Part shown: positions 1 to 64,000 of the stretch, piece by piece | Layout: each line of letters starts with the position of its first letter | Numbering within the stretch: the first letter of the stretch is position 1 | NCBI RefSeq assembly: GCF_944324995.1 | Contig: NZ_CALUYL010000002.1 | Location: 91,148 to 155,147 of the forward strand | DNA: 64,000 nucleotides | Direction: 5' to 3' | DNA from: an uncultured Mailhella sp. | GTDB taxonomy: Bacteria; Desulfobacterota; Desulfovibrionia; Desulfovibrionales; Desulfovibrionaceae | Made by a program: the position numbers and the translations under genes | The notes under the pieces: generated by a model | What the model was told of the DNA's origin: nothing | Databases searched by the model: none | What the model saw: only the letters and a program-made list of their open reading frames with translations

Positions 1-2805
1 ATACGGCATGGCCATCCCAGCACGCTGCATTTGTGGTGGGCGCGTCGTCCGCTGGCCGCAGCGAGGGCTGTTATTTTTGCCCAGATGGTCAACGATCCGG
101 GGTATGAACGTCAGTATCAGCGGGGCATGAACAAGGAAGCCGCCGCCAGAGAACGGGAACGTCTGTTCAAGATCATTGAAGATCTGGTGAAGTGGGAAAA
201 CACCACCAACGAAGATGTTCTGGAGCGTGCGCGCGAGGAGATTCGCAAATCCTGGCGGGAAACGTGCAGACTCAACAGAGACCATCCGCAGGCTGCCGAG
301 CTGTTCAATCCCGACAAGCTCCCGGCCTTTCACGATCCCTTTGCCGGTGGCGGTGCTCTGCCTCTGGAAGCGCAGCGTCTCGGACTGGAAGCCTGGGCTT
401 CCGATCTCAATCCTGTGGCGGTCACCATCAACAAGGCCATGATAGAAATTCCGCCCAAGTTTGCGGGACGTGCTCCTGTCGGCCCCATTCCCCCGTCTAC
501 AAAAGAGGCGCTGACCATGAGCGAGTGGAAAGGCGCTCAGGGACTGGCCGAAGATGTGCGTCGTTATGGCCACTGGATGCGGGAAGAAGCGCAGAAACGC
601 ATCGGTCACTTGTACCCACAGGTGGAAATCACGGAAGAGATGGCGGTTGAACGCCCCGATCTGCAGGAATATGTGGGCCAGAAACTGACCGTTATTGCCT
701 GGATATGGGCGCGGACCGTCAAAAGTCCCAATCCCGCGTTTTCGCATGTGGATGTGCCACTGGCGTCCACTTTTGTGCTGTCCAGCAAGGCAGGCAAAGA
801 AGCCTGGGTTCAGCCAGTGGTGGAAGGCGACAGCTATCGCTTTATCGTGCGCATGGGCAAGCCGCCGGAAGAAGCCAAAAACGGAACGAAAGTAAGCTCC
901 AGAGGGGCAAATTTCCGCTGCCTGGTTTCCGGCTCGCCTGTTGCTGCTGCATACGTAAAAGAACAGGGGCTGGCTGGTCACATGGGAGCCAGACTTATGG
1001 CTATCGTGGCCGAAGGAACGAGAGGACGGATCTATCTTTCGCCTCTGCCGGAACACGAAGATCTTGCCAGACAGGCGAGACCGACATGGAAGCCTTCCTC
1101 CTCCATGCCTGATAACCCGCGCTGGTTTTCACCTCCTCTATACGGCTTGACTACCTACGGTGATCTCTTCACTCCTCGCCAGCTTGTGGCTCTGACTACG
1201 TTTTCCGATCTGGTGCAGGAAGCCATAGCCAAATGCCGCAACGATGCGCTCGCGTCCGGCATGTCGGACGATGGACTGGGTCTTGAAGCCAGCGGCACAG
1301 GCGCACAGGCCTATGCTGAAGCTGTGGGGGTGTATTTGGCCTTTGCTGTGGATAAAGTAGCAGATAGAGGGTCTTCGTTAGGTAGATGGGACCCAACACC
1401 TACACAAAGTGGCATTATCAATGCGTTTAGTAGACAGGCCTTGCCTATGACTTGGGATTTTGCAGAGTCAAATCCCTTAGGAGAGGCATCTGGCAACTTT
1501 TTAAGCGCAGTTATATTAGTATGTAAAAATTTTATTAATTTTTCAGCAAATAATTTAGGACATGCACTTCAATTATGTGCAAATCAACAAAATACTAGTA
1601 TTAATAAAATCATATCAACAGATCCTCCATATTATGATAATATCGGGTATGCCGATTTATCAGATTTTTTCTATATATGGCTTCGTCGTTCCTTGCGCAA
1701 AGTTTTTCCGTCTCTGTATGCTACCATGTCTGTACCAAAAGAAGAAGAACTGGTAGCGACTCCCTATCGACATGGCGGGAAGGAAGCTGCGGAAACATTC
1801 TTTTTGCACGGCATGACGGAGGCTATACGCAACCTGGCCATACAGGCTCACCCAGCCTTCCCTGTGACCATCTATTACGCCTTCAAGCAGTCGGAAACAA
1901 AAGCTGAAAAAGGCACATCCAATACCGGTTGGGAAACCTTTCTGGAGGCAGTTCTGAGCGCTGGTTTTGCCATCTGCGGCACATGGCCTATGCGCACAGA
2001 GCTTGGTAATCGTATGATCAGTTCCGGCACCAACGCCCTTGCTTCTTCCATTGTGCTCGTCTGCAGAAAGCGCCCGGAGGATGCTCCCAGCATCAGCCGC
2101 AGAGAATTTCTACGGGAACTGAACGACGTTCTGCCTACGGCCTTTGATGAAATGACGCGCGGCGGCGTGAACTCACCCGTAGCTCCTGTGGATCTTTCTC
2201 AGGCCATCATCGGCCCCGGCATGGCAGTGTTCAGCAAGTACAAGTCCGTGCTTGAAGCCGACGGTTCCCCCATGAGCGTGAAAAATGCTCTGCGCATCAT
2301 CAACCGCTTTTTCGGCGGAGAAGACGACTTTGACAACGACACCATGTTCTGCCTGAGCTGGTTTGAAAGCAACGGATGGGCGGCAGGAAAGTTCGGCGAT
2401 GCCGATGTTCTTGCCAGAGCCAAAGGGACCAGTGCCGCAGGACTTGCCGAAGCCGGGGTTGTGGCCTCCGGTGGAGGGGAAGTGCGTCTCTTGCGCTGGC
2501 AGGATATGCCGGAAGGCTGGAACCCGCTGCATGACAACAGAAAGCCGGTATGGGAATCGCTGCATCAGCTTATCCGCAGTCTGAACCTGCATGGAGAAGG
2601 CCCGACAGGAAAACTGCTTGCGTTGTGCGGAACGCAGAGTGGAGCCATCCGCTCCCTTGCCTATCGTCTGTACACGCTTTGTGAACGCAAGGGCTGGGCC
2701 GAAGATGCCCGCGCCTATAACGAACTTGTCGTCGCCTGGCCCAACATCGAACAGGCCTCGATACAGGTTCCTGTCAGAGAACAGGAACAAGGCTCGCTGC
2801 TGTAG
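1..2805 (+). CDS. DUF1156 DNA methylase (anti-phage associated), 5' partial
   Basis: Predicted adenine-specific DNA methyltransferase of the DUF1156 family (COG1743), probably the modification enzyme of a DUF1156/DUF499 defence system. The frame is open from the first base, and the first visible residues ([20 protein letters not shown]) are the N-terminal hallmark of the family, so only a short 5' part is missing. A SAM-binding motif I (DPFAGGG) lies near nt 334-354 and the catalytic motif DPPYYDN at nt 1621-1641. The DNA from about 1360 to 1690, which includes the catalytic motif, is far more AT-rich than either flank. The next gene starts 9 bp after the stop. Target specificity cannot be read from the sequence. 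Confidence 0.88.
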
Positions 2806-2814
2806 GGAGGGAAT

Positions 2815-3864
2815 ATGCTCAAAACACTATCTATTGAAAATTTTACGGTTTTCCAAAATGCCAAACTTCAATTTTCTCCCGGTCTTAATGTCATCGTAGG
2901 GGAAAATGGGACAGGAAAAAGCCATCTGCTGAAGTTGGGCTATACCATCCTGAAAACACTGGAATCATTTGGCGACAAAGCTCCTGCCCGAGAAGTGGCA
3001 GAGCGGGAGTTCGCCAAGAATCTTGTAGATATCTTTCGTCCTGAAGCACTGGGTAGACTTGCGTCCCGTGTTCAGGGCTGCAGTGCTTCCTCAGTTTCAG
3101 CAGAATGGGGGGGAAAAGGAAAACTTGGCTTCTCCTTTTCCACAAGAAAAACGGAAAAAGTGGACATCTGGCCAAGTCCAAAATATGAAGAATTAAGTTC
3201 ATCCATGCTTTTTATTCCTCCTAAAGAAATCCTTTCTGTTTTTGAGGGATTACAAGCTACTCTAAAAAAAAGGGAACTCGCCTTTGATGGAACCTATCTG
3301 GACTTGGCTGACGCGCTAAGTTCCGCAACACTAAGAGGAAAACGACCTTCAGATATAGCAAATCTCATTAACTCACTAGAATATACCATTGATGCATCTG
3401 TTGTAAAAAAAGATAATCGATTTTACCTTCGTTCTAAAAGGACTGGTAGTAAGGTTGAAGCACCTCTTGTAGCAGAAGGCCATTGCAAAATCGGTATGCT
3501 GGTCTATTTGATCTTGAATGGGGAGTTACGCAACAAATCTTCTTTGTTCTGGGATGAGCCGGAAGCCAATTTGAATCCCAGACTATTGGTGAAGCTCGCA
3601 CAAATTCTTGTGGAACTCAGCAAGGTCATGCAGGTTACCATCGCCACGCATAGCCTTTTTCTCCTGCGGGAGCTGGAAATTCTTCAAGAACAGAAAAAGC
3701 TCTCCAAAGCCCGTTATTTCGGGCTACACATGACTGATAACGGCGTTGAAGTGCTATCGGGCAAATCTTCCAACGACATTGGGGACATCGCTGCTCTGGA
3801 GGCTAATCTCGATCAATCTGACCGATATATGAATCTTGCCTATGAGGAAGCCTTAAATGCCTGA
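2815..3864 (+). CDS. AAA-type ATPase (AAA_21/RecF-SMC-like)
   Basis: A 349-aa ABC/SMC-type ATPase. The Walker A motif GENGTGKS is at residues 29-36, Walker B WDEPEANLNP near 246-255, and an H-loop-like IATHS near 277. The N-terminal MLKTLSIENFTVFQNA is typical of RecF/AAA_21 proteins. A good ribosome site (GGGAGGG) precedes the ATG. It overlaps the next gene by 8 bp, so the two are probably translated together, like ATPase-nuclease pairs in other defence loci. It sits between the methylase and the DUF499 gene and is more AT-rich than both, which suggests later insertion into the operon. Its role (DNA or phage-component sensing) is inferred. Confidence 0.85.
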   Translation: MLKTLSIENFTVFQNAKLQFSPGLNVIVGENGTGKSHLLKLGYTILKTLESFGDKAPAREVAEREFAKNLVDIFRPEALGRLASRVQGCSASSVSAEWGGKGKLGFSFSTRKTEKVDIWPSPKYEELSSSMLFIPPKEILSVFEGLQATLKKRELAFDGTYLDLADALSSATLRGKRPSDIANLINSLEYTIDASVVKKDNRFYLRSKRTGSKVEAPLVAEGHCKIGMLVYLILNGELRNKSSLFWDEPEANLNPRLLVKLAQILVELSKVMQVTIATHSLFLLRELEILQEQKKLSKARYFGLHMTDNGVEVLSGKSSNDIGDIAALEANLDQSDRYMNLAYEEALNA

Positions 3865-4372
3865 TATTAACGTTGACGGATTAGTATTGTGTTTTCCTGA
3901 CGGTTGGCAGATAACCAAGTTCGATGATTGGGATTTTTATCGTAACCAATTTTCTCGTGCACATAATAAAATCAAAGCTGTAGATGTTCTTGCCATCTCT
4001 CCAGACAACAGTAGTTTGTGGATGATTGAAGTTAAAGATTTTCGTGTGCACCAAAGAAAAAAGACGTATCCATTATATGAAGAAATTTGGGAGAAAGTTT
4101 TTTCAACCCTTGCAGCGCTATTACCAGCACAGACAAATGCTATAGATAAAAATGAGAAAAATTTTGCAAAAATAGCATCTCAAGTATCCAATATTAGAGT
4201 TATATTTCAGGGTGAACAACCTGTAACTAATTCTACAGTTTTTTCTCAAAGCTATAACGTAGCAAACCTTCAAAAGAAATTTAAAAGACTATTTCAGGCC
4301 ATTGACTCAAGCGCTTTGGTTATCAATAGCAGTAAGATGCCCGATTGCATACCGTGGACGGTGAAACTATGA
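3857..4372 (+). CDS. Small PD-(D/E)XK-like nuclease candidate
   Basis: A 171-aa protein with no family I can name. It shows D43 followed after 14 residues by E58-V59-K60 inside a hydrophobic strand ([10 protein letters not shown]), the layout of a PD-(D/E)XK nuclease core. It starts inside the upstream ATPase gene (8-bp overlap) and its stop overlaps the DUF499 start as ATGA, so it is locked into the operon. The likely function is the effector nuclease partnered with the ATPase; this is an inference from one motif and the context. An alternative is a nuclease-fold protein without activity. It is AT-rich like its partner. Confidence 0.6.
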
Positions 4373-7188
4373 CTACACTCAAGCCCTGGCGTGAACTTGT
4401 CTCTCCCCATGCCGATGTCCTTCGCGGCACGTTTCAGCAGTCGGAATTTGCTGCCGACATCTCCCGCGTTCATGCCGGAACGGCAACGGAAGAATATCAG
4501 AATCCCGCGCTGTTCTTCCAGCGCACGTTCATTACCGAAGGCATGAAGCATCTGCTCCATTCCGTTCTGGAGCGGCTTTCCGGCAGAGGAGGCGATCCCG
4601 TCATTCAGCTGCAGACGGCCTTCGGCGGCGGCAAGACTCATACCCTGCTGGCCGTGTATCATCTGGCTACGGCTACATGCCCTCCCAGCGAGATGCCGGG
4701 GGTTCCCGCGCTGCTCGATGAGGCCGGTCTCACGGAACTGCCGCGGGCCCGTATCGCCGTCATCGACGGCATAGGAATGTCTCCCAATCAGCCGGTGACG
4801 CATGGTGAATTGACTGTCCGTACCATCTGGGGAGAACTTGCCTGGCAGCTCGGCGGAGCTGAAGGCTATGCACTGGTAGCCGATTCCGACCGGGCAGGCA
4901 CATCTCCGGGAAAGGATGTTCTGCAAAAGCTGCTGCAAAACGCCGCGCCGTGCATTGTCCTCATGGACGAGCTGGTAGCCTACATCCGGCAGTTTTCCGA
5001 AACGCCTTTGACCGGCGGCACATTCTCTTCCAACCTGAGCTTCATGCAGGCGCTTACGGAAGCCATAAAAGGCGTTCCCAATGCCGTGCTTCTGGCTTCT
5101 CTGCCCGAATCCATGGCAGAGGCCGGAGATATGAACGGGCAGCGTGCGCTGGAAACGCTTTCGCATACCTTTGGTCGCATTCAGGCACTCTGGAAACCTG
5201 TCGGTGCGGAAGAGGCTTTCGAGGTTGTACGGCGCAGACTTTTTGCTCCTGTGACAGACAGAAAAAGCGCCGACGACGTATGCAACGCCTTTGCCAACTT
5301 CTATATTGAAAATGCCTCCAGCTTCCCTCAGGAAACGCAGGAAAGTCACTATCTCGCACGCCTGAAATCCGCCTACCCCATACATCCGGAAGTGTTTGAC
5401 CGCCTGTATGAAGACTGGTCGTCCCTGGATAACTTCCAGAGAACGCGCGGCGTATTGAAGTTCATGGCCAAGGTTATCCATCGTCTGTGGAAGGACAACA
5501 GCACCGATCCGCTCATCATGCCCGGCAGTCTGCCTCTCTACGATGGTGGAACACGGGCTGACATCATTTATTACCTTCCTCAGGGATGGGACCCCGTTGT
5601 CGATAAGGATATCGACGGAGAAAACGCACAACCGACACAGCTTGATATGAGTATGCCGCGTTTCGGCAATATTCAGTCCTGCCGTCGTGTGGCGCGTACC
5701 ATCTTTCTGGGCTCTGCTCCGGCTGGCAATCTGGGGGGCAGCAACGTGTATCGGGGCATTGACGAGAAGCGCATTTTTCTGGGGGCGGCGCTCCCGTCCT
5801 GTTCTCTGGCCGTTTTCCGGGACTCCCTGCAACGCCTTCAGGACAAGCTGTATTACCTGAATGTGGAAAACGATAAGTACTGGTTCAATGTGCGTCCCAA
5901 TCTGCGCAGAGAGATGGAAGACCGCAAGGCCAGATACGGTATGGAACAGGCCATTCCTTTCATCAAGGAACGTCTGCGCCATACGCTGAAACAGGGGATG
6001 TTTTCCGGCGTGCACATCTTTGCTTTCAGCAACGACATTCCTGATGACGAGCATCTTCGTCTTGTTGTTCTCCCACCTCGGGAGGCATACAGCAAGACGT
6101 TGGATAACGGTGCTCTGTCTGCGGCACGAAGCATATTGGAAAACCGTGGAGACGTGCCCAGACAAAACAGGAACCGCCTGATCTTTCTTGCGCCGGAGCA
6201 CGATAACATCGCCCGACTTATTGATCAGATCAAATCCTTTCTTGCCTGGCAGTCTATTCTTTCCGACAGTCAGGAAGATAAGCTGGTACTGGATACGCTT
6301 CAGATAAAAAATGCCCGTACATCTGCAGACAAGGCCAAACAGATTGCCTCCCGCTCCGTCGAGGAAGCCTTCAAATGGATTCTTGTTCCCTACTGCGGGG
6401 AAAGAAACCTTACCGAAACCGTATGGGAACGACTTTCCATTCCCAGTGGAACGACCAGCCTTATTTCCGAAATTGAAAGGCAGCTTCGTGAAAACGAAAT
6501 GGTCATCGAACGCTGGGCTCCCGTTCATCTCAAGCATATCCTGGAACAGTGGTTCTGGAACAGCGGCGAACCGTACAGAAAGGCTGTGGATGTGTGGCAG
6601 GCAACCTGTCGTTATCTGTATCTGCCTCGTCTGGGCAGCAGAAGCGTATTCACGCAAACGATAACCGACGGACTGCCGTCCCGTGACTTTTTCGCCATGG
6701 CGCAAGGACAGGAAGGAAAGAAATTTCTTGGCTTTTCCTTCGGCAAGTCTGGCATGGTCATTCTGGATTCGTCCATGTTGCTGATTTCTCCTGAAAAGGC
6801 AAAAGAATATGAAGAGGCTCTTGCCGCTGCCGATGCTCAGGTTGCTTCTTCGACAAAGCAGCCTTCACAGATGGGAGGTAATGCAACACAAGGAAGTGTA
6901 ATAACTGCTTCCGCTGGGAATTCGGGAACGTCAGCTTCGGTAAAAGTTTTTCGTCGCTTTATAGGAAATGTGAATATCGACCCCATGATGGGTAAGATGG
7001 ACAGTCAGGTTATTTTTGATGAAGTCATACAACATCTGTATGAATATACGGGGAGCAATGTCAAAATTACTCTCGAAATAGAGGCCGTTACCGACAGTCC
7101 GAAGGGTTTTGACTCCAGCATTCAGAGAACGGTCAAGGAAAACAGCAAGCAGTTGAACTTCACTATTGCAGAATTTGAACAGAACTGA
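4369..7188 (+). CDS. DUF499 ATPase (anti-phage associated)
   Basis: A 939-aa protein of the DUF499 family, large P-loop ATPases that accompany DUF1156 methylases in predicted defence islands. The P-loop [10 protein letters not shown] is at about residues 82-91 and an acidic Walker B-like [10 protein letters not shown] near 198. The start is taken at the ATG at 4369, because it overlaps the previous stop (ATGA, translational coupling) and begins with the family-like [18 protein letters not shown]; an in-frame TTG at 4345 is less likely. GC content is high except for the last 300 bp. The exact biochemical role of DUF499 is not established. Usual partners DUF3780 and a helicase are not in view and may lie to the left. 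Confidence 0.88.
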
Positions 7189-7227
7189 TGAATAATTAAA
7201 TAATATAGCTTCAATGTTACTCCTCAA

Positions 7228-7256
7228 GCCCCGTGATCATGTCATGGGGCTTTTTC
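7228..7256 (+). terminator. Intrinsic terminator of the defence operon
   Basis: A 9-bp stem (GCCCCGTGA with TCATGGGGC, one G-T pair) with a 5-base loop is followed by five Ts. It lies 40 bp after the DUF499 stop and separates the defence operon from the next one. Confidence 0.85.
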
Positions 7257-7263
7257 ATTTTTC

Positions 7264-7281
7264 ATATAGAAATAGTATCAG
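7264..7281 (+). promoter_or_regulatory. Shared 18-nt upstream motif, copy 1
   Basis: ATATAGAAATAGTATCAG lies between the terminator and the ribosome site (AGGAGG) of the Ycf46-like gene. A second copy with two differences is at 11921-11938, before the ParB-like gene and also right after a terminator. The shared position suggests a common promoter element or operator of the mobile element. Neither copy contains a clear -35/-10 pair. Confidence 0.45.
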
Positions 7282-7296
7282 ATAGGAGGTTTTATT

Positions 7297-8730
7297 ATGA
7301 TTACTGACTATCTGAAAGCCGGTTTTCCCGCCATCCTGTTACAAACTCAGGAACCGCATCGAGCGGATGAACTCATGAGGAAGATTCCCGAATGGCAGAT
7401 ATGCCGTTGGGATTGTGTCTCCGGTGTTCACGGCATGGCCCCGTCATCCTTCACTCTCAACGAAATCCAAAACCCTGTCGAAGCTGTTCAATGGCTTTCC
7501 ACTGTGAAGGATACGGTGCTCATCGCCCATGGACTCCAGCACTTTCTTGACGATCCCGTTGTCTGCCAGTCCATTCTGAACGGAATTCTTCTCTGGAAAA
7601 GTGTCGGTAACTGTCTGGTCATGGTCTCCCCATTGCCGACTCTTCCGATTCAACTCCAACCATTCTTTCATCTCATCGAGATGAAGCTCCCCGATGAAGA
7701 GGCGTTAATGCGCCTGCAGGCCGAGATCGGCGAAACCACCAACATCAGGACAAACCGCAAAGCCTCAAGGCTCGCCACTGGTTTGACTGAATTTCAGGCA
7801 GAAACTGCCTTCAGCTTATCGCTGGTAAAAAAAGGCTATTTCAGTTCCAAGGTCATCACTGAAGCCAAAGCGCAGATGATTAAGAAGTCTGGTCTGCTGG
7901 AGCTTTATCCCCCTGCCGACATGCAGAACGTAGGAGGCCTGAAAAGACTGAAAAGCTACATCCAGAACCGCGCACAGGCCTACTCCCCTGACTCGTCGCT
8001 TCCCAGGCCTAAAGGAATACTTCTTGTGGGCATTCCGGGAACAGGCAAGTCACTGTCCGCCCGTGCCGTTGCTTCCATGCTGGATTTTCCTCTGCTTCGT
8101 CTGGACATAGGGCAGCTCAAAAATTCCCTTGTCGGCGAATCGGAACGGAGAATCAGAGAAGCAACCAAGATCATAGACGCCTTCGGCAACTGTGTCCTTT
8201 TCCTCGATGAACTCGAAAAAATGTTCGGAGGCGTCAAGGGCAACGGAAGCAGCGACGGCGGAACCACCAGCGGCATGTTCTCTCATTTCCTCACATGGAT
8301 GAATGATCAGAACAAGGCGTTCATCGTGGCCACGGCAAACAACATCAGGGAACTGCCTGCGGAGTTTTTGCGCTCCGGCAGATTTGATTCCATCTGGTTT
8401 GTCGATCTTCCCGCTCTTGAGGAGCGAAGGGAGATCATTGCCATCATGAACAGAAAATATGGAACTGCCATGCCCCTTGAGTGGGCGGAGCAGCTGAACG
8501 GATACACTGGTTCCGAACTGGAACAGATCGTCAGGGATTCCCTCTTTGACGGTCTGGAAGAAGCCAGAAAGAACCTGATTCCGCTTTCCCGAACCATGAA
8601 GGAAGAGATTGACGCCTTGCGTTCCTGGGCCATGTCCAGAGCAAGAATAGCCAATACCCCCGACGAGGCTCCTCAGGAAGTGAGAAAAATCCGTTCCGTA
8701 GCCAGAAAACCTCTTACCCCGGCCAAGTGA
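7297..8730 (+). CDS. Ycf46-like AAA+ ATPase
   Basis: A 477-aa AAA+ ATPase resembling Ycf46 of cyanobacteria and plastids. The N-terminal half is a degenerate domain opening with MITDYLKAGFPAILLQTQEP. The C-terminal half is a canonical AAA+ module with Walker A LLVGIPGTGKS (about residues 243-253), Walker B VLFLDELEKMF (about 300-310) and arginine-finger-like FLRSGRFD. The ribosome site AGGAGG is 8 bp before the ATG. It heads an operon with DUF1257 (the Ycf35 family) and DUF2997, a combination also known from cyanobacteria and phages. The substrate is unknown; a chaperone or remodeller role for the neighbouring small proteins is plausible. Confidence 0.8.
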   Translation: MITDYLKAGFPAILLQTQEPHRADELMRKIPEWQICRWDCVSGVHGMAPSSFTLNEIQNPVEAVQWLSTVKDTVLIAHGLQHFLDDPVVCQSILNGILLWKSVGNCLVMVSPLPTLPIQLQPFFHLIEMKLPDEEALMRLQAEIGETTNIRTNRKASRLATGLTEFQAETAFSLSLVKKGYFSSKVITEAKAQMIKKSGLLELYPPADMQNVGGLKRLKSYIQNRAQAYSPDSSLPRPKGILLVGIPGTGKSLSARAVASMLDFPLLRLDIGQLKNSLVGESERRIREATKIIDAFGNCVLFLDELEKMFGGVKGNGSSDGGTTSGMFSHFLTWMNDQNKAFIVATANNIRELPAEFLRSGRFDSIWFVDLPALEERREIIAIMNRKYGTAMPLEWAEQLNGYTGSELEQIVRDSLFDGLEEARKNLIPLSRTMKEEIDALRSWAMSRARIANTPDEAPQEVRKIRSVARKPLTPAK

Positions 8731-8737
8731 GGCAACC

Positions 8738-9169
8738 ATGTCGCACATCGCTAAAATCAAACTTCAGATCAAAGACCTGAACCTTCTCAAGAGAGCCTGT
8801 GAACGGCTCGATCTTCGCTTTGTGGAGAACCAGAAAACCTATACCTGGTATGGGCGTGTGGTGCATCCCGAAGACCTGAAGATTCACACGGACATCACCG
8901 AGGAACAACTCGGCAAATGTGACCATGCCATACAGGTTCCCACGGCCAAACTCGGCTATGAGATCGGCGTCATCAGACGTGGTGACGAATACATCCTGCT
9001 CTTTGACGACTGGGATCAGGGACTCAGAAAGGCTGTCGGCCATCATGGCGAACTGCTCAAGCAGGCATATACGGCAGAAGTCGTAAAAGCCCAGGCAAAA
9101 CGCCACAACTATTTCTACTCGGAAAAGAAGGTCGACAATACCCTGAGAATCACCCTGACCGCAGTATAG
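8738..9169 (+). CDS. DUF1257 (Ycf35-like) protein
   Basis: A 143-aa protein matching the DUF1257 family, which includes plastid Ycf35. The diagnostic start MSHIAKIKLQIKDLNLLKRA and the later segments TWYGRV and YEIGVIRRGDEY are family-like. It begins 7 bp after the Ycf46-like gene and has a GAGG ribosome site. No catalytic motif is visible. Function is unknown; the conserved neighbourhood argues that it works with the AAA+ ATPase and the DUF2997 protein. Confidence 0.8.
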   Translation: MSHIAKIKLQIKDLNLLKRACERLDLRFVENQKTYTWYGRVVHPEDLKIHTDITEEQLGKCDHAIQVPTAKLGYEIGVIRRGDEYILLFDDWDQGLRKAVGHHGELLKQAYTAEVVKAQAKRHNYFYSEKKVDNTLRITLTAV

Positions 9170-9178
9170 GAGAGCTCC

Positions 9179-9400
9179 ATGAAAACCATCACCATTTCCA
9201 TCGACGCCACAGGCGAAGTCACTCTGGAAACTTCCGGCTTCAAGGGCAAAACGTGCCTGGAAGCTTCGGAATTCATCAAGCAGGTTCTCGGCGAGGAAAT
9301 CTCCCGTGAACTGACGCCTCTTTCCTATATCAACAGGGAAGGGAAAGAAGTGACCCGTCATGTTCCCGTGTGCAGGAACGGCGGTTATTCCATCCATTAG
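9179..9400 (+). CDS. DUF2997 protein
   Basis: A 73-aa protein with the ubiquitin-like-sized fold expected for DUF2997: an N-terminal strand KTITISIDATGEVTLET, then GFKGKTCLEASEFIKQVLG. The family normally sits beside DUF1257, as here (9 bp apart, ribosome site AGGAG). Its C-terminus (VCRNGGYSIH) extends past the usual end at a glutamate-rich helix. No function is known. Confidence 0.75.
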   Translation: MKTITISIDATGEVTLETSGFKGKTCLEASEFIKQVLGEEISRELTPLSYINREGKEVTRHVPVCRNGGYSIH

Positions 9401-9409
9401 GAGTCCGAC

Positions 9410-10288
9410 GTGTCGTATTCTGATATCTTCAAGGATGCGGCGCTTCTTCAGCTCACGGCAACCTGCTGGAGCATTGACAGAAAACTGCCGCCCGCACTTC
9501 TGGCTGAGGTCGGAAACGTGGACTATCTGAAAGGGAGAAAACTTCTCCTTGATCCGGAATCCACGGCTCCCATCAAACAAATAACCGGCAAAGCCCGAAA
9601 CTACATCCGAAAACTGGCCTTGCCATTTCCCATTCGAGGCTGCGTACTCGTTCCACGGAAGCTGATCCCTGCCATACAGGATCAGCTTTCAACGTTTAAA
9701 AACGATTACGAATGTTCCGTGGAAAGTTTTCTCTACTGGTATCCTTCCGCCATCACGGAAGCAGCGGAGAAGCTGGGAGAACTCTTCGATCAGCTGGACT
9801 ACCCTTCTGCCGATCAGCTGAAGGGACGCTTTCGCTTTGAATGGCGTTACCTCACGGTCGGCCCGTCCACATCCCGAATACTCCCTGCCTCTCTGTACCA
9901 GGAGGAAATGACCAAGTTCAAGGAACTCATGGCGCAGGCACGTCAGGAAGCCGAAGAGGCGCTGAGAATGGAGTTTGTCGATCTGGTATCCAATCTGACC
10001 GACAAGCTGAACGGAACCGACGGAACGCCAAAACGCCTCCGGTCCTCCGCTGTGGAAAACCTGCATGAGTTTCTGTCTCATTTCGATGACAGGAACATCT
10101 TTCAGGATGAACAGCTGGAGTCGCTGGTGCAGCAATGCAAAAGCATTGTGGACGGCGTATCGCCCGCACGGCTTCGTACCGACGTTTCCTTCAAAACGGA
10201 AATGCACGGAAAAATGAGCGAGCTGCTTGCTGCCATTGATCAGTCGCTGGAGAATCTTCCCCGAAGAAAAATCCGCATGAGCGATTAA
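9410..10288 (+). CDS. DUF3150-like protein
   Basis: A 292-aa protein starting with GTG behind the ribosome site TAGGAG. The N-terminal region (ATCWSIDRKLPPALL) and the later acidic helical region resemble DUF3150, a family found next to MoxR/AAA ATPases on mobile elements. It is predicted soluble and mostly helical, with no cysteine cluster or nucleotide motif. Its place between the AAA+/DUF1257/DUF2997 trio and the recombination genes suggests the whole set acts on DNA of the element. The family assignment is by eye and moderately sure. Confidence 0.6.
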   Translation: MSYSDIFKDAALLQLTATCWSIDRKLPPALLAEVGNVDYLKGRKLLLDPESTAPIKQITGKARNYIRKLALPFPIRGCVLVPRKLIPAIQDQLSTFKNDYECSVESFLYWYPSAITEAAEKLGELFDQLDYPSADQLKGRFRFEWRYLTVGPSTSRILPASLYQEEMTKFKELMAQARQEAEEALRMEFVDLVSNLTDKLNGTDGTPKRLRSSAVENLHEFLSHFDDRNIFQDEQLESLVQQCKSIVDGVSPARLRTDVSFKTEMHGKMSELLAAIDQSLENLPRRKIRMSD

Positions 10289-10360
10289 GGCACAGGCTTG
10301 TTCCCGTCACAATTCAAAAGGGTGGCGGGATCTCTCGCCGCCCTCCTTTTCGGAGGAATC

Positions 10361-11140
10361 ATGACCACTCTGAGACTCTCCAAGTCCAAAATCGGCACAT
10401 TTACCCTGTGCCCTCAGAAGTACCAATATACATACGTAGATAAGATCATTCCTGAAAAAACTCCGAAGGCCATGCTGGAAGGCTCTGCCCTTCATCATGT
10501 CATCGAGAATACCATCGTGTACGGTGACAAGATTGCAGAAATTTCCAGAGTGGCATCCGACGAATTCTGGAAGGACATCGAGCTGACGGGCACAGAATAT
10601 GAAAGCCCGGAAGCCATGAAAAAAGCTCAGGACAGCGTACTCAAAGAAGCTGAAACATTTCTCTCGCAGATCGACCCTCTCAATCCCGTGGATATGGAAA
10701 CGTACTTTGAGTATCCGTTGTTCAATCCTGAGACAGGTGAGGTCCATGAGAACATACTGCTTCGCGGATACATGGATCTCATAGACTGCACAGATGACGG
10801 AATTTACCGAGTCATAGATATCAAGACTTCGGCACGAACTCCGTTTGACTGGCAGGCAGATCGTTCCCTGGAACTCAGTACCTATGCGTACCTTCTGGCC
10901 AGTCGTTTCGGCTGGAACAGTTGTGTTCCGGTTTCTTATCTGTACCTTGTCAGAACTAAAAATCCCAAAGTCGTATGGCTCAACTCTGCACGGAGCAGAA
11001 AGGATTTCCAGCAGACATACTCCATGCTGCTGTCCATATCCCAGGCTATCATGCAGGGTAACTTTTATAAAAATATCGGAATGCACTGTTCCTGGTGTCA
11101 GCATCAGGACATATGCTTCCATTCAAAATCCATAATGTGA
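10361..11140 (+). CDS. Cas4-like/RecB-family PD-(D/E)XK exonuclease
   Basis: A 259-aa nuclease of the PDDEXK_1 (Cas4/AddB C-terminal) type. The core acid residues are D139 (GYMDLID) and D153-I-K155 (VIDIKTS), with a downstream QxxxY-like helix (LELSTYAYLL). Four cysteines, C17 and the C-terminal cluster C243-C246-C252, form the pattern that binds an Fe-S cluster in this family. The start at 10361 follows GGAGG by 5 bp; the longer upstream frame lacks a ribosome site. Paired with the ERF annealing protein 9 bp downstream, it probably makes single-stranded DNA for recombination of the element. Confidence 0.82.
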   Translation: MTTLRLSKSKIGTFTLCPQKYQYTYVDKIIPEKTPKAMLEGSALHHVIENTIVYGDKIAEISRVASDEFWKDIELTGTEYESPEAMKKAQDSVLKEAETFLSQIDPLNPVDMETYFEYPLFNPETGEVHENILLRGYMDLIDCTDDGIYRVIDIKTSARTPFDWQADRSLELSTYAYLLASRFGWNSCVPVSYLYLVRTKNPKVVWLNSARSRKDFQQTYSMLLSISQAIMQGNFYKNIGMHCSWCQHQDICFHSKSIM

Positions 11141-11149
11141 GGTTATCGT

Positions 11150-11842
11150 ATGGAATTTTCCTATGCATCAGATGATATACGTGAATTGGCAAAAGCGCTT
11201 CTGAATGTGCAGAGGCAGCTTCAACCTGCTATTAAAGATGCCGTCAATCCTTTTGTCAAAAACAAGTACGCGACACTGAACAGTATTATGGACTGTTGTC
11301 GCTCCGTATTGATTGACAACGGCATTCTGCTGGTTCAGCACCAGGTTCCCGCCGAACCCGGATACTGCGGCATTGTCACCAAGCTTGTTCATGCGGAAAC
11401 TGGTCAGTATCAGGCAGGTCTGGCCATGATCCCGCTGGCAAAAAATGACGCTCAGGGTTTCGGCTCTGCCTGTACCTATGGACGACGCTATGCGCTTTCT
11501 GCCATGCTCGGCATAGTCACGGAAGAAGATGATGACGGCAATGCCGCATCCTTCCCACAGGAAAAGTGTCCGTCACGGCGTACTTCCCGGTCGCAGTCTT
11601 CGACCGCACAAAAGAAGATACCGCTGAGTCAGATACTTTCGTCCTTGAATCTTGCCGACTACATTCCCCATTACCGGAAATACCTGGAGCAGCTCTACGG
11701 CTGTCCTGTGGAGAGCATGACTAATGAGCAATATCAGGAACAGGTTGAAATACTTAGAGAATGTAAGGGAAGTCCCTTGGCTATGCGGGGATTGATCAAA
11801 ACCCTCAACCCCTACAGAAAACCGCAACCCATCAGACAATAG
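11150..11842 (+). CDS. ERF-family single-strand annealing protein
   Basis: A 230-aa protein of the ERF superfamily of phage recombinases. The conserved block includes NPFVKNKYATLNSI, the glycine-rich GFGSACTYGRRYALSAMLGI and an acidic end DDDGN. It anneals complementary single strands in related phages. It follows the exonuclease by 9 bp, forming an exonuclease-annealase pair. A C-terminal tail of about 80 residues is not part of the core. A terminator follows directly, so this is the last gene of the operon. Confidence 0.85.
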   Translation: MEFSYASDDIRELAKALLNVQRQLQPAIKDAVNPFVKNKYATLNSIMDCCRSVLIDNGILLVQHQVPAEPGYCGIVTKLVHAETGQYQAGLAMIPLAKNDAQGFGSACTYGRRYALSAMLGIVTEEDDDGNAASFPQEKCPSRRTSRSQSSTAQKKIPLSQILSSLNLADYIPHYRKYLEQLYGCPVESMTNEQYQEQVEILRECKGSPLAMRGLIKTLNPYRKPQPIRQ

Positions 11843-11861
11843 CTTCGACAGGCTAAAACAA

Positions 11862-11897
11862 AAGCTCTCTTTTACATCAAAAGAGGGCTTATTTTTG
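11862..11897 (+). terminator. Intrinsic terminator after the ERF gene
   Basis: A 12-bp stem with a 5-base loop (AAGCTCTCTTTT paired with AAAAGAGGGCTT, one G-T pair) is followed by ATTTTTG. It ends the operon that starts at 7297. Confidence 0.8.
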
Positions 11898-11920
11898 TGT
11901 CGTAAATTTTTTATGTTTTT

Positions 11921-11938
11921 ATATAGAAATGGTATTAG
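11921..11938 (+). promoter_or_regulatory. Shared 18-nt upstream motif, copy 2
   Basis: ATATAGAAATGGTATTAG matches copy 1 at 7264-7281 in 16 of 18 positions. It lies 43 bp before the ParB-like start and again directly follows a terminator, so both transcription units of the element may use the same promoter or regulator. Confidence 0.45.
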
Positions 11939-11980
11939 TAGTTTATTTTTTTTGTTTAACATTCAACAATGGAGTTAATT

Positions 11981-12865
11981 ATGGCTTCTTTTCAAGATCA
12001 AATTAGTGAACTGAGTGATCAAGTTTTTGAAAAACTCAACATCAATACGTTTCCACTTGTTCCCGTAGATGAGAACAGAAGGGAATATGAAGAGAATAAG
12101 GAATACGAAATTCCCGTTGACCTTATTTTCGACAACCCATGTGAAATTCGTAAGCACATGGATACGGAAGAGCTTGAGACTCTGAAGAACAGCATCAAAG
12201 CCACTGGTCAGAACAGCAGCATTATCCTTACGGAAGCGACTGTCGGAGATAAAGCAAAGCCGGAGCAGTCTGAGAAGCGGATATATCTGATTTCCGGTCA
12301 GCGTCGGTTGCGTGCCTGTCGAGAACTTGGATTTAAAACCATCCGGGCCAGATTTATTTATTCCAATCTCAGAAATGTCTGTCTGGAAGATAACATTGCC
12401 AGAGCAGATATTCATTACATCGACATGGCCGAGTACATAAATAAGTATCACCTAACGACAAAGTATCTTACTGAGACGCTTCATATATCGAAACAAACGG
12501 TTTCAGATTATAGAACGTTGATGAATCTTGATGAAAAAATACGTAACAGCATACGACAAAGACACGATATTCCAAAACGAGACATGCTGATCATTGCAAG
12601 AAAGAAGGAGGATAAGCAAATGGAAGCGTTCAATAATTACATGGAAAAAAAGGAAAACAAACCTATGAGACAGAAAAAAGACCCGAAGAGTAAAGCCTAT
12701 TATGATATCAATAAATTATACATGTATCTATTGAACAATTCTGATCTTGCACAAGAAAATCTTACAGATGTATATGAAGTTGCACAGAAAATTGTAAATT
12801 TAATAGAAAAATATAATGAAAATGAATATATAAATTTTGTAAATGGTAATGAAGAAAGCGTATAA
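11981..12865 (+). CDS. ParB/Spo0J-family partition-like protein
   Basis: A 294-aa ParB-type DNA-binding protein. The N-terminal ParB/sulfiredoxin-fold domain contains the box motif SGQRRLRA (residues 105-112) and is followed by a helix-turn-helix at about 159-180 (TKYLTETLHISKQTVSDYRT). The start at 11981 is preferred because GGAG lies 6 bp upstream; an in-frame ATG at 11969 has no such site. No ParA is adjacent, so it may bind the element's DNA for maintenance, gene control or copy control instead of classical partition. AT content rises through the gene toward the rep gene. In all, a plasmid-type maintenance gene on an integrated element. Confidence 0.78.
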   Translation: MASFQDQISELSDQVFEKLNINTFPLVPVDENRREYEENKEYEIPVDLIFDNPCEIRKHMDTEELETLKNSIKATGQNSSIILTEATVGDKAKPEQSEKRIYLISGQRRLRACRELGFKTIRARFIYSNLRNVCLEDNIARADIHYIDMAEYINKYHLTTKYLTETLHISKQTVSDYRTLMNLDEKIRNSIRQRHDIPKRDMLIIARKKEDKQMEAFNNYMEKKENKPMRQKKDPKSKAYYDINKLYMYLLNNSDLAQENLTDVYEVAQKIVNLIEKYNENEYINFVNGNEESV

Positions 12866-12881
12866 TATATGGTAATATCTG

Positions 12882-12910
12882 AGAAGACGGTATATATTTT
12901 ACCGTCTTCT
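12882..12910 (+). terminator. Hairpin after the ParB-like gene
   Basis: An 11-bp perfect stem (AGAAGACGGTA with TACCGTCTTCT, 7-base loop) starts 17 bp after the stop codon. It lacks a long T-run, so termination may be Rho-assisted or weak. Confidence 0.55.
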
Positions 12911-12928
12911 TAAAAAATAAAATAAGTT

Positions 12929-12961
12929 AACTTGAAATATATTACATAAATATATCAAGTT
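12929..12961. repeat. Inverted repeat upstream of rep (candidate double-strand origin)
   Basis: AACTTGA and TCAAGTT flank a 19-bp core that is itself almost all A/T and partly self-complementary. It is 21 bp before the rep start. The lower strand reads CTTGATA, the same heptamer as in the nick region of pC194-type origins. The match is short and the region AT-rich, so this is only a candidate origin or operator. Confidence 0.3.
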
Positions 12962-12982
12962 TTATATGCAAAAGAGGAAGAT

Positions 12983-13951
12983 ATGGCATTTGTAATTCGA
13001 AAAAATAGTGAAAATCTTATTGATAAATTGGAAAATGCTGGTCACTTTAGAAGAAGATTTTTAGAAAATTGTTCTTCTTTTATGTATGTTATTAATAAAA
13101 TAAATGAAAATACAGGTGAAATTACACAAAATCCTATTGGATTTTATAGATGTAAAGACTGTATGTGTCCTATATGTAATGATATTAAATTGTATAAAAT
13201 TAAGAATGATCTGATTAGTAAGATAGAAAGTATGGATACTTGTAATGCAATATTTTTTACAATTTCACCAAAAAGAGTTGAAATCAGATATATTAAAGAT
13301 TTAATAAATGTATTAAGAGGAACATTTACAAAAATAAAAAATAATAAATTTTTCAGAAATAGAATTTCAGGATATATTACATGTATAGAATTTGGAAGTA
13401 TTACTGATAAAAACTATATTCATATACATATGCATTGTGTATTAGCCATGTCAAATAGTGTAAAAGGTAGAAATTTTATAAAAAATACTGATTTTAATAG
13501 TATAGTATGTGATATATTTGATAGCATTGCGTCTAAGTTAAAATTTACGCCATATATGGTAAATAAAATAATATATGAAGTTTCTTGTGAAGAAAATTAC
13601 ATACCAGTTCAAACTAATATACAGTCAATTACAAGCATAAGTAAAATAATTCAAAAGATGAAATATATACTAAAGTCAAAGGATTTAGAAAATCTTATAT
13701 TATCATTAAATAGAAGCTCTTTAACTTCGTTTATAAGTCAAATTGTAAATATGAAATATGTAACTAGAGGCGGAATATTTAGCAAAAGTAATACTAAACA
13801 TAATATATCTTCTGCTGACTTCGCAGCAGAGTATAAAAATTGTTATTTACTTAATAGATTAGATACAGAAAAATATATTCAAAAAAATAAGGAAAAATTT
13901 CTTCTGTGGAAGAGTGCGGATACTTTTTATTCAGAAATTGGAGAAGTCTGA
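12983..13951 (+). CDS. HUH rolling-circle replication initiator (Rep_1/pC194-like)
   Basis: A 322-aa replication protein. Motif 1 is FFTISP (91-96). The metal-binding HUH motif 2 is HIHMH (147-151). Motif 3 is KYILK (227-231), with Y228 the likely nicking tyrosine. A cysteine cluster C57-C60-C62-C65 resembles the zinc site of Rep_1 proteins. It would nick the plus strand at the origin and start rolling-circle replication. The ribosome site AGAGGAAG precedes the ATG. The gene is extremely AT-rich and lysine/isoleucine/asparagine-rich, unlike the rest of the window, which points to recent transfer from a low-GC host, perhaps Firmicutes. Confidence 0.78.
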   Translation: MAFVIRKNSENLIDKLENAGHFRRRFLENCSSFMYVINKINENTGEITQNPIGFYRCKDCMCPICNDIKLYKIKNDLISKIESMDTCNAIFFTISPKRVEIRYIKDLINVLRGTFTKIKNNKFFRNRISGYITCIEFGSITDKNYIHIHMHCVLAMSNSVKGRNFIKNTDFNSIVCDIFDSIASKLKFTPYMVNKIIYEVSCEENYIPVQTNIQSITSISKIIQKMKYILKSKDLENLILSLNRSSLTSFISQIVNMKYVTRGGIFSKSNTKHNISSADFAAEYKNCYLLNRLDTEKYIQKNKEKFLLWKSADTFYSEIGEV

Positions 13952-14397
13952 GTCATAGTATCGACAGATTGATCTCCATAAAAAGTCTCCGACTCAGAGT
14001 TACATGAAACTGTACATGCATTATATAATAACATATTGAAATATATGTGTTTATAGTCGATTTTAAAAGATAAATTTGTGATCAGAAGTTTCTATACTAT
14101 TAAATAAGGTTGCCCTCTGGCATTTACGATGCCCTATATCCCCATGCCGAATGGTATGGGGAATTTTTTAACTGAGCGACAGGTGCCCTCCTCCCATGCG
14201 TCCATTGGATGCGTTTTTCAGGGGAAGAAGACGTGGAAAAAACGGGAAAAAGATCATGTCCCTTTGACTCTTGTTGATTTTTACATAACTAGTTGAAATT
14301 ATTTATTTTTTGTATAAACGACGGGGATGTATGAAAAGATGTATTCTCCATAAGCAAACTACAGTATTTTATATAAATATCAATATGTTATCTTGTC
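13952..14397. other. AT-rich non-coding end of the island
   Basis: No supportable gene. An inverted pair CTGAGTC/GACTCAG (13948-13954 and 13991-13997) could fold the end of the rep mRNA. A hairpin GGCAT/ATGCC is at 14119-14133, and a real terminator at 14140-14170. Single-strand-origin structures of a rolling-circle plasmid would be expected here but cannot be identified by eye. Confidence 0.5.
14140..14170 (+). terminator. Intrinsic terminator downstream of rep
   Basis: CCCCATGCC pairs with GGTATGGGG (one G-T pair) across the 4-base loop GAAT, and AATTTTTT follows. Confidence 0.75.
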
Positions 14398-14420
14398 AGT
14401 TCAAATCCCTCTCTCGAATG
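14398..14420 (+). other. tRNA 3'-end-like fragment (candidate attachment site)
   Basis: The segment TTCAAATCCCTCTCTC (14400-14415) looks like the T-loop and 3' strand of a tRNA, closest by eye to a tRNA-Ser. The bases before it do not pair as a T-stem, no D-arm or anticodon arm exists, and a CCA end is absent. It lies exactly where AT-rich island DNA changes to GC-rich chromosome and is followed by a terminator, as expected if an element integrated into a tRNA gene and displaced its 3' end. The intact tRNA would be left of the window. Confidence 0.4.
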
Positions 14421-14421
14421 T

Positions 14422-14449
14422 AACCCGTTGATTCATCAACGGGTTTTTT
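14422..14449 (+). terminator. Intrinsic terminator behind the tRNA-like fragment
   Basis: AACCCGTTGA and TCAACGGGTT form a 10-bp perfect stem with a TTCA loop, then TTTT. It could be the original terminator of the tRNA gene used for integration. Confidence 0.85.
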
Positions 14450-14988
14450 CTTTTAATCACAGCTCATTCGTCATGGAAGCATCTTCCGGATGCGTTTCAG
14501 GCACAGGCCGTGAACGACCTCGAGCACTGCATCCTCCCGAAACGTCTTCTCCCTCCCGGCACCTTTTTGAAGTACCAGCCCAGCTGTTATCATTATTCCG
14601 GCATCGGGCATGTGGGAACAACGCCTGTTCCCTCCTGGTAAAACGAAAGCTGTCGCGCTCTGGATGGAATGAAAAATTTCTCCAACGCGCTCCGGCTCTC
14701 TGTAACTGCCTGAGCCTGCGCTGTCCCCATGGAACAATCATCGACATGGAGATGACAACAGTCCGGCCCTCCTCCCCCCCGAATATAATAGGTTCCCACG
14801 AAGCAGAGAGCATCCCGGTTCATGCCCGATAATGCAAAAATGTTTCTCCTGCATCAGCATCTTTCCCATGTCTGCGGCCTTCTTTCCCGGCATGGATGAT
14901 TTACTCGGCATGAAAAACAGATTACGCTGAGTACAGTTTTCCATAACTTCCGTTTACCGCCGCTCCTGCGCGCCGTCTGGAAAATGCC
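14450..14988. other. Gap without a supportable gene
   Basis: Several overlapping open frames exist on both strands but none has a ribosome site, a recognisable domain or codon use like a real gene. I see no repeat or RNA gene in it. Confidence 0.6.
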
Positions 14989-16521
14989 ATGCGCTACAAG
15001 CTCTTCCTCTTTCATGCCGACATGTTCAGCACCGCCATCATGCACGTTCTGCAGGAAGGGCGCGATAAAAACGGCTGGCTCAAACACCTGCTTCCTTTCC
15101 CTGCCGCTGCCTCTGCTGCGGAACTGGCCGAACAGCTCCGGTCCGTGACGCCGTCATCCGGCGCCCTGTATGCTTCCGCCCGTGAAAACGTATGGGAATG
15201 GCGCACGGAACACGGCACGCTCTGGAAACTCACTTCTCAAAGAATCAACACGCAGGAAGAGCTGCCGCCTGAACACGGGCATCTTCTGACCATCCGGCTG
15301 GACTGGCATTTCGCCTCCAGACTCATTCCCGCCGTTCTCGACTTTGCCTGCCGTCACAACTTTTATCTGGCGGATGTTCAAAGACCTGATCCTTTTCTCT
15401 GGAGTCCGAACAGGCTCGGACACACCGAGATCTTTCAGTGCCGCGAGCGCTCCCGCGAACTTGTAGCGACATTGGAAAAACGCATGACAGGTTTGCGAAA
15501 CATCGTAAAAATCGCAGACTGGACCATCCCTCTGGACATGAGAGAAGAAAAAAGGATGCACGGTTATGCGGCGTATGCAGTCGTGCTGTCGAGCAGAAAG
15601 GCGTGCGCCCCGCGGGACCTGGGCAAAAAGGCCGAAGAGCTCTGCACCATTCTTAAAGAAACGCTGAGAGCTGACGAACGCCTCATGTTTCATGACCGTT
15701 TTTTCTGGGTGAACTCGGAAAAAGGAGGATATGAAACCGCCTTCTGCCTTGAAGGCTACGGTAAGAATCCTTCCATGACGGCACACATGGATGCGCCTGA
15801 AGACGACTATCGACAAGATCTTCCCGGGAGCACGACCATCGAACCTCTCCGCCGCCTTGGAGCGCTGAAGCTGAAACGCAGAGCGCAGGAATTTTTTCCT
15901 GAAAACCCGAATGATTCCCCCATTGCGCGCCGTATGATGCTCCGCGACATGGTCTTCCGTTTTCCCGATCCCGGGATGCGTCTTGCCGCCAGCATCCACA
16001 TGGAAAAACAATGCAGAGTCATGGGAAACCGCCTTCGCTACGATGTCGGCGGCAGATATGAGGGCGCCGTATTCGGACTGGAAGATATTCCTTACGATGC
16101 CTTGCTGGACACAAAAGAACATACCGGCACGCTTTATGTGGAAAGCAGCCTCTTCAACCTGCTGCTGCCCGCCATTGACGCTCATGTCCCCGGAGGCATT
16201 GAAGTCTATTCTTCCCTCAATATGCTGAGTCCCGTGCAGTGCGGACTGATTGCCAGGGAACTTAAACGGCTTTCATGGCTGGCAAAGCATGAACCGGATT
16301 CCCCGGAGATGGAGGAATACCTCAAAGATGTCTGGATCAAAGCTCTCGCGCCTTCAGAGGAGTGGACAGACGAAAACACTGGTCCGGAGGCGGAAAAAGC
16401 CTGTCTGCTCAAATATCGCAGGAACTTCTGTTCCTTCCTTTCCTTTATGATCGACTGGTTTTCCGCCAGGGACGACAGCGTGACCACACAGGACGAAGCC
16501 GTGAATATCTTCGGGCTGTAA
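14989..16521 (+). CDS. Hypothetical protein, 510 aa
   Basis: I do not recognise a family. The protein is predicted soluble, without signal peptide, membrane segment or nucleotide-binding motif. It is rich in charged residues, with several HxF and RRM-like runs but no clear catalytic set. Codon use is similar to the GC-rich core. The start is the first ATG of a long open frame and lacks a strong ribosome site, so it may be wrong. It is the first gene right of the island boundary and stands alone, followed after 136 bp by a DUF1653 gene. Confidence 0.65.
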   Translation: MRYKLFLFHADMFSTAIMHVLQEGRDKNGWLKHLLPFPAAASAAELAEQLRSVTPSSGALYASARENVWEWRTEHGTLWKLTSQRINTQEELPPEHGHLLTIRLDWHFASRLIPAVLDFACRHNFYLADVQRPDPFLWSPNRLGHTEIFQCRERSRELVATLEKRMTGLRNIVKIADWTIPLDMREEKRMHGYAAYAVVLSSRKACAPRDLGKKAEELCTILKETLRADERLMFHDRFFWVNSEKGGYETAFCLEGYGKNPSMTAHMDAPEDDYRQDLPGSTTIEPLRRLGALKLKRRAQEFFPENPNDSPIARRMMLRDMVFRFPDPGMRLAASIHMEKQCRVMGNRLRYDVGGRYEGAVFGLEDIPYDALLDTKEHTGTLYVESSLFNLLLPAIDAHVPGGIEVYSSLNMLSPVQCGLIARELKRLSWLAKHEPDSPEMEEYLKDVWIKALAPSEEWTDENTGPEAEKACLLKYRRNFCSFLSFMIDWFSARDDSVTTQDEAVNIFGL

Positions 16522-16657
16522 AAACATTCTGCCAAAGCTGCCTCCAAAGCCGGATACGCCGCTTTTGCCGTTGCCGATTGCCCTCGGGCAATGCTATCCA
16601 GCATCCGCAGTCTTTTATGCTTCATTCGCCTTTTACGCTTCTTTTCAGGAGAGCATC

Positions 16658-16951
16658 ATGGCAGAACACATCGAGCGCAAGCCCTTCAAAGCAGGCGACA
16701 TCGTTCAGCATTTCAAGCATGAACGCTACCCCGCCGACTCTCCCATGTACACCTACAGGATTCTTGGATACGCCACGCATTCCGAAACCAGAGAAACTCT
16801 CGTCCTCTATGAGGCGCTCTACGATATGAACTCCGAGGATACGCTCAAAGTCTTTGCAAGGCCGCTCGACATGTTCATGTCCAAAGTGGACAAGGAGAAG
16901 TATCCCGACATCCGGCAGGAATACCGATTTGAGCTTCTGAGCAGGGGATGA
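16658..16951 (+). CDS. DUF1653 protein
   Basis: A 97-aa protein of the DUF1653 family: KPFKAGDIVQHFKHE, YRILGYATHSETRETLVLYEALY and the end with FARPLDMFMSKVD are diagnostic. The family is small and of unknown function. The start follows AGGAGA by 5 bp. A terminator lies 88 bp downstream, so it is probably monocistronic or the end of the upstream unit. Confidence 0.85.
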   Translation: MAEHIERKPFKAGDIVQHFKHERYPADSPMYTYRILGYATHSETRETLVLYEALYDMNSEDTLKVFARPLDMFMSKVDKEKYPDIRQEYRFELLSRG

Positions 16952-17038
16952 TGGCGCATGCCTGCTTTGCCGGTCGAACGCAAAACACATGCCTGCGACG
17001 TTGAAGAACGTGCTATCTTCACATCTGCATGGGATCGC

Positions 17039-17066
17039 CCGTCTGAAAAATCAGACGGAGCTTTTC
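17039..17066 (+). terminator. Intrinsic terminator after the DUF1653 gene
   Basis: CCGTCTGA and TCAGACGG form an 8-bp perfect stem around AAAA, followed by AGCTTTTC. Confidence 0.7.
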
Positions 17067-17315
17067 ATTCCGCTCATCTTCCCTGATCCCAGCCCGTTCT
17101 TGTGCGTATCCGTTCCAAGGCTGAATGAAGAGAGAGGCTTCGTTTTGCGGCGGCTCCGACGCTTCTCCTCTGAAAAGATGGAGCGCACTGAAAGATGGAA
17201 CTCCGGCAGAAACGCTTCATCGCTCATGACTTCCATGTGTGAGGAGACTTGCAGAGAGGCAAAAACAACTTCATGCTGACGGCAGCATACCGTCACCCAC
17301 CTTCGAGGCAACATC

Positions 17316-17861
17316 ATGAATATTCTTTGCATAGGCGACAGCCTTACCTACGGTTACGGCGTCGGACGTTCGGAAACGTGGTGCGCGCTGGCCTCGCAGC
17401 TTACGGGGCATGAGTTCATCAACAAGGGCGTCAACGGCGCGACCACCGGAGAAATGGCGGAACAGCCGCTCTACGGCGACGAAGTCCTCGTCATGGGAGG
17501 CCTCAACAATTTTTTCATGGGCATGCCCGTTTCCGTGCCGCTTGCGGACATTCGCAGCCTATGCAAGCGCGCGGCAGACATGGGAATCCGGCCCGTGGTG
17601 GGGATTCCCATGCAGATTTCGCAGGATGTTTCGGAAGCCTGGTGTGAAGGCCCCATAGATATGGATATCGTGCGCTCCGCCTACGCCGAATTTGCCTGCG
17701 CCCTTCAGCAGCAGTGCCTGTGCGACGGCACGGAATATCTCGACTTTCGTCCCGTCGTCGGCCCTGACGATCTTTCCTTTGACGGCATTCACCTCAACAG
17801 ACGCGGCCATAAGCACATGGCAGACGCCGTTGCCGCGCACTGGAACGCCCGAAAAAAATAA
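17316..17861 (+). CDS. SGNH/GDSL-family hydrolase
   Basis: A 181-aa lipase/esterase-like enzyme. Block I is IGDSLTYGYGV (catalytic Ser near residue 8), the oxyanion glycine block follows as KGVNGATTGE, an asparagine block is GGLNNFFMG, and block V FDGIHLNRRGH carries the Asp-His pair. No signal peptide is present, so it acts in the cytoplasm; the substrate is unknown (thioesterase or arylesterase activity is common). The ribosome site is GAGG before the ATG. It is convergent with the MFS gene 54 bp downstream. Confidence 0.85.
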   Translation: MNILCIGDSLTYGYGVGRSETWCALASQLTGHEFINKGVNGATTGEMAEQPLYGDEVLVMGGLNNFFMGMPVSVPLADIRSLCKRAADMGIRPVVGIPMQISQDVSEAWCEGPIDMDIVRSAYAEFACALQQQCLCDGTEYLDFRPVVGPDDLSFDGIHLNRRGHKHMADAVAAHWNARKK

Positions 17862-17915
17862 CGGCGCACAAGTTCTGACGGCACGGGTTCTTTCGCCGCC
17901 CGCCGCCTCGAACGT

Positions 17916-19163
17916 CTATTCCGAGCGCCCCGCACCGGTCGGCTTCAATGTTCCGGCAAAGGAAGGCAGAAGTCTTGTTGCCGCAATGAAGACGGCAAGC
18001 CCCACGCACGGAGCCGCGGCAAGCGCGAGAAAGGCCGCGCTGTAGCTGACATGATGAGCAAAAAGTCCGCCGTAGGTATTGCTCAGCGAAGCGCCGACGC
18101 CCTGAACGGTAAGCACCATGCCGAGGCCCATATTGATATGCCCGCTGCCCTGAAGCAGACGCGCGACAATGCCCGGCGTAGCCACCCCCAGAAGACCGGC
18201 GCCGACGCCGTCAAGCATCTGCACGGGAATGATGTTCCACGGGCTTTCCCACAATCCGGCAATGCATCCGCGAATCGGAAGCGCCAGCAGCGCCAGAAGA
18301 AAAAGCCAGCCGTAACCTTTTTTCTGGGCGACTTTTGCGCCCCAGAGCGCCATGCCTATCATGGTGGCCTGCGCCAGCACCACGGTTCCCGCCGTGTAGG
18401 CCGCGCCGTTCACACTGAACCTGGCCACGGCGGACTGCCCCAGAAGAGGCAGCAGCGCCGCATTGCCGAGATGAAAGAAAAACAGCGTGACGGCTACGGC
18501 AAGCAGACCTTTATCCACAAAGAGCAGACGAAAATTCCGCGCGGGCCGCTCCCTGCTCGGCGAATCCGAAGGTTCAAGACCGCGCGCGGCGGCATAGTCG
18601 ATATGGTCGGGATTGATGCGGGCCAGACTGAACACGGCCAGCGCGCCCATGACCGCCATCACGAAGAACACGCCGGGAATGCCGAAAAAATACCCTACCG
18701 TTCCTCCGAGCACGGCGGTCGAGGCGTTGCCGGCATGGCTCCAGGCTTCGTTTCGGCCGAGCCTGGCGGGAAGTCCCTTCTGCCCCACCATGCCCAGCGT
18801 GATGCCGGTAAGCGCGGGAGCAATGGCCGCCGCCGCGATGCTTTGAAGAATGCGGGAGAAACCGGCGGCCGCCGCGCCGCTCTGCACAAAGACCAGTCCG
18901 CAGCCCGCCACGATGAGACATACGCTTGCCGCAATGAGTCTGCGCTTGTGCCGCGTGTGATCGGCCAGCGCCCCGAGCGGCGTGATGCAGAACAGTTCGG
19001 CCAGCCCTCCCGCGGTCATGACAAAGCCGATTTCATCGGGCGTCCAGTTCTGTTCCTGCAAATAGACGCCGAGAAAAGGTCCCAGACCGTCGCGCACGTC
19101 GGCAAGAGCAAAGCAGAGTAAGGAGAGAAATATCAGCGATCCTTGTTTCGACGTGTTGGACAT
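17916..19163 (-). CDS. MFS transporter
   Basis: A 415-aa inner-membrane protein with about 12 hydrophobic segments. It shows the MFS loop 2-3 signature in the form GALADHTRHKRRL and a central cytoplasmic loop near residues 190-215. It resembles the group of small drug/metabolite MFS exporters with an N-terminal acidic pair (DVRDGLGPF). The substrate cannot be told. It is transcribed alone, away from the long gap at 19164-20333. Confidence 0.85.
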   Translation of the reverse strand: MSNTSKQGSLIFLSLLCFALADVRDGLGPFLGVYLQEQNWTPDEIGFVMTAGGLAELFCITPLGALADHTRHKRRLIAASVCLIVAGCGLVFVQSGAAAAGFSRILQSIAAAAIAPALTGITLGMVGQKGLPARLGRNEAWSHAGNASTAVLGGTVGYFFGIPGVFFVMAVMGALAVFSLARINPDHIDYAAARGLEPSDSPSRERPARNFRLLFVDKGLLAVAVTLFFFHLGNAALLPLLGQSAVARFSVNGAAYTAGTVVLAQATMIGMALWGAKVAQKKGYGWLFLLALLALPIRGCIAGLWESPWNIIPVQMLDGVGAGLLGVATPGIVARLLQGSGHINMGLGMVLTVQGVGASLSNTYGGLFAHHVSYSAAFLALAAAPCVGLAVFIAATRLLPSFAGTLKPTGAGRSE

Positions 19164-20333
19164 CTATTGCCTCTTTTTACCTAACAGCATGAATTTTCAA
19201 AAAATTTTTTACAGTTCTAGCAATGCGCATGAAAAAGTCAACCACTGCCTGTTCACGGCATGAAGACGGTGCCGCTCCATGAAAAGATCCCGACGCATGA
19301 CCGAAAGAGCAACCATGCCGTGGATGATACATAAAACAACGACTGCCTGCTGACGACAGGAAAACGCATTGTTTGAGCTCATGCTATCAAAAGAACGATG
19401 ACGCCCGTCCGGAACAGAACTTTCTCCTGGTCAGGCATTTCTGCATGACTTTTTTCTTTTTTCCAACCCCTCTGACATTCTTCAGCAGATACGGAACATT
19501 AAACAGAAAACCAGCCTGTCCGGGATAGTCGGCAGGCTGGTCGTGCAGAGGAAAACAAAAAGAGGAGGGTATGGAAGGTTTCGGGTCATGGGTCTCGGCA
19601 TGACCGTCCACGCTTTTTTTCTAGTCAAAAGACGAAAAAAGGTCACGTTTCAAACTCTTTCTCCGTGTTTCGCTACCTTGCGCAGCGTCCCGAGCTCCGA
19701 TTCCAGCGACGCCGCGCTCAACATGACGAGCCCCGACGTCCGCGTCTTTTCAGGGCGACGCCTGCTTCGCCGACAGCCGAATGATCCGCCGATCCTTGAA
19801 AAGCGTTGAGCAGCTCTTCCGGCGACAGCGCTTCCGTCTTTAAACACAACACCGGTCTGATCGGAGGAGGTCTCGACCAGACCGGCACACAGGAGGAAAG
19901 CAGACACACGAGAATATGCAAAGGTTTTCCAGGGGGAAGAGGCAACCTGCATGCTATTTTTATAGCACGGCTGCCCGAAAAGTCATGTTTCAAACTCTTT
20001 CCGACGGCTGAAACACTTTGAAAGGCTTTCGGAAGAACTTCCGGCACGCCGTTTCTTCATGCTTTTTCAGATGCGCTCCGTTCTCCGGCCATGCACAAAT
20101 GAAGTTATCCATGGAAATTCCATAACTTTTTTCTTCTTCCTTTCCGCATGACGGGCAACACGCTCCCCTCGGGCTCTTCAAGCGCATGCAGACCGCGTGT
20201 TTGCCTTTTGCCATGGTCGCGGCTATTCTTTTCGCGAACTTGCGCTTTTCCAACGTGTTTCCGCTCCGTTGCCGAAAACACGCCCGGCGAAACGCGCATC
20301 CTTCATCCCAGAAAAGCAAGGAAGGAATACTCC
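19164..20333. other. Long gap with a repeated 20-mer and hairpin, no firm gene
   Basis: The gap holds a 9-bp hairpin (ACCAGCCTG at 19510-19518, CAGGCTGGT at 19533-19541) and two near-identical 20-mers, GTCAYGTTTCAAACTCTTTC, at 19642-19661 and 19982-20001. On the minus strand each 20-mer carries the end of an open frame with the same last residues (ERV-stop). Either a small decayed gene or its duplicated 3' end may be present between them, but I cannot support a coding sequence. The promoter of the OmpA-type gene should lie near the right end. Confidence 0.4.
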
Positions 20334-20987
20334 ATGAAAAAACTCTGCACGCTCGGACTCATTGCCACGCTGCTGCTCGGCAGCGGCTGCGCCATGCAAA
20401 GCAACACCGGCAGAGGCGCCGCCTACGGAACCGCCGGAGGCGCAGCCGCCGGAGCCATTCTCGGTCAGATCATCGGCGGCAACACCAAGTCCACGCTCAT
20501 CGGCACGGCCGCAGGCGCCGTCATCGGCGGCCTTGCGGGAACCGGCGTCGGAGCCATGATGGACAAACAGGAAAACGACATGCGTCAGGCGCTGGCCGAT
20601 TCCGAAGCCGTGGCCGTTCAGCGCGAAGGCAACGCCCTTGCCCTCACCTTCAAGAGCGACTTCACCTTCGACGTGAACTCTTCCAGCATCCGTCCCGGCC
20701 TCTACTCCGAGCTCGACCGCGTGGCGCAGGTGCTCTCCGCCTACCCGCAGACCACCATTCTCATTGCCGGACACACCGACAGCACCGGTTCCGACGCCTA
20801 CAATCAGCAGCTTTCCGAACGCCGCGCCCAGAGCGTGAAAAACGCCCTCGTTCAGCGCGGCATTGCGGCAGGCAGAATTCAGGCCGTGGGCTACGGAGAA
20901 AGTTCTCCCATCGCCGACAACAGCACGGAATACGGCCGTCAGCAGAACCGCCGCGTCGAAGTGCGCATCAATCCGGTGCAGCAGTAA
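20334..20987 (+). CDS. OmpA-family lipoprotein with glycine zipper (YiaD-like)
   Basis: A 217-aa outer-membrane lipoprotein. Residues 1-20 are a lipoprotein signal ending LLLGSGC, so the cysteine is lipidated. A glycine-zipper region with repeats of AAGAxxG follows to about residue 75, and then a C-terminal OmpA domain (about 105-215) with the peptidoglycan-binding signatures IAGHTDSTGSD, LSERRAQSVKNAL and NRRVEVRI. It would tether the outer membrane to peptidoglycan, as YiaD and Pal do. The start is fixed by AAGGAAGG 7 bp upstream; the frame is open further upstream but lacks a signal. Confidence 0.9.
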   Translation: MKKLCTLGLIATLLLGSGCAMQSNTGRGAAYGTAGGAAAGAILGQIIGGNTKSTLIGTAAGAVIGGLAGTGVGAMMDKQENDMRQALADSEAVAVQREGNALALTFKSDFTFDVNSSSIRPGLYSELDRVAQVLSAYPQTTILIAGHTDSTGSDAYNQQLSERRAQSVKNALVQRGIAAGRIQAVGYGESSPIADNSTEYGRQQNRRVEVRINPVQQ

Positions 20988-20992
20988 GACCG

Positions 20993-21031
20993 GCATACGG
21001 CGCGACGTCAGCTGGTCGCCCCGCCGTATGC
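20993..21031 (+). terminator. Hairpin after the OmpA-type gene
   Basis: GCATACGGCG and CGCCGTATGC form a 10-bp perfect stem starting 6 bp after the stop codon. There is no clear T-run, so it is a weak or Rho-assisted terminator. Confidence 0.5.
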
Positions 21032-21164
21032 GTCAGTTTCGCGGAGCGTCCGCCCGGGCGCTCCGCAGCCCTTTCTCTGCCCTTCGCCCTTGTGCCGTCG
21101 CTTGGAAGACGCTCCTTTCCGGCGTTTTCGATTCCGGCCTTCGACGTTCTTTTCCGGCCCTTCC

Positions 21165-21596
21165 ATGACGGAATACCTTCTCATGTTCTTCGTGGCCTTC
21201 ATTTCCGCCACGCTGCTCCCCGCCCAGTCGGAAGCGCTGCTTGTGGCGCTTGTGGCCGAGGGAACACACTCGCCCTGGCTGCTTGTGGCCACGGCCGCCG
21301 CGGGCAACACGCTCGGCGCGGCGGTCAACTGGCTGCTCGGTCTTTTTGCCCAGAAATTCAGGAACAAACGCTGGTTTCCCGTGAAGGAATCCGCCCTTCT
21401 CCGCGCCGAGGCGTGGTATCACAAATATGGACGCTGGTCGCTGCTCATGAGCTGGCTGCCGCTCGTCGGCGACGCGCTTACCGTGGCGGCGGGCGTTCTG
21501 CGGGAGCCCTTCCGCTCTTTTCTGCCCATCACCCTTACGGGCAAGCTGCTGCGCTACGTGGTGCTGGTCGGCATGTATCTCATGGTCTGCGAGTAA
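21165..21596 (+). CDS. YqaA/DedA-type membrane protein
   Basis: A 143-aa inner-membrane protein of the YqaA (SNARE-associated/DedA-like) group. It shows a first helix with the typical ISATLLPAQSEALLV, the family motif AAAGNTLGAAVNWLLG, and WLPLVGDALTVAAGVLR. The family is thought to help lipid or undecaprenyl-phosphate handling in the membrane, but this member is not characterised. The assigned start gives the expected first membrane helix; upstream codons have no ribosome site either. Confidence 0.85.
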   Translation: MTEYLLMFFVAFISATLLPAQSEALLVALVAEGTHSPWLLVATAAAGNTLGAAVNWLLGLFAQKFRNKRWFPVKESALLRAEAWYHKYGRWSLLMSWLPLVGDALTVAAGVLREPFRSFLPITLTGKLLRYVVLVGMYLMVCE

Positions 21597-21762
21597 ATGC
21601 TGCCTGCTCCGCCGCAAGCGCCTTCACGAAAGCAGTCTGCGCCTTCCGAAAAAAACGCGACGGACGCTTCCGTTCCCGACGCCCGCAGACGCGCAGCTCT
21701 TTACGACGCCCGCAGGCCCCTCGGTCTTGTCCGACGCGCCGAATGCTGTTCAAGGAGAACTC

Positions 21763-22743
21763 ATGAAATCTTTTCTGACGGAAATACCGCTGAGCGACAT
21801 TCCCGGATTTTTTATCGGACACGCTCAGGACGAGAAAGGCATGACGGGCTGCACCGTGGTGCTTGCCGAAACCGACATGGCTGCGGGCCTCGACGTGCGC
21901 GGCGGCGGCCCTGCGTCCCGCGAAACGGAGCTGCTCTCTCCCGTGGCCGCCTGCGAACGCATTCACGCCGTGCTGCTTGCCGGCGGCAGCGCCTTCGGAC
22001 TGCGCGCGGCGGACGGCGTCATGCGCTTTCTGGAAGAGCGCGGCCGGGGCTTCGACACCGGTTTCGCCCGCGTTCCGCTGGTGTGCGCCTCCTGCCTGTA
22101 CGATCTCGGCATAGGCGACGCTTCGGCAAGGCCCGATGCCGACATGGCCTATCATGCCTGCCTCGACGCCGCCGGAAACCGCCCCGCGTGCGGCAACGTC
22201 GGCGCGGGCGCAGGCTGCACCGTGGGCAAGCTCAACGGCGCGGGATGCATGATGAAATCCGGCCTCGGCGGCTATGCCGCGCGCATCGGAGAGGTCATGG
22301 TGGGGGCCGTGGTGGCGGTCAACGCGCTGGGCGACGTGTTCGACATCGACACGGGAAAGCGCCTCGCCGGCATGCTCTCGCCGGACAAAAGGAGCTTTGC
22401 AGACAGTGAACGGGAACTGCTGCGCACCTGCGCCGAACGCGCGGACAATCTCTTCACCGGCAACACCACCATCGGCTGCGTGCTCACCAATGCAGCATTC
22501 GACAAGACCCGGCTGAAAAAAATTGCCGCCATGGCGCATAACGGTCTTGCCAGAACCATACGTCCGGTTCACACCTCCGCCGACGGCGACAGCATCTACG
22601 CGCTCTCGTCGGGGCGCGTGCGCGCCCATCAGGACGCCGTGGGCACGCTGGCCGCCTACGTCATGGGAAAAGCCGTCAACGCGGCCGTGCGCTGCGCCGT
22701 CGGCACGGCAGACTGCCCTGCCGCGCGCGATCTTTCGTTCTAA
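21763..22743 (+). CDS. P1-family (DmpA-like) aminopeptidase
   Basis: A 326-aa Ntn-type peptidase of family S58/P1. The glycine-rich substrate region (LDVRGGGPASRETELL), LAGGSAFGLRAADGVM and GNVGAGAGCTVGK are all diagnostic. Self-cleavage is expected before the nucleophile in GNTTIGCVLTNA. It would remove N-terminal residues from small peptides or amides in the cytoplasm. The start at 21763 follows AAGGAG by 5 bp. It ends in front of two hairpins, the first a bidirectional terminator. Confidence 0.88.
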   Translation: MKSFLTEIPLSDIPGFFIGHAQDEKGMTGCTVVLAETDMAAGLDVRGGGPASRETELLSPVAACERIHAVLLAGGSAFGLRAADGVMRFLEERGRGFDTGFARVPLVCASCLYDLGIGDASARPDADMAYHACLDAAGNRPACGNVGAGAGCTVGKLNGAGCMMKSGLGGYAARIGEVMVGAVVAVNALGDVFDIDTGKRLAGMLSPDKRSFADSERELLRTCAERADNLFTGNTTIGCVLTNAAFDKTRLKKIAAMAHNGLARTIRPVHTSADGDSIYALSSGRVRAHQDAVGTLAAYVMGKAVNAAVRCAVGTADCPAARDLSF

Positions 22744-22823
22744 CGCGCGGCCCCTTTCCCGGCGACACAGCAGCGCGCCGCAAACGCGCTCCGGCCCGAG
22801 ACCTGCCCCCTCTTTCAGGCACA

Positions 22824-22876
22824 AAAAAACGCCTTTTTCCCGTTGCGGACATGCCGTTCGGAGAAAAGGGCGTTTT
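22824..22876. terminator. Bidirectional terminator between the P1 peptidase and dnaK
   Basis: ACGCCTTTTTC pairs with GAAAAGGGCGT (one G-T pair) with A and T runs on both outer sides. It serves the convergent peptidase and dnaK genes. Confidence 0.75.
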
Positions 22877-22958
22877 CATTATGGCGCGCGCATGCCGCGC
22901 GTGGGAGGAGGGGCGGCTGCGGTGCTGCCGAGCGCGTGCCGCCCGAAGAAAAGAGGAA

Positions 22959-22987
22959 AGCCCCCGTCCGGGAGGGACGGGGGCCTG
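22959..22987 (-). terminator. dnaK terminator
   Basis: Read on the minus strand, GCCCCCGTCC and GGACGGGGGC form a 10-bp perfect stem followed by TTTCCTCTTTT. It lies 30 bp after the dnaK stop. Confidence 0.85.
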
Positions 22988-23016
22988 AGATCGGTGTTCA
23001 GACAAAAACCGAGAGC

Positions 23017-24918
23017 TTACTTCACTTCGGTGAAGTCGGCGTCAACGACGTCGTCGTCCTTCTTGCCGCCGTTCGGCTGAGCCTGCTGGCCGGCCTGAGC
23101 GCCCTGCTGCTGAGCCTGAGCGTTCTTGTAGAGCATTTCAGCCAGCTTGTGGGAAGCCTGCGAGAGGTCGTCGGAAGCCTTCTTGATGGCATCGGTGTCG
23201 GAGCCTTCCATGGCCTTCTTGAGCACTTCGGTCTTGCTTTCCACGTCGGACTTGACCGCAGGATCAACCTTGTCGCCGAGATCCTTGAGGGACTTTTCGG
23301 TGGCGTAGATCAGGGCGTCGGCCTGGTTGCGGGCCTCGATGTTTTCCTGCTTCTTCTTGTCTTCCGCGGCGTTGGCTTCAGCTTCGCGCACCAGCTTGTT
23401 GATCTCTTCTTCGCTGAGGCCGGAAGAAGACTTGATCTGGATGGACTGTTCCTTGCCGGTGCCGAGATCCTTGGCGGACACGTTCACGATGCCGTTGGCG
23501 TCAATGTCGAAGGTAACTTCAATCTGCGGCACGCCGCGGGGAGCGGCGGGAATGCCGGTGAGCTGGAAGTTGCCCAGAGTCATGTTGTCGGCCGCCATCG
23601 GGCGTTCGCCCTGCAGAACATGAATGTCCACGGCAGGCTGGTTGTCCGCAGCGGTGGAGAAGGTCTGACTCTTGCGGGTAGGAATGGTGGTGTTGCGGTC
23701 GATCAGCTTGGTGAACACGCCGCCCATGGTTTCAATGCCGAGGGAAAGCGGAGTCACGTCGAGCAGCAGCACGTCCTTGACGTCGCCGGTGAGAATGGCA
23801 CCCTGAATGGAAGCGCCCATGGCCACCACTTCATCGGGGTTCACGGAACGGTTGGGATCCTTGCCGAAGAATTCGCCGACCTTCTTCTGCACCAGAGGCA
23901 TACGGGTCATGCCGCCGACCAGAACCACTTCGTCGATGTCGGAAGCGGAGAGACCGGCGTCGGCAAGAGCCTTGCGGCAGGGTTCGATGGAGCGTTCCAC
24001 CAGATCCATGACCATCTGTTCGAGCTTGGCGCGGGTGAGGGTCATCATGAGATGCTTGGGGCCGGTGGCGTCAGCCGTGATGAAGGGCAGGTTGATCTGG
24101 GTTTCCAGGGAGTTGGAGAGTTCCTTCTTGGCGTTTTCAGCCGCTTCCTTCAGACGCTGCAGAGCCATGCGGTCCTGCGACAGATCAATGCCGTACTGAC
24201 CCTTGAATTCATCCACCATGTAGCGGATGATGCGCTGGTCGAAGTCTTCGCCGCCGAGGAAGGTATCGCCGTTGGTGGCGCGCACTTCCACGACGTTGTC
24301 GCCGACTTCGAGGATGGAGATATCAAAGGTGCCGCCGCCGAGGTCGTACACGGCGATCTTTTCATTGGCCTTGCGGTCGAAGCCGTACGCCAGAGAAGCG
24401 GCGGTAGGCTCGTTGATGATACGCTTGACTTCAAGACCGGCGATCTTGCCGGCGTCCTTGGTGGCCTGACGCTGAGCGTCGTTGAAGTAGGCAGGCACCG
24501 TGATGACGGCTTCGGTCACAGGTTCGCCGAGGTAGGCTTCGGCGTCCTTCTTGAGCTGGCCGAGAATGACGGCGGAAATTTCCTGAGGGCTGTAGTCATG
24601 CCCGTCCACGCGCACGGCGGCGTCGCCGTTGGCGGAAGCCACGATGGCGTAGGGAGCGTGCTGCATCCAGTGCTGCACTTCAGGAGAATCGGCGCGACGG
24701 CCCATCAGACGCTTGACGGCGAAAATGGTGCGGTCGGGGTTGGTGACAGCCTGACGCTTGGCGGTTTCGCCCACCAGACGTTCCTTATCGGTAAAAGCGA
24801 CGATGGACGGAGTGGTCCGGCCGCCATTGGGATTGGAGATGCACTTGGGCTCCTTGCCTTCCATCACATAAACGCAGCTGTTGGTGGTGCCAAGGTCGAT
24901 ACCAATAATCTTGCCCAT
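23017..24918 (-). CDS. dnaK: Chaperone DnaK (Hsp70)
   Basis: A 633-aa Hsp70. The ATPase signature [12 protein letters not shown] is at the N-terminus, [12 protein letters not shown] and [10 protein letters not shown] follow, and the C-terminal substrate domain and glutamine/glycine-rich tail end [15 protein letters not shown]. It refolds proteins with DnaJ and GrpE, neither of which is adjacent. The start [10 protein letters not shown] is preceded by AGGAGGAAATAT. No CIRCE element is visible upstream, and I cannot call a heat-shock promoter with confidence. Confidence 0.97.
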
Positions 24919-25448
24919 ACTATATTTCCTCCTCAGATATTGCACATGTTGGGGAAGAGCCCGCCCGGAGGGCTGAACTCTTACATGCAATAGGTAATTC
25001 CGTTTTGCGGTCCGTCTAGGGGGGAAGGAAAAATTTTTTTGAAAATTGTCGATTTCGGTCGAACGGCCGGAGACGAGCGCGCCGTCTGCACGAAAGACGC
25101 GGGGCCCGCCTGCGCCTCGTGTTGCCCGCAGGCCCGCAGAACGCGCGCCCGACCCGACCCGCGTTCTGGGCAGCAGACTGCGTTCCGTTCAGCGCCCTCT
25201 GCGGGCCTTTCACGGCTTCACCCGCATCTGTTGGACAAAAAGAACCGCCTCTCCCGACATGCCGGAAAAGACGGTTCTTCTTTATTTAAGGAACTATGGT
25301 CAGACGGACGAAGCGCCATGCTCCCGCGACGATCTGCGCAGGCTCAAGGAACAGCGCCATGCTCCCGCCGGGGACGCCGCATGTTTTCTGCAAAGATGCA
25401 GGCAACACCAAGGCTCAGTCATCGGCAGCGCCGGAGCGCCTTTGCGCC
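24919..25448. other. Gap upstream of dnaK, containing a terminator
   Basis: The gap contains the dnaK promoter region and, at 25239-25286, a terminator for the aroD unit: AAAGAACCG pairs with CGGTTCTT, and a T-rich stretch follows on the plus strand while an A-rich stretch precedes it, so it could work in either direction. No gene is supported; the open frames here are shadows of GC-rich non-coding DNA. Confidence 0.6.
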
Positions 25449-26222
25449 CTATGCGCCGCCGCAGGCCTCATCGAGCGCGCGCAGCACACAATCGAGGGAG
25501 GATACGTCCATCTGCCCCGGAGCGCTGGCGCTTTTCGCCGCGCCGAAGGTGGCGGCGCTGCCGAAGCTCTGTCCGCACACGCGGCTCACCACGCCGAGCG
25601 GCCCCATGCTCATGGTCACGACCGGCTGATGCGCCCTTCGCGACGCCTCTTCCGTGGCGGCGAGCAGAGAGAGCACGTCGGCCCTGCTCTGCGGCATGAC
25701 CGCGATTTTAAGAATGTCGGCTCCAAGCTCGTCCTGCATGAAGAGCAGACGACGCACCATTTCCTCCCTGGGAGGCGTGGCGGAAAAGTCGTGATTGCTC
25801 GCCACCACGGGAATCCCGCAGGCATGGGCCCGGGCAATGATCTCTCTGGAGCGGCCGGAACGGAAAAAGGCTTCCACGTCCAGCGCGTCGATCTGGCCGC
25901 TTTCGCAAAGCTTCACGCAGAGCGAGGCATAACCCTCGTCGCTTACCGGGCAGCAGCCGCCCTCGTCCGTGGTGCGGAACGTGGCCAGAAGCGGCACGGT
26001 CAGCGCCTGCCGAAGCGCAAAGAGCGTCTCAAGCACGGCCGACTCATCCACGCCGGAAGATCCGCAGAACATATCCACCCGCCATTCGGCCATATCGGCG
26101 GGAAGAGAGGAAAGCCGCTCCGCCTCCCCGCACAGACCGGACAGGTCGGAAGAGGTGAGCGGAACAATGATGCAGGGGCGCCCCCTGCCTACGGCAAGAC
26201 GACCTATGTGAACGATATTCAT
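25449..26222 (-). CDS. aroD: 3-dehydroquinate dehydratase, type I
   Basis: A 257-aa class I dehydroquinase, step three of the shikimate pathway (3-dehydroquinate to 3-dehydroshikimate). The catalytic histidine lies in VVASNHDFSATPP and the Schiff-base lysine in ADILKIAVMP; MSMGPLGVVSR contacts the substrate. The start MNIVHIGRLAVG is the family-like N-terminus. It has a weak ribosome site and a longer upstream reading frame that looks like leader. The neighbouring 82-aa gene points the same way, 117 bp upstream. Confidence 0.9.
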   Translation of the reverse strand: MNIVHIGRLAVGRGRPCIIVPLTSSDLSGLCGEAERLSSLPADMAEWRVDMFCGSSGVDESAVLETLFALRQALTVPLLATFRTTDEGGCCPVSDEGYASLCVKLCESGQIDALDVEAFFRSGRSREIIARAHACGIPVVASNHDFSATPPREEMVRRLLFMQDELGADILKIAVMPQSRADVLSLLAATEEASRRAHQPVVTMSMGPLGVVSRVCGQSFGSAATFGAAKSASAPGQMDVSSLDCVLRALDEACGGA

Positions 26223-26339
26223 GACATTCCCGAAGTTGCGAGTGATCCGCGCGAGACAAAAGACCGCGCACGAGCGCGAAAAAACACGCGTCGTACGGCC
26301 TCTTTCTGCACTGCGGAACGAAAAACGCGCCCTGTTCAA

Positions 26340-26588
26340 TCAGATCCAGGGGTCGTTGTCCGCCTCGTCAAGGAACTTGTAGGAACGCACATAGATGCGG
26401 CGCTGATCTTCTTCCATGACATTGCACAGCAATTCCACGGGAGATCCGACCATTTCTGCCAGATCCGCCCCCGCTCCGCGGGGAAAGATAGGCCATTCCT
26501 GTTCTTCTTCATCAAGAAGTGCAACGCGGCAGGGGCCGCCTTCAAGGGGAGAAACTGTACCTCTGAGCGTGACCGAAGCGGAACTCAT
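26340..26588 (-). CDS. Small conserved-type hypothetical protein, 82 aa
   Basis: The frame reads as an acidic, compact protein with a regular alternation typical of a small beta-barrel (TLRGTVSPLEGGPCRVALLD, PVELLCNVMEEDQRRIYVRSYKF). I know no family name, but the composition is protein-like and unlike the shadow frames. The start MSSASVTL is chosen at the second ATG; the first is 15 bp upstream. It is probably co-transcribed with aroD. A TTGACA at 26692-26697 on the minus strand could be its -35 box, but no matching -10 box is clear. Confidence 0.55.
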   Translation of the reverse strand: MSSASVTLRGTVSPLEGGPCRVALLDEEEQEWPIFPRGAGADLAEMVGSPVELLCNVMEEDQRRIYVRSYKFLDEADNDPWI

Positions 26589-26842
26589 GCAAAAAGCCCT
26601 CAAAACATCAAAAAATCACTGGTCCAACGGACCTCAAGGCCCGGCAGCGCGTCCGGGATTTCTTGTACTGTGTTTGTTACAGTTCAGTTTTCTTGTCAAG
26701 ACGCCTGCGGCATGAAAAGGTCTTCTTCCCGCAAAAATCTAGTCTGCCGCCCCCGCGACCGCTTCCCGGCATTGACCCCACCCTCTCCCCCGCGTTAGGA
26801 ACAAGGGACTCAAGTCCCATATTTCCAAGACGCGAGGACTCC

Positions 26843-27730
26843 ATGATTACCACTCAAGGCCTTTCCTCCAGCCATTCCGCTCTGCGCGAGCTGCCCATAG
26901 GACTCTTCGATTCCGGCGTGGGCGGCATGACGGTGCTGCGCGCCATGCGGGAACAGCTTCCCAACGAATCGTTTCTCTACCTGGGCGACACCGCCCGCAT
27001 GCCCTACGGCACCAAGGGCGTGGAAACCGTGCAGAGATACGCGCTGGAAGCCGCCGACAAGCTGGTGGAACGCGGCATAAAACTGCTCGTCATCGCCTGC
27101 AACACCGCCACGGCGGCGGCGCTTCCTCTGGTGCAGGCCGCGCATCCCGACATCGACGTGGTGGGCGTGGTCGAACCCGGCGCCGAAGCCGCCTGCCGGG
27201 CCACGAAAAGCGGCTACATTGCCGTCATCGCCACCAGCGGAACCATACGCGGCCGCGCCTACGAACGGGCCATTCTGCAGCGCATGCCGCAGGCGCGCAT
27301 TTCCGCGCTCGCCTGTCCGCTGTTCGTGTCCATGGTGGAGGACGGACTGCTTGAAGGTCCGCTCGCCGAAGGACTGGCGGCCCGGTATCTCGATCCTATT
27401 TTTCACGATCCGCGCGAACAGGGGCTGGAAGTCCCCGACACGCTGGTGCTGGCCTGCACGCATTTTCCGCTTCTGCGCAACGCCATAGCCCACGTGGCGG
27501 GCGAAGGGGTCACGCTGGTGGACTCCGCGTGCAACACCGCGCGCGACGTGCGCAAGCTCCTGCAGGAAAAGCACCTCGCCCGCGGCTCCGGGCCCGATGT
27601 GGGCATGCCGCTCTGCCCCGGCTCCGTGCGCTTTCTCACCACCGACGACGTGCCCCGCTTCACCCGCATGGGCGAACTTTTTCTGGGCATACCCATAGCA
27701 CCCTGTACCGTAGAACTGGTGGAACTCTGA
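26843..27730 (+). CDS. murI: Glutamate racemase
   Basis: A 295-aa cofactor-free racemase making D-glutamate for peptidoglycan. Both catalytic cysteines are visible, in IACNTATAAALP and LACTHFPLL; the N-terminal IGLFDSGVGGMTVLRAM and LGDTARMPYG are diagnostic. The start at 26843 follows GAGG; the longer frame upstream has no ribosome site. The stop shares its last base with the truA start, so murI, truA and the rlu gene form an operon. Confidence 0.95.
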   Translation: MITTQGLSSSHSALRELPIGLFDSGVGGMTVLRAMREQLPNESFLYLGDTARMPYGTKGVETVQRYALEAADKLVERGIKLLVIACNTATAAALPLVQAAHPDIDVVGVVEPGAEAACRATKSGYIAVIATSGTIRGRAYERAILQRMPQARISALACPLFVSMVEDGLLEGPLAEGLAARYLDPIFHDPREQGLEVPDTLVLACTHFPLLRNAIAHVAGEGVTLVDSACNTARDVRKLLQEKHLARGSGPDVGMPLCPGSVRFLTTDDVPRFTRMGELFLGIPIAPCTVELVEL

Positions 27731-28548
27731 TGCCGCGTCTCAAGCTCACTCTCGCCTATGTAGGAACCCATTACCACGGCTGGCAGATTCAGGCCTGGAA
27801 GGACAGGGAGGATCCGCCCACCGTGCAGGCCTGCGTGGCCGCGGCCGTCTCTCACGTGGCGGGCAGGCCCACCCACGTGCAGGGCGCAGGCCGCACCGAC
27901 GCCGGCGTTCATGCCGACGCGCAGGTGGCCCACTGCGACATTCCCGAAGAGCGCGCACACGTGCGCTGGCAGCTGGCGCTGAACACGCTGCTTCCCCGCG
28001 ACATCCGCGTTCTCGACGCGCGCATCGTGCCCGATTCCTTCGACGCCTGTTTCAGCGTGAAGCGCAAGGCCTACACCTATTCGCTGTGGCTCGATCATCT
28101 CTGCACGCCGCCCAAGCTCTACCCCTTCGTGTGGGCGTGCGGTCCACTCGACATGGACCGCTTCGACGCCGCCGTCGAACACCTTGTGGGCACGCACGAC
28201 TTCGCGGCACTGCAGAACGCGGGCACGCCGCACAAAAGCACGGTGCGCACCATTTTCAGCATCACGCGCAATCCCGCGCGCACGCCGGACGCCGCCCTGC
28301 CCGAAGGCTGCCGTCAGATAGACGTGCGCTTCGAGGCCAACGGCTTTCTCAAGCAGATGGTGCGCAACCTCGTGGGGCTCATGGTGGCCTGCGGACGCGG
28401 CAAGTTCGACCCAAAAGCCGTTCCCGCGCTGCTTGCCTCCGGCGACAGGCGCAAGGCTCCCTTCACCGCGCCGCCGCAGGGCCTGACCATGACGCAGATA
28501 TGGTATGAAGGCGATCCCCGGCCGGAAGGCTGGATAAGCGAGGAATAG
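27730..28548 (+). CDS. truA: tRNA pseudouridine(38-40) synthase TruA
   Basis: A 272-aa enzyme that makes pseudouridine at positions 38-40 of the tRNA anticodon stem. The catalytic aspartate is in GAGRTDAGVHA; the segment NGFLKQMVRNLVGLM and the start LKLTLAYVGTHYHGWQ are typical. The start overlaps the murI stop (TGATG). The rlu gene follows 1 bp after. Confidence 0.95.
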   Translation: MPRLKLTLAYVGTHYHGWQIQAWKDREDPPTVQACVAAAVSHVAGRPTHVQGAGRTDAGVHADAQVAHCDIPEERAHVRWQLALNTLLPRDIRVLDARIVPDSFDACFSVKRKAYTYSLWLDHLCTPPKLYPFVWACGPLDMDRFDAAVEHLVGTHDFAALQNAGTPHKSTVRTIFSITRNPARTPDAALPEGCRQIDVRFEANGFLKQMVRNLVGLMVACGRGKFDPKAVPALLASGDRRKAPFTAPPQGLTMTQIWYEGDPRPEGWISEE

Positions 28549-28549
28549 C

Positions 28550-29548
28550 ATGACGCGCCTTACGGTTCTGCCCGAAGAAAACGACGTCAGGCTCGACCGC
28601 GTGCTCGAACGCCTGCTGCCCGGCATGGGACTGCGCGGACGCCGACGCCTCTGCGAACTCGGTCTGGTGGAAGTGAACGGTCGCCCCGCGCCGCCTTCGC
28701 GCAAGATGCGTCCGGGCGACGTGGCCGAAGTGCGGGAGGCCGCGCCCGCCGACGCCCCGACGCCGTCTGCCGAAACACTGGCGGCGGATGCTCATCACAA
28801 CCGGCTCTTTTCCGAAGACAATCCGCGTCTTGTGACCCGCACGCCGCACCTTGCCGCCGTGTACAAGCCCGCGTCCATGCACACGGAAGCGCTTGCCGGA
28901 AAGCCCGGCGTGAGTCTTCAAAGCATGCTCCCCAAAATTCTCGGCGAAGCATGCCGGGCCACTCTTTTGAACCGTCTGGATTTTCCCACGTCCGGGCTGA
29001 CGACGGCCGCGCTGGACGAGCTCGGCGAGCGGCAGTACCGCGACGCGCAGGAGCGCGGACTCACGGTAAAGCGCTATCTGGCGCTGCTGGAAGGCGCGCT
29101 TGAACACGACGCGCTCGCCGCGCAGAAACTGCTCTTGAAAAACCGCTCCCGCGTGCTGGTGGAGCTGGACGAGCATCCCGACAAGCGGCGTCATACCGAA
29201 GTGCATCCGCTGGCCGTGCTGGACGCCGCCGACATCTGCCGCCGTCTGCATCTCAAAGAACACGGATGGACGGGCCGTCTTCCTTCCGCCGTCACGCTGG
29301 CCGGATGCACCATTTTAAAAGGCGCGCGGCATCAGATACGCGCCCACTGCTCGGCGCTCGGCCATCCGCTCCTTGGCGACAGGCGCTACGGAGCGCAGCT
29401 GCATCCCGGCGAGGAAGACGACGAAGCCTTCTTTCTGCATCACGGGCGGCTCATCATGCCCGCTCTCGACGCTCTGGCGCTGCCCGTCTGGCTGCCGCTG
29501 CTGGACGGACGCACCGCTGCTCAGGCCGAGCGCTGGCTGAAAAGCTGA
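28550..29548 (+). CDS. RluA-family rRNA pseudouridine synthase
   Basis: A 332-aa RluA-type pseudouridine synthase. The N-terminal S4 RNA-binding domain (residues about 12-65) is followed by the catalytic domain with LLNRLDFPTSGL, where the aspartate after RL is catalytic. GARHQIRAHCSALGHPLLGD is the conserved end motif. The exact target uridine in 23S rRNA or tRNA cannot be told from the sequence. It is the last gene of the murI-truA-rlu operon. Confidence 0.88.
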   Translation: MTRLTVLPEENDVRLDRVLERLLPGMGLRGRRRLCELGLVEVNGRPAPPSRKMRPGDVAEVREAAPADAPTPSAETLAADAHHNRLFSEDNPRLVTRTPHLAAVYKPASMHTEALAGKPGVSLQSMLPKILGEACRATLLNRLDFPTSGLTTAALDELGERQYRDAQERGLTVKRYLALLEGALEHDALAAQKLLLKNRSRVLVELDEHPDKRRHTEVHPLAVLDAADICRRLHLKEHGWTGRLPSAVTLAGCTILKGARHQIRAHCSALGHPLLGDRRYGAQLHPGEEDDEAFFLHHGRLIMPALDALALPVWLPLLDGRTAAQAERWLKS

Positions 29549-29935
29549 ACGAACGCGCTCTCCGGCCACGAGCATCTCTCCACGGCAAAGTCGCCCCGCC
29601 CGCTCCGACGCTGCTCCCCGTCGTTGACCTGACCGGCCCCGACGGACCGACGCTGCCTGCCGGTTTGAACCGGCACGGCCCCGGCAAGCCTTGCCTTTGC
29701 GCGACCGCCTCGGTTCGCCCTCATCAGCGAGCCGCGCCCACGGAAAAGCCCTCTTTTCCCGCGCCTGATTCGGGCCCTGCCCGAGGGCAAGATGCGCCGC
29801 AGGCAACGCGCCAGTGCTCGCCTTTTCCCGGCTGCGGCAAAGCGTTGTTTTTCGACGGCCCCAAACCGCCGACGCCGGAAACAAAAAATCCGCCGCATCA
29901 GACGACACGGCGGATCGTTATGTTCATGGGACGGC
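29549..29935. other. Gap with a terminator, no gene
   Basis: No supportable gene lies here; the open frames are GC-rich shadows. At 29884-29917 the terminator of the downstream minus-strand gene is present (ATCCGCCG with CGGCGGAT, then TTTTTTG on the minus strand). Confidence 0.65.
29884..29917 (-). terminator. Terminator of the DksA/TraR-like gene
   Basis: On the minus strand ATCCGCCG and CGGCGGAT form an 8-bp stem followed by six Ts, 19 bp after the stop. Confidence 0.8.
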
Positions 29936-30157
29936 CTACTGGCGTTCCTTCTCCCATTCTTCCTGGCAGGCGAGGCAGAGTCCCACGCCGGGAATCGCCT
30001 TCAGACGGGCCTCGGGAATGGGTTCGCCGCATTCCCGGCAGCAGGGCTTCCCGTCTATCCATTCCGGGCCTTCCTGATAGCCGACGTTCGCGGCCTGACG
30101 AAGTGCGGATTCACGTTCAATTCTTTCCAGTTCCGTAGCCTGATCAAAAACATCCAT
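29936..30157 (-). CDS. DksA/TraR C4-type zinc-finger protein
   Basis: A 73-aa protein of the short TraR/DksA kind. The zinc site is CRECGEPIPEARL, followed by CLACQ; the N-terminal coiled-coil part is only about 20 residues (DVFDQATELERIERESALRQA). Short versions bind the secondary channel of RNA polymerase without ppGpp and are common on phages and plasmids. The ribosome site AGGAG precedes the ATG. The YhcH-like gene is upstream, 132 bp away on the same strand. Confidence 0.85.
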   Translation of the reverse strand: MDVFDQATELERIERESALRQAANVGYQEGPEWIDGKPCCRECGEPIPEARLKAIPGVGLCLACQEEWEKERQ

Positions 30158-30289
30158 AATCTGCTCCTGAAAAGCTCCTGCTCCGGACGTGCCGGGAAGA
30201 GCGTAAGGCAATGGGGCTGAGCGCGACCGGAAAAGGCCCGCGCTCTGGACTCGCGGAAAAGCCGGAACGCTTTTCCTCAAAAACACAGG

Positions 30290-30787
30290 TTACCGGCAGG
30301 GCGGCGTGGACAGCTTGTCCGCCGGAATCTTGACCACAAGCTTCTTCACCTTGTCGCTGCAGGCCCGCTGACAGGGCATGTGCGCCTCGCCGGGCAGCAC
30401 CAGCGCAAACAGGCCCGGCTTGAGATGCACGCGGCAGGCCGCTTCGGGCTTTTCCGCATAGAAAACAAGATCGCGTTCGTTGTCGCGCATGCTTTCCGCT
30501 TCTTCCCCGCGCAGGGGAAACACGTCAAGATACTCGTCGCCGGAAAGCACGGCCTGAATGTCGGCCATGAGCTCGTGACTCTCGTAGCGCGCCTGCGACT
30601 CGTCTTTGGGCTCGTACGTCTCCACGGAGACCATGACGCCGCCCTTTTCCGGCCCGCCGGCCAGCGGATAGCGACCGTCGGGCAACGCCTCTCCCTGTTC
30701 GACGAGCTTCATCAGTCCGGGGAAGAGCCCGCTCCAGAGAGCGCCGAGCGCATACCCGGAACCACGTTGAAAGGTATCAATAATCAT
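30290..30787 (-). CDS. YhcH/YjgK/YiaL-family protein
   Basis: A 165-aa cupin-like protein of the YhcH/EbgC group. The segment YESHELMADIQAVLSGDEYLDV contains the histidine and acidic residues that bind metal in the family, and FALVLPGEAHMPC is the second conserved block. Members are linked to sialic-acid or sugar metabolism, but no such genes are here, so the role is open. The start at 30787 gives the typical MIIDTF. Confidence 0.85.
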   Translation of the reverse strand: MIIDTFQRGSGYALGALWSGLFPGLMKLVEQGEALPDGRYPLAGGPEKGGVMVSVETYEPKDESQARYESHELMADIQAVLSGDEYLDVFPLRGEEAESMRDNERDLVFYAEKPEAACRVHLKPGLFALVLPGEAHMPCQRACSDKVKKLVVKIPADKLSTPPCR

Positions 30788-31141
30788 GCTCAGTGAAACT
30801 CCACATGTCACCGCCTGCCGGAACATCCGGCTCTCGGTGAACGATGGGCGAGAATGCCTTGTGCGTCAGGCAATGTCAAGAGCCCGCCGCGTTTTTCCGC
30901 ATCGCGCCGTCCTGAGCTCTTTTCAGGCGACCGCTTCCCCATGAGACTGCATCCGCCGTGCCTGTGCGGAACGCCGCAGGCCGTTTCTTCCCCCTCCGGT
31001 TGACGGATATCAAACGAACCCAATAAAAACGATTCTGCAAAGATGGCGAATGTGGACCGCAACAGCCATCGAAGCTGCGCCACGCGTCCACACCGGAAAA
31101 GATAACCCGGGGACACCCCCCGAACAAACAGGAGAAAAAAT

Positions 31142-31240
31142 ATGTTGATCGGCATCCATCAGCTCAACGGCTCCAGAATTCACCGCTTCCACACCCCCCG
31201 CACTCCCCTGAAGGACGGCCCGGATGATGAAGACCTGTAG
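31142..31240 (+). CDS. Possible 32-aa leader or small protein
   Basis: A short frame starts with ATG 7 bp after GGAG and reads MLIGIHQLNGSRIHRFHTPR to a stop 42 bp before the recombinase. The ribosome site is better than for most genes here. No family is known. It could be a real small protein or a leader peptide; chance is also possible. Confidence 0.3.
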   Translation: MLIGIHQLNGSRIHRFHTPRTPLKDGPDDEDL

Positions 31241-31282
31241 CAGCGCACTCCCGGGCAGTCGCCGCAATCAGGAGCCGCTGCC

Positions 31283-31888
31283 ATGACGGGAAAGACCTAC
31301 GGATACATACGCGTCTCCAGCACGGATCAGAACGAAGACCGTCAGGTCATGGCCATGGAAAAACATGCCATAGAGAAAGACAACATCTATATGGATAAAC
31401 AATCCGGCAAGGACTTTCACCGTCCTCAGTATCGGGCCATGCTCCGCCGGCTCAGACCGGGCGACCTCGTCTGCATCGCCAGCATCGACAGGCTGGGACG
31501 AAACTATGAAGAAATACAGAGACAGTGGCGACTGCTTACCAAGGAAATGAATGTGGACATTCTGGTACTGAACATGCCTCTGCTCGACACCAGACAAAAC
31601 AAGGATCTTCTCGGCACGTTCATAGCCGATCTTGTGCTCCAGATCCTTTCCTTTGCCGCACAGAACGAACGGGAAAACATTCGTCAACGTCAGGCGGAAG
31701 GCATTGCCGCAGCCAGAAAGAAGGGCGTGCGCTTCGGACGTCCGCCCATGCCGCTGCCGAAGGAGTTTCCCATGGCGCTCCGACTGTGGACCGAAGGAAA
31801 AATAACCCTGGCCCATGCTGCCAGGCTGTGCCACATGGCGGAATCCTCATTCCGCTACAGGGCGATTCCGAAGCATAAATCCCAATAA
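31283..31888 (+). CDS. Serine recombinase (resolvase/invertase, Pin-like)
   Basis: A 201-aa small serine recombinase. The catalytic serine is in YGYIRVSSTDQNEDRQ, the conserved SIDRLGRNYEE follows near residue 74, and the C-terminal DNA-binding helix-turn-helix begins after GRPPMP (about 155-195). Its size fits the DNA-invertase/Tn3-resolvase group. It lies 5 bp upstream of the first of two perfect 23-bp inverted repeats flanking a promoter-like stretch in front of an autotransporter gene, so a site-specific DNA invertase role is likely. Confidence 0.88.
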   Translation: MTGKTYGYIRVSSTDQNEDRQVMAMEKHAIEKDNIYMDKQSGKDFHRPQYRAMLRRLRPGDLVCIASIDRLGRNYEEIQRQWRLLTKEMNVDILVLNMPLLDTRQNKDLLGTFIADLVLQILSFAAQNERENIRQRQAEGIAAARKKGVRFGRPPMPLPKEFPMALRLWTEGKITLAHAARLCHMAESSFRYRAIPKHKSQ

Positions 31889-31893
31889 TCCCA

Positions 31894-31916
31894 CAACAAA
31901 AAAGTGTACTTTTTCG
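31894..31916 (+). repeat. Invertase crossover site, left (23-bp inverted repeat)
   Basis: CAACAAAAAAGTGTACTTTT plus TCG is matched perfectly in reverse complement at 32027-32049. Inside it AAAAAGT and ACTTTTT are mirror arms around a two-base GT core (31906-31907). Serine invertases use such sites: symmetric arms with an asymmetric 2-bp core. Confidence 0.75.
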
Positions 31917-31966
31917 AGCCCCTTCCGGTTCCAGGTTCGCCATAAGGTAAACATACTCTAAAACCG

Positions 31967-31994
31967 TTTATAATTCCAGCAAAAAATATATAAT
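31967..31994 (+). promoter_or_regulatory. Candidate promoter inside the invertible segment
   Basis: TTTATA (31967-31972) and TATAAT (31989-31994) are 16 bp apart, pointing to the autotransporter in the present orientation. A second TATAAT is at 31969-31974. The whole segment is AT-rich, so the true start and ON/OFF state are uncertain. Confidence 0.45.
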
Positions 31995-32026
31995 ACCCTC
32001 CTTAATACAACGTCTGTTCGAGTCAG

Positions 32027-32049
32027 CGAAAAAGTACACTTTTTTGTTG
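32027..32049 (-). repeat. Invertase crossover site, right (23-bp inverted repeat)
   Basis: Exact reverse complement of the site at 31894-31916; its core reads AC at 32036-32037, so recombination between the two would invert the roughly 128 bp between the cores and would not delete it. Confidence 0.75.
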
Positions 32050-32053
32050 CCCC

Positions 32054-32081
32054 TTCTCCATTTCATTTTTTAAATGGAGAA
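32054..32081 (+). promoter_or_regulatory. Hairpin over the autotransporter ribosome site
   Basis: TTCTCCATTT (32054-32063) and AAATGGAGAA (32072-32081) form a perfect 10-bp stem with an 8-base loop. The second strand contains the GGAG ribosome site of the autotransporter, which starts at 32088. The structure could hold translation back until melted. Confidence 0.5.
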
Positions 32082-32087
32082 ATAGAG

Positions 32088-34997
32088 ATGAAATTAAAGA
32101 AGTCTATTTTTTACAACGTAAAGGAATATTTATATAAAATAAAAAAAATATCGAAACAAATAATTATATTATTTTTATTTTCAATATGTTATCATAGCAA
32201 TGCATATGGTTCTTTTGATGAAGAACCACAAAATCATACTTTTACTCTATCATCAAAAGGCAATAATATATATTTATATCTTAATAGAGATATAATTTAT
32301 AAAAATGAAAACAAAGATATAACAACCAAAGAAAGCATATACGATATATCTTTAGATGACAAATATCTAACTATCGATACAGAAAAAGATATAATATATC
32401 TAAAAACAGATGAAAAGTCAGAATATAAAAATGATGAAACCCGCGAATGTCCTATAGCTTATACAGGATTTCATGGAAATGGAACACCTATTGGTTTATC
32501 ATTTTTTAATGATCCTTCACAGAAAAAAACACTAAAAATAAATCATACCGGTGAAGATTTCGTCATCGCATCCCAAGACGACAGCGATCAGGACTGGTTT
32601 CTTTTAAAAGTTAACGGAGACCTCGACATTATACATACCATTAAAGAATATACCGGAAATTCCGGAACCATCCATATGGAAGCCAATCAAGGGACAGAAA
32701 AAAGGGAACTCATTGTCACCGGAGACCTTTCCATCCAGGCTCAAAGCTCTTCTCCTACGGGAAATATCGGCTACTTCAGCGGAATATTGTCGGAGGATCA
32801 AGGCTATATCCAAGTCGGCGGCGATGTGGATATTTCCATGGAATGTTCTCCTGCTGCAAATGATAGTACGGCCTACATATCCGGCATTGCCCTTATAGGA
32901 GAGCAATATCTGTCCCATTTGAACATTGCTGGCCATACCTATATACATGATATAAAATCTGAAACATCCGAAAACACTATCTATAATTATGGATTTTATA
33001 TACACAATTGGAATGCTGAGTCATTGACAAATTTTAATGCATTAACAATATCCGATATAAAGAGCGTTTCCATCGACGGCACACCCTATGCGGCAGGCAT
33101 TCTCGCCAACTATACAAGAGTTCCCGTCACTGTTGACGGCAATCTCATTATTAAAAATATCGCGGCCATATCCGATAGCTCCAGTACGGCCATGACCTCC
33201 GGCGCGTATGGAAAAAATGCCGCAGCCTATGCCGTATACGCATACGGAAGTAAAATAGATATAAAGAAGGCTGAAGAAATTGAAGGAGATATCGTATCTG
33301 TAAAACATTCCTCCTCCTATGATGCGGATATCGACATTGACTTCATCTCGTCTGGAAAATTCACAGGATTTACCCGCACAGGGGAAAATTACGCCTCTTT
33401 GGACATATCTCTTCCCGACGGCGCCTTCTGGAACGTGGTGCCTTCCAATGTAATTTCAGCCAACGAACGAGGCAGCTACGTCAGCAATCTGACCAAACTT
33501 TCGCTCGACGGCTCCAACGTCTATGTGGGAACAACACGCGACGTCTGGGATAATACATGGAGCGACAATCTCTTTGCTTCTTCCTTCACGCCGCTCTCAT
33601 CTACGGACAATCCCACGGAACTTCTTGTCCGCAATCTTTCCGGTTCCGGCAACTTTTACCTGCGCACCGACATGCAGGAAGACATTTCCGACAGCGTACG
33701 GATTACCGACAGCCTTGCCGGTTCCCATACGCTGCATGTCAAGGGCAGCGGCGCGGAACCGAAGGAAAGGCAGACGGAAAGCTATCTGGCTAGAGCGGAA
33801 AACAACATAGCGGCAACCGGAAATGAATTCTCTCTGGCAGCAAACACAGACGGCCTCAAACTCGTGGATATAGGTCTTTACAACTACGAGCTGGAAACGT
33901 CGGAAAGAAACAATGGCCGCGAATGGTATCTGGTCAGGGAAAATACGCCTTCCGTTGACCCAGACACGGATGATGATAACGGAAACTCCGGTACGAACGA
34001 GCCGGAAGGCTCCATACCGTCTCAGCCCGATGTGCCCTCCGGTTCCTTTTCTCCCACGGGCGAAGCCGAAGCCGCGCTTTCCGGTCTCGCCGGGCACTAT
34101 GCCATGTGGTACGGTTATCAGACGGATCTGCGCAAGCGCCTCGGCGAAGTCCGCTACGGCACACAGACCGGTCTTTGGGTGCGGGGCTTTGCCGACAAGG
34201 CCCGGCTCGACGGCCTTGCCGGAACGAGCTTCACGCAGAACCTTGTAGGCGGATCCATAGGCTACGACACGCTGGCGGACGTTGATGAAACCTATATGTG
34301 GATTCTCGGCATGCAGATCCGCAGCGGTCACGCCGACCAGAGCACGAACGGACGCTGGGGCGGATACGGCGATCTGACCAGCGTAGGCGGCGGCCTGTAC
34401 TCCACCTGGGTTCATGTTGACGGCTGGTATCTCGACGCCGTAGCCACCATGGACTGGTACAATCACGAAATACGCGCCGCCATGCTCGACGGAACTCCCG
34501 TACACGACGACCGTTCGTCCTACGGCATAGGCGCTTCTTTGGAAGGCGGAAGAAAAATGGACTTCGCCTTCAGCAACGAGGGCCGGGATTACTGGTTCCT
34601 TGAACCTCAGCTCCAGCTTTCCTGGTTCTGGGTGAGAGGCGGCAGCTTCACCAGCAGCAACGGCATGACCATCGATCAGAGCGACATGGCCTCCCTCACG
34701 GGCAGAGCCGGTCTGGTGCTCGGCAAAAAGTTCACGCTGGACGAAGAAGACGGCCCCCGCTATGTGCAGCCCTATGTGAAGGCAGGCGTGAACCACGAAT
34801 TCCTCGGCGAACAGCGAGCCCGCCTCAACGGTCTGGACATGCGCTCCGATCTTGATGGAACCCGCGTGTACTACGGCCTCGGCGTGGACTGGCAGCTCTC
34901 GGACGACATTCGCCTCTACATGCAGGCGGAACGCGAACACGGCGAAAACTTCACCCGCGAATACAACATGTCCGCGGGCTTGAAGTGGCGCTTCTAG
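32088..34997 (+). CDS. Autotransporter with C-terminal beta-barrel
   Basis: A 969-aa type Va secreted protein. An N-terminal signal with an extended, lysine-rich head reaches its hydrophobic core at about residues 24-36 (IIILFLFSICYHSNAYG). The passenger (about 45-640) is rich in beta-helix-like repeats. A Pro/Ser-rich linker leads to an autotransporter barrel of about 280 residues with the characteristic WVRGFADKARLDG start and the terminal SAGLKWRF. It would display the passenger at the cell surface. The first 1 kb is very AT-rich while the barrel half is GC-rich, a sign of passenger exchange. The ribosome site lies in a hairpin, and an invertible segment is just upstream. Confidence 0.88.
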   Translation: MKLKKSIFYNVKEYLYKIKKISKQIIILFLFSICYHSNAYGSFDEEPQNHTFTLSSKGNNIYLYLNRDIIYKNENKDITTKESIYDISLDDKYLTIDTEKDIIYLKTDEKSEYKNDETRECPIAYTGFHGNGTPIGLSFFNDPSQKKTLKINHTGEDFVIASQDDSDQDWFLLKVNGDLDIIHTIKEYTGNSGTIHMEANQGTEKRELIVTGDLSIQAQSSSPTGNIGYFSGILSEDQGYIQVGGDVDISMECSPAANDSTAYISGIALIGEQYLSHLNIAGHTYIHDIKSETSENTIYNYGFYIHNWNAESLTNFNALTISDIKSVSIDGTPYAAGILANYTRVPVTVDGNLIIKNIAAISDSSSTAMTSGAYGKNAAAYAVYAYGSKIDIKKAEEIEGDIVSVKHSSSYDADIDIDFISSGKFTGFTRTGENYASLDISLPDGAFWNVVPSNVISANERGSYVSNLTKLSLDGSNVYVGTTRDVWDNTWSDNLFASSFTPLSSTDNPTELLVRNLSGSGNFYLRTDMQEDISDSVRITDSLAGSHTLHVKGSGAEPKERQTESYLARAENNIAATGNEFSLAANTDGLKLVDIGLYNYELETSERNNGREWYLVRENTPSVDPDTDDDNGNSGTNEPEGSIPSQPDVPSGSFSPTGEAEAALSGLAGHYAMWYGYQTDLRKRLGEVRYGTQTGLWVRGFADKARLDGLAGTSFTQNLVGGSIGYDTLADVDETYMWILGMQIRSGHADQSTNGRWGGYGDLTSVGGGLYSTWVHVDGWYLDAVATMDWYNHEIRAAMLDGTPVHDDRSSYGIGASLEGGRKMDFAFSNEGRDYWFLEPQLQLSWFWVRGGSFTSSNGMTIDQSDMASLTGRAGLVLGKKFTLDEEDGPRYVQPYVKAGVNHEFLGEQRARLNGLDMRSDLDGTRVYYGLGVDWQLSDDIRLYMQAEREHGENFTREYNMSAGLKWRF

Positions 34998-35052
34998 TCT
35001 GAACGGGCGGGCAGGCTCCCTTTGCCGCGTCCGCCCGCGTTATGAGGATTTC

Positions 35053-35535
35053 ATGCGCACCGCCGCATCATTTCTGCTCTGTCTTGCTGTTCTGTGCTTC
35101 GCCTCCCCCGCTCATGCGAAGAATATGCCTGCTCCTTCCTGGGGGGCGTCCGTCTCCTTTGTTCTCGAGCAGCGCGCCCTCTCTTCCTTTTTCGGCGAAA
35201 CAAGCAAAAGTCTGCTCTTTTCCGTGCCCGTGTATGTTCTGAGCACGAAAGAAAGCATACACGGACATCCCTGCTCCGTACTGTACTCCTTTTTTGAAGG
35301 AAAACTTCTGGAATACATGATGTTCTTTTCCGGGGAAAAAGAATCTCTGCACCGGGAAATCAGAGAAAGTCTCCTGAAAGAGCATCTTCCCTACCAGGGC
35401 CCGTACTTTGCCGGGATAGAAGACGTTTTCATCAGCAAAGACCACTCAACGTTCTACCTGCTCCTCTCCGGCAGGGAAACCATGATCTACGCCCTTGACG
35501 CCAGAGCCTACGACAACTTCATGAACCGGCGCTGA
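35053..35535 (+). CDS. Exported hypothetical protein, 160 aa
   Basis: Not recognised. Residues 1-22 form a Sec signal with cleavage after ASPAHA. The mature part has a single central cysteine (HPCSVLYSF) and no lipobox, so a soluble periplasmic protein is likely. It follows the autotransporter by 55 bp on the same strand with a GAGG-like site, so it may be its accessory protein, but a separate unit cannot be excluded. Confidence 0.65.
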   Translation: MRTAASFLLCLAVLCFASPAHAKNMPAPSWGASVSFVLEQRALSSFFGETSKSLLFSVPVYVLSTKESIHGHPCSVLYSFFEGKLLEYMMFFSGEKESLHREIRESLLKEHLPYQGPYFAGIEDVFISKDHSTFYLLLSGRETMIYALDARAYDNFMNRR

Positions 35536-35691
35536 CGCGCGAAGCTCCGCAAATCGGCAAACGTGTGCCGAGGCTTCGGCGTCGCGCCGCGAATGACGAC
35601 AAAACCTTGCTACTCTGCGTCTGTTCTACTGCGTCCACCCCTTACAGGCCGACGACTCTACCGACCAGACCACAAGCCCGCTCCGCCGAAA

Positions 35692-35722
35692 AAAAAGCGC
35701 CGCGGAAGCACTCCACGGCGCG
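35692..35722 (-). terminator. Terminator of the cytochrome c peroxidase gene
   Basis: On the minus strand GCGCCGTGGAGTGCTTCCG folds back onto CGGCGC with a run of eight Ts after it. It lies about 90 bp past the stop codon of the peroxidase. Confidence 0.7.
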
Positions 35723-35729
35723 TCATCAG

Positions 35730-35770
35730 TGCGGGCGCACAGGCGTGTTTTCGCTTCCTGTGCGCCCGCA
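35730..35770. terminator. Strong 14-bp hairpin in the convergent gap
   Basis: TGCGGGCGCACAGG and CCTGTGCGCCCGCA are a perfect 14-bp inverted repeat with a 13-base loop. There is no T-run on either side, so it may act as an mRNA 3'-end stabiliser for either convergent gene. Confidence 0.55.
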
Positions 35771-35812
35771 GATTCATGACTGGTCACAAGCGGCGCTCAA
35801 CGAACGCGCCAC

Positions 35813-37213
35813 TCAGCGTTCCACAGGCGTTCCGGTCAGAGGCTTGCCCTGAAATTCTCCGGTCAGCGTGCGCAGGAAGGCCACAATGAGACGACGATCG
35901 CCGTCGGACACGGGAATGCCCGAAAGATACCGGCCCATCACGGCAACGCTTTCGTCCAGCGTGGTCACGGTGCCGTCGTGCATGTAGGGATGCGTGAGCT
36001 CCACGTTGCGCAGGTTCGGAACCTTGAAGCGGTGCAGATCGTCCTGATTGCCGGTAAAGCCCATGAGGCCCTTGTCCGAGTTCAGCGGATTGCCGCGCTC
36101 GGCAAAATAGTCGGCCTTGAGATCCATGTACTCAAAGGACTGTCCGCCCACGCTGCGCCCCACATGGCAGCTTGCGCAGCGATACTGCTTGAACAGGCGA
36201 TACCCTTCCGCCTCTTCCGCCGTAATGGCCGCATCGTCGCCGCTCAGCCACTTGTCGAAACGACTGTTCGGGGTGATGAGCGTCTTTTCATACTCGGCAA
36301 TGGCGTCGGTAATGTTCTGCGCGGTCCATCCGTCGGCATAAATGGTTCCGGCCTCGGCCGTGAGCGCCTCGTCGGCGGAAAGTCTTGCAATAATCTCCTC
36401 CCAGCCGGAACAGCCCATTTCAATGGGATTCAGCGGCGGACCGCCCGCCTGCTCCTGAAGATCCGCGGCGCGGCCGTCCCAGAACTGACGGACGTTGAAC
36501 ACCGCATTGAACACGGTGGGCGCGTTGATGTCGCCGAACTGCTTGCGTATGCCTTCCGAGAAGCGGGAATTGTCCGTGCCCGCCTTCTCGTACAAATGAC
36601 AGCCGGAACAGGCCAGCGTGCCGTCGGCGGAAAGGCGCTTGTCGTTGAACAGCTTTTCGCCGAGCGCCGCCTTCTTTACGTCCACGGCGAGGTGCGAGGG
36701 CAGAGGCTGAAGCGGCTCGTCGGCCCGCTTTTCCGCAGCCGGTCCGGTGGCGTAGTACGCGGCGCGGGTCGTTTTCACCCAGTGCAGAATGGTTTCCCTG
36801 TCCTTGTCCGTCAGTCTGCTGCCCCAATGCACCACGGTGAACTTGGCCGGAGGCATGGTGTTGTTGAGCACCACCCACTCCATTTTCGCCACGGCCACTT
36901 CCCCTACGGGCCTGTCCTTCGCCGCGCCCACAAGCTCCTGATTGAGATCCATGGCGCGCAGCCCGTCGCGGTAATCCTGCTCAATGATCTGTCTGATGCC
37001 GGGAATCTTCGCATAGAAGGGCAGATCGTAATTCCGGCTGTGACAGGCCATGCACTTGTCGAGCACGATGTCCGACACTTCCTGGAACTTTTCCATGGAC
37101 GGCACCTGCTCCAGAGGCTTTTTTCCCTGATCCGCGGTTGCCTGCATTTCCGACGGCATGGCCATCAGCGCCGCCGCGCACAGCGCGGCCAGAGGCAGAA
37201 ATATCCTCTTCAT
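35813..37213 (-). CDS. Tri-haem cytochrome c peroxidase
   Basis: A 466-aa periplasmic peroxidase. A Sec signal ends near residue 26. Three CxxCH haem sites are present: CMACH (54-58), CSGCH (202-206) and CASCH (346-350). The last two belong to the classical di-haem peroxidase core (MauG/CcpA) with the histidine and methionine-rich loop near GFTGNQDDLHRFKVPNLRNV. The first lies in an N-terminal extension, as in YhjA-type quinol peroxidases. It would reduce hydrogen peroxide in the periplasm. The start MKRIF follows GAGGAACGAG. An AT-rich promoter region with palindromes lies directly upstream. Confidence 0.9.
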   Translation of the reverse strand: MKRIFLPLAALCAAALMAMPSEMQATADQGKKPLEQVPSMEKFQEVSDIVLDKCMACHSRNYDLPFYAKIPGIRQIIEQDYRDGLRAMDLNQELVGAAKDRPVGEVAVAKMEWVVLNNTMPPAKFTVVHWGSRLTDKDRETILHWVKTTRAAYYATGPAAEKRADEPLQPLPSHLAVDVKKAALGEKLFNDKRLSADGTLACSGCHLYEKAGTDNSRFSEGIRKQFGDINAPTVFNAVFNVRQFWDGRAADLQEQAGGPPLNPIEMGCSGWEEIIARLSADEALTAEAGTIYADGWTAQNITDAIAEYEKTLITPNSRFDKWLSGDDAAITAEEAEGYRLFKQYRCASCHVGRSVGGQSFEYMDLKADYFAERGNPLNSDKGLMGFTGNQDDLHRFKVPNLRNVELTHPYMHDGTVTTLDESVAVMGRYLSGIPVSDGDRRLIVAFLRTLTGEFQGKPLTGTPVER

Positions 37214-37327
37214 CTCGTTCCTCCTCGCGGCTTCTGCCGCGCCTTTCCCCGCCGGGACGGCATGTCGGCACAAAGGACGGGGCTGCTTCATGCGGACATG
37301 GGAGGCATGTTAAAAAAATAACAATTT

Positions 37328-37351
37328 TATAACAATAGTTACTATTACTAA
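37328..37351 (-). promoter_or_regulatory. Palindromic operator candidate before the peroxidase
   Basis: The perfect palindrome AATAGT-T-ACTATT (37334-37346) lies in an AT-rich stretch. TTATAACAATAGTTA over it partly matches the PerR-box pattern TTATAAT-N-ATTATAA. This would suit peroxide control, but the match is loose. Confidence 0.35.
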
Positions 37352-38046
37352 TAAATATTTTTCTTTTCAAAATTGTTTTGTACCAGGTCGGAAAGTTCTG
37401 CTCACGGGCTTTTCTCCCTTTCCGACGGCGAGCAATACCCCGTCGAGTCCGCCCTCGCGTACCTCTCCCCCGCTTCTGCGTAGCCACTCGCCATTCCGGT
37501 TTTCTCCTGCCATGACTGGACGTTCAGCATCGGCAGCGCGCCGGGACGCATCTGCCTCCGGAAACGCGAACAAGACACTCGTGAACGCGTGATGTCGGAG
37601 CGCTGCGGCCCGAAGGCTCGAAACGACGCCGGTCACGGCTCCGGCAATCGTCCTGCGCGTTGCTTTTCCGACGCACGGATCCTTCGCGCCCGGACAAACG
37701 GCAATATCCCCAAAGTACAGGGTTCGGTCATGCGCGCACCGGCGCGCGGGAAATCTCGCCCACCGGAAGGACTCGGCGCTCGACTGCGCCCCGCCACCCC
37801 GCGCATGGACGCCTCTCACGGCGCTTCATCAGATACGCCCGACAATCTTCTACGTTCGAGACGCCGCGCACAGGGCCCGCGCTCTGCCGAAACGGTCCGG
37901 CTCGCCTTGCACCGGCGCTTTTCACGACGATGACGCCGCGCCTTCCGGAAAAGGCATGAAAAAACGCCGCGGAATCTCTTCCACGGCGTTGATGTTCAGG
38001 CAAAGCGTCGCCCTGCCGATGCCCGCCTGGCATCGGCAGGAAACGG
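37352..38046. other. Gap between the peroxidase and pyrI, no gene
   Basis: No coding frame is supportable; open frames here are arginine- and proline-rich shadows. The right part holds two hairpins that end the pyr operon: a T-run terminator at 37959-37990 and a 12-bp perfect stem without T-run at 38012-38040 (CCTGCCGATGCC with GGCATCGGCAGG). Confidence 0.6.
37959..37990 (-). terminator. Terminator of the pyr operon
   Basis: On the minus strand AACGCCGTGG and CCGCGGCGTT (one G-T type pair) form a 10-bp stem followed by TTTTC. The preceding 12-bp hairpin at 38012-38040 probably protects the mRNA end. Confidence 0.75.
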
Positions 38047-38472
38047 CTAGTCGCCGCCCTTGGCCCTGCTTTCGCAGTAGATGCAGCGGTACACGCGCTT
38101 TTCCCTGTCCGTCAGCTTGAAGATGTGCGGCAGTTCCTGTTCGGTCGAGGTGATGCAGCGGGGATTCTTGCAGCGGATGACGTTGGTCACCCGTTCCGGC
38201 AGTTCCACGCTGAACTTGCGGTCGAGCTTGCCGTCGCGCACGATGCTCACGGTGATGCCCGGATCCACATAGCCGAGCACGTCGAAATTGAGATCGATGA
38301 TCTCGTCTATCTTGATGATGTCCTTGCGGCCCATCTTTCTGCTGGTGACGTTCTTGAGCACGGCCACGGAGCACTGAAGCTTGTCCAGATTGAGAATGCG
38401 GTACAGCTCCATGCTGAGGCCCGCCCTGATGTGGTCGAGAACGATGCCGTTGGAAATCGCGTCGATGACCAT
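38047..38472 (-). CDS. pyrI: Aspartate carbamoyltransferase regulatory chain
   Basis: A 141-aa PyrI that binds nucleotides and joins catalytic trimers into the allosteric holoenzyme. The C-terminal zinc domain is visible as CKNPRC and CIYC. N-terminal GIVLDHIRAG is typical. The gene lies 1 bp after pyrB. Presence of PyrI in a Desulfovibrio-like genome is unusual, because that group tends to have other types of PyrB without a regulatory chain. Confidence 0.92.
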   Translation of the reverse strand: MVIDAISNGIVLDHIRAGLSMELYRILNLDKLQCSVAVLKNVTSRKMGRKDIIKIDEIIDLNFDVLGYVDPGITVSIVRDGKLDRKFSVELPERVTNVIRCKNPRCITSTEQELPHIFKLTDREKRVYRCIYCESRAKGGD

Positions 38473-38473
38473 G

Positions 38474-39388
38474 CTAGTTCACCCCCAGAAGTTTCATGAT
38501 GAGCGCCATGCGCATGTACTTGCCGTTCAGCACCTGACGGAAGTAGGCGGCTCTCGGATCCTTGTCCACGGCCACGGATATTTCGTTCACGCGGGGCAGG
38601 GGATGCATGATGCACATGTCTTCCTTGGCGCCCTTCAGCTTGTCGGGAGTGAGCACATAGCTGTCCTTCAGGCGCACGTAGTCGGCTTCGTTGAAGAAGC
38701 GTTCCTTCTGCACGCGGGTCATGTACAGCACGTCCAGCGAGGGCATGGCGGCCACAAGATCGGTGGTTTCCTCAAAGGGCATGCCGTTCTTTTCCATGAC
38801 GTCCTTGCGGATGTAGCCGGGCAGACGCAGTTCCTCGGGAGAAATGAGCACGAACTTCACGTTGCTGTAGCGCGACATGGCAGCAATGAGCGAATGCACG
38901 GTGCGGCCGAACTTGAGGTCGCCGCACAGGCCGATGACGAGATTGTCCAGCCTGCCCTTCTCGCGCCAGATGGTGAGCAGGTCGGCAAGCGTCTGCGTGG
39001 GGTGGTTGTGTCCGCCGTCGCCCGCGTTGATGACGGGCACGGAAGCGTTCATGGCGGCCACGAGCGGCGCGCCTTCCTTGGGGTGCCGCATGGCGATGAT
39101 GTCGGCGTAGCAGCTCACCACGCGCACGGTGTCGGCCACGCTTTCGCCCTTGGAGGCGGAAGAGCTCTGCGCCTCGGAAACGCCGAGCACGTGTCCGCCG
39201 AGTTCGTACATGGCGGCCTCGAAGCTGAGGCGCGTGCGGGTGGAAGGTTCAAAGAACAGCGTGGCGAGCTTCTTGCCGCTGCACTTCCGGGAATACTTCT
39301 CGGGGTCGGCGATGATGTCCAGGGCCGTGGCCAGAAGCTGTTCAATGTCCTGCGTCGAAAGGTCGCGGATGTCGATAACGCTTTTCAT
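38474..39388 (-). CDS. pyrB: Aspartate carbamoyltransferase catalytic chain
   Basis: A 304-aa transcarbamoylase that makes N-carbamoyl-aspartate. The carbamoyl-phosphate site is [13 protein letters not shown], the loop SSSASKGES follows, and [17 protein letters not shown] binds substrate. Length and the PyrI neighbour fit the E. coli-like class that forms a dodecamer. Genes are 4 bp apart from pyrE upstream and 1 bp from pyrI downstream. Confidence 0.96.
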
Positions 39389-39392
39389 GCCG

Positions 39393-40034
39393 TTACGCTC
39401 CGATCCAGCTCTCGTCGGAAGGATTGTTGCGGAAGGCGATGAGACGCGCCACGTCTTCCTTGCGGATGTAGCCGCTCTCCGCGGCCACGGCGGCGATGGT
39501 GTCGAAGTTGGTGAGGCTCACGTTTTTCACGCCGGCTTCGGCAAGGCGATCGAGGCCCTTCTTCATGCCGTAGGTGAAGATGCTGGCCACACCGAGCACG
39601 TCGGCTCCGGCCTCGCGCAGCACCTTGACCACTTCCAGCACGCTGCCCGCGGTGGAAATGAGGTCTTCAACGACCACGACCTTCTGACCGGGTTCCAGAC
39701 GGCCCTCGATCTGATTGCCGCGGCCGTGATCCTTGGCGCTCGAACGCACGTAGCCCATGGGCATGCCAAGAATATGTCCCACAATGGCGGCGTGGGCGAT
39801 GCCCGCCGTGCTGGTTCCCATGAGCACTTCACACTCGGGATATTCTTCGCGCACCACGGCGGCGAGGGCGTTTTCCACGTCGTTGCGCACTTCGGGAGCG
39901 GTCAGGGTAAGACGGTTGTCGCAGTAAACGGGGCTCTTGATGCCGCTCGCCCAGATGAAGGGTTCGTCGGGACGGAAAAACACCGCCTTGATGGAAAGAA
40001 GATCCTTGGCAATGAGCTTGTCGCGAGACTCCAT
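39393..40034 (-). CDS. pyrE: Orotate phosphoribosyltransferase
   Basis: A 213-aa enzyme that joins orotate to PRPP. The PRPP-binding motif is [13 protein letters not shown], and [12 protein letters not shown] is the orotate/phosphate loop. The start at 40034 follows AAGGAG by 9 bp. A gap of 165 bp separates it from pyrF upstream, the only sizeable gap in the operon. Confidence 0.95.
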
Positions 40035-40199
40035 GAGGATGGCTCCTTGTAGATGAGGTAAGCCCTGCGCCCTGCCGGGCGAAGGCTGAAAAAGGGCATG
40101 CGTGAAGGAACGGCGCAACACAATGCCTGCCGGACAACGGTCCGGCAATACGGCGAACTCTGCGTCCGTTGTGAAGCGGAAGGCGCCGTCCGCTTCAAG

Positions 40200-40907
40200 C
40201 TACCCGAGAAATTCCCTGACGCAGCGGCGATAGGCCGCCACGGGATCGTTTGCCTGCGTGATGGGGCGGCCCACCACGATGAAATCGGACCCGAGTTCGC
40301 GGGCGCGGGCGGGGGTGGTCACGCGCACCTGATCGCCCTTGTCGCCGTCGGCGAAGCGCACGCCGGGGGTCACGGTAAGAAAGTCGCTGCCGCACGCGTC
40401 ATGCACCTTGCCCGCTTCCAGCGGAGAACAGACCACGCCGTCGAGGCCCGCCGCACGGGCGCGGGAGGCGTAGTGCATGACCACTTCCTCCATGGGGCGC
40501 TCGATGAGCAGATCTTCGCGCATGCGCTCTTCGCTCGTGGAGGTGAGCTGCGTGACGGCGATGAGCAGAGGACGCGTGCCGTCTGCGCGGGTGAGACCCT
40601 TGAGCGCCTCCTCCATCATGGGCACGGTGCCTGCGGCGTGCAGATTGCACATGTCCACATTGAGCGCAGAGAGCACGGCCATGGCCTTGCGCACGGTGTT
40701 CGGAATGTCGTGCAGCTTGAGGTCGAGAAAAATTCTGTGTCCCCGGGCCTTGACGGCGCGCACGATGTCGGGGCCTTCGGCATAGTAGAGTTCCATGCCT
40801 ATCTTCACGAAGGGCTTCTCCTCGGTGAAGAGATCGAGAAAATCCATGACTTCCGCCTTGCTGCTGAAGTCGCAGGCCACCATGACGTCCTTGTTGAGAT
40901 TACGCAT
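40200..40907 (-). CDS. pyrF: Orotidine 5'-phosphate decarboxylase
   Basis: A 235-aa decarboxylase, last step to UMP. The catalytic Asp-Lys-Asp site is in [13 protein letters not shown], and the phosphate-binding end is FIVVGRPIT. It is the short, Bacillus-type form. The start overlaps the pyrD stop (TGATG). The genes K-D-F are coupled by overlaps. Confidence 0.95.
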
Positions 40908-41818
40908 CAGTGCGCTCCTCCGATGATGTCCCTGAGGGAGGTTATGCCGTACTGAGCCATGACGGAAGGCAGTTCGGCGAGGATTTTCGGGCACGCCCAC
41001 GGATCAACCAGATTGGCCGCGCCGATTTCCACGGCCGTGGCGCCCGCCAGCATCATTTCCACCACGTCGCGCGCCGAGCTTATGCCGCCCATGCCGATGA
41101 TGGGCAGCTTGACGGCCTCGTACACCTGATACACCATGCGCAGCGCCACGGGCAGGATGGCGCTGCCGGAAAATCCGCCCATCTTGTTGGCGATGACGGG
41201 CTTTCTCGTGCGCAGGTCGATGCGCATGCCGAGCAGCGTGTTGATGAGGCTTATGCCGTCGGCTCCGGCTTCGGCGGCGGCTGCGGCCAGAGGCACGATG
41301 TCCGTGACGTTGGGCGAGAGCTTCACGTACACGGGCTTGGTGGTCACGGCCTTCACGGCCTTCGTCACGGCGGAAATGCCGAGCGGATCGGTGCCGAAGC
41401 TCATGCAGCCGTTGTGTACGTTGGGGCAGCTCACGTTCACTTCAATGAGTCCCACCTGCTCTTCGCCGTCGATGCGGGCGCAGCACTCGGCGTATTCGTC
41501 CACGGAAAAGCCGCCGATGTTGGCGATGACCTTCTTGTGGAAGCACTTTTTGAGTCGCGGAAGCTCCTCGTTGATGACCCTGTCGATGCCGGGATTCTGC
41601 ATGCCCACGGCGTTGATCATGCCGGCGGGCGTTTCCGCGATGCGGGGCGTGGGGTTGCCGAAGCGCGGCTCCAGCGTGGTTCCCTTGAAGGAAAAGGAAC
41701 CGAGCATGTTGATGTCGTAAAGTTCGGCGAACTCGTAGCCGTAGCCGAAGGTGCCGCTGGCCGGAATGAGCGGATTGTCCAGTTCCAGGCCGCTGAGCGT
41801 TACTTTCAGATCTGCCAT
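40907..41818 (-). CDS. pyrD: Dihydroorotate dehydrogenase B, catalytic subunit
   Basis: A 303-aa FMN enzyme of class 1B. The catalytic base is the cysteine in [11 protein letters not shown], as expected for class 1 enzymes; substrate residues are in NAVGMQNPG and FMN phosphate is bound by [10 protein letters not shown]. It needs the PyrK subunit encoded just upstream (13-bp overlap) to pass electrons to NAD. Confidence 0.95.
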
Positions 41819-42543
41819 TCGAGCACCTCCTTGTCGAACACGGGTCCGTCCTTGCACACGCGTCTGCTGCCGTCTCTGGTCATGATGCTGCATCCCATGC
41901 ACGCGCCGAAGCCGCATCCCATGCGCTCTTCCAGACTGAATTCGCCGCCTGCTCCCTGCGTGGCCCGATAAAGAGCGCGCAGCATGGGCATGGGGCCGCA
42001 GCTGTACACATGGCTGTAGCGTTCGGGAAGCGCGTCGGTCACAAAGCCCTTCACGCCCACGCTGCCGTCCACGGTGGTGACGACGACGCGCGCGCCGAGC
42101 GCTTCAAACTCGCTCTTGTAGAAAATTTCGTCCGCCTTGTTGAAGCCGAGAATGACCGTGACGGAACGCCCCGCGGCCACAAGCTTCTTCGCCAGATGGA
42201 ACAGCGGGGGCACGCCCACGCCGCCGCCCACGAGAAGGGGCTCGTCGCCGCTTTTTTCCACGTCGAAGCCGTGGCCGAGGCCGACGATCACGTCGAGCGT
42301 TTCGCCTTCCTTCATCTTCGCCATGGCGTCCGTGCCCTGGCCCACGACCTTGTAAATGATGGTGATGCTCTTTTCGTCATAGTCGCAGACGGAAATGGGA
42401 CGGCGCAGAAAAAAGCCCGGCAGACTGATTTCCACGAACTGCCCCGGCATGGTCATGGCCGACGTGTCGCCGGAAAGCACCATGCGGTACACGTCCTTCG
42501 TGAGCGGCGTATGCTCGACAATCGTATATATTCCCTGTTTCAT
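41806..42543 (-). CDS. pyrK: Dihydroorotate dehydrogenase B, electron-transfer subunit
   Basis: A 245-aa FAD/[2Fe-2S] protein. The FAD domain has RRPISVCDYD, the NAD domain LLVGGGVGVPPL, and the iron-sulfur ligands are CGFGACMGC with a later VCKDGP. It takes electrons from PyrD to NAD. The start MKQGIYTIVEH is fixed by family length. It overlaps pyrD by 13 bp. Confidence 0.95.
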   Translation of the reverse strand: MKQGIYTIVEHTPLTKDVYRMVLSGDTSAMTMPGQFVEISLPGFFLRRPISVCDYDEKSITIIYKVVGQGTDAMAKMKEGETLDVIVGLGHGFDVEKSGDEPLLVGGGVGVPPLFHLAKKLVAAGRSVTVILGFNKADEIFYKSEFEALGARVVVTTVDGSVGVKGFVTDALPERYSHVYSCGPMPMLRALYRATQGAGGEFSLEERMGCGFGACMGCSIMTRDGSRRVCKDGPVFDKEVLEWQI

Positions 42544-42631
42544 GCTGGCTCCGAGTTTTCTGTTTGCGGAGAAAAGGCCCGCGGTGCAGGCCGCAGAGGC
42601 CGCAAGGCACGACAAGCGTGTTCCGCCCGCG

Positions 42632-43900
42632 CTAGGCCTTTTCGTTCCAGGCTTCCTCGCCGTTCACGAGCGTGAGCACGCAGCGGCCGTAGAGCGTGTG
42701 TCCGGCAAAGGGCGTGGCGCGTCCCTTGCTCAAAAATTCCTCCGGATTCACGATCCATTCGCGGGAGAGATCGAACACGGCAAGATCCGCCATCTGCCCT
42801 TCTTCCAGGAACGAGCCGATGCCGAAACGCTTCGCGGGATTCACGGACATGAGTTCCACCAGCTTTTCGAGCGAAAGCACGCCGCGCTTCACAAAATAGG
42901 TGTACATGACCGCAAAGGACGTTTCGAGGCCGACCACGCCCATGGCGCTGCGCTCCAGTCCCCGGCTCTTGGCTTCGGCTTCGTGCGGCGCGTGATCCGT
43001 GGCTATCATGCTCACGGTGCCGTCAAGGATGCCCGCAATGAGCGCGTCCCTGTCCTTTTCGCTGCGCAGGGGCGGATTCATCTTGAAGCGGCCGTCTTCC
43101 TGAAGGTCCCTGTCGCAGAGCACGAGATAGTGCGGGCCCGTCTCGCAGGTCGCGTCCACGCCTTCGGCCCGGGCGCGGCGTATGATGTCCACGCTTTCCT
43201 TCGTGGAAATGTGGCAGGCGTGAAAGGCGACTCCCGTTTCCTTCGCAAGCTCCGCGTCGCGGGCCACTTCCGCCCACTCGCTCTCCGAGCTGATGCCCCG
43301 GTGTCCGTGCGCTCTCGCGTATTCGCCGTCGTGAATCCAGCCGCCCGTGAGAAGCGAATTCACCTCGCAGTGCGCGGCGATGATCTTGCCGAGCCTTTTG
43401 GCTTCCTGCATGGCCTCGCGCATCATGCCTTCATCCTGCACACCGCGGCCGTCGTCGGAAAAGCCCGCCACAAAGGGAGCCATGGCCGCCATGTCGGCAA
43501 GCTCGCGGCCTTCCTCCGCCATGGTGATGGCCCCGTAGGGCAGCACATGAATCACGGCGTCGCGCCGGATGATCTCAAGCTGCTTTTCCAGATGCTCAAG
43601 CGTGTCGGGCACGGGGTGCAGATTGGGCATGGCGCACACCGTGGTGAAGCCCCCGTGCGCGGCCGCCAGAGTGCCCGTGCGTATGGTTTCCTTGCATGAA
43701 AAACCCGGCTCGCGTAAATGCACATGAACATCTACAAGGCCGGGAACAATGCAACACCCGCTCATATCGGATTCCGTCACGCCCTCCATGGGAGGAATCT
43801 GCGGCGCAATGCGCTCTATTCTGCCGTTCCGAATGAGGATGTCGCCCTTCTCGAATCCGGAAGGTCGATACACCCGGGCATGTCTCAGGATGCGATCCAT
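42632..43900 (-). CDS. pyrC: Dihydroorotase
   Basis: A 422-aa zinc amidohydrolase of the longer (type I/allantoinase-like) group. The metal motif DVHVHLREPG is near residue 58, the second metal region HCEVNSL and HACHISTKES follow, and the catalytic aspartate is in IATDHAPH. It forms dihydroorotate from carbamoyl-aspartate. It follows the argD terminator by only a few bases, with the ribosome site AAGGAG right after the T-run. Confidence 0.95.
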   Translation of the reverse strand: MDRILRHARVYRPSGFEKGDILIRNGRIERIAPQIPPMEGVTESDMSGCCIVPGLVDVHVHLREPGFSCKETIRTGTLAAAHGGFTTVCAMPNLHPVPDTLEHLEKQLEIIRRDAVIHVLPYGAITMAEEGRELADMAAMAPFVAGFSDDGRGVQDEGMMREAMQEAKRLGKIIAAHCEVNSLLTGGWIHDGEYARAHGHRGISSESEWAEVARDAELAKETGVAFHACHISTKESVDIIRRARAEGVDATCETGPHYLVLCDRDLQEDGRFKMNPPLRSEKDRDALIAGILDGTVSMIATDHAPHEAEAKSRGLERSAMGVVGLETSFAVMYTYFVKRGVLSLEKLVELMSVNPAKRFGIGSFLEEGQMADLAVFDLSREWIVNPEEFLSKGRATPFAGHTLYGRCVLTLVNGEEAWNEKA

Positions 43901-43915
43901 GAAAAGAAAACTCCT

Positions 43916-43945
43916 TCAAAAAAGCCCGGCCCGAAGGCCGGGCAT
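43916..43945 (-). terminator. Terminator between argD and the pyr operon
   Basis: On the minus strand GCCCGGCC-TTC-GGGCCGGGC is a very stable hairpin followed by TTTTTT, 7 bp after the argD stop. The T-run runs into GAAGGAG, the ribosome site of pyrC, so there is no room for a separate promoter between them. Confidence 0.88.
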
Positions 43946-43950
43946 GAACA

Positions 43951-45156
43951 TCACGCCATCTGGCGGAGCACCGCTTCGAGCGTTTCGGTAAAGGCTTCGA
44001 GATCGGCCTCGTCAATGGTCAGCGGGGGCAGCAGACGCAGCGTGGGACCGTAGGTGAGATTGAGGATGAACCCGCGGTTCATGAGTTCGAGCCACACCTT
44101 TTTCGCCTTTTCGTCGGACATGTTCAGTTCCACGCCGATGAGCAGGCCGAGGCCGCGCACGTCGCGGATCACGCCGGGCAGTCTTTCACCGAGCTCGCGG
44201 AAACGGGCGCGGGCGCGCTCGCCAAGCTGTGCCGCGCGTTCCACAAGGTGATCGCGCTCCATGATTTCCAGCACCTTGAGGCCCACGGCCGTCACCAGCG
44301 CGCCGCCGCCGAAGGTGGTGGCGTGGCTGCCGTAGTCGAAGCCCTGCGCCACTTCGTCGGTGGCCATCATGGCGCCGAGGGGCAGGCCGTTGGCCATGGA
44401 CTTGGCGCTCGTAAACACGTCGGGCTTGAGATTGAAGTTCTGGAAGCCCCACCATTTGCCGCTGCGGCCCATGCCGGCCTGCACTTCATCGCACATGACG
44501 AGCACGCCGTGACGGCGACAGATGTCGACGACGCCGTCGGCATATTCCTGCGTCACGGGAATGATGCCGCCCTCGCCCTGGATGGCTTCAAAGAGCACGG
44601 CCGCCGTGGTGGGCTTGATGGCCTTTTCCAGGGCGTCCAGATCGCCCCACTGCACGCGGCCGAAGCCGGGCGTTTCCGGCTCGAAGCCTTCGGTGTGCTT
44701 GCCCGTGGCCGCCAGGGTGGCCAGCGTACGGCCGTGGAAGCAGTTGGTCAGGGTAATGACCTCCCACGCCTCGCGCCCCTTCACCACGCGCTGATAACGT
44801 CTGGCGATCTTGATGGCCGCTTCATTGCTTTCCGCGCCGGAGTTGCAGAAAAACACCTTGCCCGCATGGCTGGTGGAAAGCAGCTTTTCCGCGTAGTTGA
44901 GCTGTTCTTCCTGATAAAAGAGGTTGCTCACGTGCACCAGCTTTCGCGACTGCCTTTCCATGACCTCCGCTATTTCCTCGTTGCAGTGGCCGAGGCCGAT
45001 AACGGCAATGCCGGCCAGCAGGTCGACGTATTCCTTGCCGTCCACGTCCCAGAGGCGGGAGCCCTTGCCTCGGACTATGCCCAGCGGATAACGCGAGTAC
45101 GTCCGGCACATAAAGGCCTTTTCCCTTTCCTTCAGTCTTTCGAAAGCTTCGCTCAT
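43951..45156 (-). CDS. argD: Acetylornithine aminotransferase (class III, PLP)
   Basis: A 401-aa class III transaminase. The PLP lysine lies in SAKSMANGLPLGAMM, the aldehyde-binding region is GAESNEAAIKIAR, and CDEVQAGMGRSGKWW is the conserved aspartate block. It converts acetylglutamate semialdehyde to acetylornithine in arginine synthesis and may also act on succinyl-diaminopimelate. The start MSEAFERLKE follows GAGGAAA. A strong terminator separates it from pyrC, though arginine and pyrimidine synthesis share carbamoyl phosphate. Confidence 0.92.
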   Translation of the reverse strand: MSEAFERLKEREKAFMCRTYSRYPLGIVRGKGSRLWDVDGKEYVDLLAGIAVIGLGHCNEEIAEVMERQSRKLVHVSNLFYQEEQLNYAEKLLSTSHAGKVFFCNSGAESNEAAIKIARRYQRVVKGREAWEVITLTNCFHGRTLATLAATGKHTEGFEPETPGFGRVQWGDLDALEKAIKPTTAAVLFEAIQGEGGIIPVTQEYADGVVDICRRHGVLVMCDEVQAGMGRSGKWWGFQNFNLKPDVFTSAKSMANGLPLGAMMATDEVAQGFDYGSHATTFGGGALVTAVGLKVLEIMERDHLVERAAQLGERARARFRELGERLPGVIRDVRGLGLLIGVELNMSDEKAKKVWLELMNRGFILNLTYGPTLRLLPPLTIDEADLEAFTETLEAVLRQMA

Positions 45157-45429
45157 CTGATTTCCTCGTGAAACTTGTATTTTCCCGTTCCAGGACCATC
45201 GCAGTCGCAAGGAACGCGGGTATCATATACTATTAATGTTCCGTAGCCAAGAGCGCTGTTGTCCCCTTCCGGGATTGCTTTTTATGCGGGAGGCGTTAAA
45301 ACTCTGCCCTGAACCCCATGTCTGCGTTCCGTTTTTCCGGCGACCGACGCGCCTTTTGCGCGGACGCAGTCTTGTTTTTGCATCCGCCGCGGCCCTGCCG
45401 CGCGCGCCCTTCAACGTTACGGATTTTTC

Positions 45430-46071
45430 ATGACCAGCGCCTTCACCATGCTCCGCCCTCTTGTTCTGGCTTCCGGTTCACCGCGACGCCGCGCCTTTCT
45501 GGAAGGCGTGGGCCTCAGCTTCGACGTTCATCCCGCCGCCTGTCCCGAACCGCGTCCCGAACCGGACGAAGATCCGCGCGCCTACGCGGCCCGCTGCGCG
45601 GAAGCGAAGTCCCGTTTCGTGCTCGGCGAACTTTCCGGCCGCCTCGACCGCCCCGCCGTGCTCTCCGCCGACACCATCGTCATTCTCCGCGATGAGGAAG
45701 GAGCCTCCATTCTCGGCAAGCCCCGCGACAGGAACGACGCCGTCGCCATGCTCTCGCGCCTTTCCGGTCGCACGCACGAAGTGGTCACTTCCTGCTGCCT
45801 TGCCATGGACAATCACGTGGAGAGCTTCGACGACATGACGAAGGTCACCTTTGCGCCCTGGCCGCTTCCCGTGCTGGAAGCCTACGCCGACAGCGGCGAT
45901 CCGCTGGACAAGGCCGGTTCCTACGGCATTCAGGACGGAGGCGCCTTTCTGGTCAGCGCCATAGAAGGATCCTGGTCCACGGTGGTGGGCCTGCCTCTCA
46001 ACATCGTGCTGGATCGCCTGCTCCGGTCGGGCGTTCTCGGCCTGAACACTTCTTTACGGGAGTTCTCATGA
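45430..46071 (+). CDS. Maf-family nucleotide pyrophosphatase
   Basis: A 213-aa Maf/YceF-type house-cleaning nucleotide pyrophosphatase. The active-site start LVLASGSPRRRAFLE, KSRF, the acidic SADTIVIL, GKPRDRNDAVAMLSRLSGRTHEV and the end SYGIQDGGAFLV are all conserved. It hydrolyses non-canonical dNTPs or UTP/dTTP. The ATG at 45430 has a poor ribosome site; a second ATG at 45448 gives MLRPLVLASG. Its stop overlaps thiM (ATGA). Confidence 0.93.
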   Translation: MTSAFTMLRPLVLASGSPRRRAFLEGVGLSFDVHPAACPEPRPEPDEDPRAYAARCAEAKSRFVLGELSGRLDRPAVLSADTIVILRDEEGASILGKPRDRNDAVAMLSRLSGRTHEVVTSCCLAMDNHVESFDDMTKVTFAPWPLPVLEAYADSGDPLDKAGSYGIQDGGAFLVSAIEGSWSTVVGLPLNIVLDRLLRSGVLGLNTSLREFS

Positions 46072-46889
46072 AACAGCAGATTACGGACGCCATCCGCGCC
46101 GTGTACGAAAACGTGCCTCTGGTCCACAGCATCACGAACTTCGTGGTCATGCAGGTGTCGGCCAACGCCCTGCTCGCCGCGCATGCCTCGCCCCTCATGG
46201 CGCACGCCGCCGAGGAAATGGACGATCTCACCAACATTGATTCCGCCCTTGTGCTCAACATCGGCACGCTCGATCCTTCCTGGCTGGACAGCATGGAGCT
46301 TGCCGGCACGCTCATGAAGAAAAAGGGAAAGCCCGTGGTGCTGGATCCGGTGGGAGCAGGAGCCTCCGGCCTGCGCACCCGTTCCGCGCTGCGCCTGCTC
46401 GATCTGGTGCGCCCGGACATTCTGCGCGGCAACGCTTCGGAAATCATGGCGCTTGCCGCGGAAATACGCTCGGCCGACAAGGTGGCCACCAAGGGCGTGG
46501 ACAGCCGCAACAGCAGCGACGAAGCGCTGGACGCCGCCCATGAACTGGCCTGCCGCTTCGGCTGCGTGGTGAGCGTCAGCGGCGCGCGCGATCTCATTAC
46601 CGACGGCAGCGCCGATCTTGCCGTGGAAGGCGGCTCGCCGCTCATGCCGCTGGTCACGGGCATGGGCTGTTCCGCTTCCGCCGTCACCGGAGCCTACGCC
46701 GCCGTGTGCAAGGACCGCCTCACGGCGGCCGCAGCGGCCATGGCCGTGATGGCTTCCGCCGGAGAAAAGGCCGGAGCGCGCGCCAAGGGGCCCGGCAGCT
46801 TTCTGCCCGCCTTTCTGGACGAGCTCTATCTTCTGGATCCCGAAGACGCCGCATCGAGAGTCCACAGGCTCGAGAGCTCCGCGCGCTGA
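46068..46889 (+). CDS. thiM: Hydroxyethylthiazole kinase
   Basis: A 273-aa thiamine-salvage kinase. Diagnostic segments are VPLVHSITNFVVMQVSANAL, VVLDPVGAGASGLRT, and the end GMGCSASAVTGAYAAV with the anion-binding glycines. It phosphorylates the thiazole moiety for ThiE. Overlap with maf (ATGA) suggests co-transcription; thiE follows after 229 bp. No TPP riboswitch motif is visible upstream of maf or between the genes. Confidence 0.93.
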   Translation: MKQQITDAIRAVYENVPLVHSITNFVVMQVSANALLAAHASPLMAHAAEEMDDLTNIDSALVLNIGTLDPSWLDSMELAGTLMKKKGKPVVLDPVGAGASGLRTRSALRLLDLVRPDILRGNASEIMALAAEIRSADKVATKGVDSRNSSDEALDAAHELACRFGCVVSVSGARDLITDGSADLAVEGGSPLMPLVTGMGCSASAVTGAYAAVCKDRLTAAAAAMAVMASAGEKAGARAKGPGSFLPAFLDELYLLDPEDAASRVHRLESSAR

Positions 46890-47118
46890 GCGCGACCGCG
46901 GGGCGTCTGCAAAATTGCGAAGGCCGCGCCCCCTGCCTGCGGAACGCTCTTCCGGCACGCTGAGCATCTCACGCCGCCCGGCTTTTCCCTTCCCGCCTGT
47001 GTCCAGGCGCAGGGCAGGCAAGAATACGCCGCCTTCTGCCCGCGGAGTTTTACGCAACGCGCGGACAATCTTTTCACCTGACATCCGGAGGCCTGCCGCC
47101 GGAACATCGAGGTCACTG

Positions 47119-47751
47119 ATGAACTGGAGAACGCATACCGACTACCGCGTCTATCTCGTCACGGACCGGGACCTGTGCCTCGGCCGACCGCTGGACGAGG
47201 TGGTGCTTGCCGCCGTGCGCGGAGGCGCAGGCGCGGTGCAGCTCAGAGAAAAGCACGCCACGTCCCGCGAGTTTCTGGAACTGGCCCGAGCCCTTGCTTC
47301 GCGCATTCAGCCGCTCGGCATTCCGCTCATCATCAACGACAGGGCCGACATCGCGCTCGCCTGCGGAGCCGCCGGACTGCACGTGGGGCAGAGCGATCTG
47401 CCGCCGGAAGACGCGCGCCGCCTCATGGGGCCGAACGCCATCGTCGGCCTCTCCGTGGAAACGCGGGAAGAACTGCTCGCCGCCGAAAGTCTCGACATCG
47501 ACTACGTAGGGCTCAGCCCCATTTTCGCCACGCCCACCAAAACCGACACCCACACCCCGTGGGGTCTGGACGGCCTGCGCTGGGCGCGGGAACACTCCCC
47601 TCTCAGACTGGTGGCCATCGGCGGCATTCACGCCCGCAACGCCTCCGAGGTCGTGGCCGCGGGAGCGCACAGTCTGGCCGTGGTTTCGGAACTGTGCTCC
47701 GCGCCGGATCCCGAAAAGGCGGCCCGGAATCTTTTGACCGCGTTCCGCTGA
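47119..47751 (+). CDS. thiE: Thiamine-phosphate synthase
   Basis: A 210-aa TIM-barrel enzyme joining HMP-PP and thiazole phosphate. Conserved segments are YLVTDRDLC, GGAGAVQLREKHA, LIINDRADIALACGAAGLHVGQ, VGLSPIFATPTKTD and AIGGIHARNA. The start follows GAGG. With thiM it forms a thiamine salvage unit. It ends against a bidirectional hairpin shared with the MATE gene. Confidence 0.95.
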   Translation: MNWRTHTDYRVYLVTDRDLCLGRPLDEVVLAAVRGGAGAVQLREKHATSREFLELARALASRIQPLGIPLIINDRADIALACGAAGLHVGQSDLPPEDARRLMGPNAIVGLSVETREELLAAESLDIDYVGLSPIFATPTKTDTHTPWGLDGLRWAREHSPLRLVAIGGIHARNASEVVAAGAHSLAVVSELCSAPDPEKAARNLLTAFR

Positions 47752-47893
47752 TCGCCAGCCGCAGCGCGGCCACGCGCGCCATTTTCGCCCCGCATCCGCA
47801 CGGATCGGGGCTTTTCTTTTCTTCTCCGGCAACGGCAGTCCCTCCCCCGCACAGGCTCTGCCGCCCTGCCGAAGCCCAGCACGCAGAACGACA

Positions 47894-47942
47894 AAAGGCC
47901 GACCGACGCACTCCCGAAAGAGAATCACGCCGATCGGCCTTT
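47894..47942. terminator. Terminator between thiE and the MATE gene
   Basis: AAAGGCCGA pairs with TCGGCCTTT across a long 31-base loop, with T-rich sequence on the plus-strand side. It lies in the convergent gap. Confidence 0.6.
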
Positions 47943-48018
47943 GTTCATCGTTGTTCGCGATGCCGAACGCCCGTTGCAGGGGTCGCCATCGTGAGACGCC
48001 GCCCCTGCCATGCGCAAA

Positions 48019-49425
48019 CTACAGTTCCTTGGGCTTGAAGAACTTCGACGGCGGCTTGCATTCAGGATCGCCCTGCATGCAGGGATTGTCCTCGGCGCGC
48101 ATCGAAAGATAGAGGAAGTAGGCGGCCACCATGCAGCCGGTGAAGTCCGCCAGCGGAATGCTCAGCCACACGCCGGTCAGCCCGAAGAACAGGGGCATGA
48201 CGAGCAGCGCGGGCACCAGGCATATCATCTGACGGCACAGCGACACCACGCTGGCGATCTTGGCCTGACCGATGGACTGAAAATAAGTGCCGATGATGAT
48301 CTGCGGGCCCACGAAGATGAACAGGCCGCCGGTGATGCGCAGCGCCGTGGTCGAAACTTCCACGAGGGGGCCGTGATCGGTAAAGATGCGCACCAGAAAT
48401 TCGGGGAAGAACCACGAACCGAGCATGCCCACCAGCGTGATGGCCGTGGCGCTCAGCATGCCGTACTTGAGGGCGAGGCGCACGCGTTCGGGCTTTTTGG
48501 CCCCGAAGTTGAAGCCGATGATGGGCTGCATGCCCTGACCGAGACCGATGACGCTCATGGCAAAGAGCATGAGCAGGCGGTTCAGGATGCCGAACGCGCC
48601 GATGGCGAGATCGCCGCCGTATTCTTTCAGGGCGCGGTTGATGATGACCACCACGATGCAGGCGCAGAAGTTGATGAGAAAGGGCGCCATGCCGATGGCC
48701 AGAATTCTGCGGAAGGCCGTCCAGCTCAGCTTCCAGATGTCCTTCTGAAAATGGATGAGCGAACTTTTGCGCGCAAAATGCGCCACCAGCCATATGACGG
48801 ACATGGTCTGACCGGCAATCTGGGCCCAGGCCGCGCCGTACATGCCCCAACCCCACCAGTAGATGAAGATGGGCGAAAAGGCCACGATGCCCACGGAAGA
48901 GAGCAGCGCCGTCATCATGGCCGTTTTGGGATAGCCCGTGGCGCGGGCGAGGAAGTTGAAGCCCAGCATGAGAAAGCTCAGGGGCGAGAGCAGCACGAGG
49001 GGCATCATGAACTCGTGCGCGTAGCGCAGCGTTTCGCCGCTGGCTCCGAAGAACATGAGCAGCGGATCGAGAAAAATCCAGAACACGACGCCGAAGAACA
49101 GGCCGAAGATGATTTCCAGCAGCACGGAATGCCCCAGCATGCTGCGGGCCTTTTCCATATCCTTCCTGCCGAGCTCGATGGAACAGAGCGCGGCGCAGCC
49201 CACGGCCACCAGCAGACAGAAGGCCATGAGCAGGTTGACCAGCGGAAACGTGACCGCCATGGCGGCAAGCGCCAGATGTCCCACGCCGTGGCCGATGTAG
49301 ATGCTGGAAATGATCTGATTGAGGGCCACAATCACCATGCCCAGAATGGCGGGTATGGAATACTCAAGAAGGAGGCGGCCGACCCCCTTCGTGCCCATTT
49401 CGTTGGCTTTCTGGTCCTGACTCAT
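48019..49425 (-). CDS. MATE-family efflux transporter
   Basis: A 468-aa inner-membrane MATE antiporter with about 12 helices. The start MSQDQKANEMGTKGVGRLLL leads to helix 1; the inverted repeat structure shows as VALNQIISSIYIGHGVG and later SVIGLGQGMQPIIGFNFGAKK, both classical. The substrate is unknown, commonly cationic drugs with Na+ or H+. A TetR regulator lies upstream on the same strand with a 277-bp gap, so it may be the target of that regulator. Confidence 0.9.
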   Translation of the reverse strand: MSQDQKANEMGTKGVGRLLLEYSIPAILGMVIVALNQIISSIYIGHGVGHLALAAMAVTFPLVNLLMAFCLLVAVGCAALCSIELGRKDMEKARSMLGHSVLLEIIFGLFFGVVFWIFLDPLLMFFGASGETLRYAHEFMMPLVLLSPLSFLMLGFNFLARATGYPKTAMMTALLSSVGIVAFSPIFIYWWGWGMYGAAWAQIAGQTMSVIWLVAHFARKSSLIHFQKDIWKLSWTAFRRILAIGMAPFLINFCACIVVVIINRALKEYGGDLAIGAFGILNRLLMLFAMSVIGLGQGMQPIIGFNFGAKKPERVRLALKYGMLSATAITLVGMLGSWFFPEFLVRIFTDHGPLVEVSTTALRITGGLFIFVGPQIIIGTYFQSIGQAKIASVVSLCRQMICLVPALLVMPLFFGLTGVWLSIPLADFTGCMVAAYFLYLSMRAEDNPCMQGDPECKPPSKFFKPKEL

Positions 49426-49702
49426 ATTTCCCTCCGTGACTCGAAGCGACAGGCGGAACGCCGAGCGCGTGAAACGACGCGAACGACTCTTAAAGTGCCG
49501 AAAGGCGTCAAAAGACGCCTTGTTGTCGGAAACCTTGTCCGGCGACCGCGACATGCGGCCGCATCACTTCAGAATCAATGATGGTGGAGGTTCGCAGCTG
49601 GCGCGCGAACCCGAAGAAAACGCACAAAAAATCATCGGTGCGGGGCGTATATTCACAAAGTCGGGCGAGAAAGGCAAGCGCTTCTTTTGCCGTTTTTCCG
49701 GG

Positions 49703-50539
49703 CTACAGCGTTTTTGCGCCGCTCTGAGCATCGTCGCCGTCCGGCTCCTGCGCGGGCTGTTCGTCCTGCCCTCTGTCCGACGGCCCGGCTTCCGGCTGCT
49801 TCGCCTCCGGCTGTTCCGCCCTCTTCAGCGTGGGAATGCCGCTCGTGCGCGGCCCTTCATTAAGGAAGGGCATGGGAGCATCCCAGTCCAGCAGCGCCAC
49901 CCCTATGAGGTAGGAAACCCACGCCGCATATTCCTCGGAGGACCAGTTGAGCACCTTGGTCAGACGGCGATGAATGCCCGGCGTGCTGATGCTCCAGTAC
50001 AGTTCCGCGGCGCGCTCTTCGGAGAGTCCGGGCCGAAGCAGACCGTCTTCGGCCATCTTGTGGACGGACTTGCGGCATTTTTCCAGCAGCATCATGCTCT
50101 GATCGTATTCCTGCTCGGCAAATTCCGGCGAAAGCACGCTCATGCCCCGGATGATGTCGAACACCGGCATGGCGTCTTCCATGAGCACGGACATGAAATG
50201 TCCGATTTCCCGCACCCGCTCCTTGCCGGTCATGATCTGCGGAATGGAGTCGCGCAGCTTGTCGTACTTCTTGGCCTCCACGGTCGTTTCGAGAATGGCC
50301 GCCAGCACGCCCTTCTTCGAGCCGCACACCGCATACACGGTCTGCGGAGCCACGCCCGCCTCGCGCGCAATGGCTTCAAGCGTCATGTCGGCGTAGCCCT
50401 TTTCCTTCATGAGCTGCATGGCGGCCGCAACAATGCGCGCCTTGGTTACATTCGCCTGTTCCTTTCTGCGGGGGGAATGATAGGCTCGCGTCTTCTTGAC
50501 CGGCTTTTCGGCGGCGCCTTCTGCGGCTTTTCTGGCCAT
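49703..50539 (-). CDS. TetR-family regulator
   Basis: A 278-aa TetR-type repressor. The DNA-binding part (residues about 30-80) has TKARIVAAAMQLMKEKGYADMT and the recognition helix VAPQTVYAVCGSKKGVL. The ligand domain follows to about 240 and a disordered Pro/Glu/Gln-rich tail to the end. It likely regulates the MATE gene downstream and itself; AT-rich palindromes are at the start (50550-50583). Confidence 0.9.
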   Translation of the reverse strand: MARKAAEGAAEKPVKKTRAYHSPRRKEQANVTKARIVAAAMQLMKEKGYADMTLEAIAREAGVAPQTVYAVCGSKKGVLAAILETTVEAKKYDKLRDSIPQIMTGKERVREIGHFMSVLMEDAMPVFDIIRGMSVLSPEFAEQEYDQSMMLLEKCRKSVHKMAEDGLLRPGLSEERAAELYWSISTPGIHRRLTKVLNWSSEEYAAWVSYLIGVALLDWDAPMPFLNEGPRTSGIPTLKRAEQPEAKQPEAGPSDRGQDEQPAQEPDGDDAQSGAKTL

Positions 50540-50549
50540 GGTGGAATCC

Positions 50550-50583
50550 TCAATATTGAATAGAATTAAATAATACGATTCAA
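50550..50583. promoter_or_regulatory. TetR operator candidate
   Basis: The perfect palindrome TCAATATTGA (50550-50559) overlaps a second pair TTGAAT/ATTCAA (50556-50561 and 50578-50583), 11 bp upstream of the regulator start. Autoregulation by the TetR protein is likely from position alone. Confidence 0.4.
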
Positions 50584-50881
50584 CCTATCCCATCCATGCC
50601 CGTTTTTCAATGGTAAAAGCGGCCGTTTTCCCCGGAAGGCCCCCTCGTGCCGCCCCGGCAGATAAGCAGCACTGCCGTCGTTTTCCAGGAAAGCCCCGCC
50701 CGGTCAGGCTGCGCCGACCTGCGGGGAATCCGTCGATGGAGGGAAGGTCCAAATTCCGGACCTCGCGCCTTGCCCCGCGCTTCTCCCCTGCCCGCAGAAA
50801 AATTCTTGCAGCACAAACGTTTTCGGAACATCCTTCCTTTTGAACGCCCATGAAAATCCGCAGCAGAACCTGCCCGATGCC

Positions 50882-50910
50882 TTGACAGAAAACAGGTATT
50901 TCACTAGAAT
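50882..50910 (+). promoter_or_regulatory. Sigma-70 promoter of the glutaredoxin-lpd-gcvH group
   Basis: TTGACA (50882-50887), a 17-bp spacer and TAGAAT (50905-50910) fit the consensus well. It implies a leader of about 170 bases before the ATG at 51091, in which GAACGCGGAA and TTCCGTGTTC form a 10-bp hairpin. No glycine riboswitch motif is seen there. Confidence 0.75.
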
Positions 50911-51090
50911 GAAAGTCTATTGAATATTTGTTGCCAACAGCAGGAACGCGGAAAGCGCCGGGCCATGTTGCCGCCCTTCCGTGTTCTGCCGAAATACCGC
51001 GCAGGCTGCCCGCTCCACCGCCGGAACGCTCCGGCAAGGCCGATCCCGCCGCCGGGACCACGGAATTTTCTAACCGTTATGGAGTTCGAC

Positions 51091-51921
51091 ATGGCTATCA
51101 CTCTTTACAAGGCTCCCAACTGCATCCGCTGCCGCATCACTCATGAGTTCATGGACGCCAGGGGCATCGCCTACACCAGCTATGACCTTGAAGCCGACAA
51201 GGACATCGTGAACGGCTTTTATCGCGCCAACCGCAAGTTCCTGCACCGCAACGAAACCGGCGTGGAATTTCCCATGTTCCATGACGACGACGGCGACGTG
51301 GTGCTTCAGGGCACGGGCGTCATCATTGCCTATCTGCTTTCCGGCAAGGCCCTCGGCGACGCCGGAGCCGTCACCGAAAGCAAGATGCTGCACGGCTGGA
51401 TCTCCGGCCTGAACGTCTCCAAGGTTCCCGCCGGAGAAGAGGATCATTTCGTGGAGCTCGTCACGGCGCTTGCCAAGGGCGGACTTCAGGTCGTGCTCGA
51501 CACCGACGGCCGCAACGCCGCGCTGCTCGAGCGCCTCATCGGCACCGGCTGCCTGACCCGCGTGCGTCTCAACATTCCCGGCCCCGCCTCCGTCTATCCC
51601 GCGGCCGTGGGCGGCGACGCGCCTTCCGCCGAAGATCTCGGCAAGACCATCGCCCTCGTGCGCGACTTCAAGGATCACGTCATCCGTCTGTACCTCGAGC
51701 CCATTCCGCAGGCCGACGGCTCCTTCGCCTGGCTCTCTCCCGCCGACGCCGCCCTTGCCGGAAAGATGGTGGCCGAAGCCTGCGGCGACATGATGCTGCC
51801 CTTCGGCATTCAGGCCACGGCCGAGGTCGTGAAGGGCGTCGAACCGCTGACCAACCTTCTGCCCTATCGTTCCAAGGTTCGTTCCGCCCTTCCCAAGACC
51901 GACATCATCAAGGGCGAATAG
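51091..51921 (+). CDS. Glutaredoxin-domain fusion protein
   Basis: A 276-aa protein. Residues 1-85 are a glutaredoxin/thioredoxin-like domain: MAITLYKAPNCIRCRITHEF has a CxxC active site and FPMFHDDDGDVVLQGTG the cis-Pro region. The remaining 190 residues form an alpha/beta domain I cannot assign; the pattern with VRLNIPGPASVYP and HVIRLYLEPIP is reminiscent of the C-terminal half of radical-SAM activase barrels but has no cysteine triad. It heads the group with lpd and gcvH and has its own strong promoter, suggesting a redox role toward lipoyl groups. Confidence 0.75.
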   Translation: MAITLYKAPNCIRCRITHEFMDARGIAYTSYDLEADKDIVNGFYRANRKFLHRNETGVEFPMFHDDDGDVVLQGTGVIIAYLLSGKALGDAGAVTESKMLHGWISGLNVSKVPAGEEDHFVELVTALAKGGLQVVLDTDGRNAALLERLIGTGCLTRVRLNIPGPASVYPAAVGGDAPSAEDLGKTIALVRDFKDHVIRLYLEPIPQADGSFAWLSPADAALAGKMVAEACGDMMLPFGIQATAEVVKGVEPLTNLLPYRSKVRSALPKTDIIKGE

Positions 51922-52083
51922 CGATGCTTCGGCGCGGCGACTCCGTCGCGCCGTCGTCTGCGGAAGCGCTCCGCAGACAGGTCGGCACGCGCCCCTCTTT
52001 CGGCGTGTGCCGGGCCGTTTCGGCGGCCGTTCTGCGTTTCTCATGAAAACGCCACATTCTGTTATCAAGGCAGGCAAGATATC

Positions 52084-53508
52084 ATGGCTCTTCGCATCAC
52101 TGTCATAGGAGCAGGTCCCGGCGGCTACACCGCCGCCTTCGACGCCGCGAGACGCGGCGCGGAAGTTACGCTTGTGGAATCCAGATGGCTCGGCGGCACG
52201 TGCCTCAACTGCGGCTGCATTCCCACCAAAACGCTGAAATCCTCCGCCGAGGCGCTGGAAACCGTACGCCGCGCCGCCGAGTTCGGCCTCGCGGGCGCGG
52301 GCAATCCCGGCGTGGACATGCCCGCCGTCGTCGCCAGAAAGCGCAAGGTGACCGAAACCCTGCGCGGCGGTCTGGAAAAAAGCTGCGCCAAGCTCAAGAT
52401 CAACGTGGTCATGGGCCGCGGCAAGGTCGTGAACGCCGGTCTTGTGAAGGTCGCCATGCCCGACGGCTCCGAAAAGGACGTCGAAAGCGACAGGGTCATC
52501 ATCGCCACCGGCTCCAACGTGCTGAATCTGCCCTCCCTGCCCGTGGACGGCAAATTCATCCTCTCCAGCGACGACGCGCTGGAACTCGATCACGTGCCCG
52601 CGCGTCTTATCATCGTGGGCGGCGGCGTGGTCGGCACGGAGCTTGCGTTCATCTTCCGCGCCTTCGGCAGCGAAGTGACCATCGTGGAAGGTCAGAACCG
52701 TCTTCTGCCCGTGCCCTCCGTGGATGAGGAAATGAGCAAGCTGCTGCTGCGCGAAGCGAAGAAGAAGGGCATCAAGGTGGAACTCGCCCGCACCGTGAAC
52801 GCCACGAAGGTGGAGGACGGCAAGGTCTTTGCCGATCTCGGCCCCTCGCCCTTCCTCGCGCCGGAACTCGTGCCCGCCTCCGCCAAAAAGCCCGCCACGC
52901 TGGAAGCCGACTGCATCTTCATGACCATCGGCCGTACGGCCAACAGCGAAGGCCTCGGCCTTGCCGAAGCCGGCATCGCCACCGACAAGCGCGGCTACGT
53001 CACGGTGAACGATTACCTGGAAACCTCGGTTCCCGGCGTGTATGCCATCGGCGACATTCTGGGCCCGGCGCGCATCATGCTTGCGCACATGGCCAGCGCC
53101 GAAGCGCACGTGGCCGTGGCCAACATCTTCGGCGCGAGCGAAAAGCCGAATTACGACGTGGTTCCTTCCGGCATCTTCTCCTCGCCCGAAATCGGCGACG
53201 TAGGCCTGACCGAAGCGCAGGCGAAGGACAGGGGCTTCGAGGTGCAGACCTCGGAATTCCAGTTCCGCGAACTCGGCAAGGCGCAGGCCATGGGCGAGCT
53301 GCCCGGCGTGTTCAAGCTGGTGGCCGACAAGGCAAACGGCAAGCTTCTCGGCGCGCACATCGCCGGAGCGCACGCCACCGATCTTATTGCCGAATGCGCC
53401 CTTGCCCTGCAGATGGGCGCATCCGTGGCCGACATTGCCGGAACCATTCACGCGCATCCCACCCTTGCCGAAGGCGTCATGGAAGCCGCGGCGAAGATGG
53501 CGGAATAG
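52084..53508 (+). CDS. lpdA: Dihydrolipoyl dehydrogenase
   Basis: A 474-aa FAD disulfide reductase. The FAD motif GAGPGGYTAAFDAA, redox pair GGTCLNCGCIPTK, NAD motif IVGGGVVGTELAFIF and the His-Glu base near AHPTLAEGVMEAA are all present. It reoxidises dihydrolipoyl groups with NAD. It stands between the glutaredoxin fusion and gcvH; no gcvP or gcvT is in the window. Gaps of 162 and 117 bp leave room for internal promoters. Confidence 0.95.
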   Translation: MALRITVIGAGPGGYTAAFDAARRGAEVTLVESRWLGGTCLNCGCIPTKTLKSSAEALETVRRAAEFGLAGAGNPGVDMPAVVARKRKVTETLRGGLEKSCAKLKINVVMGRGKVVNAGLVKVAMPDGSEKDVESDRVIIATGSNVLNLPSLPVDGKFILSSDDALELDHVPARLIIVGGGVVGTELAFIFRAFGSEVTIVEGQNRLLPVPSVDEEMSKLLLREAKKKGIKVELARTVNATKVEDGKVFADLGPSPFLAPELVPASAKKPATLEADCIFMTIGRTANSEGLGLAEAGIATDKRGYVTVNDYLETSVPGVYAIGDILGPARIMLAHMASAEAHVAVANIFGASEKPNYDVVPSGIFSSPEIGDVGLTEAQAKDRGFEVQTSEFQFRELGKAQAMGELPGVFKLVADKANGKLLGAHIAGAHATDLIAECALALQMGASVADIAGTIHAHPTLAEGVMEAAAKMAE

Positions 53509-53625
53509 TCTTCTGCCGCGCGCCGGATCCCGACCGGTCCGACGCTCGCCCCGCACACGCTGCAAGCCTGCGGCACGGCCGCTCAACCTGACGGGCGCAC
53601 GCCCCAAAACCAAGGAGTATTCCCC

Positions 53626-54021
53626 ATGGCCAAGACTGTTGCGGAACTTTCTTTTCCTGACGACCTCAAGTACACCGACGAACACATCTGGGTCCGCAAG
53701 GACGGCGAGGAAATCGTGATCGGCGTGAGCGACTACGCGCAGGATCAGCTCGGCGAAGTGGTGTACGTGGATCTCCCCTCGGAAGGCGACAGCTTTGCCG
53801 CCGGCGACGAATTCGGCGAAGTGGAGTCCATCAAGTCGGTGAACAAGCTGTTCATGCCCGTGGCCGGCGAAGTTTCCGCCGTGAACGGCGATCTCGACGG
53901 CACGCCCACCCTGCTCAACGCCTCCTGCTACGACAGAGGCTGGCTCATCCGCGTAAAGCCCGAAGACATGGCCTCCGTGGACGGCCTGCTCTCCGCCGAC
54001 GTCTACAAGGCCACGCTGTAA
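53626..54021 (+). CDS. gcvH: GcvH-type lipoyl carrier protein
   Basis: A 131-aa lipoyl domain protein. The lipoylated lysine lies in GEVESIKSVNKLF, and YTDEHIWVRKDGEEIVIGVSD is the N-terminal hallmark of GcvH. It carries aminomethyl or dithiol groups in glycine cleavage; without P and T proteins nearby it may serve another lipoyl-dependent reaction. AAGGAG precedes the ATG by 9 bp. Confidence 0.92.
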   Translation: MAKTVAELSFPDDLKYTDEHIWVRKDGEEIVIGVSDYAQDQLGEVVYVDLPSEGDSFAAGDEFGEVESIKSVNKLFMPVAGEVSAVNGDLDGTPTLLNASCYDRGWLIRVKPEDMASVDGLLSADVYKATL

Positions 54022-54040
54022 TTTTCCGACACCTGCAAGA

Positions 54041-54076
54041 AAAGGCCGCCGCTTGTGAAGAGCGACGGCCTTTTTT
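54041..54076. terminator. Bidirectional terminator after gcvH
   Basis: AAAGGCCG-c-CGCT and AGCG-a-CGGCCTTT pair around a 7-base loop, with TTTTTT after it. The stop codon of the minus-strand gene at 54075 lies in its T-run. Confidence 0.85.
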
Positions 54077-54362
54077 ATACCCGGCTTGTTCCGTTCAGAG
54101 GGGGGTCACCGATCACCATCTGCTGGAATAATGGCTTCTGTGACTGTAGTGACTTGCGTGACTCGAATGACTGGAGGAAAGAAGCCTCATCTTTTCCCGA
54201 CATGGTGATTTTTACATCATTTTCAATGATATCTATTGAAATATAATATTCTTTTTCATAGATACCGGACACCGCCAGCACACATTCTCTGCTGAACAAA
54301 GCCGTGTCGGCAAGAATGCTGCCTGCGCCGTTGTTCTTCTCCATAAAGAACGACGTTTTCAT
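54075..54362 (-). CDS. Hypothetical protein, 95 aa
   Basis: No firm family. The middle part (FSRECVLAVSGIYEKEYYIS) recalls the beta-strand pattern of small peptide-maturation proteins such as HxsD, but the resemblance is weak. It contains no membrane segment. The start follows GGGGGAG and is divergent from the XRE regulator, with a 35-bp palindrome between, so the regulator probably controls it. AT content is higher than in the neighbours. Confidence 0.6.
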   Translation of the reverse strand: MKTSFFMEKNNGAGSILADTALFSRECVLAVSGIYEKEYYISIDIIENDVKITMSGKDEASFLQSFESRKSLQSQKPLFQQMVIGDPPLNGTSRV

Positions 54363-54461
54363 ATTGTTCTCCCCCTTATGGATGACGACGATCGTTGATA
54401 TCCCACCTCTCTCACAAGCGATTTGCCAATCCAGACGGCCCGGGACGCGCATGGGGCAGAC

Positions 54462-54496
54462 TTAACCTATCGCTTATTTTCTAAGCTATAGGTTAA
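54462..54496. promoter_or_regulatory. 35-bp palindrome between divergent genes
   Basis: TTAACCTAT-c-GCTTA and TAAGC-t-ATAGGTTAA are an almost perfect inverted repeat with a 5-base centre. It lies 35 bp upstream of the XRE start and 100 bp upstream of the 95-aa gene. It is a probable operator of the XRE protein. Confidence 0.6.
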
Positions 54497-54530
54497 TTTT
54501 TTTTTAAACGCAATGGACTAGCTGAAGGAT

Positions 54531-54767
54531 ATGAAAAAAAAGTCAGATGCCTTCGGGCCGGTTTTGCGTCAGATGCGTCAGGAAAAAGGGCTCACGCAGG
54601 AAAAACTGAGCGAAATTCTTGGAGTGGCGGCCCCGTATGTCAGCATGCTCGAAAGCGGGCACAAGTATCCGAATCTCGAAATGCTTTTCAAAATTTCCGA
54701 AGCACTCGGAACACGTCCGGGGGCCATGCTGGACGCCATGGAAGAACGAATCAGAAAACTCTCCTGA
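54531..54767 (+). CDS. XRE-family transcriptional regulator
   Basis: A 78-aa protein consisting of one Cro/CI helix-turn-helix: LRQMRQEKGLTQEKLSEILG and APYVSMLESGHKYPNLEML. No ligand domain is attached. GAAGGAT precedes the ATG. The long palindrome upstream suggests dimer binding and autoregulation. It could be the antitoxin-like partner or simple repressor for the divergent 95-aa gene. Confidence 0.88.
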   Translation: MKKKSDAFGPVLRQMRQEKGLTQEKLSEILGVAAPYVSMLESGHKYPNLEMLFKISEALGTRPGAMLDAMEERIRKLS

Positions 54768-54863
54768 AAACAACGCATGTCGGCGTATGAAAAACGCGCC
54801 GCCCCCGGCTGCCCTTCCGGCCGCCGTCCGCAGGGCGTGTTTCTCGCGGCGCGCCTGAGAGCG

Positions 54864-56195
54864 TTACTTGTTTTTCTTTGAGATTTCCGGGCGGTTGTCC
54901 TGAAGATCGGGATGCAGCTCGCCCATGGTTTCATACAGCTGGGAAAGCGCGATGAGGCAGTCGGCGCGGGAGGAGATTTCCGCAAGTTCCGCGTCGGAAA
55001 GCGCGGACTGCGCCGTCAGCAGGTCGAGGTAGGAGCCCGACTGCAGTTCGTAGCGCATTTTGGCGTCCGCATAGGACTCGCGGGCGCTGACGACGGCGCG
55101 CTGCGACACCTTCACCGAACGATACGCGTCCTGCGTGGACAGCAGGCTCGAACGCACCGCATAGGCGCAGTTGTTGATCGAAGAGCGCACCGCCGCCTCC
55201 AGCGCGGAAATCTGCCGCTGCGCCTGCTGCGTGAGATACAAGCGCTTGCCGCTGGAAAACAGCGTCCAGTTCACGGACAGGCCTATTTCCCCGTAGGAAT
55301 AATCCTTCTGCGTGTACCGGCTGCCTGCGGCATCGAGATGGCTGCCCGTGGTGGACCAGCCCACAATCGCCGACACCTGCGGCCAGAAAAGACTCCTGGT
55401 CATGCCGAGATCCTTGAAGGCCATCTCCACCGACTTTCTGGCCATGAGCAGATCGGGGCGGCATTCCAGCGCCTGGCGCAGACACGCTTCCAGCGTGCGT
55501 TTGAAGGGCGTCAGTTCCAGATCTCCGCGATAGGCCACGGGCGCGTCCGGAGGCAGATCCAGCAGCGTGTTCAGTCTGGTGAGCCACACGTTGCGGTCGT
55601 TTTCGTACTTGATGAGCAGCGCTTCGGTCTGCGCAAGATCGGTTTCGGCCTGAAGCACGTCGAGCCGCGGACGAAGTCCGATGTTCCACGCGGTCTTTGC
55701 CATGTTGAGCTGCGCCTGCGCCCTTTCCAGCGAGCGCTGCGTGCTGCTGATGCTCGCTTCCGCCTTAAGATAGGAAATGAAGGCTTCCTGCACGTCGGCG
55801 ACGACGGTAAGCCGCTGCGCCTGCAGCTGAAGCTCCTGCCGCTCCTCTTCCAGCGCGGCCTTCTGATAGGCGTTCAGCAGATTGAATCCGGTAAACAGCG
55901 GCTGACTGGCCTGCACCGTCATGGTGGTCACGTTGGGCTCGTAGCGCGAAGGCCGGTCCTTGTTGTAGCGCGAATAGCTGTAGTTGACGTCCAGTGTGGG
56001 ACCGAAGTCGCTGCGGGCCGCCTTGCGCGCGGATTCCGCCGCCTGCAGCGTGAAGCGGGCGCTCTCCACGTCGGGATTCTTCTGCAGCGCGCGCTCGACG
56101 GCGCTCTCCATGGAATAGCTCTCCCCGGCTTTGACGGACGGAGGCAAAAACAGTATACAGGCAAGAGCCGCACAACAGACAGAGCGCCAGAACAT
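54864..56195 (-). CDS. TolC-family outer-membrane efflux protein
   Basis: A 443-aa outer-membrane factor. A Sec signal ends at about residue 23 (PPSVKAG). Two repeated halves follow with long heptad-rich helices and strands; ASQPLFTGFNLLNAYQKA is the first typical beta segment and NWTLFSSGKRLYLTQQA the second. It would form the trimeric exit duct for efflux or type I secretion, but no pump subunits are adjacent. It is divergent from tolQ, 188 bp apart. Confidence 0.9.
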   Translation of the reverse strand: MFWRSVCCAALACILFLPPSVKAGESYSMESAVERALQKNPDVESARFTLQAAESARKAARSDFGPTLDVNYSYSRYNKDRPSRYEPNVTTMTVQASQPLFTGFNLLNAYQKAALEEERQELQLQAQRLTVVADVQEAFISYLKAEASISSTQRSLERAQAQLNMAKTAWNIGLRPRLDVLQAETDLAQTEALLIKYENDRNVWLTRLNTLLDLPPDAPVAYRGDLELTPFKRTLEACLRQALECRPDLLMARKSVEMAFKDLGMTRSLFWPQVSAIVGWSTTGSHLDAAGSRYTQKDYSYGEIGLSVNWTLFSSGKRLYLTQQAQRQISALEAAVRSSINNCAYAVRSSLLSTQDAYRSVKVSQRAVVSARESYADAKMRYELQSGSYLDLLTAQSALSDAELAEISSRADCLIALSQLYETMGELHPDLQDNRPEISKKNK

Positions 56196-56383
56196 AGGGA
56201 ATCTCCTTCGGATTTCCGAACACTAGCGCAAAAGGCGGCCGTCTGTCACGCCCTCCGCATTGCGGCGGGCGCGCGATTTTTTTCGTTGCATCCGGTTCCG
56301 CTCAAGCATATGAACAGAGCGGACCCCTTCCGCGCCGGCGCGGCTTCTACGTCGGCAATCTATCGGATATCTTCGGAGCACCC

Positions 56384-57067
56384 ATGGACTACAACATCTT
56401 TTCCGTCTTTGCCAGCGCAAGTCTCGTCGCCCAGCTCATCATGGTCATACTCATTGCGCTCTCCATCCTCAGCTGGACCGTCATCATAAGCAAGATCATC
56501 ACGCTTTCCGCGGCCGAACGCAAGGCCACGGCGGGCATCCTCCGCTTCACCGACGCTCCCGACCTGCGTCAGGCCGTGCAGAGCCTCGGCGGCGATCCCT
56601 CCTCTCCGCTCTACGGCGTGGCACAGCACGGCGTGCGCGAATTCAACAACGGCAAGGAAGTCGGCGCCGACGAAAGCGTCGTGGTCGAAACCGTGCGCCG
56701 CGCGCTCAATCAGGGCGTCGGTCTGGAAATCGACCGCCTGCACAAGCATCTTTCCATCCTCGCCACGGCCGCCAACACCGCGCCGTTCATCGGTCTGTTC
56801 GGCACGGTCTGGGGCATCATGACCTCGTTCCACGCCATCGGTCAGATGAAGTCCGCCTCCCTCGCCACCGTGGCCCCCGGCATTTCCGAAGCCCTCATCG
56901 CCACCGCCATCGGCCTCGGCGTGGCCGTGCCCGCCACCATCGCCTACAACATGTTTCTCGGCAAGCTCGACAGCATCGAAACCCGCCTCATCAACTTCGC
57001 GGGCATCTTTCTGAACCGCGTGCAGCGCGAAGTCAACGTTCACCACTTCCGCGGCAACGACAGGTAG
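56384..57067 (+). CDS. tolQ: TolQ/ExbB-type proton channel protein
   Basis: A 227-aa inner-membrane protein with three helices. TAPFIGLFGTVWGIMTSFHAIG and APGISEALIATAIGLGVAVPA are the MotA/TolQ/ExbB signature and line the proton channel. With TolR and TolA it energises the envelope. It overlaps nothing, and the next gene is 9 bp away. Confidence 0.93.
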   Translation: MDYNIFSVFASASLVAQLIMVILIALSILSWTVIISKIITLSAAERKATAGILRFTDAPDLRQAVQSLGGDPSSPLYGVAQHGVREFNNGKEVGADESVVVETVRRALNQGVGLEIDRLHKHLSILATAANTAPFIGLFGTVWGIMTSFHAIGQMKSASLATVAPGISEALIATAIGLGVAVPATIAYNMFLGKLDSIETRLINFAGIFLNRVQREVNVHHFRGNDR

Positions 57068-57076
57068 GGCGCAGTC

Positions 57077-57520
57077 ATGGCCAGAAAAAAAGGCTTCGTT
57101 TCGGAAATCAACGTGACGCCCTTCGTGGACGTCATGATGGTTCTGCTCATCATTTTCATGGTCACGGCGCCCATGATGGATTCGGGACTCGACGTCGATC
57201 TTCCCCAGGCCAAGCAGGTGGACACGCTGCCGTCCGATTCCGAACATCTGGTGCTCACCGTTCGTGAAGACGGCTCCCTCTATCTCGACACCTACGAAGT
57301 GCCCCTCGAAGAGCTGGAAGAACGTCTCGTCACCCTCGTGAAGGACAAGGATCGCGCGCTCTTCCTGCAGGCCGACAAGGCCGTGCCCTATGGTCTGGTG
57401 GTGGACGTCATGGGCCGCATCAAGGCCGCGGGCATCGAAAAGCTGGGCGTGGTCGCCATGCCCTCCACGGAAAGCGCTGCCCCTGCGCAGTCCGGCAGCG
57501 CCCAGCAGCGCCGCCGCTAG
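57077..57520 (+). CDS. tolR: TolR/ExbD-type protein
   Basis: A 147-aa inner-membrane protein with one N-terminal helix. INVTPFVDVMMVLLIIFMV contains the aspartate that carries protons. The periplasmic domain ends with a Gln/Ala-rich tail. It lies in an operon 9 bp after tolQ and 18 bp before tolA. Confidence 0.93.
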   Translation: MARKKGFVSEINVTPFVDVMMVLLIIFMVTAPMMDSGLDVDLPQAKQVDTLPSDSEHLVLTVREDGSLYLDTYEVPLEELEERLVTLVKDKDRALFLQADKAVPYGLVVDVMGRIKAAGIEKLGVVAMPSTESAAPAQSGSAQQRRR

Positions 57521-57538
57521 ACGGCAATACATACTCCC

Positions 57539-58534
57539 ATGCGAATAAGCAGTCTTTTTATATCCATACTGCTCCATCTGGCAGTGCTGGCCTTCATACT
57601 GTACGTGCCGCTGCGTCCCCCGCTGGACATCACGCGGCCCGTGTATCAGGTCAGCCTCGTGATGGGCGCTCCGGGCGGCGAAAAACTGCCCTCTCCCGTG
57701 CTGGGGGCGCGTCCCCCCGTTACCGGCAAACAGGTGGCTTCCACGGAAGCGGCCGCCCAGCCCAAGGCCGAGCCCGCCCCCGCGCCGAAGCCTGAAGAAG
57801 CTCCCATAGCCAAGCCCGAACCAAAACCCGAGCCGAAACCGGAACCCAAGCCCGAACCGCAGAAGGATCCGGTGCAGATTCCGCAGCAGCAGAAAAAGCC
57901 CGAACCCAAGCCTGAGCCCAAGCCGGAACCCAAACCCGAGCCGAAGATCGAGAAAAAACCTGATCCCAAGGCGGAAAAGAAACCCGAGCCCAAGCCCGAA
58001 AAGAAAACCGAAGCCAAACCGCAGAGCTCCAAGACGCAGAGCAAATCGCAAAGCAAGTCGCAGAACAGGAGCGACAGCGGCAAGGACGCTCTGGCCGACG
58101 CTCTGGCCGACGCCCGCAAGCAGGCCCGTTCCAACACCAGCGGCAAGGGCGGCGGAACCTCCGCGTCGCGCGCGCTGGCCGATCTGGAAAAACAGGTCGG
58201 CAGAACCGGCGTGGGCGGTGGCGGCGGCGAAGGCGACGGCCCCGGAGGCGGCGGCATTTACGACGTGTACGTGGCCCAGGTCATTCTGGCCGTACAGCCC
58301 AACTGGAGCATGCCCACCTACTCGCGCAACAACATGGTGGTGCAGGTGCGCATCAAGCTCGACAAGCAGGGCAACGTTCTCGACTGCCACATCGAACGTT
58401 CCTCCGGCAGACCCGAGTTCGACGCCTCCGCCGTCAACGCCATCATACGCACCAAAACCCTGCCCCCGCCGCCCACTCCGGCGCAGCAGGATCTTGTCAT
58501 CAGCTTCAACTCTCTGCAGATGATGGGCCGCTGA
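57539..58534 (+). CDS. tolA: TolA/TonB-like energy transducer
   Basis: A 331-aa envelope-spanning protein. One N-terminal helix ([20 protein letters not shown]) is followed by a Pro-Glu-Lys repeat region (residues about 90-165, PEPKPEPK units), an Ala/Gly-rich stretch, and a C-terminal TonB/TolA domain ([29 protein letters not shown]). Placement after tolQ-tolR argues for TolA, though the C-terminal family is shared with TonB. Pal and TolB are not in this window. Confidence 0.85.
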
Positions 58535-58602
58535 GGCCCGAACACTCTTTTTTGCAACAGCCGGCTCCGATGTCCTTCATCGGGGCCGGCTCTGGAGTTT
58601 TT

Positions 58603-59322
58603 ATGAACATTCGTCACGTCCTGCCCCGTCTCGCGTTCCGCCGCGCGGCGTCCGTCCCTTCCCGCGAGGCCCGCGTCCCGGCCGGGAAAACGGCCCTTCT
58701 TGCAGTCTCTGCCCTCATCCTTCTTGCCGCGCCCTCCACGGCTCCGGCCTTCAGCGCCGCGGCCGACAACATCGGCGGCTACAGCACCCAGGTGCTCAGT
58801 CAGATTCTGCGCGTCTGGCGTCAGCCCGAGGGCGCCCGCGGCACGGCCGTGATGGAACTTCGCATCGATCCCTCGGGTCACGTGACCGACTGCGCTATCC
58901 TTCAGGCTTCCGCCAGCCCGGGCGCCGACGCCTCCGTATGCACGGCCGCACACAACGCCGCGCCCTATCCCTTCCCGCCGTTCAACGCGGAAGCCCGCGT
59001 CTCGCTGGCCATGGCCTACGGCCCCGGCGACGGCTCCGCAAGCAACGCTCCCGCGCCGAGCTACGCCGAAATGCTGCGCCAGTCCATAGCGCCGCACATT
59101 ATTATGCCTCACGGCCTTTCCGGCTCCTGGACAACTGTGGTACAACTGGACGTCTGGGCCGACGGAACCGTGCGCGACTGCCGGATAAGCCGTCCGTCCG
59201 GCAACGCCGAGGTCGATGCCGCCGTCATGGCCGCCGTGCGCACTCCCGGCGTCATTCCCGTGCCTCCGGAGCACGCGGAACAGCGGGTTACCCTTTCGTT
59301 CACCCTCAGCGCCAGCCGATAG
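58603..59322 (+). CDS. Protein with two TonB-C-like domains
   Basis: A 239-aa exported protein. A long basic head precedes a signal or anchor helix (TALLAVSALILLAAPSTAPAF). Two copies of a TonB/TolA C-terminal-like domain follow: TAVMELRIDPSGHVTDCAIL and VVQLDVWADGTVRDCRISRP. No proline-rich spacer is present, unlike TolA. It follows tolA by 68 bp, with a hairpin (AGCCGGC/GCCGGCT) in front of the ribosome site, so it probably belongs to the tol operon. Confidence 0.75.
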   Translation: MNIRHVLPRLAFRRAASVPSREARVPAGKTALLAVSALILLAAPSTAPAFSAAADNIGGYSTQVLSQILRVWRQPEGARGTAVMELRIDPSGHVTDCAILQASASPGADASVCTAAHNAAPYPFPPFNAEARVSLAMAYGPGDGSASNAPAPSYAEMLRQSIAPHIIMPHGLSGSWTTVVQLDVWADGTVRDCRISRPSGNAEVDAAVMAAVRTPGVIPVPPEHAEQRVTLSFTLSASR

Positions 59323-59346
59323 CCGGCCGCCTTTTCGAGGAAGTCC

Positions 59347-61908
59347 ATGCGCAGTTCACGTCTGATCATTACTCTTGCCGTCGCGCTTGCGCTCGGCCTG
59401 TCGCTCATGAACGTCGGTTCCGCCGTTCCGCAGGCGACGGCCGCCCAGGCGGACAACGCCAAGCAGGCCGCCAAGAACGCCGACGACAAACAGCCCGACG
59501 CCAAGGAGGAGGCCGAGGCCGCAGCCAAGGCCAAAGCCGAAAGCGAGGCCAAGGCCGCGGAAGAAGCCAAGAAGGCGGAAGCGGAACGGGCCGCCGAAGC
59601 GGCCAAGAGCGTGCAGGAAGCCTGGGACGCGCTGCTCGCCACGCACAACGCCCAGCTTGCGGGCATCATCGAGCACACGCAGACCCTCAAGGACGGTCTT
59701 TCCGCCCTCTCCTCCGATACGAGTCAGAGCATCTCCCTTCTGGAACAGGAGTTCCAGAAGCTCGACGCGCTCTCTCAGGCCACGGGAAGCATGCCCTCCG
59801 ATCTCACCGTGCTCGTGGAACGCTTCCACCGCATCAAGGAGCGCACGCAGGCGCTCATACTGCCGCTCCAGAACACGCAGACCGAACTCGAAAAGGAAAA
59901 GCAGGCGCTCGCGCTCCTGGACAAGTCGCTTTCCGGACAGGGTACCGAGGTGAGCGGCAAGCTCTCAAGCCGCCTCAAGGAAGCCAACAAGAACATTTCC
60001 AATCTTCAGACGCGCTACGACCGCATCATCGCTCCGGCGCTCGACCTCATCCAGGAAGTGCAGACGCGCATCGACGAGGTCATGAAGAACATGCCCACGC
60101 TCTGGAACAATTACTATTTCCAGTCGTCCGGGCATTTCTACGACGTGGTGGCCTGGGGCAGGGACATCCGCAACCTCGGTTCCCTCGAGGAACTCTTCTC
60201 CCTGCGTCTGACCACGGAACTGCCGAGCAGCATGGACGCCTTCTTCTCCATGCTCACGCGCATCGCGACCTCCCTGCTCTTCTGCCTGCTCTTCGGCCTC
60301 GCCCTGCGCCATACCGCGCGCAGAAGACTGCCGGAACAGATGCAGGCCGGCGTGGACAGGGTCATGCGCAACAGCGCCATCTGGATAGCCGTCGGTCTGT
60401 CCATCCACCTCTCGGCCTGGGACGACGGCAAGCTTTACCAGATCGTGGCCACGCTCGGCACCATGTGCCTGTGCTGGGGCCAGATGCTCCTTGCCTGGGA
60501 TCTCTACGAGTTTGAAAACCCGAACCGCCCGCGCCTCTCTCCGCTGTGGCCCATGTTCCCGCCCCTGCTCATAGGCATGGTGCTGCTCAACTTCGATCCC
60601 TTCCCGCTGTTCATCTGCGTGGCGTGGGTCATCGTGCAGGCCGTCGATCTCTGGAAGACCCGCTCCCTGCCTCTGCCGCCGCAGCCTCTGCCGCGCACCA
60701 TCATGCGGCTCTACACCATCCAGCTGTGGATCACGCTCATCATAAGCCTGGTCGGCTTCTCCCGCCTGTCCATTCTCATAAGCATGTGCTTCACCTCCAT
60801 CACGGTGACCATCATGCTCTGCGTGTCCCTCTTCAAGGTGGAACATCTCATAGAGTCGCACCTGCCCAAGGAAGGCACGCTCGCCGTCATGGCCAGCCTG
60901 GCCATGGCCCTCATCATGCCCGTGGTGCTGCTCATCTCCGTCATGGCCGCCGTGCTCTGGATCATGGCCTACCCCGGCGGCTGGTTCCTGCTGCAGCACA
61001 TGGCCACGCTCGGCTTCAACATCGGCGACGTGTCGCTGAACGCCATGCAGATCCTCAGCATCTTCATCGCGTTCTACCTCACCCGCGCCATGCTCGCCGT
61101 GGGCAACACCTTCATGGCCGGCATGCAGGCGCAGATATCCCGCATATCCGTCTCGCTGCTCGCCCCCATGCAGGTCATCTACAAGTGCCTGCTCTGGGCG
61201 CTCTTCGGCCTCTACGCGCTCAAGGCCCTGGGATTCAACCTCTCCAGCCTCTCCATGATCGCCGGCGGCCTCTCCGTGGGTATCGGTATCGGTCTCCAGA
61301 ACATGGTCCAGAACTTCACGAGCGGCCTGTCCGTCATCTTCGGCCAGACCATCCGCGAAGGCGACGTGGTGCAGGTCGGCACCATCACCGGCGTGGTCAA
61401 GAAGATCAACATCCGCTCCACCATGGTGGAAACCTACGACAACGCCATCATCTTCATTCCCAATTCCAGCTTCCTGAACAGCACCTTCACCAACTGGACG
61501 CACAACAACCGCCGCGTGCGCAAGGAAATCGCCGTGGGCGTGGCCTACGGCTCCGACGTGAAGCAATGCCTCGACATGATGCTCAAAATCGCCCGCGAGC
61601 ATCCCAAGGTGCTGTTCTATCCCGAACCCACGTCCTACTTCGTCAACTTCGGCGCGAGCTCCCTGGACCTCATTCTCCGCTTCTGGGTGCGCGAGTACAA
61701 CGACGCCATGGCCATTACGTCCGACATCCGCCTGAAGATCAACGAAGTGTTCGCCGCGGAAGGCATCGAAATCTCCTTCCCGCAGCTGGATGTCCACATG
61801 CGCAGCGACGAGGCCTCTCCGGCTCCCGCCCCTGCCGCAGCCGCAGCCGATGCCGAAGCCGCAGCCGACAAGGAAAAGGCGGACGAGGAAAAGAAGGAAA
61901 CGGTTTAA
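59347..61908 (+). CDS. Large MscS-family (MscK-like) channel
   Basis: An 853-aa mechanosensitive channel. A Sec signal (1-32) is followed by an Ala/Lys/Glu coiled-coil segment to about 90, a periplasmic domain to about 290, about 10 membrane helices, and a C-terminal MscS domain with the pore helix ending GLSVGIGIGLQNMVQNFTSGL and the beta-domain IREGDVVQVGTITGVVKKINIRSTMVET. It opens on membrane tension and releases solutes. It ends in an Ala/Glu/Lys tail. It lies 24 bp after the tandem TonB-C gene. Confidence 0.9.
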   Translation: MRSSRLIITLAVALALGLSLMNVGSAVPQATAAQADNAKQAAKNADDKQPDAKEEAEAAAKAKAESEAKAAEEAKKAEAERAAEAAKSVQEAWDALLATHNAQLAGIIEHTQTLKDGLSALSSDTSQSISLLEQEFQKLDALSQATGSMPSDLTVLVERFHRIKERTQALILPLQNTQTELEKEKQALALLDKSLSGQGTEVSGKLSSRLKEANKNISNLQTRYDRIIAPALDLIQEVQTRIDEVMKNMPTLWNNYYFQSSGHFYDVVAWGRDIRNLGSLEELFSLRLTTELPSSMDAFFSMLTRIATSLLFCLLFGLALRHTARRRLPEQMQAGVDRVMRNSAIWIAVGLSIHLSAWDDGKLYQIVATLGTMCLCWGQMLLAWDLYEFENPNRPRLSPLWPMFPPLLIGMVLLNFDPFPLFICVAWVIVQAVDLWKTRSLPLPPQPLPRTIMRLYTIQLWITLIISLVGFSRLSILISMCFTSITVTIMLCVSLFKVEHLIESHLPKEGTLAVMASLAMALIMPVVLLISVMAAVLWIMAYPGGWFLLQHMATLGFNIGDVSLNAMQILSIFIAFYLTRAMLAVGNTFMAGMQAQISRISVSLLAPMQVIYKCLLWALFGLYALKALGFNLSSLSMIAGGLSVGIGIGLQNMVQNFTSGLSVIFGQTIREGDVVQVGTITGVVKKINIRSTMVETYDNAIIFIPNSSFLNSTFTNWTHNNRRVRKEIAVGVAYGSDVKQCLDMMLKIAREHPKVLFYPEPTSYFVNFGASSLDLILRFWVREYNDAMAITSDIRLKINEVFAAEGIEISFPQLDVHMRSDEASPAPAPAAAAADAEAAADKEKADEEKKETV

Positions 61909-61978
61909 ACATGAAACGGGGAAAAGCTCCTGAACAAGGCTGCCTTTCCCCGAACCGCCGCAAAGGCTTTTAACCTTC

Positions 61979-62013
61979 ATCGCCCGGAAGAACCCATCGG
62001 CTCTTCCGGGCGA
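61979..62013. terminator. Hairpin after the MscS gene
   Basis: ATCGCCCGGAAGA and TCTTCCGGGCGAT form a 13-bp perfect stem with a 9-base loop. It is followed by ACATTT only, so it is a strong structure with a weak T-run, shared by the convergent queF. Confidence 0.65.
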
Positions 62014-62089
62014 TACATTTAAGCGGCTTTTTCCCCGCAGGGACACGGCGCAGGAGACGATCCGCGCCGCCAGCGGCAACGATTTCTCA

Positions 62090-62554
62090 TCAGGCCAGAT
62101 CGTGACGCATCATGCGGAACTCGGCCATCTTTTCGTATTTCGTGCCCGGACGGCCGTAGTTGCAGTACGGATAAATGGATATGCCGCCGCGCGGGGTGAA
62201 TATGCCCGTCACCTCAATGTAGCGCGGATCCATGAGCTTCACGAGATCCTTCATGATGACGTTCACGCAGTCTTCATGAAAGTCCCCGTGATTGCGGAAG
62301 CTGAACAGATACAGCTTCAGGCTCTTGCTCTCCACCATCTTCACGTCGGGAATGTACTCGATGCGTATTTCCGCGAAATCCGGCTGACCGGTGATGGGGC
62401 AGAGACTGGTGAACTCCGGACAGTTGAAGCGCACCCAGTAGTCGTGTTCGGGATGTCTGTTTTCAAAGGTTTCCAGCACTTCGGGCGCGTAGTCCTGCCG
62501 GTAGCGCGTGGGAGAGCCCAGAAGCGTGAGATGATCTTCGCTGCGGTCATGCAT
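62090..62554 (-). CDS. queF: 7-cyano-7-deazaguanine reductase
   Basis: A 154-aa type I (single-domain) QueF reducing preQ0 to preQ1 with NADPH. The catalytic cysteine lies in [16 protein letters not shown], the aspartate follows within the same segment, and [20 protein letters not shown] is the family-specific QueF motif. It overlaps queC by 8 bp. Confidence 0.95.
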
Positions 62555-63236
62555 GGCGCTGTTCTCCTGCGGAGATCGACTCCGCCTTTCTTTTCTTTTC
62601 CAGGTAGCGCTCCAGCCCCTGCCTGCGGAGAATGCAGGAAGGGCACTGTCCGCAGCCGTCGCCCGCTATGCCGTTGTAGCAGGTCACGGTGCGCGTGCGC
62701 ACAAGCTCGAAAACGCCGAGCCTGTCGGCCAGTTCCCATGTCTGCGCCTTGTCGAGCCACATGAGCGGCGTGTGAATCACGAACTCTTCGGCCATGGCCA
62801 GATTCAGCGTGACGTTCATGGAGCGGATGAACGTGTCGCGGCAGTCGGGATAGCCGGAAAAATCCGTCTGGGACACGCCGGTGACGATGTCTCTCATGCC
62901 CTGTTCCCGCGCGCACACGGCGGCCACGCCGAGAAAGAACATGTTGCGCCCCGGAACAAACGTGTTGGGCCAGCCGTCCTGCGGCTTTTCCCTGTCCATG
63001 GTCATGGAGGCGTCCGTCAGGGAACTGCGCCCTATGCGGGAAATGAAGCTCACGTCCTGCACGTCCAGAGGAATCTTCGCCTCTTCGGCAATGGCGCGGG
63101 CCGCATCCAGTTCGTGCCGGTGCTTCTGTCCGTAAAAGAAGCTCAGGGCGCGCACGTTTTCAAAACGTTCGCGGGCCCAGAAAAGGCAGGTGGTGGAGTC
63201 CTGCCCGCCGCTGAAAACAACCAGTGCTCCGGACAC
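62547..63236 (-). CDS. queC: 7-cyano-7-deazaguanine synthase
   Basis: A 229-aa PP-loop ATPase that makes preQ0 from carboxy-deazaguanine. The ATP loop is [13 protein letters not shown], and the zinc site is [11 protein letters not shown] with an upstream TCYNGI. It is 2 bp after the transporter gene and overlaps queF, so all three are co-transcribed. Confidence 0.95.
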
Positions 63237-63238
63237 GA

Positions 63239-63922
63239 CTACACCTCCCGGATCTTAAGAATGTTGTAGGAAATGTTTTCGTCGAACACGTCGGTTTCCT
63301 CCACGCGCTTGACGTAGTTCACCACGCGAATGGTCACGGGCAGCACGACGATTTCATACAGTGTCTTGAGCGCGGTCTGGGCGAGCATCATGGGGATCAT
63401 GGCCGAGAGCGGCAGCACGCCCGCAAAGGCGCAGGGGAAAAAGATAAGGGAATCCACGCCTTCGCCCACCAGCGTGGAAAGAATGGCGCGGGCCGAAAAA
63501 TGACGTCCGCCGGAAGCCACCTTCATGCGGCTCATGACGTAGGCGTTGAGGAAGGAGCCCGCCAGGAAGGCAAGAAAGCTCGCCGCGGCGATGCGCGGAG
63601 CCAGGCCGAACAGATAATTGAAGTGCGCCTCTCCGTCCCAGAACGGCGCGGACGGCAGAAAGACGGCGATCTGACCGAGGGCGGCCACAAGAAAATTCAT
63701 GGCGAAGCCCGTCCAGATGATGAAGCGGGCCCTGCGGAAGCCCCATACTTCGGCGATGCAGTCGTTGATGATGTAGGAAACGGGAAAGATGATGACGGCC
63801 GCAGGCAGGGCAAGCGAGCCCAGCATGAAGATTTTGGCGGCCAGCAGATTGGAAATGATGAGACAGGTGCAGAAGACGATGCCGAGCAACATGAACGTTG
63901 CCGAAAAGGAATGTTGTTTCAT
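63239..63922 (-). CDS. yhhQ: Queuosine precursor transporter (YhhQ/QPTR family)
   Basis: A 227-aa inner-membrane protein with about six helices. [24 protein letters not shown] is the family core, and [17 protein letters not shown] a second typical block. It imports preQ0, preQ1 or queuine. The ATG at 63922 is one base behind a preQ1-I-like pseudoknot and has no Shine-Dalgarno site; another ATG (63892) also lacks one. It is the first gene of the queuosine operon, so the riboswitch controls import and synthesis together. Confidence 0.9.
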
Positions 63923-63923
63923 A

Positions 63924-63954
63924 GCTTGTTTTTTACGTGGTTTTCAAGCACACG
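63924..63954 (-). promoter_or_regulatory. preQ1-I-like riboswitch, proximal copy
   Basis: Read on the minus strand: CGTG, T, GCTTG, AAAAC, CACG, TAAAAAA, CAAGC. CGTG/CACG form P1, GCTTG/CAAGC the pseudoknot P2. The U after P1 and the AAC just before its 3' strand fit the ligand-contact positions of preQ1-I (U6 and C15 in the Thermoanaerobacter aptamer), and the tail AAAACAAG matches that aptamer. Ends one base before the AUG. Confidence 0.75.
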
Positions 63955-63956
63955 GC

Positions 63957-63987
63957 GCTTGTTTTTTACGTGGTTCTCAAGCACACG
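63957..63987 (-). promoter_or_regulatory. preQ1-I-like riboswitch, distal copy
   Basis: The same 31-nt pattern, with one difference in the loop (GAGAAC where the proximal copy has GAAAAC), two bases upstream of the proximal copy. All pairing and contact positions are kept, so both copies look functional. Confidence 0.72.
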
Positions 63988-64000
63988 GCTCAGGGTGGAC

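What the first reader, a model, noticed from the sequence alone, without database searches (positions are those of the whole stretch)
63924..63987. Tandem preQ1-I-like riboswitches in front of a queuosine transport/synthesis operon
Two 31-nt elements, 2 bases apart and differing at one loop position, fold as H-type pseudoknots: CGTG/CACG stem, GCTTG loop pairing with CAAGC, A-rich linker between. A U follows the first stem strand and AAC precedes the second, as in preQ1-I aptamers. The operon encodes a queuosine-precursor transporter, QueC and QueF (which makes preQ1). The proximal copy ends 1 base before the AUG with no Shine-Dalgarno site, so ligand binding could block the start codon directly. 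Two copies suggest a steeper or two-step response.
Basis: partly seen in the sequence, partly recalled or inferred. Interest (0 to 1): 0.85.

Follow-up and report, generated by a model that had tools for sequence, protein, structure and literature searches.

The report
Twin preQ1 switches at start codon
A bacterium of the Mailhella group carries two near-identical 31-letter RNA elements back to back just before the start codon of its queuosine-precursor transporter operon; they are predicted to fold as pseudoknots that bind the precursor preQ1 and would shut off translation where no Shine-Dalgarno site is present, and the same element, in single copy, sits before queuosine genes in many Bacteroidales.

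Summary
Two 31-nt elements, 33 nt apart in register, end 1 nt before the ATG of a QPTR (YhhQ-type)-QueC-QueF operon. Tandem copies occur in 6 of 19 genomes of the genus (Mailhella group), only single copies in the other 13. The same element, single, precedes QPTR or QueC in many Bacteroidales (model hits in 52 of 393 genomes). P1 shows compensatory changes at two of four pairs; P2 is supported by complementarity and a few compensatory variants. Residues that contact preQ1 in solved class I riboswitches are in place (L1 U, L2 "AC", A-rich L3, top G-C of P2). Rfam RF00522 misses the element, but also misses the crystallised E. coli preQ1-I type III switch, so that refutation test carries little weight. 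The Mailhella transporters nest, in two clades, inside the Bacteroidales tree, so gene and switch were probably imported together. Most likely: preQ1-I-type translational OFF switches that hide the start-codon region of an mRNA with no adjacent Shine-Dalgarno site, doubled in some species. A 2022 survey lists preQ1-I among classes not found in tandem. Ligand, direction of switching and cooperativity are untested. The repeats can also pair into a long rod that includes the AUG, which may couple them or simply follow from repeating a self-complementary unit.

The parts
63957..63987 (-). Distal preQ1-I-like element: P1 5' 63984-63987, L1 U 63983, P2 5' 63978-63982, L2 AGAAC 63973-63977, P1 3' 63969-63972, L3 UAAAAAA 63962-63968, P2 3' 63957-63961
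   Evidence: Sequence; R1 model 53.4 bits, E 2.6e-7; 91-100% identical between tandem genomes while the 60-nt leader is 60-95% identical
63924..63954 (-). Proximal preQ1-I-like element: P1 5' 63951-63954, L1 U 63950, P2 5' 63945-63949, L2 AAAAC 63940-63944, P1 3' 63936-63939, L3 UAAAAAA 63929-63935, P2 3' 63924-63928
   Evidence: Sequence; R1 model 55.2 bits, E 1.1e-7; ends 1 nt before the ATG
63955..63956 (-). 2-nt junction between the repeats (GC on the minus strand)
   Evidence: Sequence; same in all 6 tandem genomes
63920..63987 (-). Predicted alternative nested 'rod' fold of the two repeats, pairing the distal 5' strands with the proximal 3' strands and the AUG
   Evidence: MFE -17.9 kcal/mol for window 63920-63990, z -2.7, 2 of 200 shuffles as low; -17.5 to -17.9 in five other tandem genomes
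63239..63922 (-). QPTR / YhhQ-type queuosine precursor transporter (227 aa), first gene of the operon
   Evidence: PF02592 E 5.6e-50; TIGR00697
62547..63236 (-). QueC, preQ0 synthase
   Evidence: PF06508 E 9.1e-80; TIGR00364
62090..62554 (-). QueF-II, preQ1 synthase
   Evidence: PF14489; TIGR03139 E 2.8e-52

Best explanation
Two near-identical RNA elements, predicted to fold as class-I-type H-type pseudoknots, stand in tandem directly before the start codon of the QPTR-QueC-QueF operon and most likely act as preQ1-sensing aptamers that repress its translation when preQ1 is plentiful. Shown by sequence and comparison: the complementary strands with P1 covariation, the pocket residues, the position next to the AUG, the absence of a Shine-Dalgarno site there, the queuosine-gene linkage and the tandem in 6 of 19 genomes. 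Inferred: preQ1 (made by QueF in the same operon) docks between P1 and P2, pairs with the L2 cytidine, and locks the A-rich L3 and the CAAGC strand into the fold; the ribosome then loses the A-rich single strand and start-codon region it would use in place of a Shine-Dalgarno site. Inferred for the tandem: two aptamers in series steepen the response, possibly because both are unfolded together in a rod formed by inter-repeat pairing, so that ligand binding at one repeat frees the strands of the other.
For: P1 covaries: 29 both-side-change cells against 10.4 +/- 2.1 in shuffles and a covariation score of 0.221 against 0.053 (0 of 500 as high for each), 99.7% of cells paired; slid controls give 0-10 such cells and 20-64% paired. 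P2 variants keep pairing: AUUG/CAAU in L266 and L310, UUCC-A-G/C-A-GGAA in L305 with an A.A mismatch. Pattern hits with 3-4 P1 pairs have an ATG within 9 nt and an ORF over 60 aa in 54 of 58 cases, hits with 0-2 pairs in 0 of 22. All 57 downstream proteins scanned, from 59 model hits, are PF02592 (47) or QueC (10). The model has no hit in 246 other genomes of the phylum at E <= 0.02. Pocket rules match. The distal copy is conserved above its leader.
Against: No ligand or expression data. Rfam RF00522 gives no hit. Two of the five covariation measures (pairs with a both-side change, 2; further pair types, 2) do not exceed the shuffles, and the sequences are related. P2 is almost invariant, so its covariation rests on a handful of sequences; L256 and L264 have a broken outer pair, L308 and L309 an inner mismatch. 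7 of 101 Bacteroidales elements do have an SD-like tetramer within 20 nt of the ATG. In one search the P2 strands or the inter-repeat rod score better than P1; the rod also pairs the AUG, and so do two of the four one-copy folds, so the ligand-free ON state is not obvious. No cooperativity was tested.
Confidence: 0.78

Rival explanations
1. The single proximal copy does all the regulation; the distal copy is a recent duplication with little effect of its own.
For: 13 of 19 genomes of the genus have only single copies. No second copy within 400 nt was found in any of 189 non-Mailhella loci holding an element (places are partly repeated, and a divergent copy could be missed). Close relatives G007, G008 and G010 have one copy.
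Against: Between the six tandem genomes the distal unit is 91-100% identical while the 60 nt before it are 60-95% identical. Differences fall in L2 and one L3 position, not in P1, P2 or pocket bases.
Confidence: 0.3
2. The tandem is one composite switch: without ligand it forms a rod that hides the AUG, and preQ1 binding converts it to two pseudoknots, so it might even act as an ON switch.
For: MFE rod -17.9 kcal/mol including the AUG, z -2.7; the same rod in five further tandem genomes.
Against: The rod follows from repeating a self-complementary unit. Single-copy relatives manage without it. Induction of uptake and synthesis by the end product would be unusual feedback.
Confidence: 0.15
3. 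The repeats are DNA operators for a transcription factor, not RNA aptamers.
For: Tandem direct repeats near a start codon can be operators. The sequence is highly conserved.
Against: Compensatory changes preserve P1 while the sequence changes. Spacing to the ATG is 2 nt after CAAG in 24 of 26 leader loci of the Mailhella type. The element lies downstream of a conserved promoter-like block seen by eye (the consensus scan did not score it).
Confidence: 0.04
4. A preQ1-I-type aptamer that senses another 7-deazaguanine (preQ0, queuine, CDG) or guanine.
For: The L2 cytidine reads the guanine face common to these compounds, and the genes handle preQ0 and preQ1. Discrimination of preQ0 differs between class I types: the E. 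coli type III strongly prefers preQ1, unlike type II (PMC10622847 abstract).
Against: QueF in the operon makes preQ1, the usual class I ligand; no pocket residue compared departs from the class.
Confidence: 0.12

Closest known systems
preQ1 class I type II riboswitch (Tte, B. subtilis)
   Same: H-type pseudoknot; AC before the P1 3' strand; U after the P1 5' strand; A-rich L3; G-C pair on top of P2; relatives with non-canonical P2 steps
   Different: P1 of 4 bp; no Shine-Dalgarno in P2' (CAAG); P2' ends 1-2 nt before the AUG in most of the genus; not recognised by RF00522; tandem in part of the genus
preQ1 class I type III riboswitch (E. coli yhhQ, PDB 8fza)
   Same: Controls a YhhQ-type transporter; AC at the specificity base; minimal aptamer; also missed by RF00522
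   Different: Type III has UU after P1, a pyrimidine-rich loop and an AAGG Shine-Dalgarno in P2'; here U plus G/A/U, a CUUG strand, and CAAG
preQ1 class I type I riboswitch (Can)
   Same: H-type pseudoknot; represses without strong Shine-Dalgarno burial ('indirect occlusion')
   Different: Type I has UC before the P1 3' strand and binds two preQ1 in one pocket; here AC and two separate elements
Pseudo-cooperative tandem riboswitches (e.g. TPP, AdoCbl; glycine as dual aptamer)
   Same: Two copies of one aptamer in series before one gene set
   Different: preQ1-I is listed there among classes not found in tandem (Table 3); here the repeats are 33 nt apart with a 2-nt linker

Membership tests
preQ1 class I riboswitch | H-type pseudoknot, helix P1 | tested here: met
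   P1 99.4% of cells paired, 2 of 4 pairs with both-side changes in 43 distinct sequences; the other 2 never vary
preQ1 class I riboswitch | H-type pseudoknot, helix P2 crossing P1 | tested here: met
   Complementary in all 19 leaders found by protein similarity alone. With P2 left free, 46 of 57 matches read CTTG; the other 11 and L271 were read on: AUUG/CAAU (2) and UUCC/GGAA with an A.A mismatch (1) are compensatory, but L256 and L264 have a broken outer pair, L308 one C.A and L309 one A.G. In A1 itself P2 was fixed by the search pattern, so it says nothing there
preQ1 class I riboswitch | Pocket residues: L1 uridine, L2 specificity cytidine, L3 adenines, top G-C of P2 | tested here: met
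   All present in the 19 loci found by protein similarity. L1 U in 43 of the 46 distinct pattern matches with 3-4 P1 pairs; the 3 without it were dropped and have no ATG within 10 nt. AC, the A-run and CAAG were fixed in that pattern. Residue roles from PMC10622847 and PMC11625349
preQ1 class I riboswitch | Leader of queuosine synthesis or transport genes | tested here: met
   57 of 57 downstream proteins scanned are PF02592 or QueC, from 59 hits; L253 and L270 gave no ORF to scan
preQ1 class I riboswitch | Match to Rfam RF00522 | tested here: not met
   No hit at E <= 10 in the window's last 2 kb; 0 of 18 Bacteroidales loci at the gathering score; 0 of 149 Bacteroidales genomes over cut-off. 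The model also gives no hit to the E. coli yhhQ leader, the crystallised member, so it is not a defining test
preQ1 class I riboswitch | Binds preQ1 with high affinity | not testable with these tools
   Needs in-line probing or ITC
preQ1-I type I | UC before the P1 3' strand | tested here: not met
   AC in the 19 loci found by protein similarity; rule from PMC11625349
preQ1-I type II | AC before the P1 3' strand | tested here: met
   rule from PMC11625349. The full published type II consensus (McCown 2014) was not available
preQ1-I type III | UU flank of P1, pyrimidine-rich loop, AAGG Shine-Dalgarno in P2' | tested here: not met
   U then G/A/U, CUUG strand, CAAG; rule; E. coli leader read
Tandem (pseudo-cooperative) riboswitch | Two complete copies of one aptamer in one leader | tested here: met
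   33-nt period in the window and in five other genomes of the genus
Tandem (pseudo-cooperative) riboswitch | Steeper dose response than a single aptamer | not testable with these tools
   Needs dose-response reporters

The most novel reading that the evidence does not exclude
A start-codon-gripping branch of preQ1-I riboswitches that works without a Shine-Dalgarno site evolved in Bacteroidales, crossed phyla with its transporter gene at least twice, and in Mailhella was doubled into a coupled switch: the two aptamers are folded away together in one rod that pairs the AUG, and preQ1 drives an all-or-none strand exchange from the rod to two locked pseudoknots.
Probability: 0.27. Interest if true: 0.82.

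Novelty: new variant of a known kind. Interest (0 to 1): 0.68.

Why it matters
A 2022 survey of tandem riboswitches lists preQ1-I among classes not found in tandem (PMC9481103). A 2024 review predicts that riboswitches controlling translation will turn up in bacteria that do not use a Shine-Dalgarno site, and warns that standard searches are weak there (PMC11625349). This element would be both: a minimal, 31-nt aptamer next to an AUG with no Shine-Dalgarno, in natural single and doubled versions. It makes two open questions testable with short RNAs: how a ligand blocks initiation without hiding a Shine-Dalgarno, and what a second identical aptamer adds. It also shows that RF00522 misses a sizeable group.

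Tried and rejected
Rfam at the gathering score and at E <= 10 found nothing at the element; I did not take this as refutation because the E. coli type III leader is missed too. A consensus promoter scan of the leader found none; a conserved TTGCCT-17-CATAGT block is seen only by eye. A phylum-wide P2-free pattern search gave 5 of 395 genomes, one of them (L276) without a queuosine gene. Nine further genomes of other Desulfovibrionaceae genera matched the family pattern; their loci L064-L072 did not appear among elements with full P1 pairing and are taken as chance. Three sequences with 3 or more P1 pairs were dropped by eye before alignment A1 (46 to 43); checked afterwards, none has an ATG within 10 nt. 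The family label missed many QPTRs (my motif was too strict), so Pfam was used instead. The SD count in the window (24 of 41 long ORFs) rests on crude ORF calls and is not leaned on. Other-Desulfovibrionales rows of the tree are crude ORF picks with long branches.

Full report
What is there. On the minus strand the window ends with two 31-nt units, 63987-63957 and 63954-63924, separated by 2 nt and followed by 1 nt and the ATG (63922) of a 227-aa transporter. They differ at one L2 position. The transporter is PF02592/TIGR00697, followed 2 nt on by QueC, which overlaps QueF-II by 8 nt. The QueF product is preQ1.

The genome. The window is the end of a contig (G000:C2). Another contig of the same assembly (C15, L190) ends in the same tandem and supplies the upstream leader. 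A same-species genome (G223) has the tandem inside a 3.17-Mb contig, so it is not an assembly artefact. Two genus mates, G009 and G010, have contigs of the same length as public records titled Mailhella sp. (L080, L133), hence 'Mailhella group' for this genus.

Distribution near home. The best transporter homologue was sought by protein similarity only. In the own genome, in G001-G017 of the genus and in one neighbouring genus (G029) it carries the element directly before its ATG: 19 of 19 loci L006-L024. Of five second paralogues fetched at 64-66% identity, four carry one good copy and one (L042) a decayed one; a third, 34%-identical paralogue of the own genome (L038) shows none. A pattern search of 288 genomes of the family found the element in 19 of 19 genomes of the genus and 2 of 3 of genus g13; nine further genomes of other genera match the pattern without full P1 pairing. 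The tandem is in 6 of the 19 (G000, G223, G004, G011, G014, G015), always with a 33-nt period. A model of the element (R1) gave no hit at E <= 0.02 in the 246 other genomes drawn from the phylum.

Distribution far away. Of the 80 examined, hits with 3-4 P1 pairs had an ATG within 9 nt plus an ORF over 60 aa in 54 of 58 cases, hits with 0-2 pairs in 0 of 22. Model R1 (43 distinct sequences) hit all 23 genomes chosen because they hold elements, at best E 9e-8 to 4e-6. Three weaker matches followed: E 0.014 (L269) and 0.76 (L271), both before QueC, and 0.49 (L270), which looks like chance. R1 hit 52 of 393 genomes drawn from the Bacteroidales order at E <= 0.02. Of the 59 matches then read in detail (56 new ones and the three just named), 57 had a downstream ORF that was scanned: 47 are PF02592 and 10 QueC. 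L253 had no ORF of 150 aa or more, nor had L270.

Structure. P1 is CGUG/CACG, AGUG/CACU, AGAG/CUCU or CGAG/CUCG. Two of four pairs change on both sides: 29 cells against 10.4 +/- 2.1 in shuffles, 0 of 500 as high; 99.7% of all cells pair; sliding the partner by 1-3 columns drops pairing to 20-64%. The number of pairs with such a change and the number of further pair types do not exceed the shuffles, and the rows are related, so this is good but not overwhelming evidence. P2 was fixed by the first pattern, so I searched again with P2 free: 52 of 393 genomes, 57 matches, of which 46 read CTTG. The other eleven, and L271, were read on. They include AUUG/CAAU (L266, L310), UAG/CUA with one A.G (L309), CUU-A-G/C-A-AAG (L271) and UUCC- or UUCU-A-G with C-A-GGA (L273, L274, L286, L305, L306), where the strand carries an AGGA Shine-Dalgarno-like sequence. 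L308 has a C.A beside the A.A, and L256 and L264 a broken outer pair. The A.A mismatch beside the top G-C pair recalls the Tte aptamer (its sequence is recalled; the review says only two of four Tte P2 steps are canonical).

Pocket. In solved class I structures a cytidine of L2 reads the guanine face of preQ1, and uridines of L1 and adenines of L3 read the other edge (PMC10622847 section 8). In Tte a G-C pair of P1 floors the site and a triple on a G-C pair of P2 roofs it (PMC11625349 section 4). The element has each at the matching place. By the review's rules it has the AC of types II and III, not the UC of type I, and lacks the UU flank and AAGG of type III. I call it a preQ1-I type II-like variant with a 4-bp P1.

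Why Rfam misses it. RF00522 gives no hit at E <= 10 at the window's element, in 8 Bacteroidales loci or in the 8 loci; 0 of 18 loci reach the gathering score, and 0 of 149 Bacteroidales genomes hold a match over cut-off. The same model gives no hit to the E. coli K-12 yhhQ leader, which carries the linker letters printed for the crystallised riboswitch. Among 14 control genomes only B. subtilis is over the cut-off.

How it would work. In 24 of 26 Mailhella-type leader loci 2 nt separate CAAG from the AUG; in 97 of 101 Bacteroidales cases 2-6 nt. Bacteroidetes lack Shine-Dalgarno sites, and A at -3, -6, -12 and -13 favours initiation in Flavobacterium (PMC6847099, passages). In the 101 Bacteroidales cases -3 is A in 62, -6 is A in 76, and 7 have an SD-like tetramer within 20 nt. 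So L3 and P2' are the stretch a ribosome would need free; ligand-locked folding would hide it. This step is inferred. The type I switch is reported to repress without strong Shine-Dalgarno burial (section 9 part 1).

The tandem. Between the six tandem genomes the 60 nt before the repeats are 60-95% identical, the distal repeat 91-100%, the proximal 94-100% (the G000 proximal unit in that call lacks its last base, at the contig end); within the 31-nt units the changes fall in L2 and one L3 position. Both copies thus look constrained. Folding without pseudoknots gives a rod in which distal GCUUG, ACGU and CAAGC pair with proximal CAAGC, ACGU and GCUUG and the AUG is paired: -17.9 kcal/mol, z -2.7 in the window, -17.5 to -17.9 in the five other tandem genomes. 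Four one-copy relatives give -2.8 to -5.0; two of these also pair the AUG. The rod competes with both aptamers at once, which would couple them. It is also what a repeat of a self-complementary unit yields, so I treat it as a hypothesis.

Origin. In a tree of 124 transporter proteins the Mailhella-type proteins fall into two clades, each joined to Bacteroidales rows (97/96 and 98/92 support for the joining forks); other Desulfovibrionales homologues are mostly far off, on long branches. The window protein is 66% identical to its nearest Bacteroidales row; in the survey of 59 relatives, matches in genera other than its own and g13 are 24-40% identical. Import of gene plus switch from Bacteroidales, probably twice, is the simplest reading; some deeper forks of the tree are open.

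Literature. PMC9481103 (passages and section 40) lists preQ1-I among classes not found in tandem. PMC11625349 (abstract, sections 4, 9 part 1, 11 and passages) predicts riboswitches that act without a Shine-Dalgarno. Full-text searches for preQ1 riboswitch with tandem, Desulfovibrio, Bacteroides and Bacteroidetes, for tandem preQ1 phrases, and for riboswitch with Mailhella listed no title or abstract that reports this element (one search listed 30 of 61 papers). I opened eight papers, most by passages only; none that I saw mentions it. McCown 2014, which the review cites for the three types and for Bacteroidota members, is not held, so part of the Bacteroidales group may already be counted there.

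Noticed in passing
L190, L191, L007-L012, L193 (leaders); also L018, L022, L023: A GGAGG lies 44-68 nt upstream of the element in 9 of 9 leaders of the window's ortholog clade (AAGGAGG in 8 of 9) with no consistent start codon after it, and in 15 of 26 Mailhella-type leaders within 120 nt at any distance; perhaps a ribosome standby site.
   Followed up: partly
window 63988-64000; L190 end: The assembly breaks at the tandem: contigs C2 and C15 both end in it.
   Followed up: yes
L216, L221, L257, L258: In some Bacteroidales the element stands about 70-90 nt before the QueC start, too far for direct start-codon blocking, so another expression platform is likely.
   Followed up: partly
L273, L274, L286, L305, L306: Bacteroidales elements whose P2 3' strand is CAGGA(A/G), a Shine-Dalgarno-like sequence in a phylum said to lack them.
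   Followed up: partly
L278, L279, L280: Sub-cut-off RF00522 matches in two Bacteroidales genomes that look like ordinary preQ1-I elements; gene context not read.
   Followed up: no
L042 (G014 paralogue leader): A decayed version of the element (CGCGAGCTTGAAACCCCGTATAGCCCAAAGCC) before a second transporter copy.
   Followed up: no
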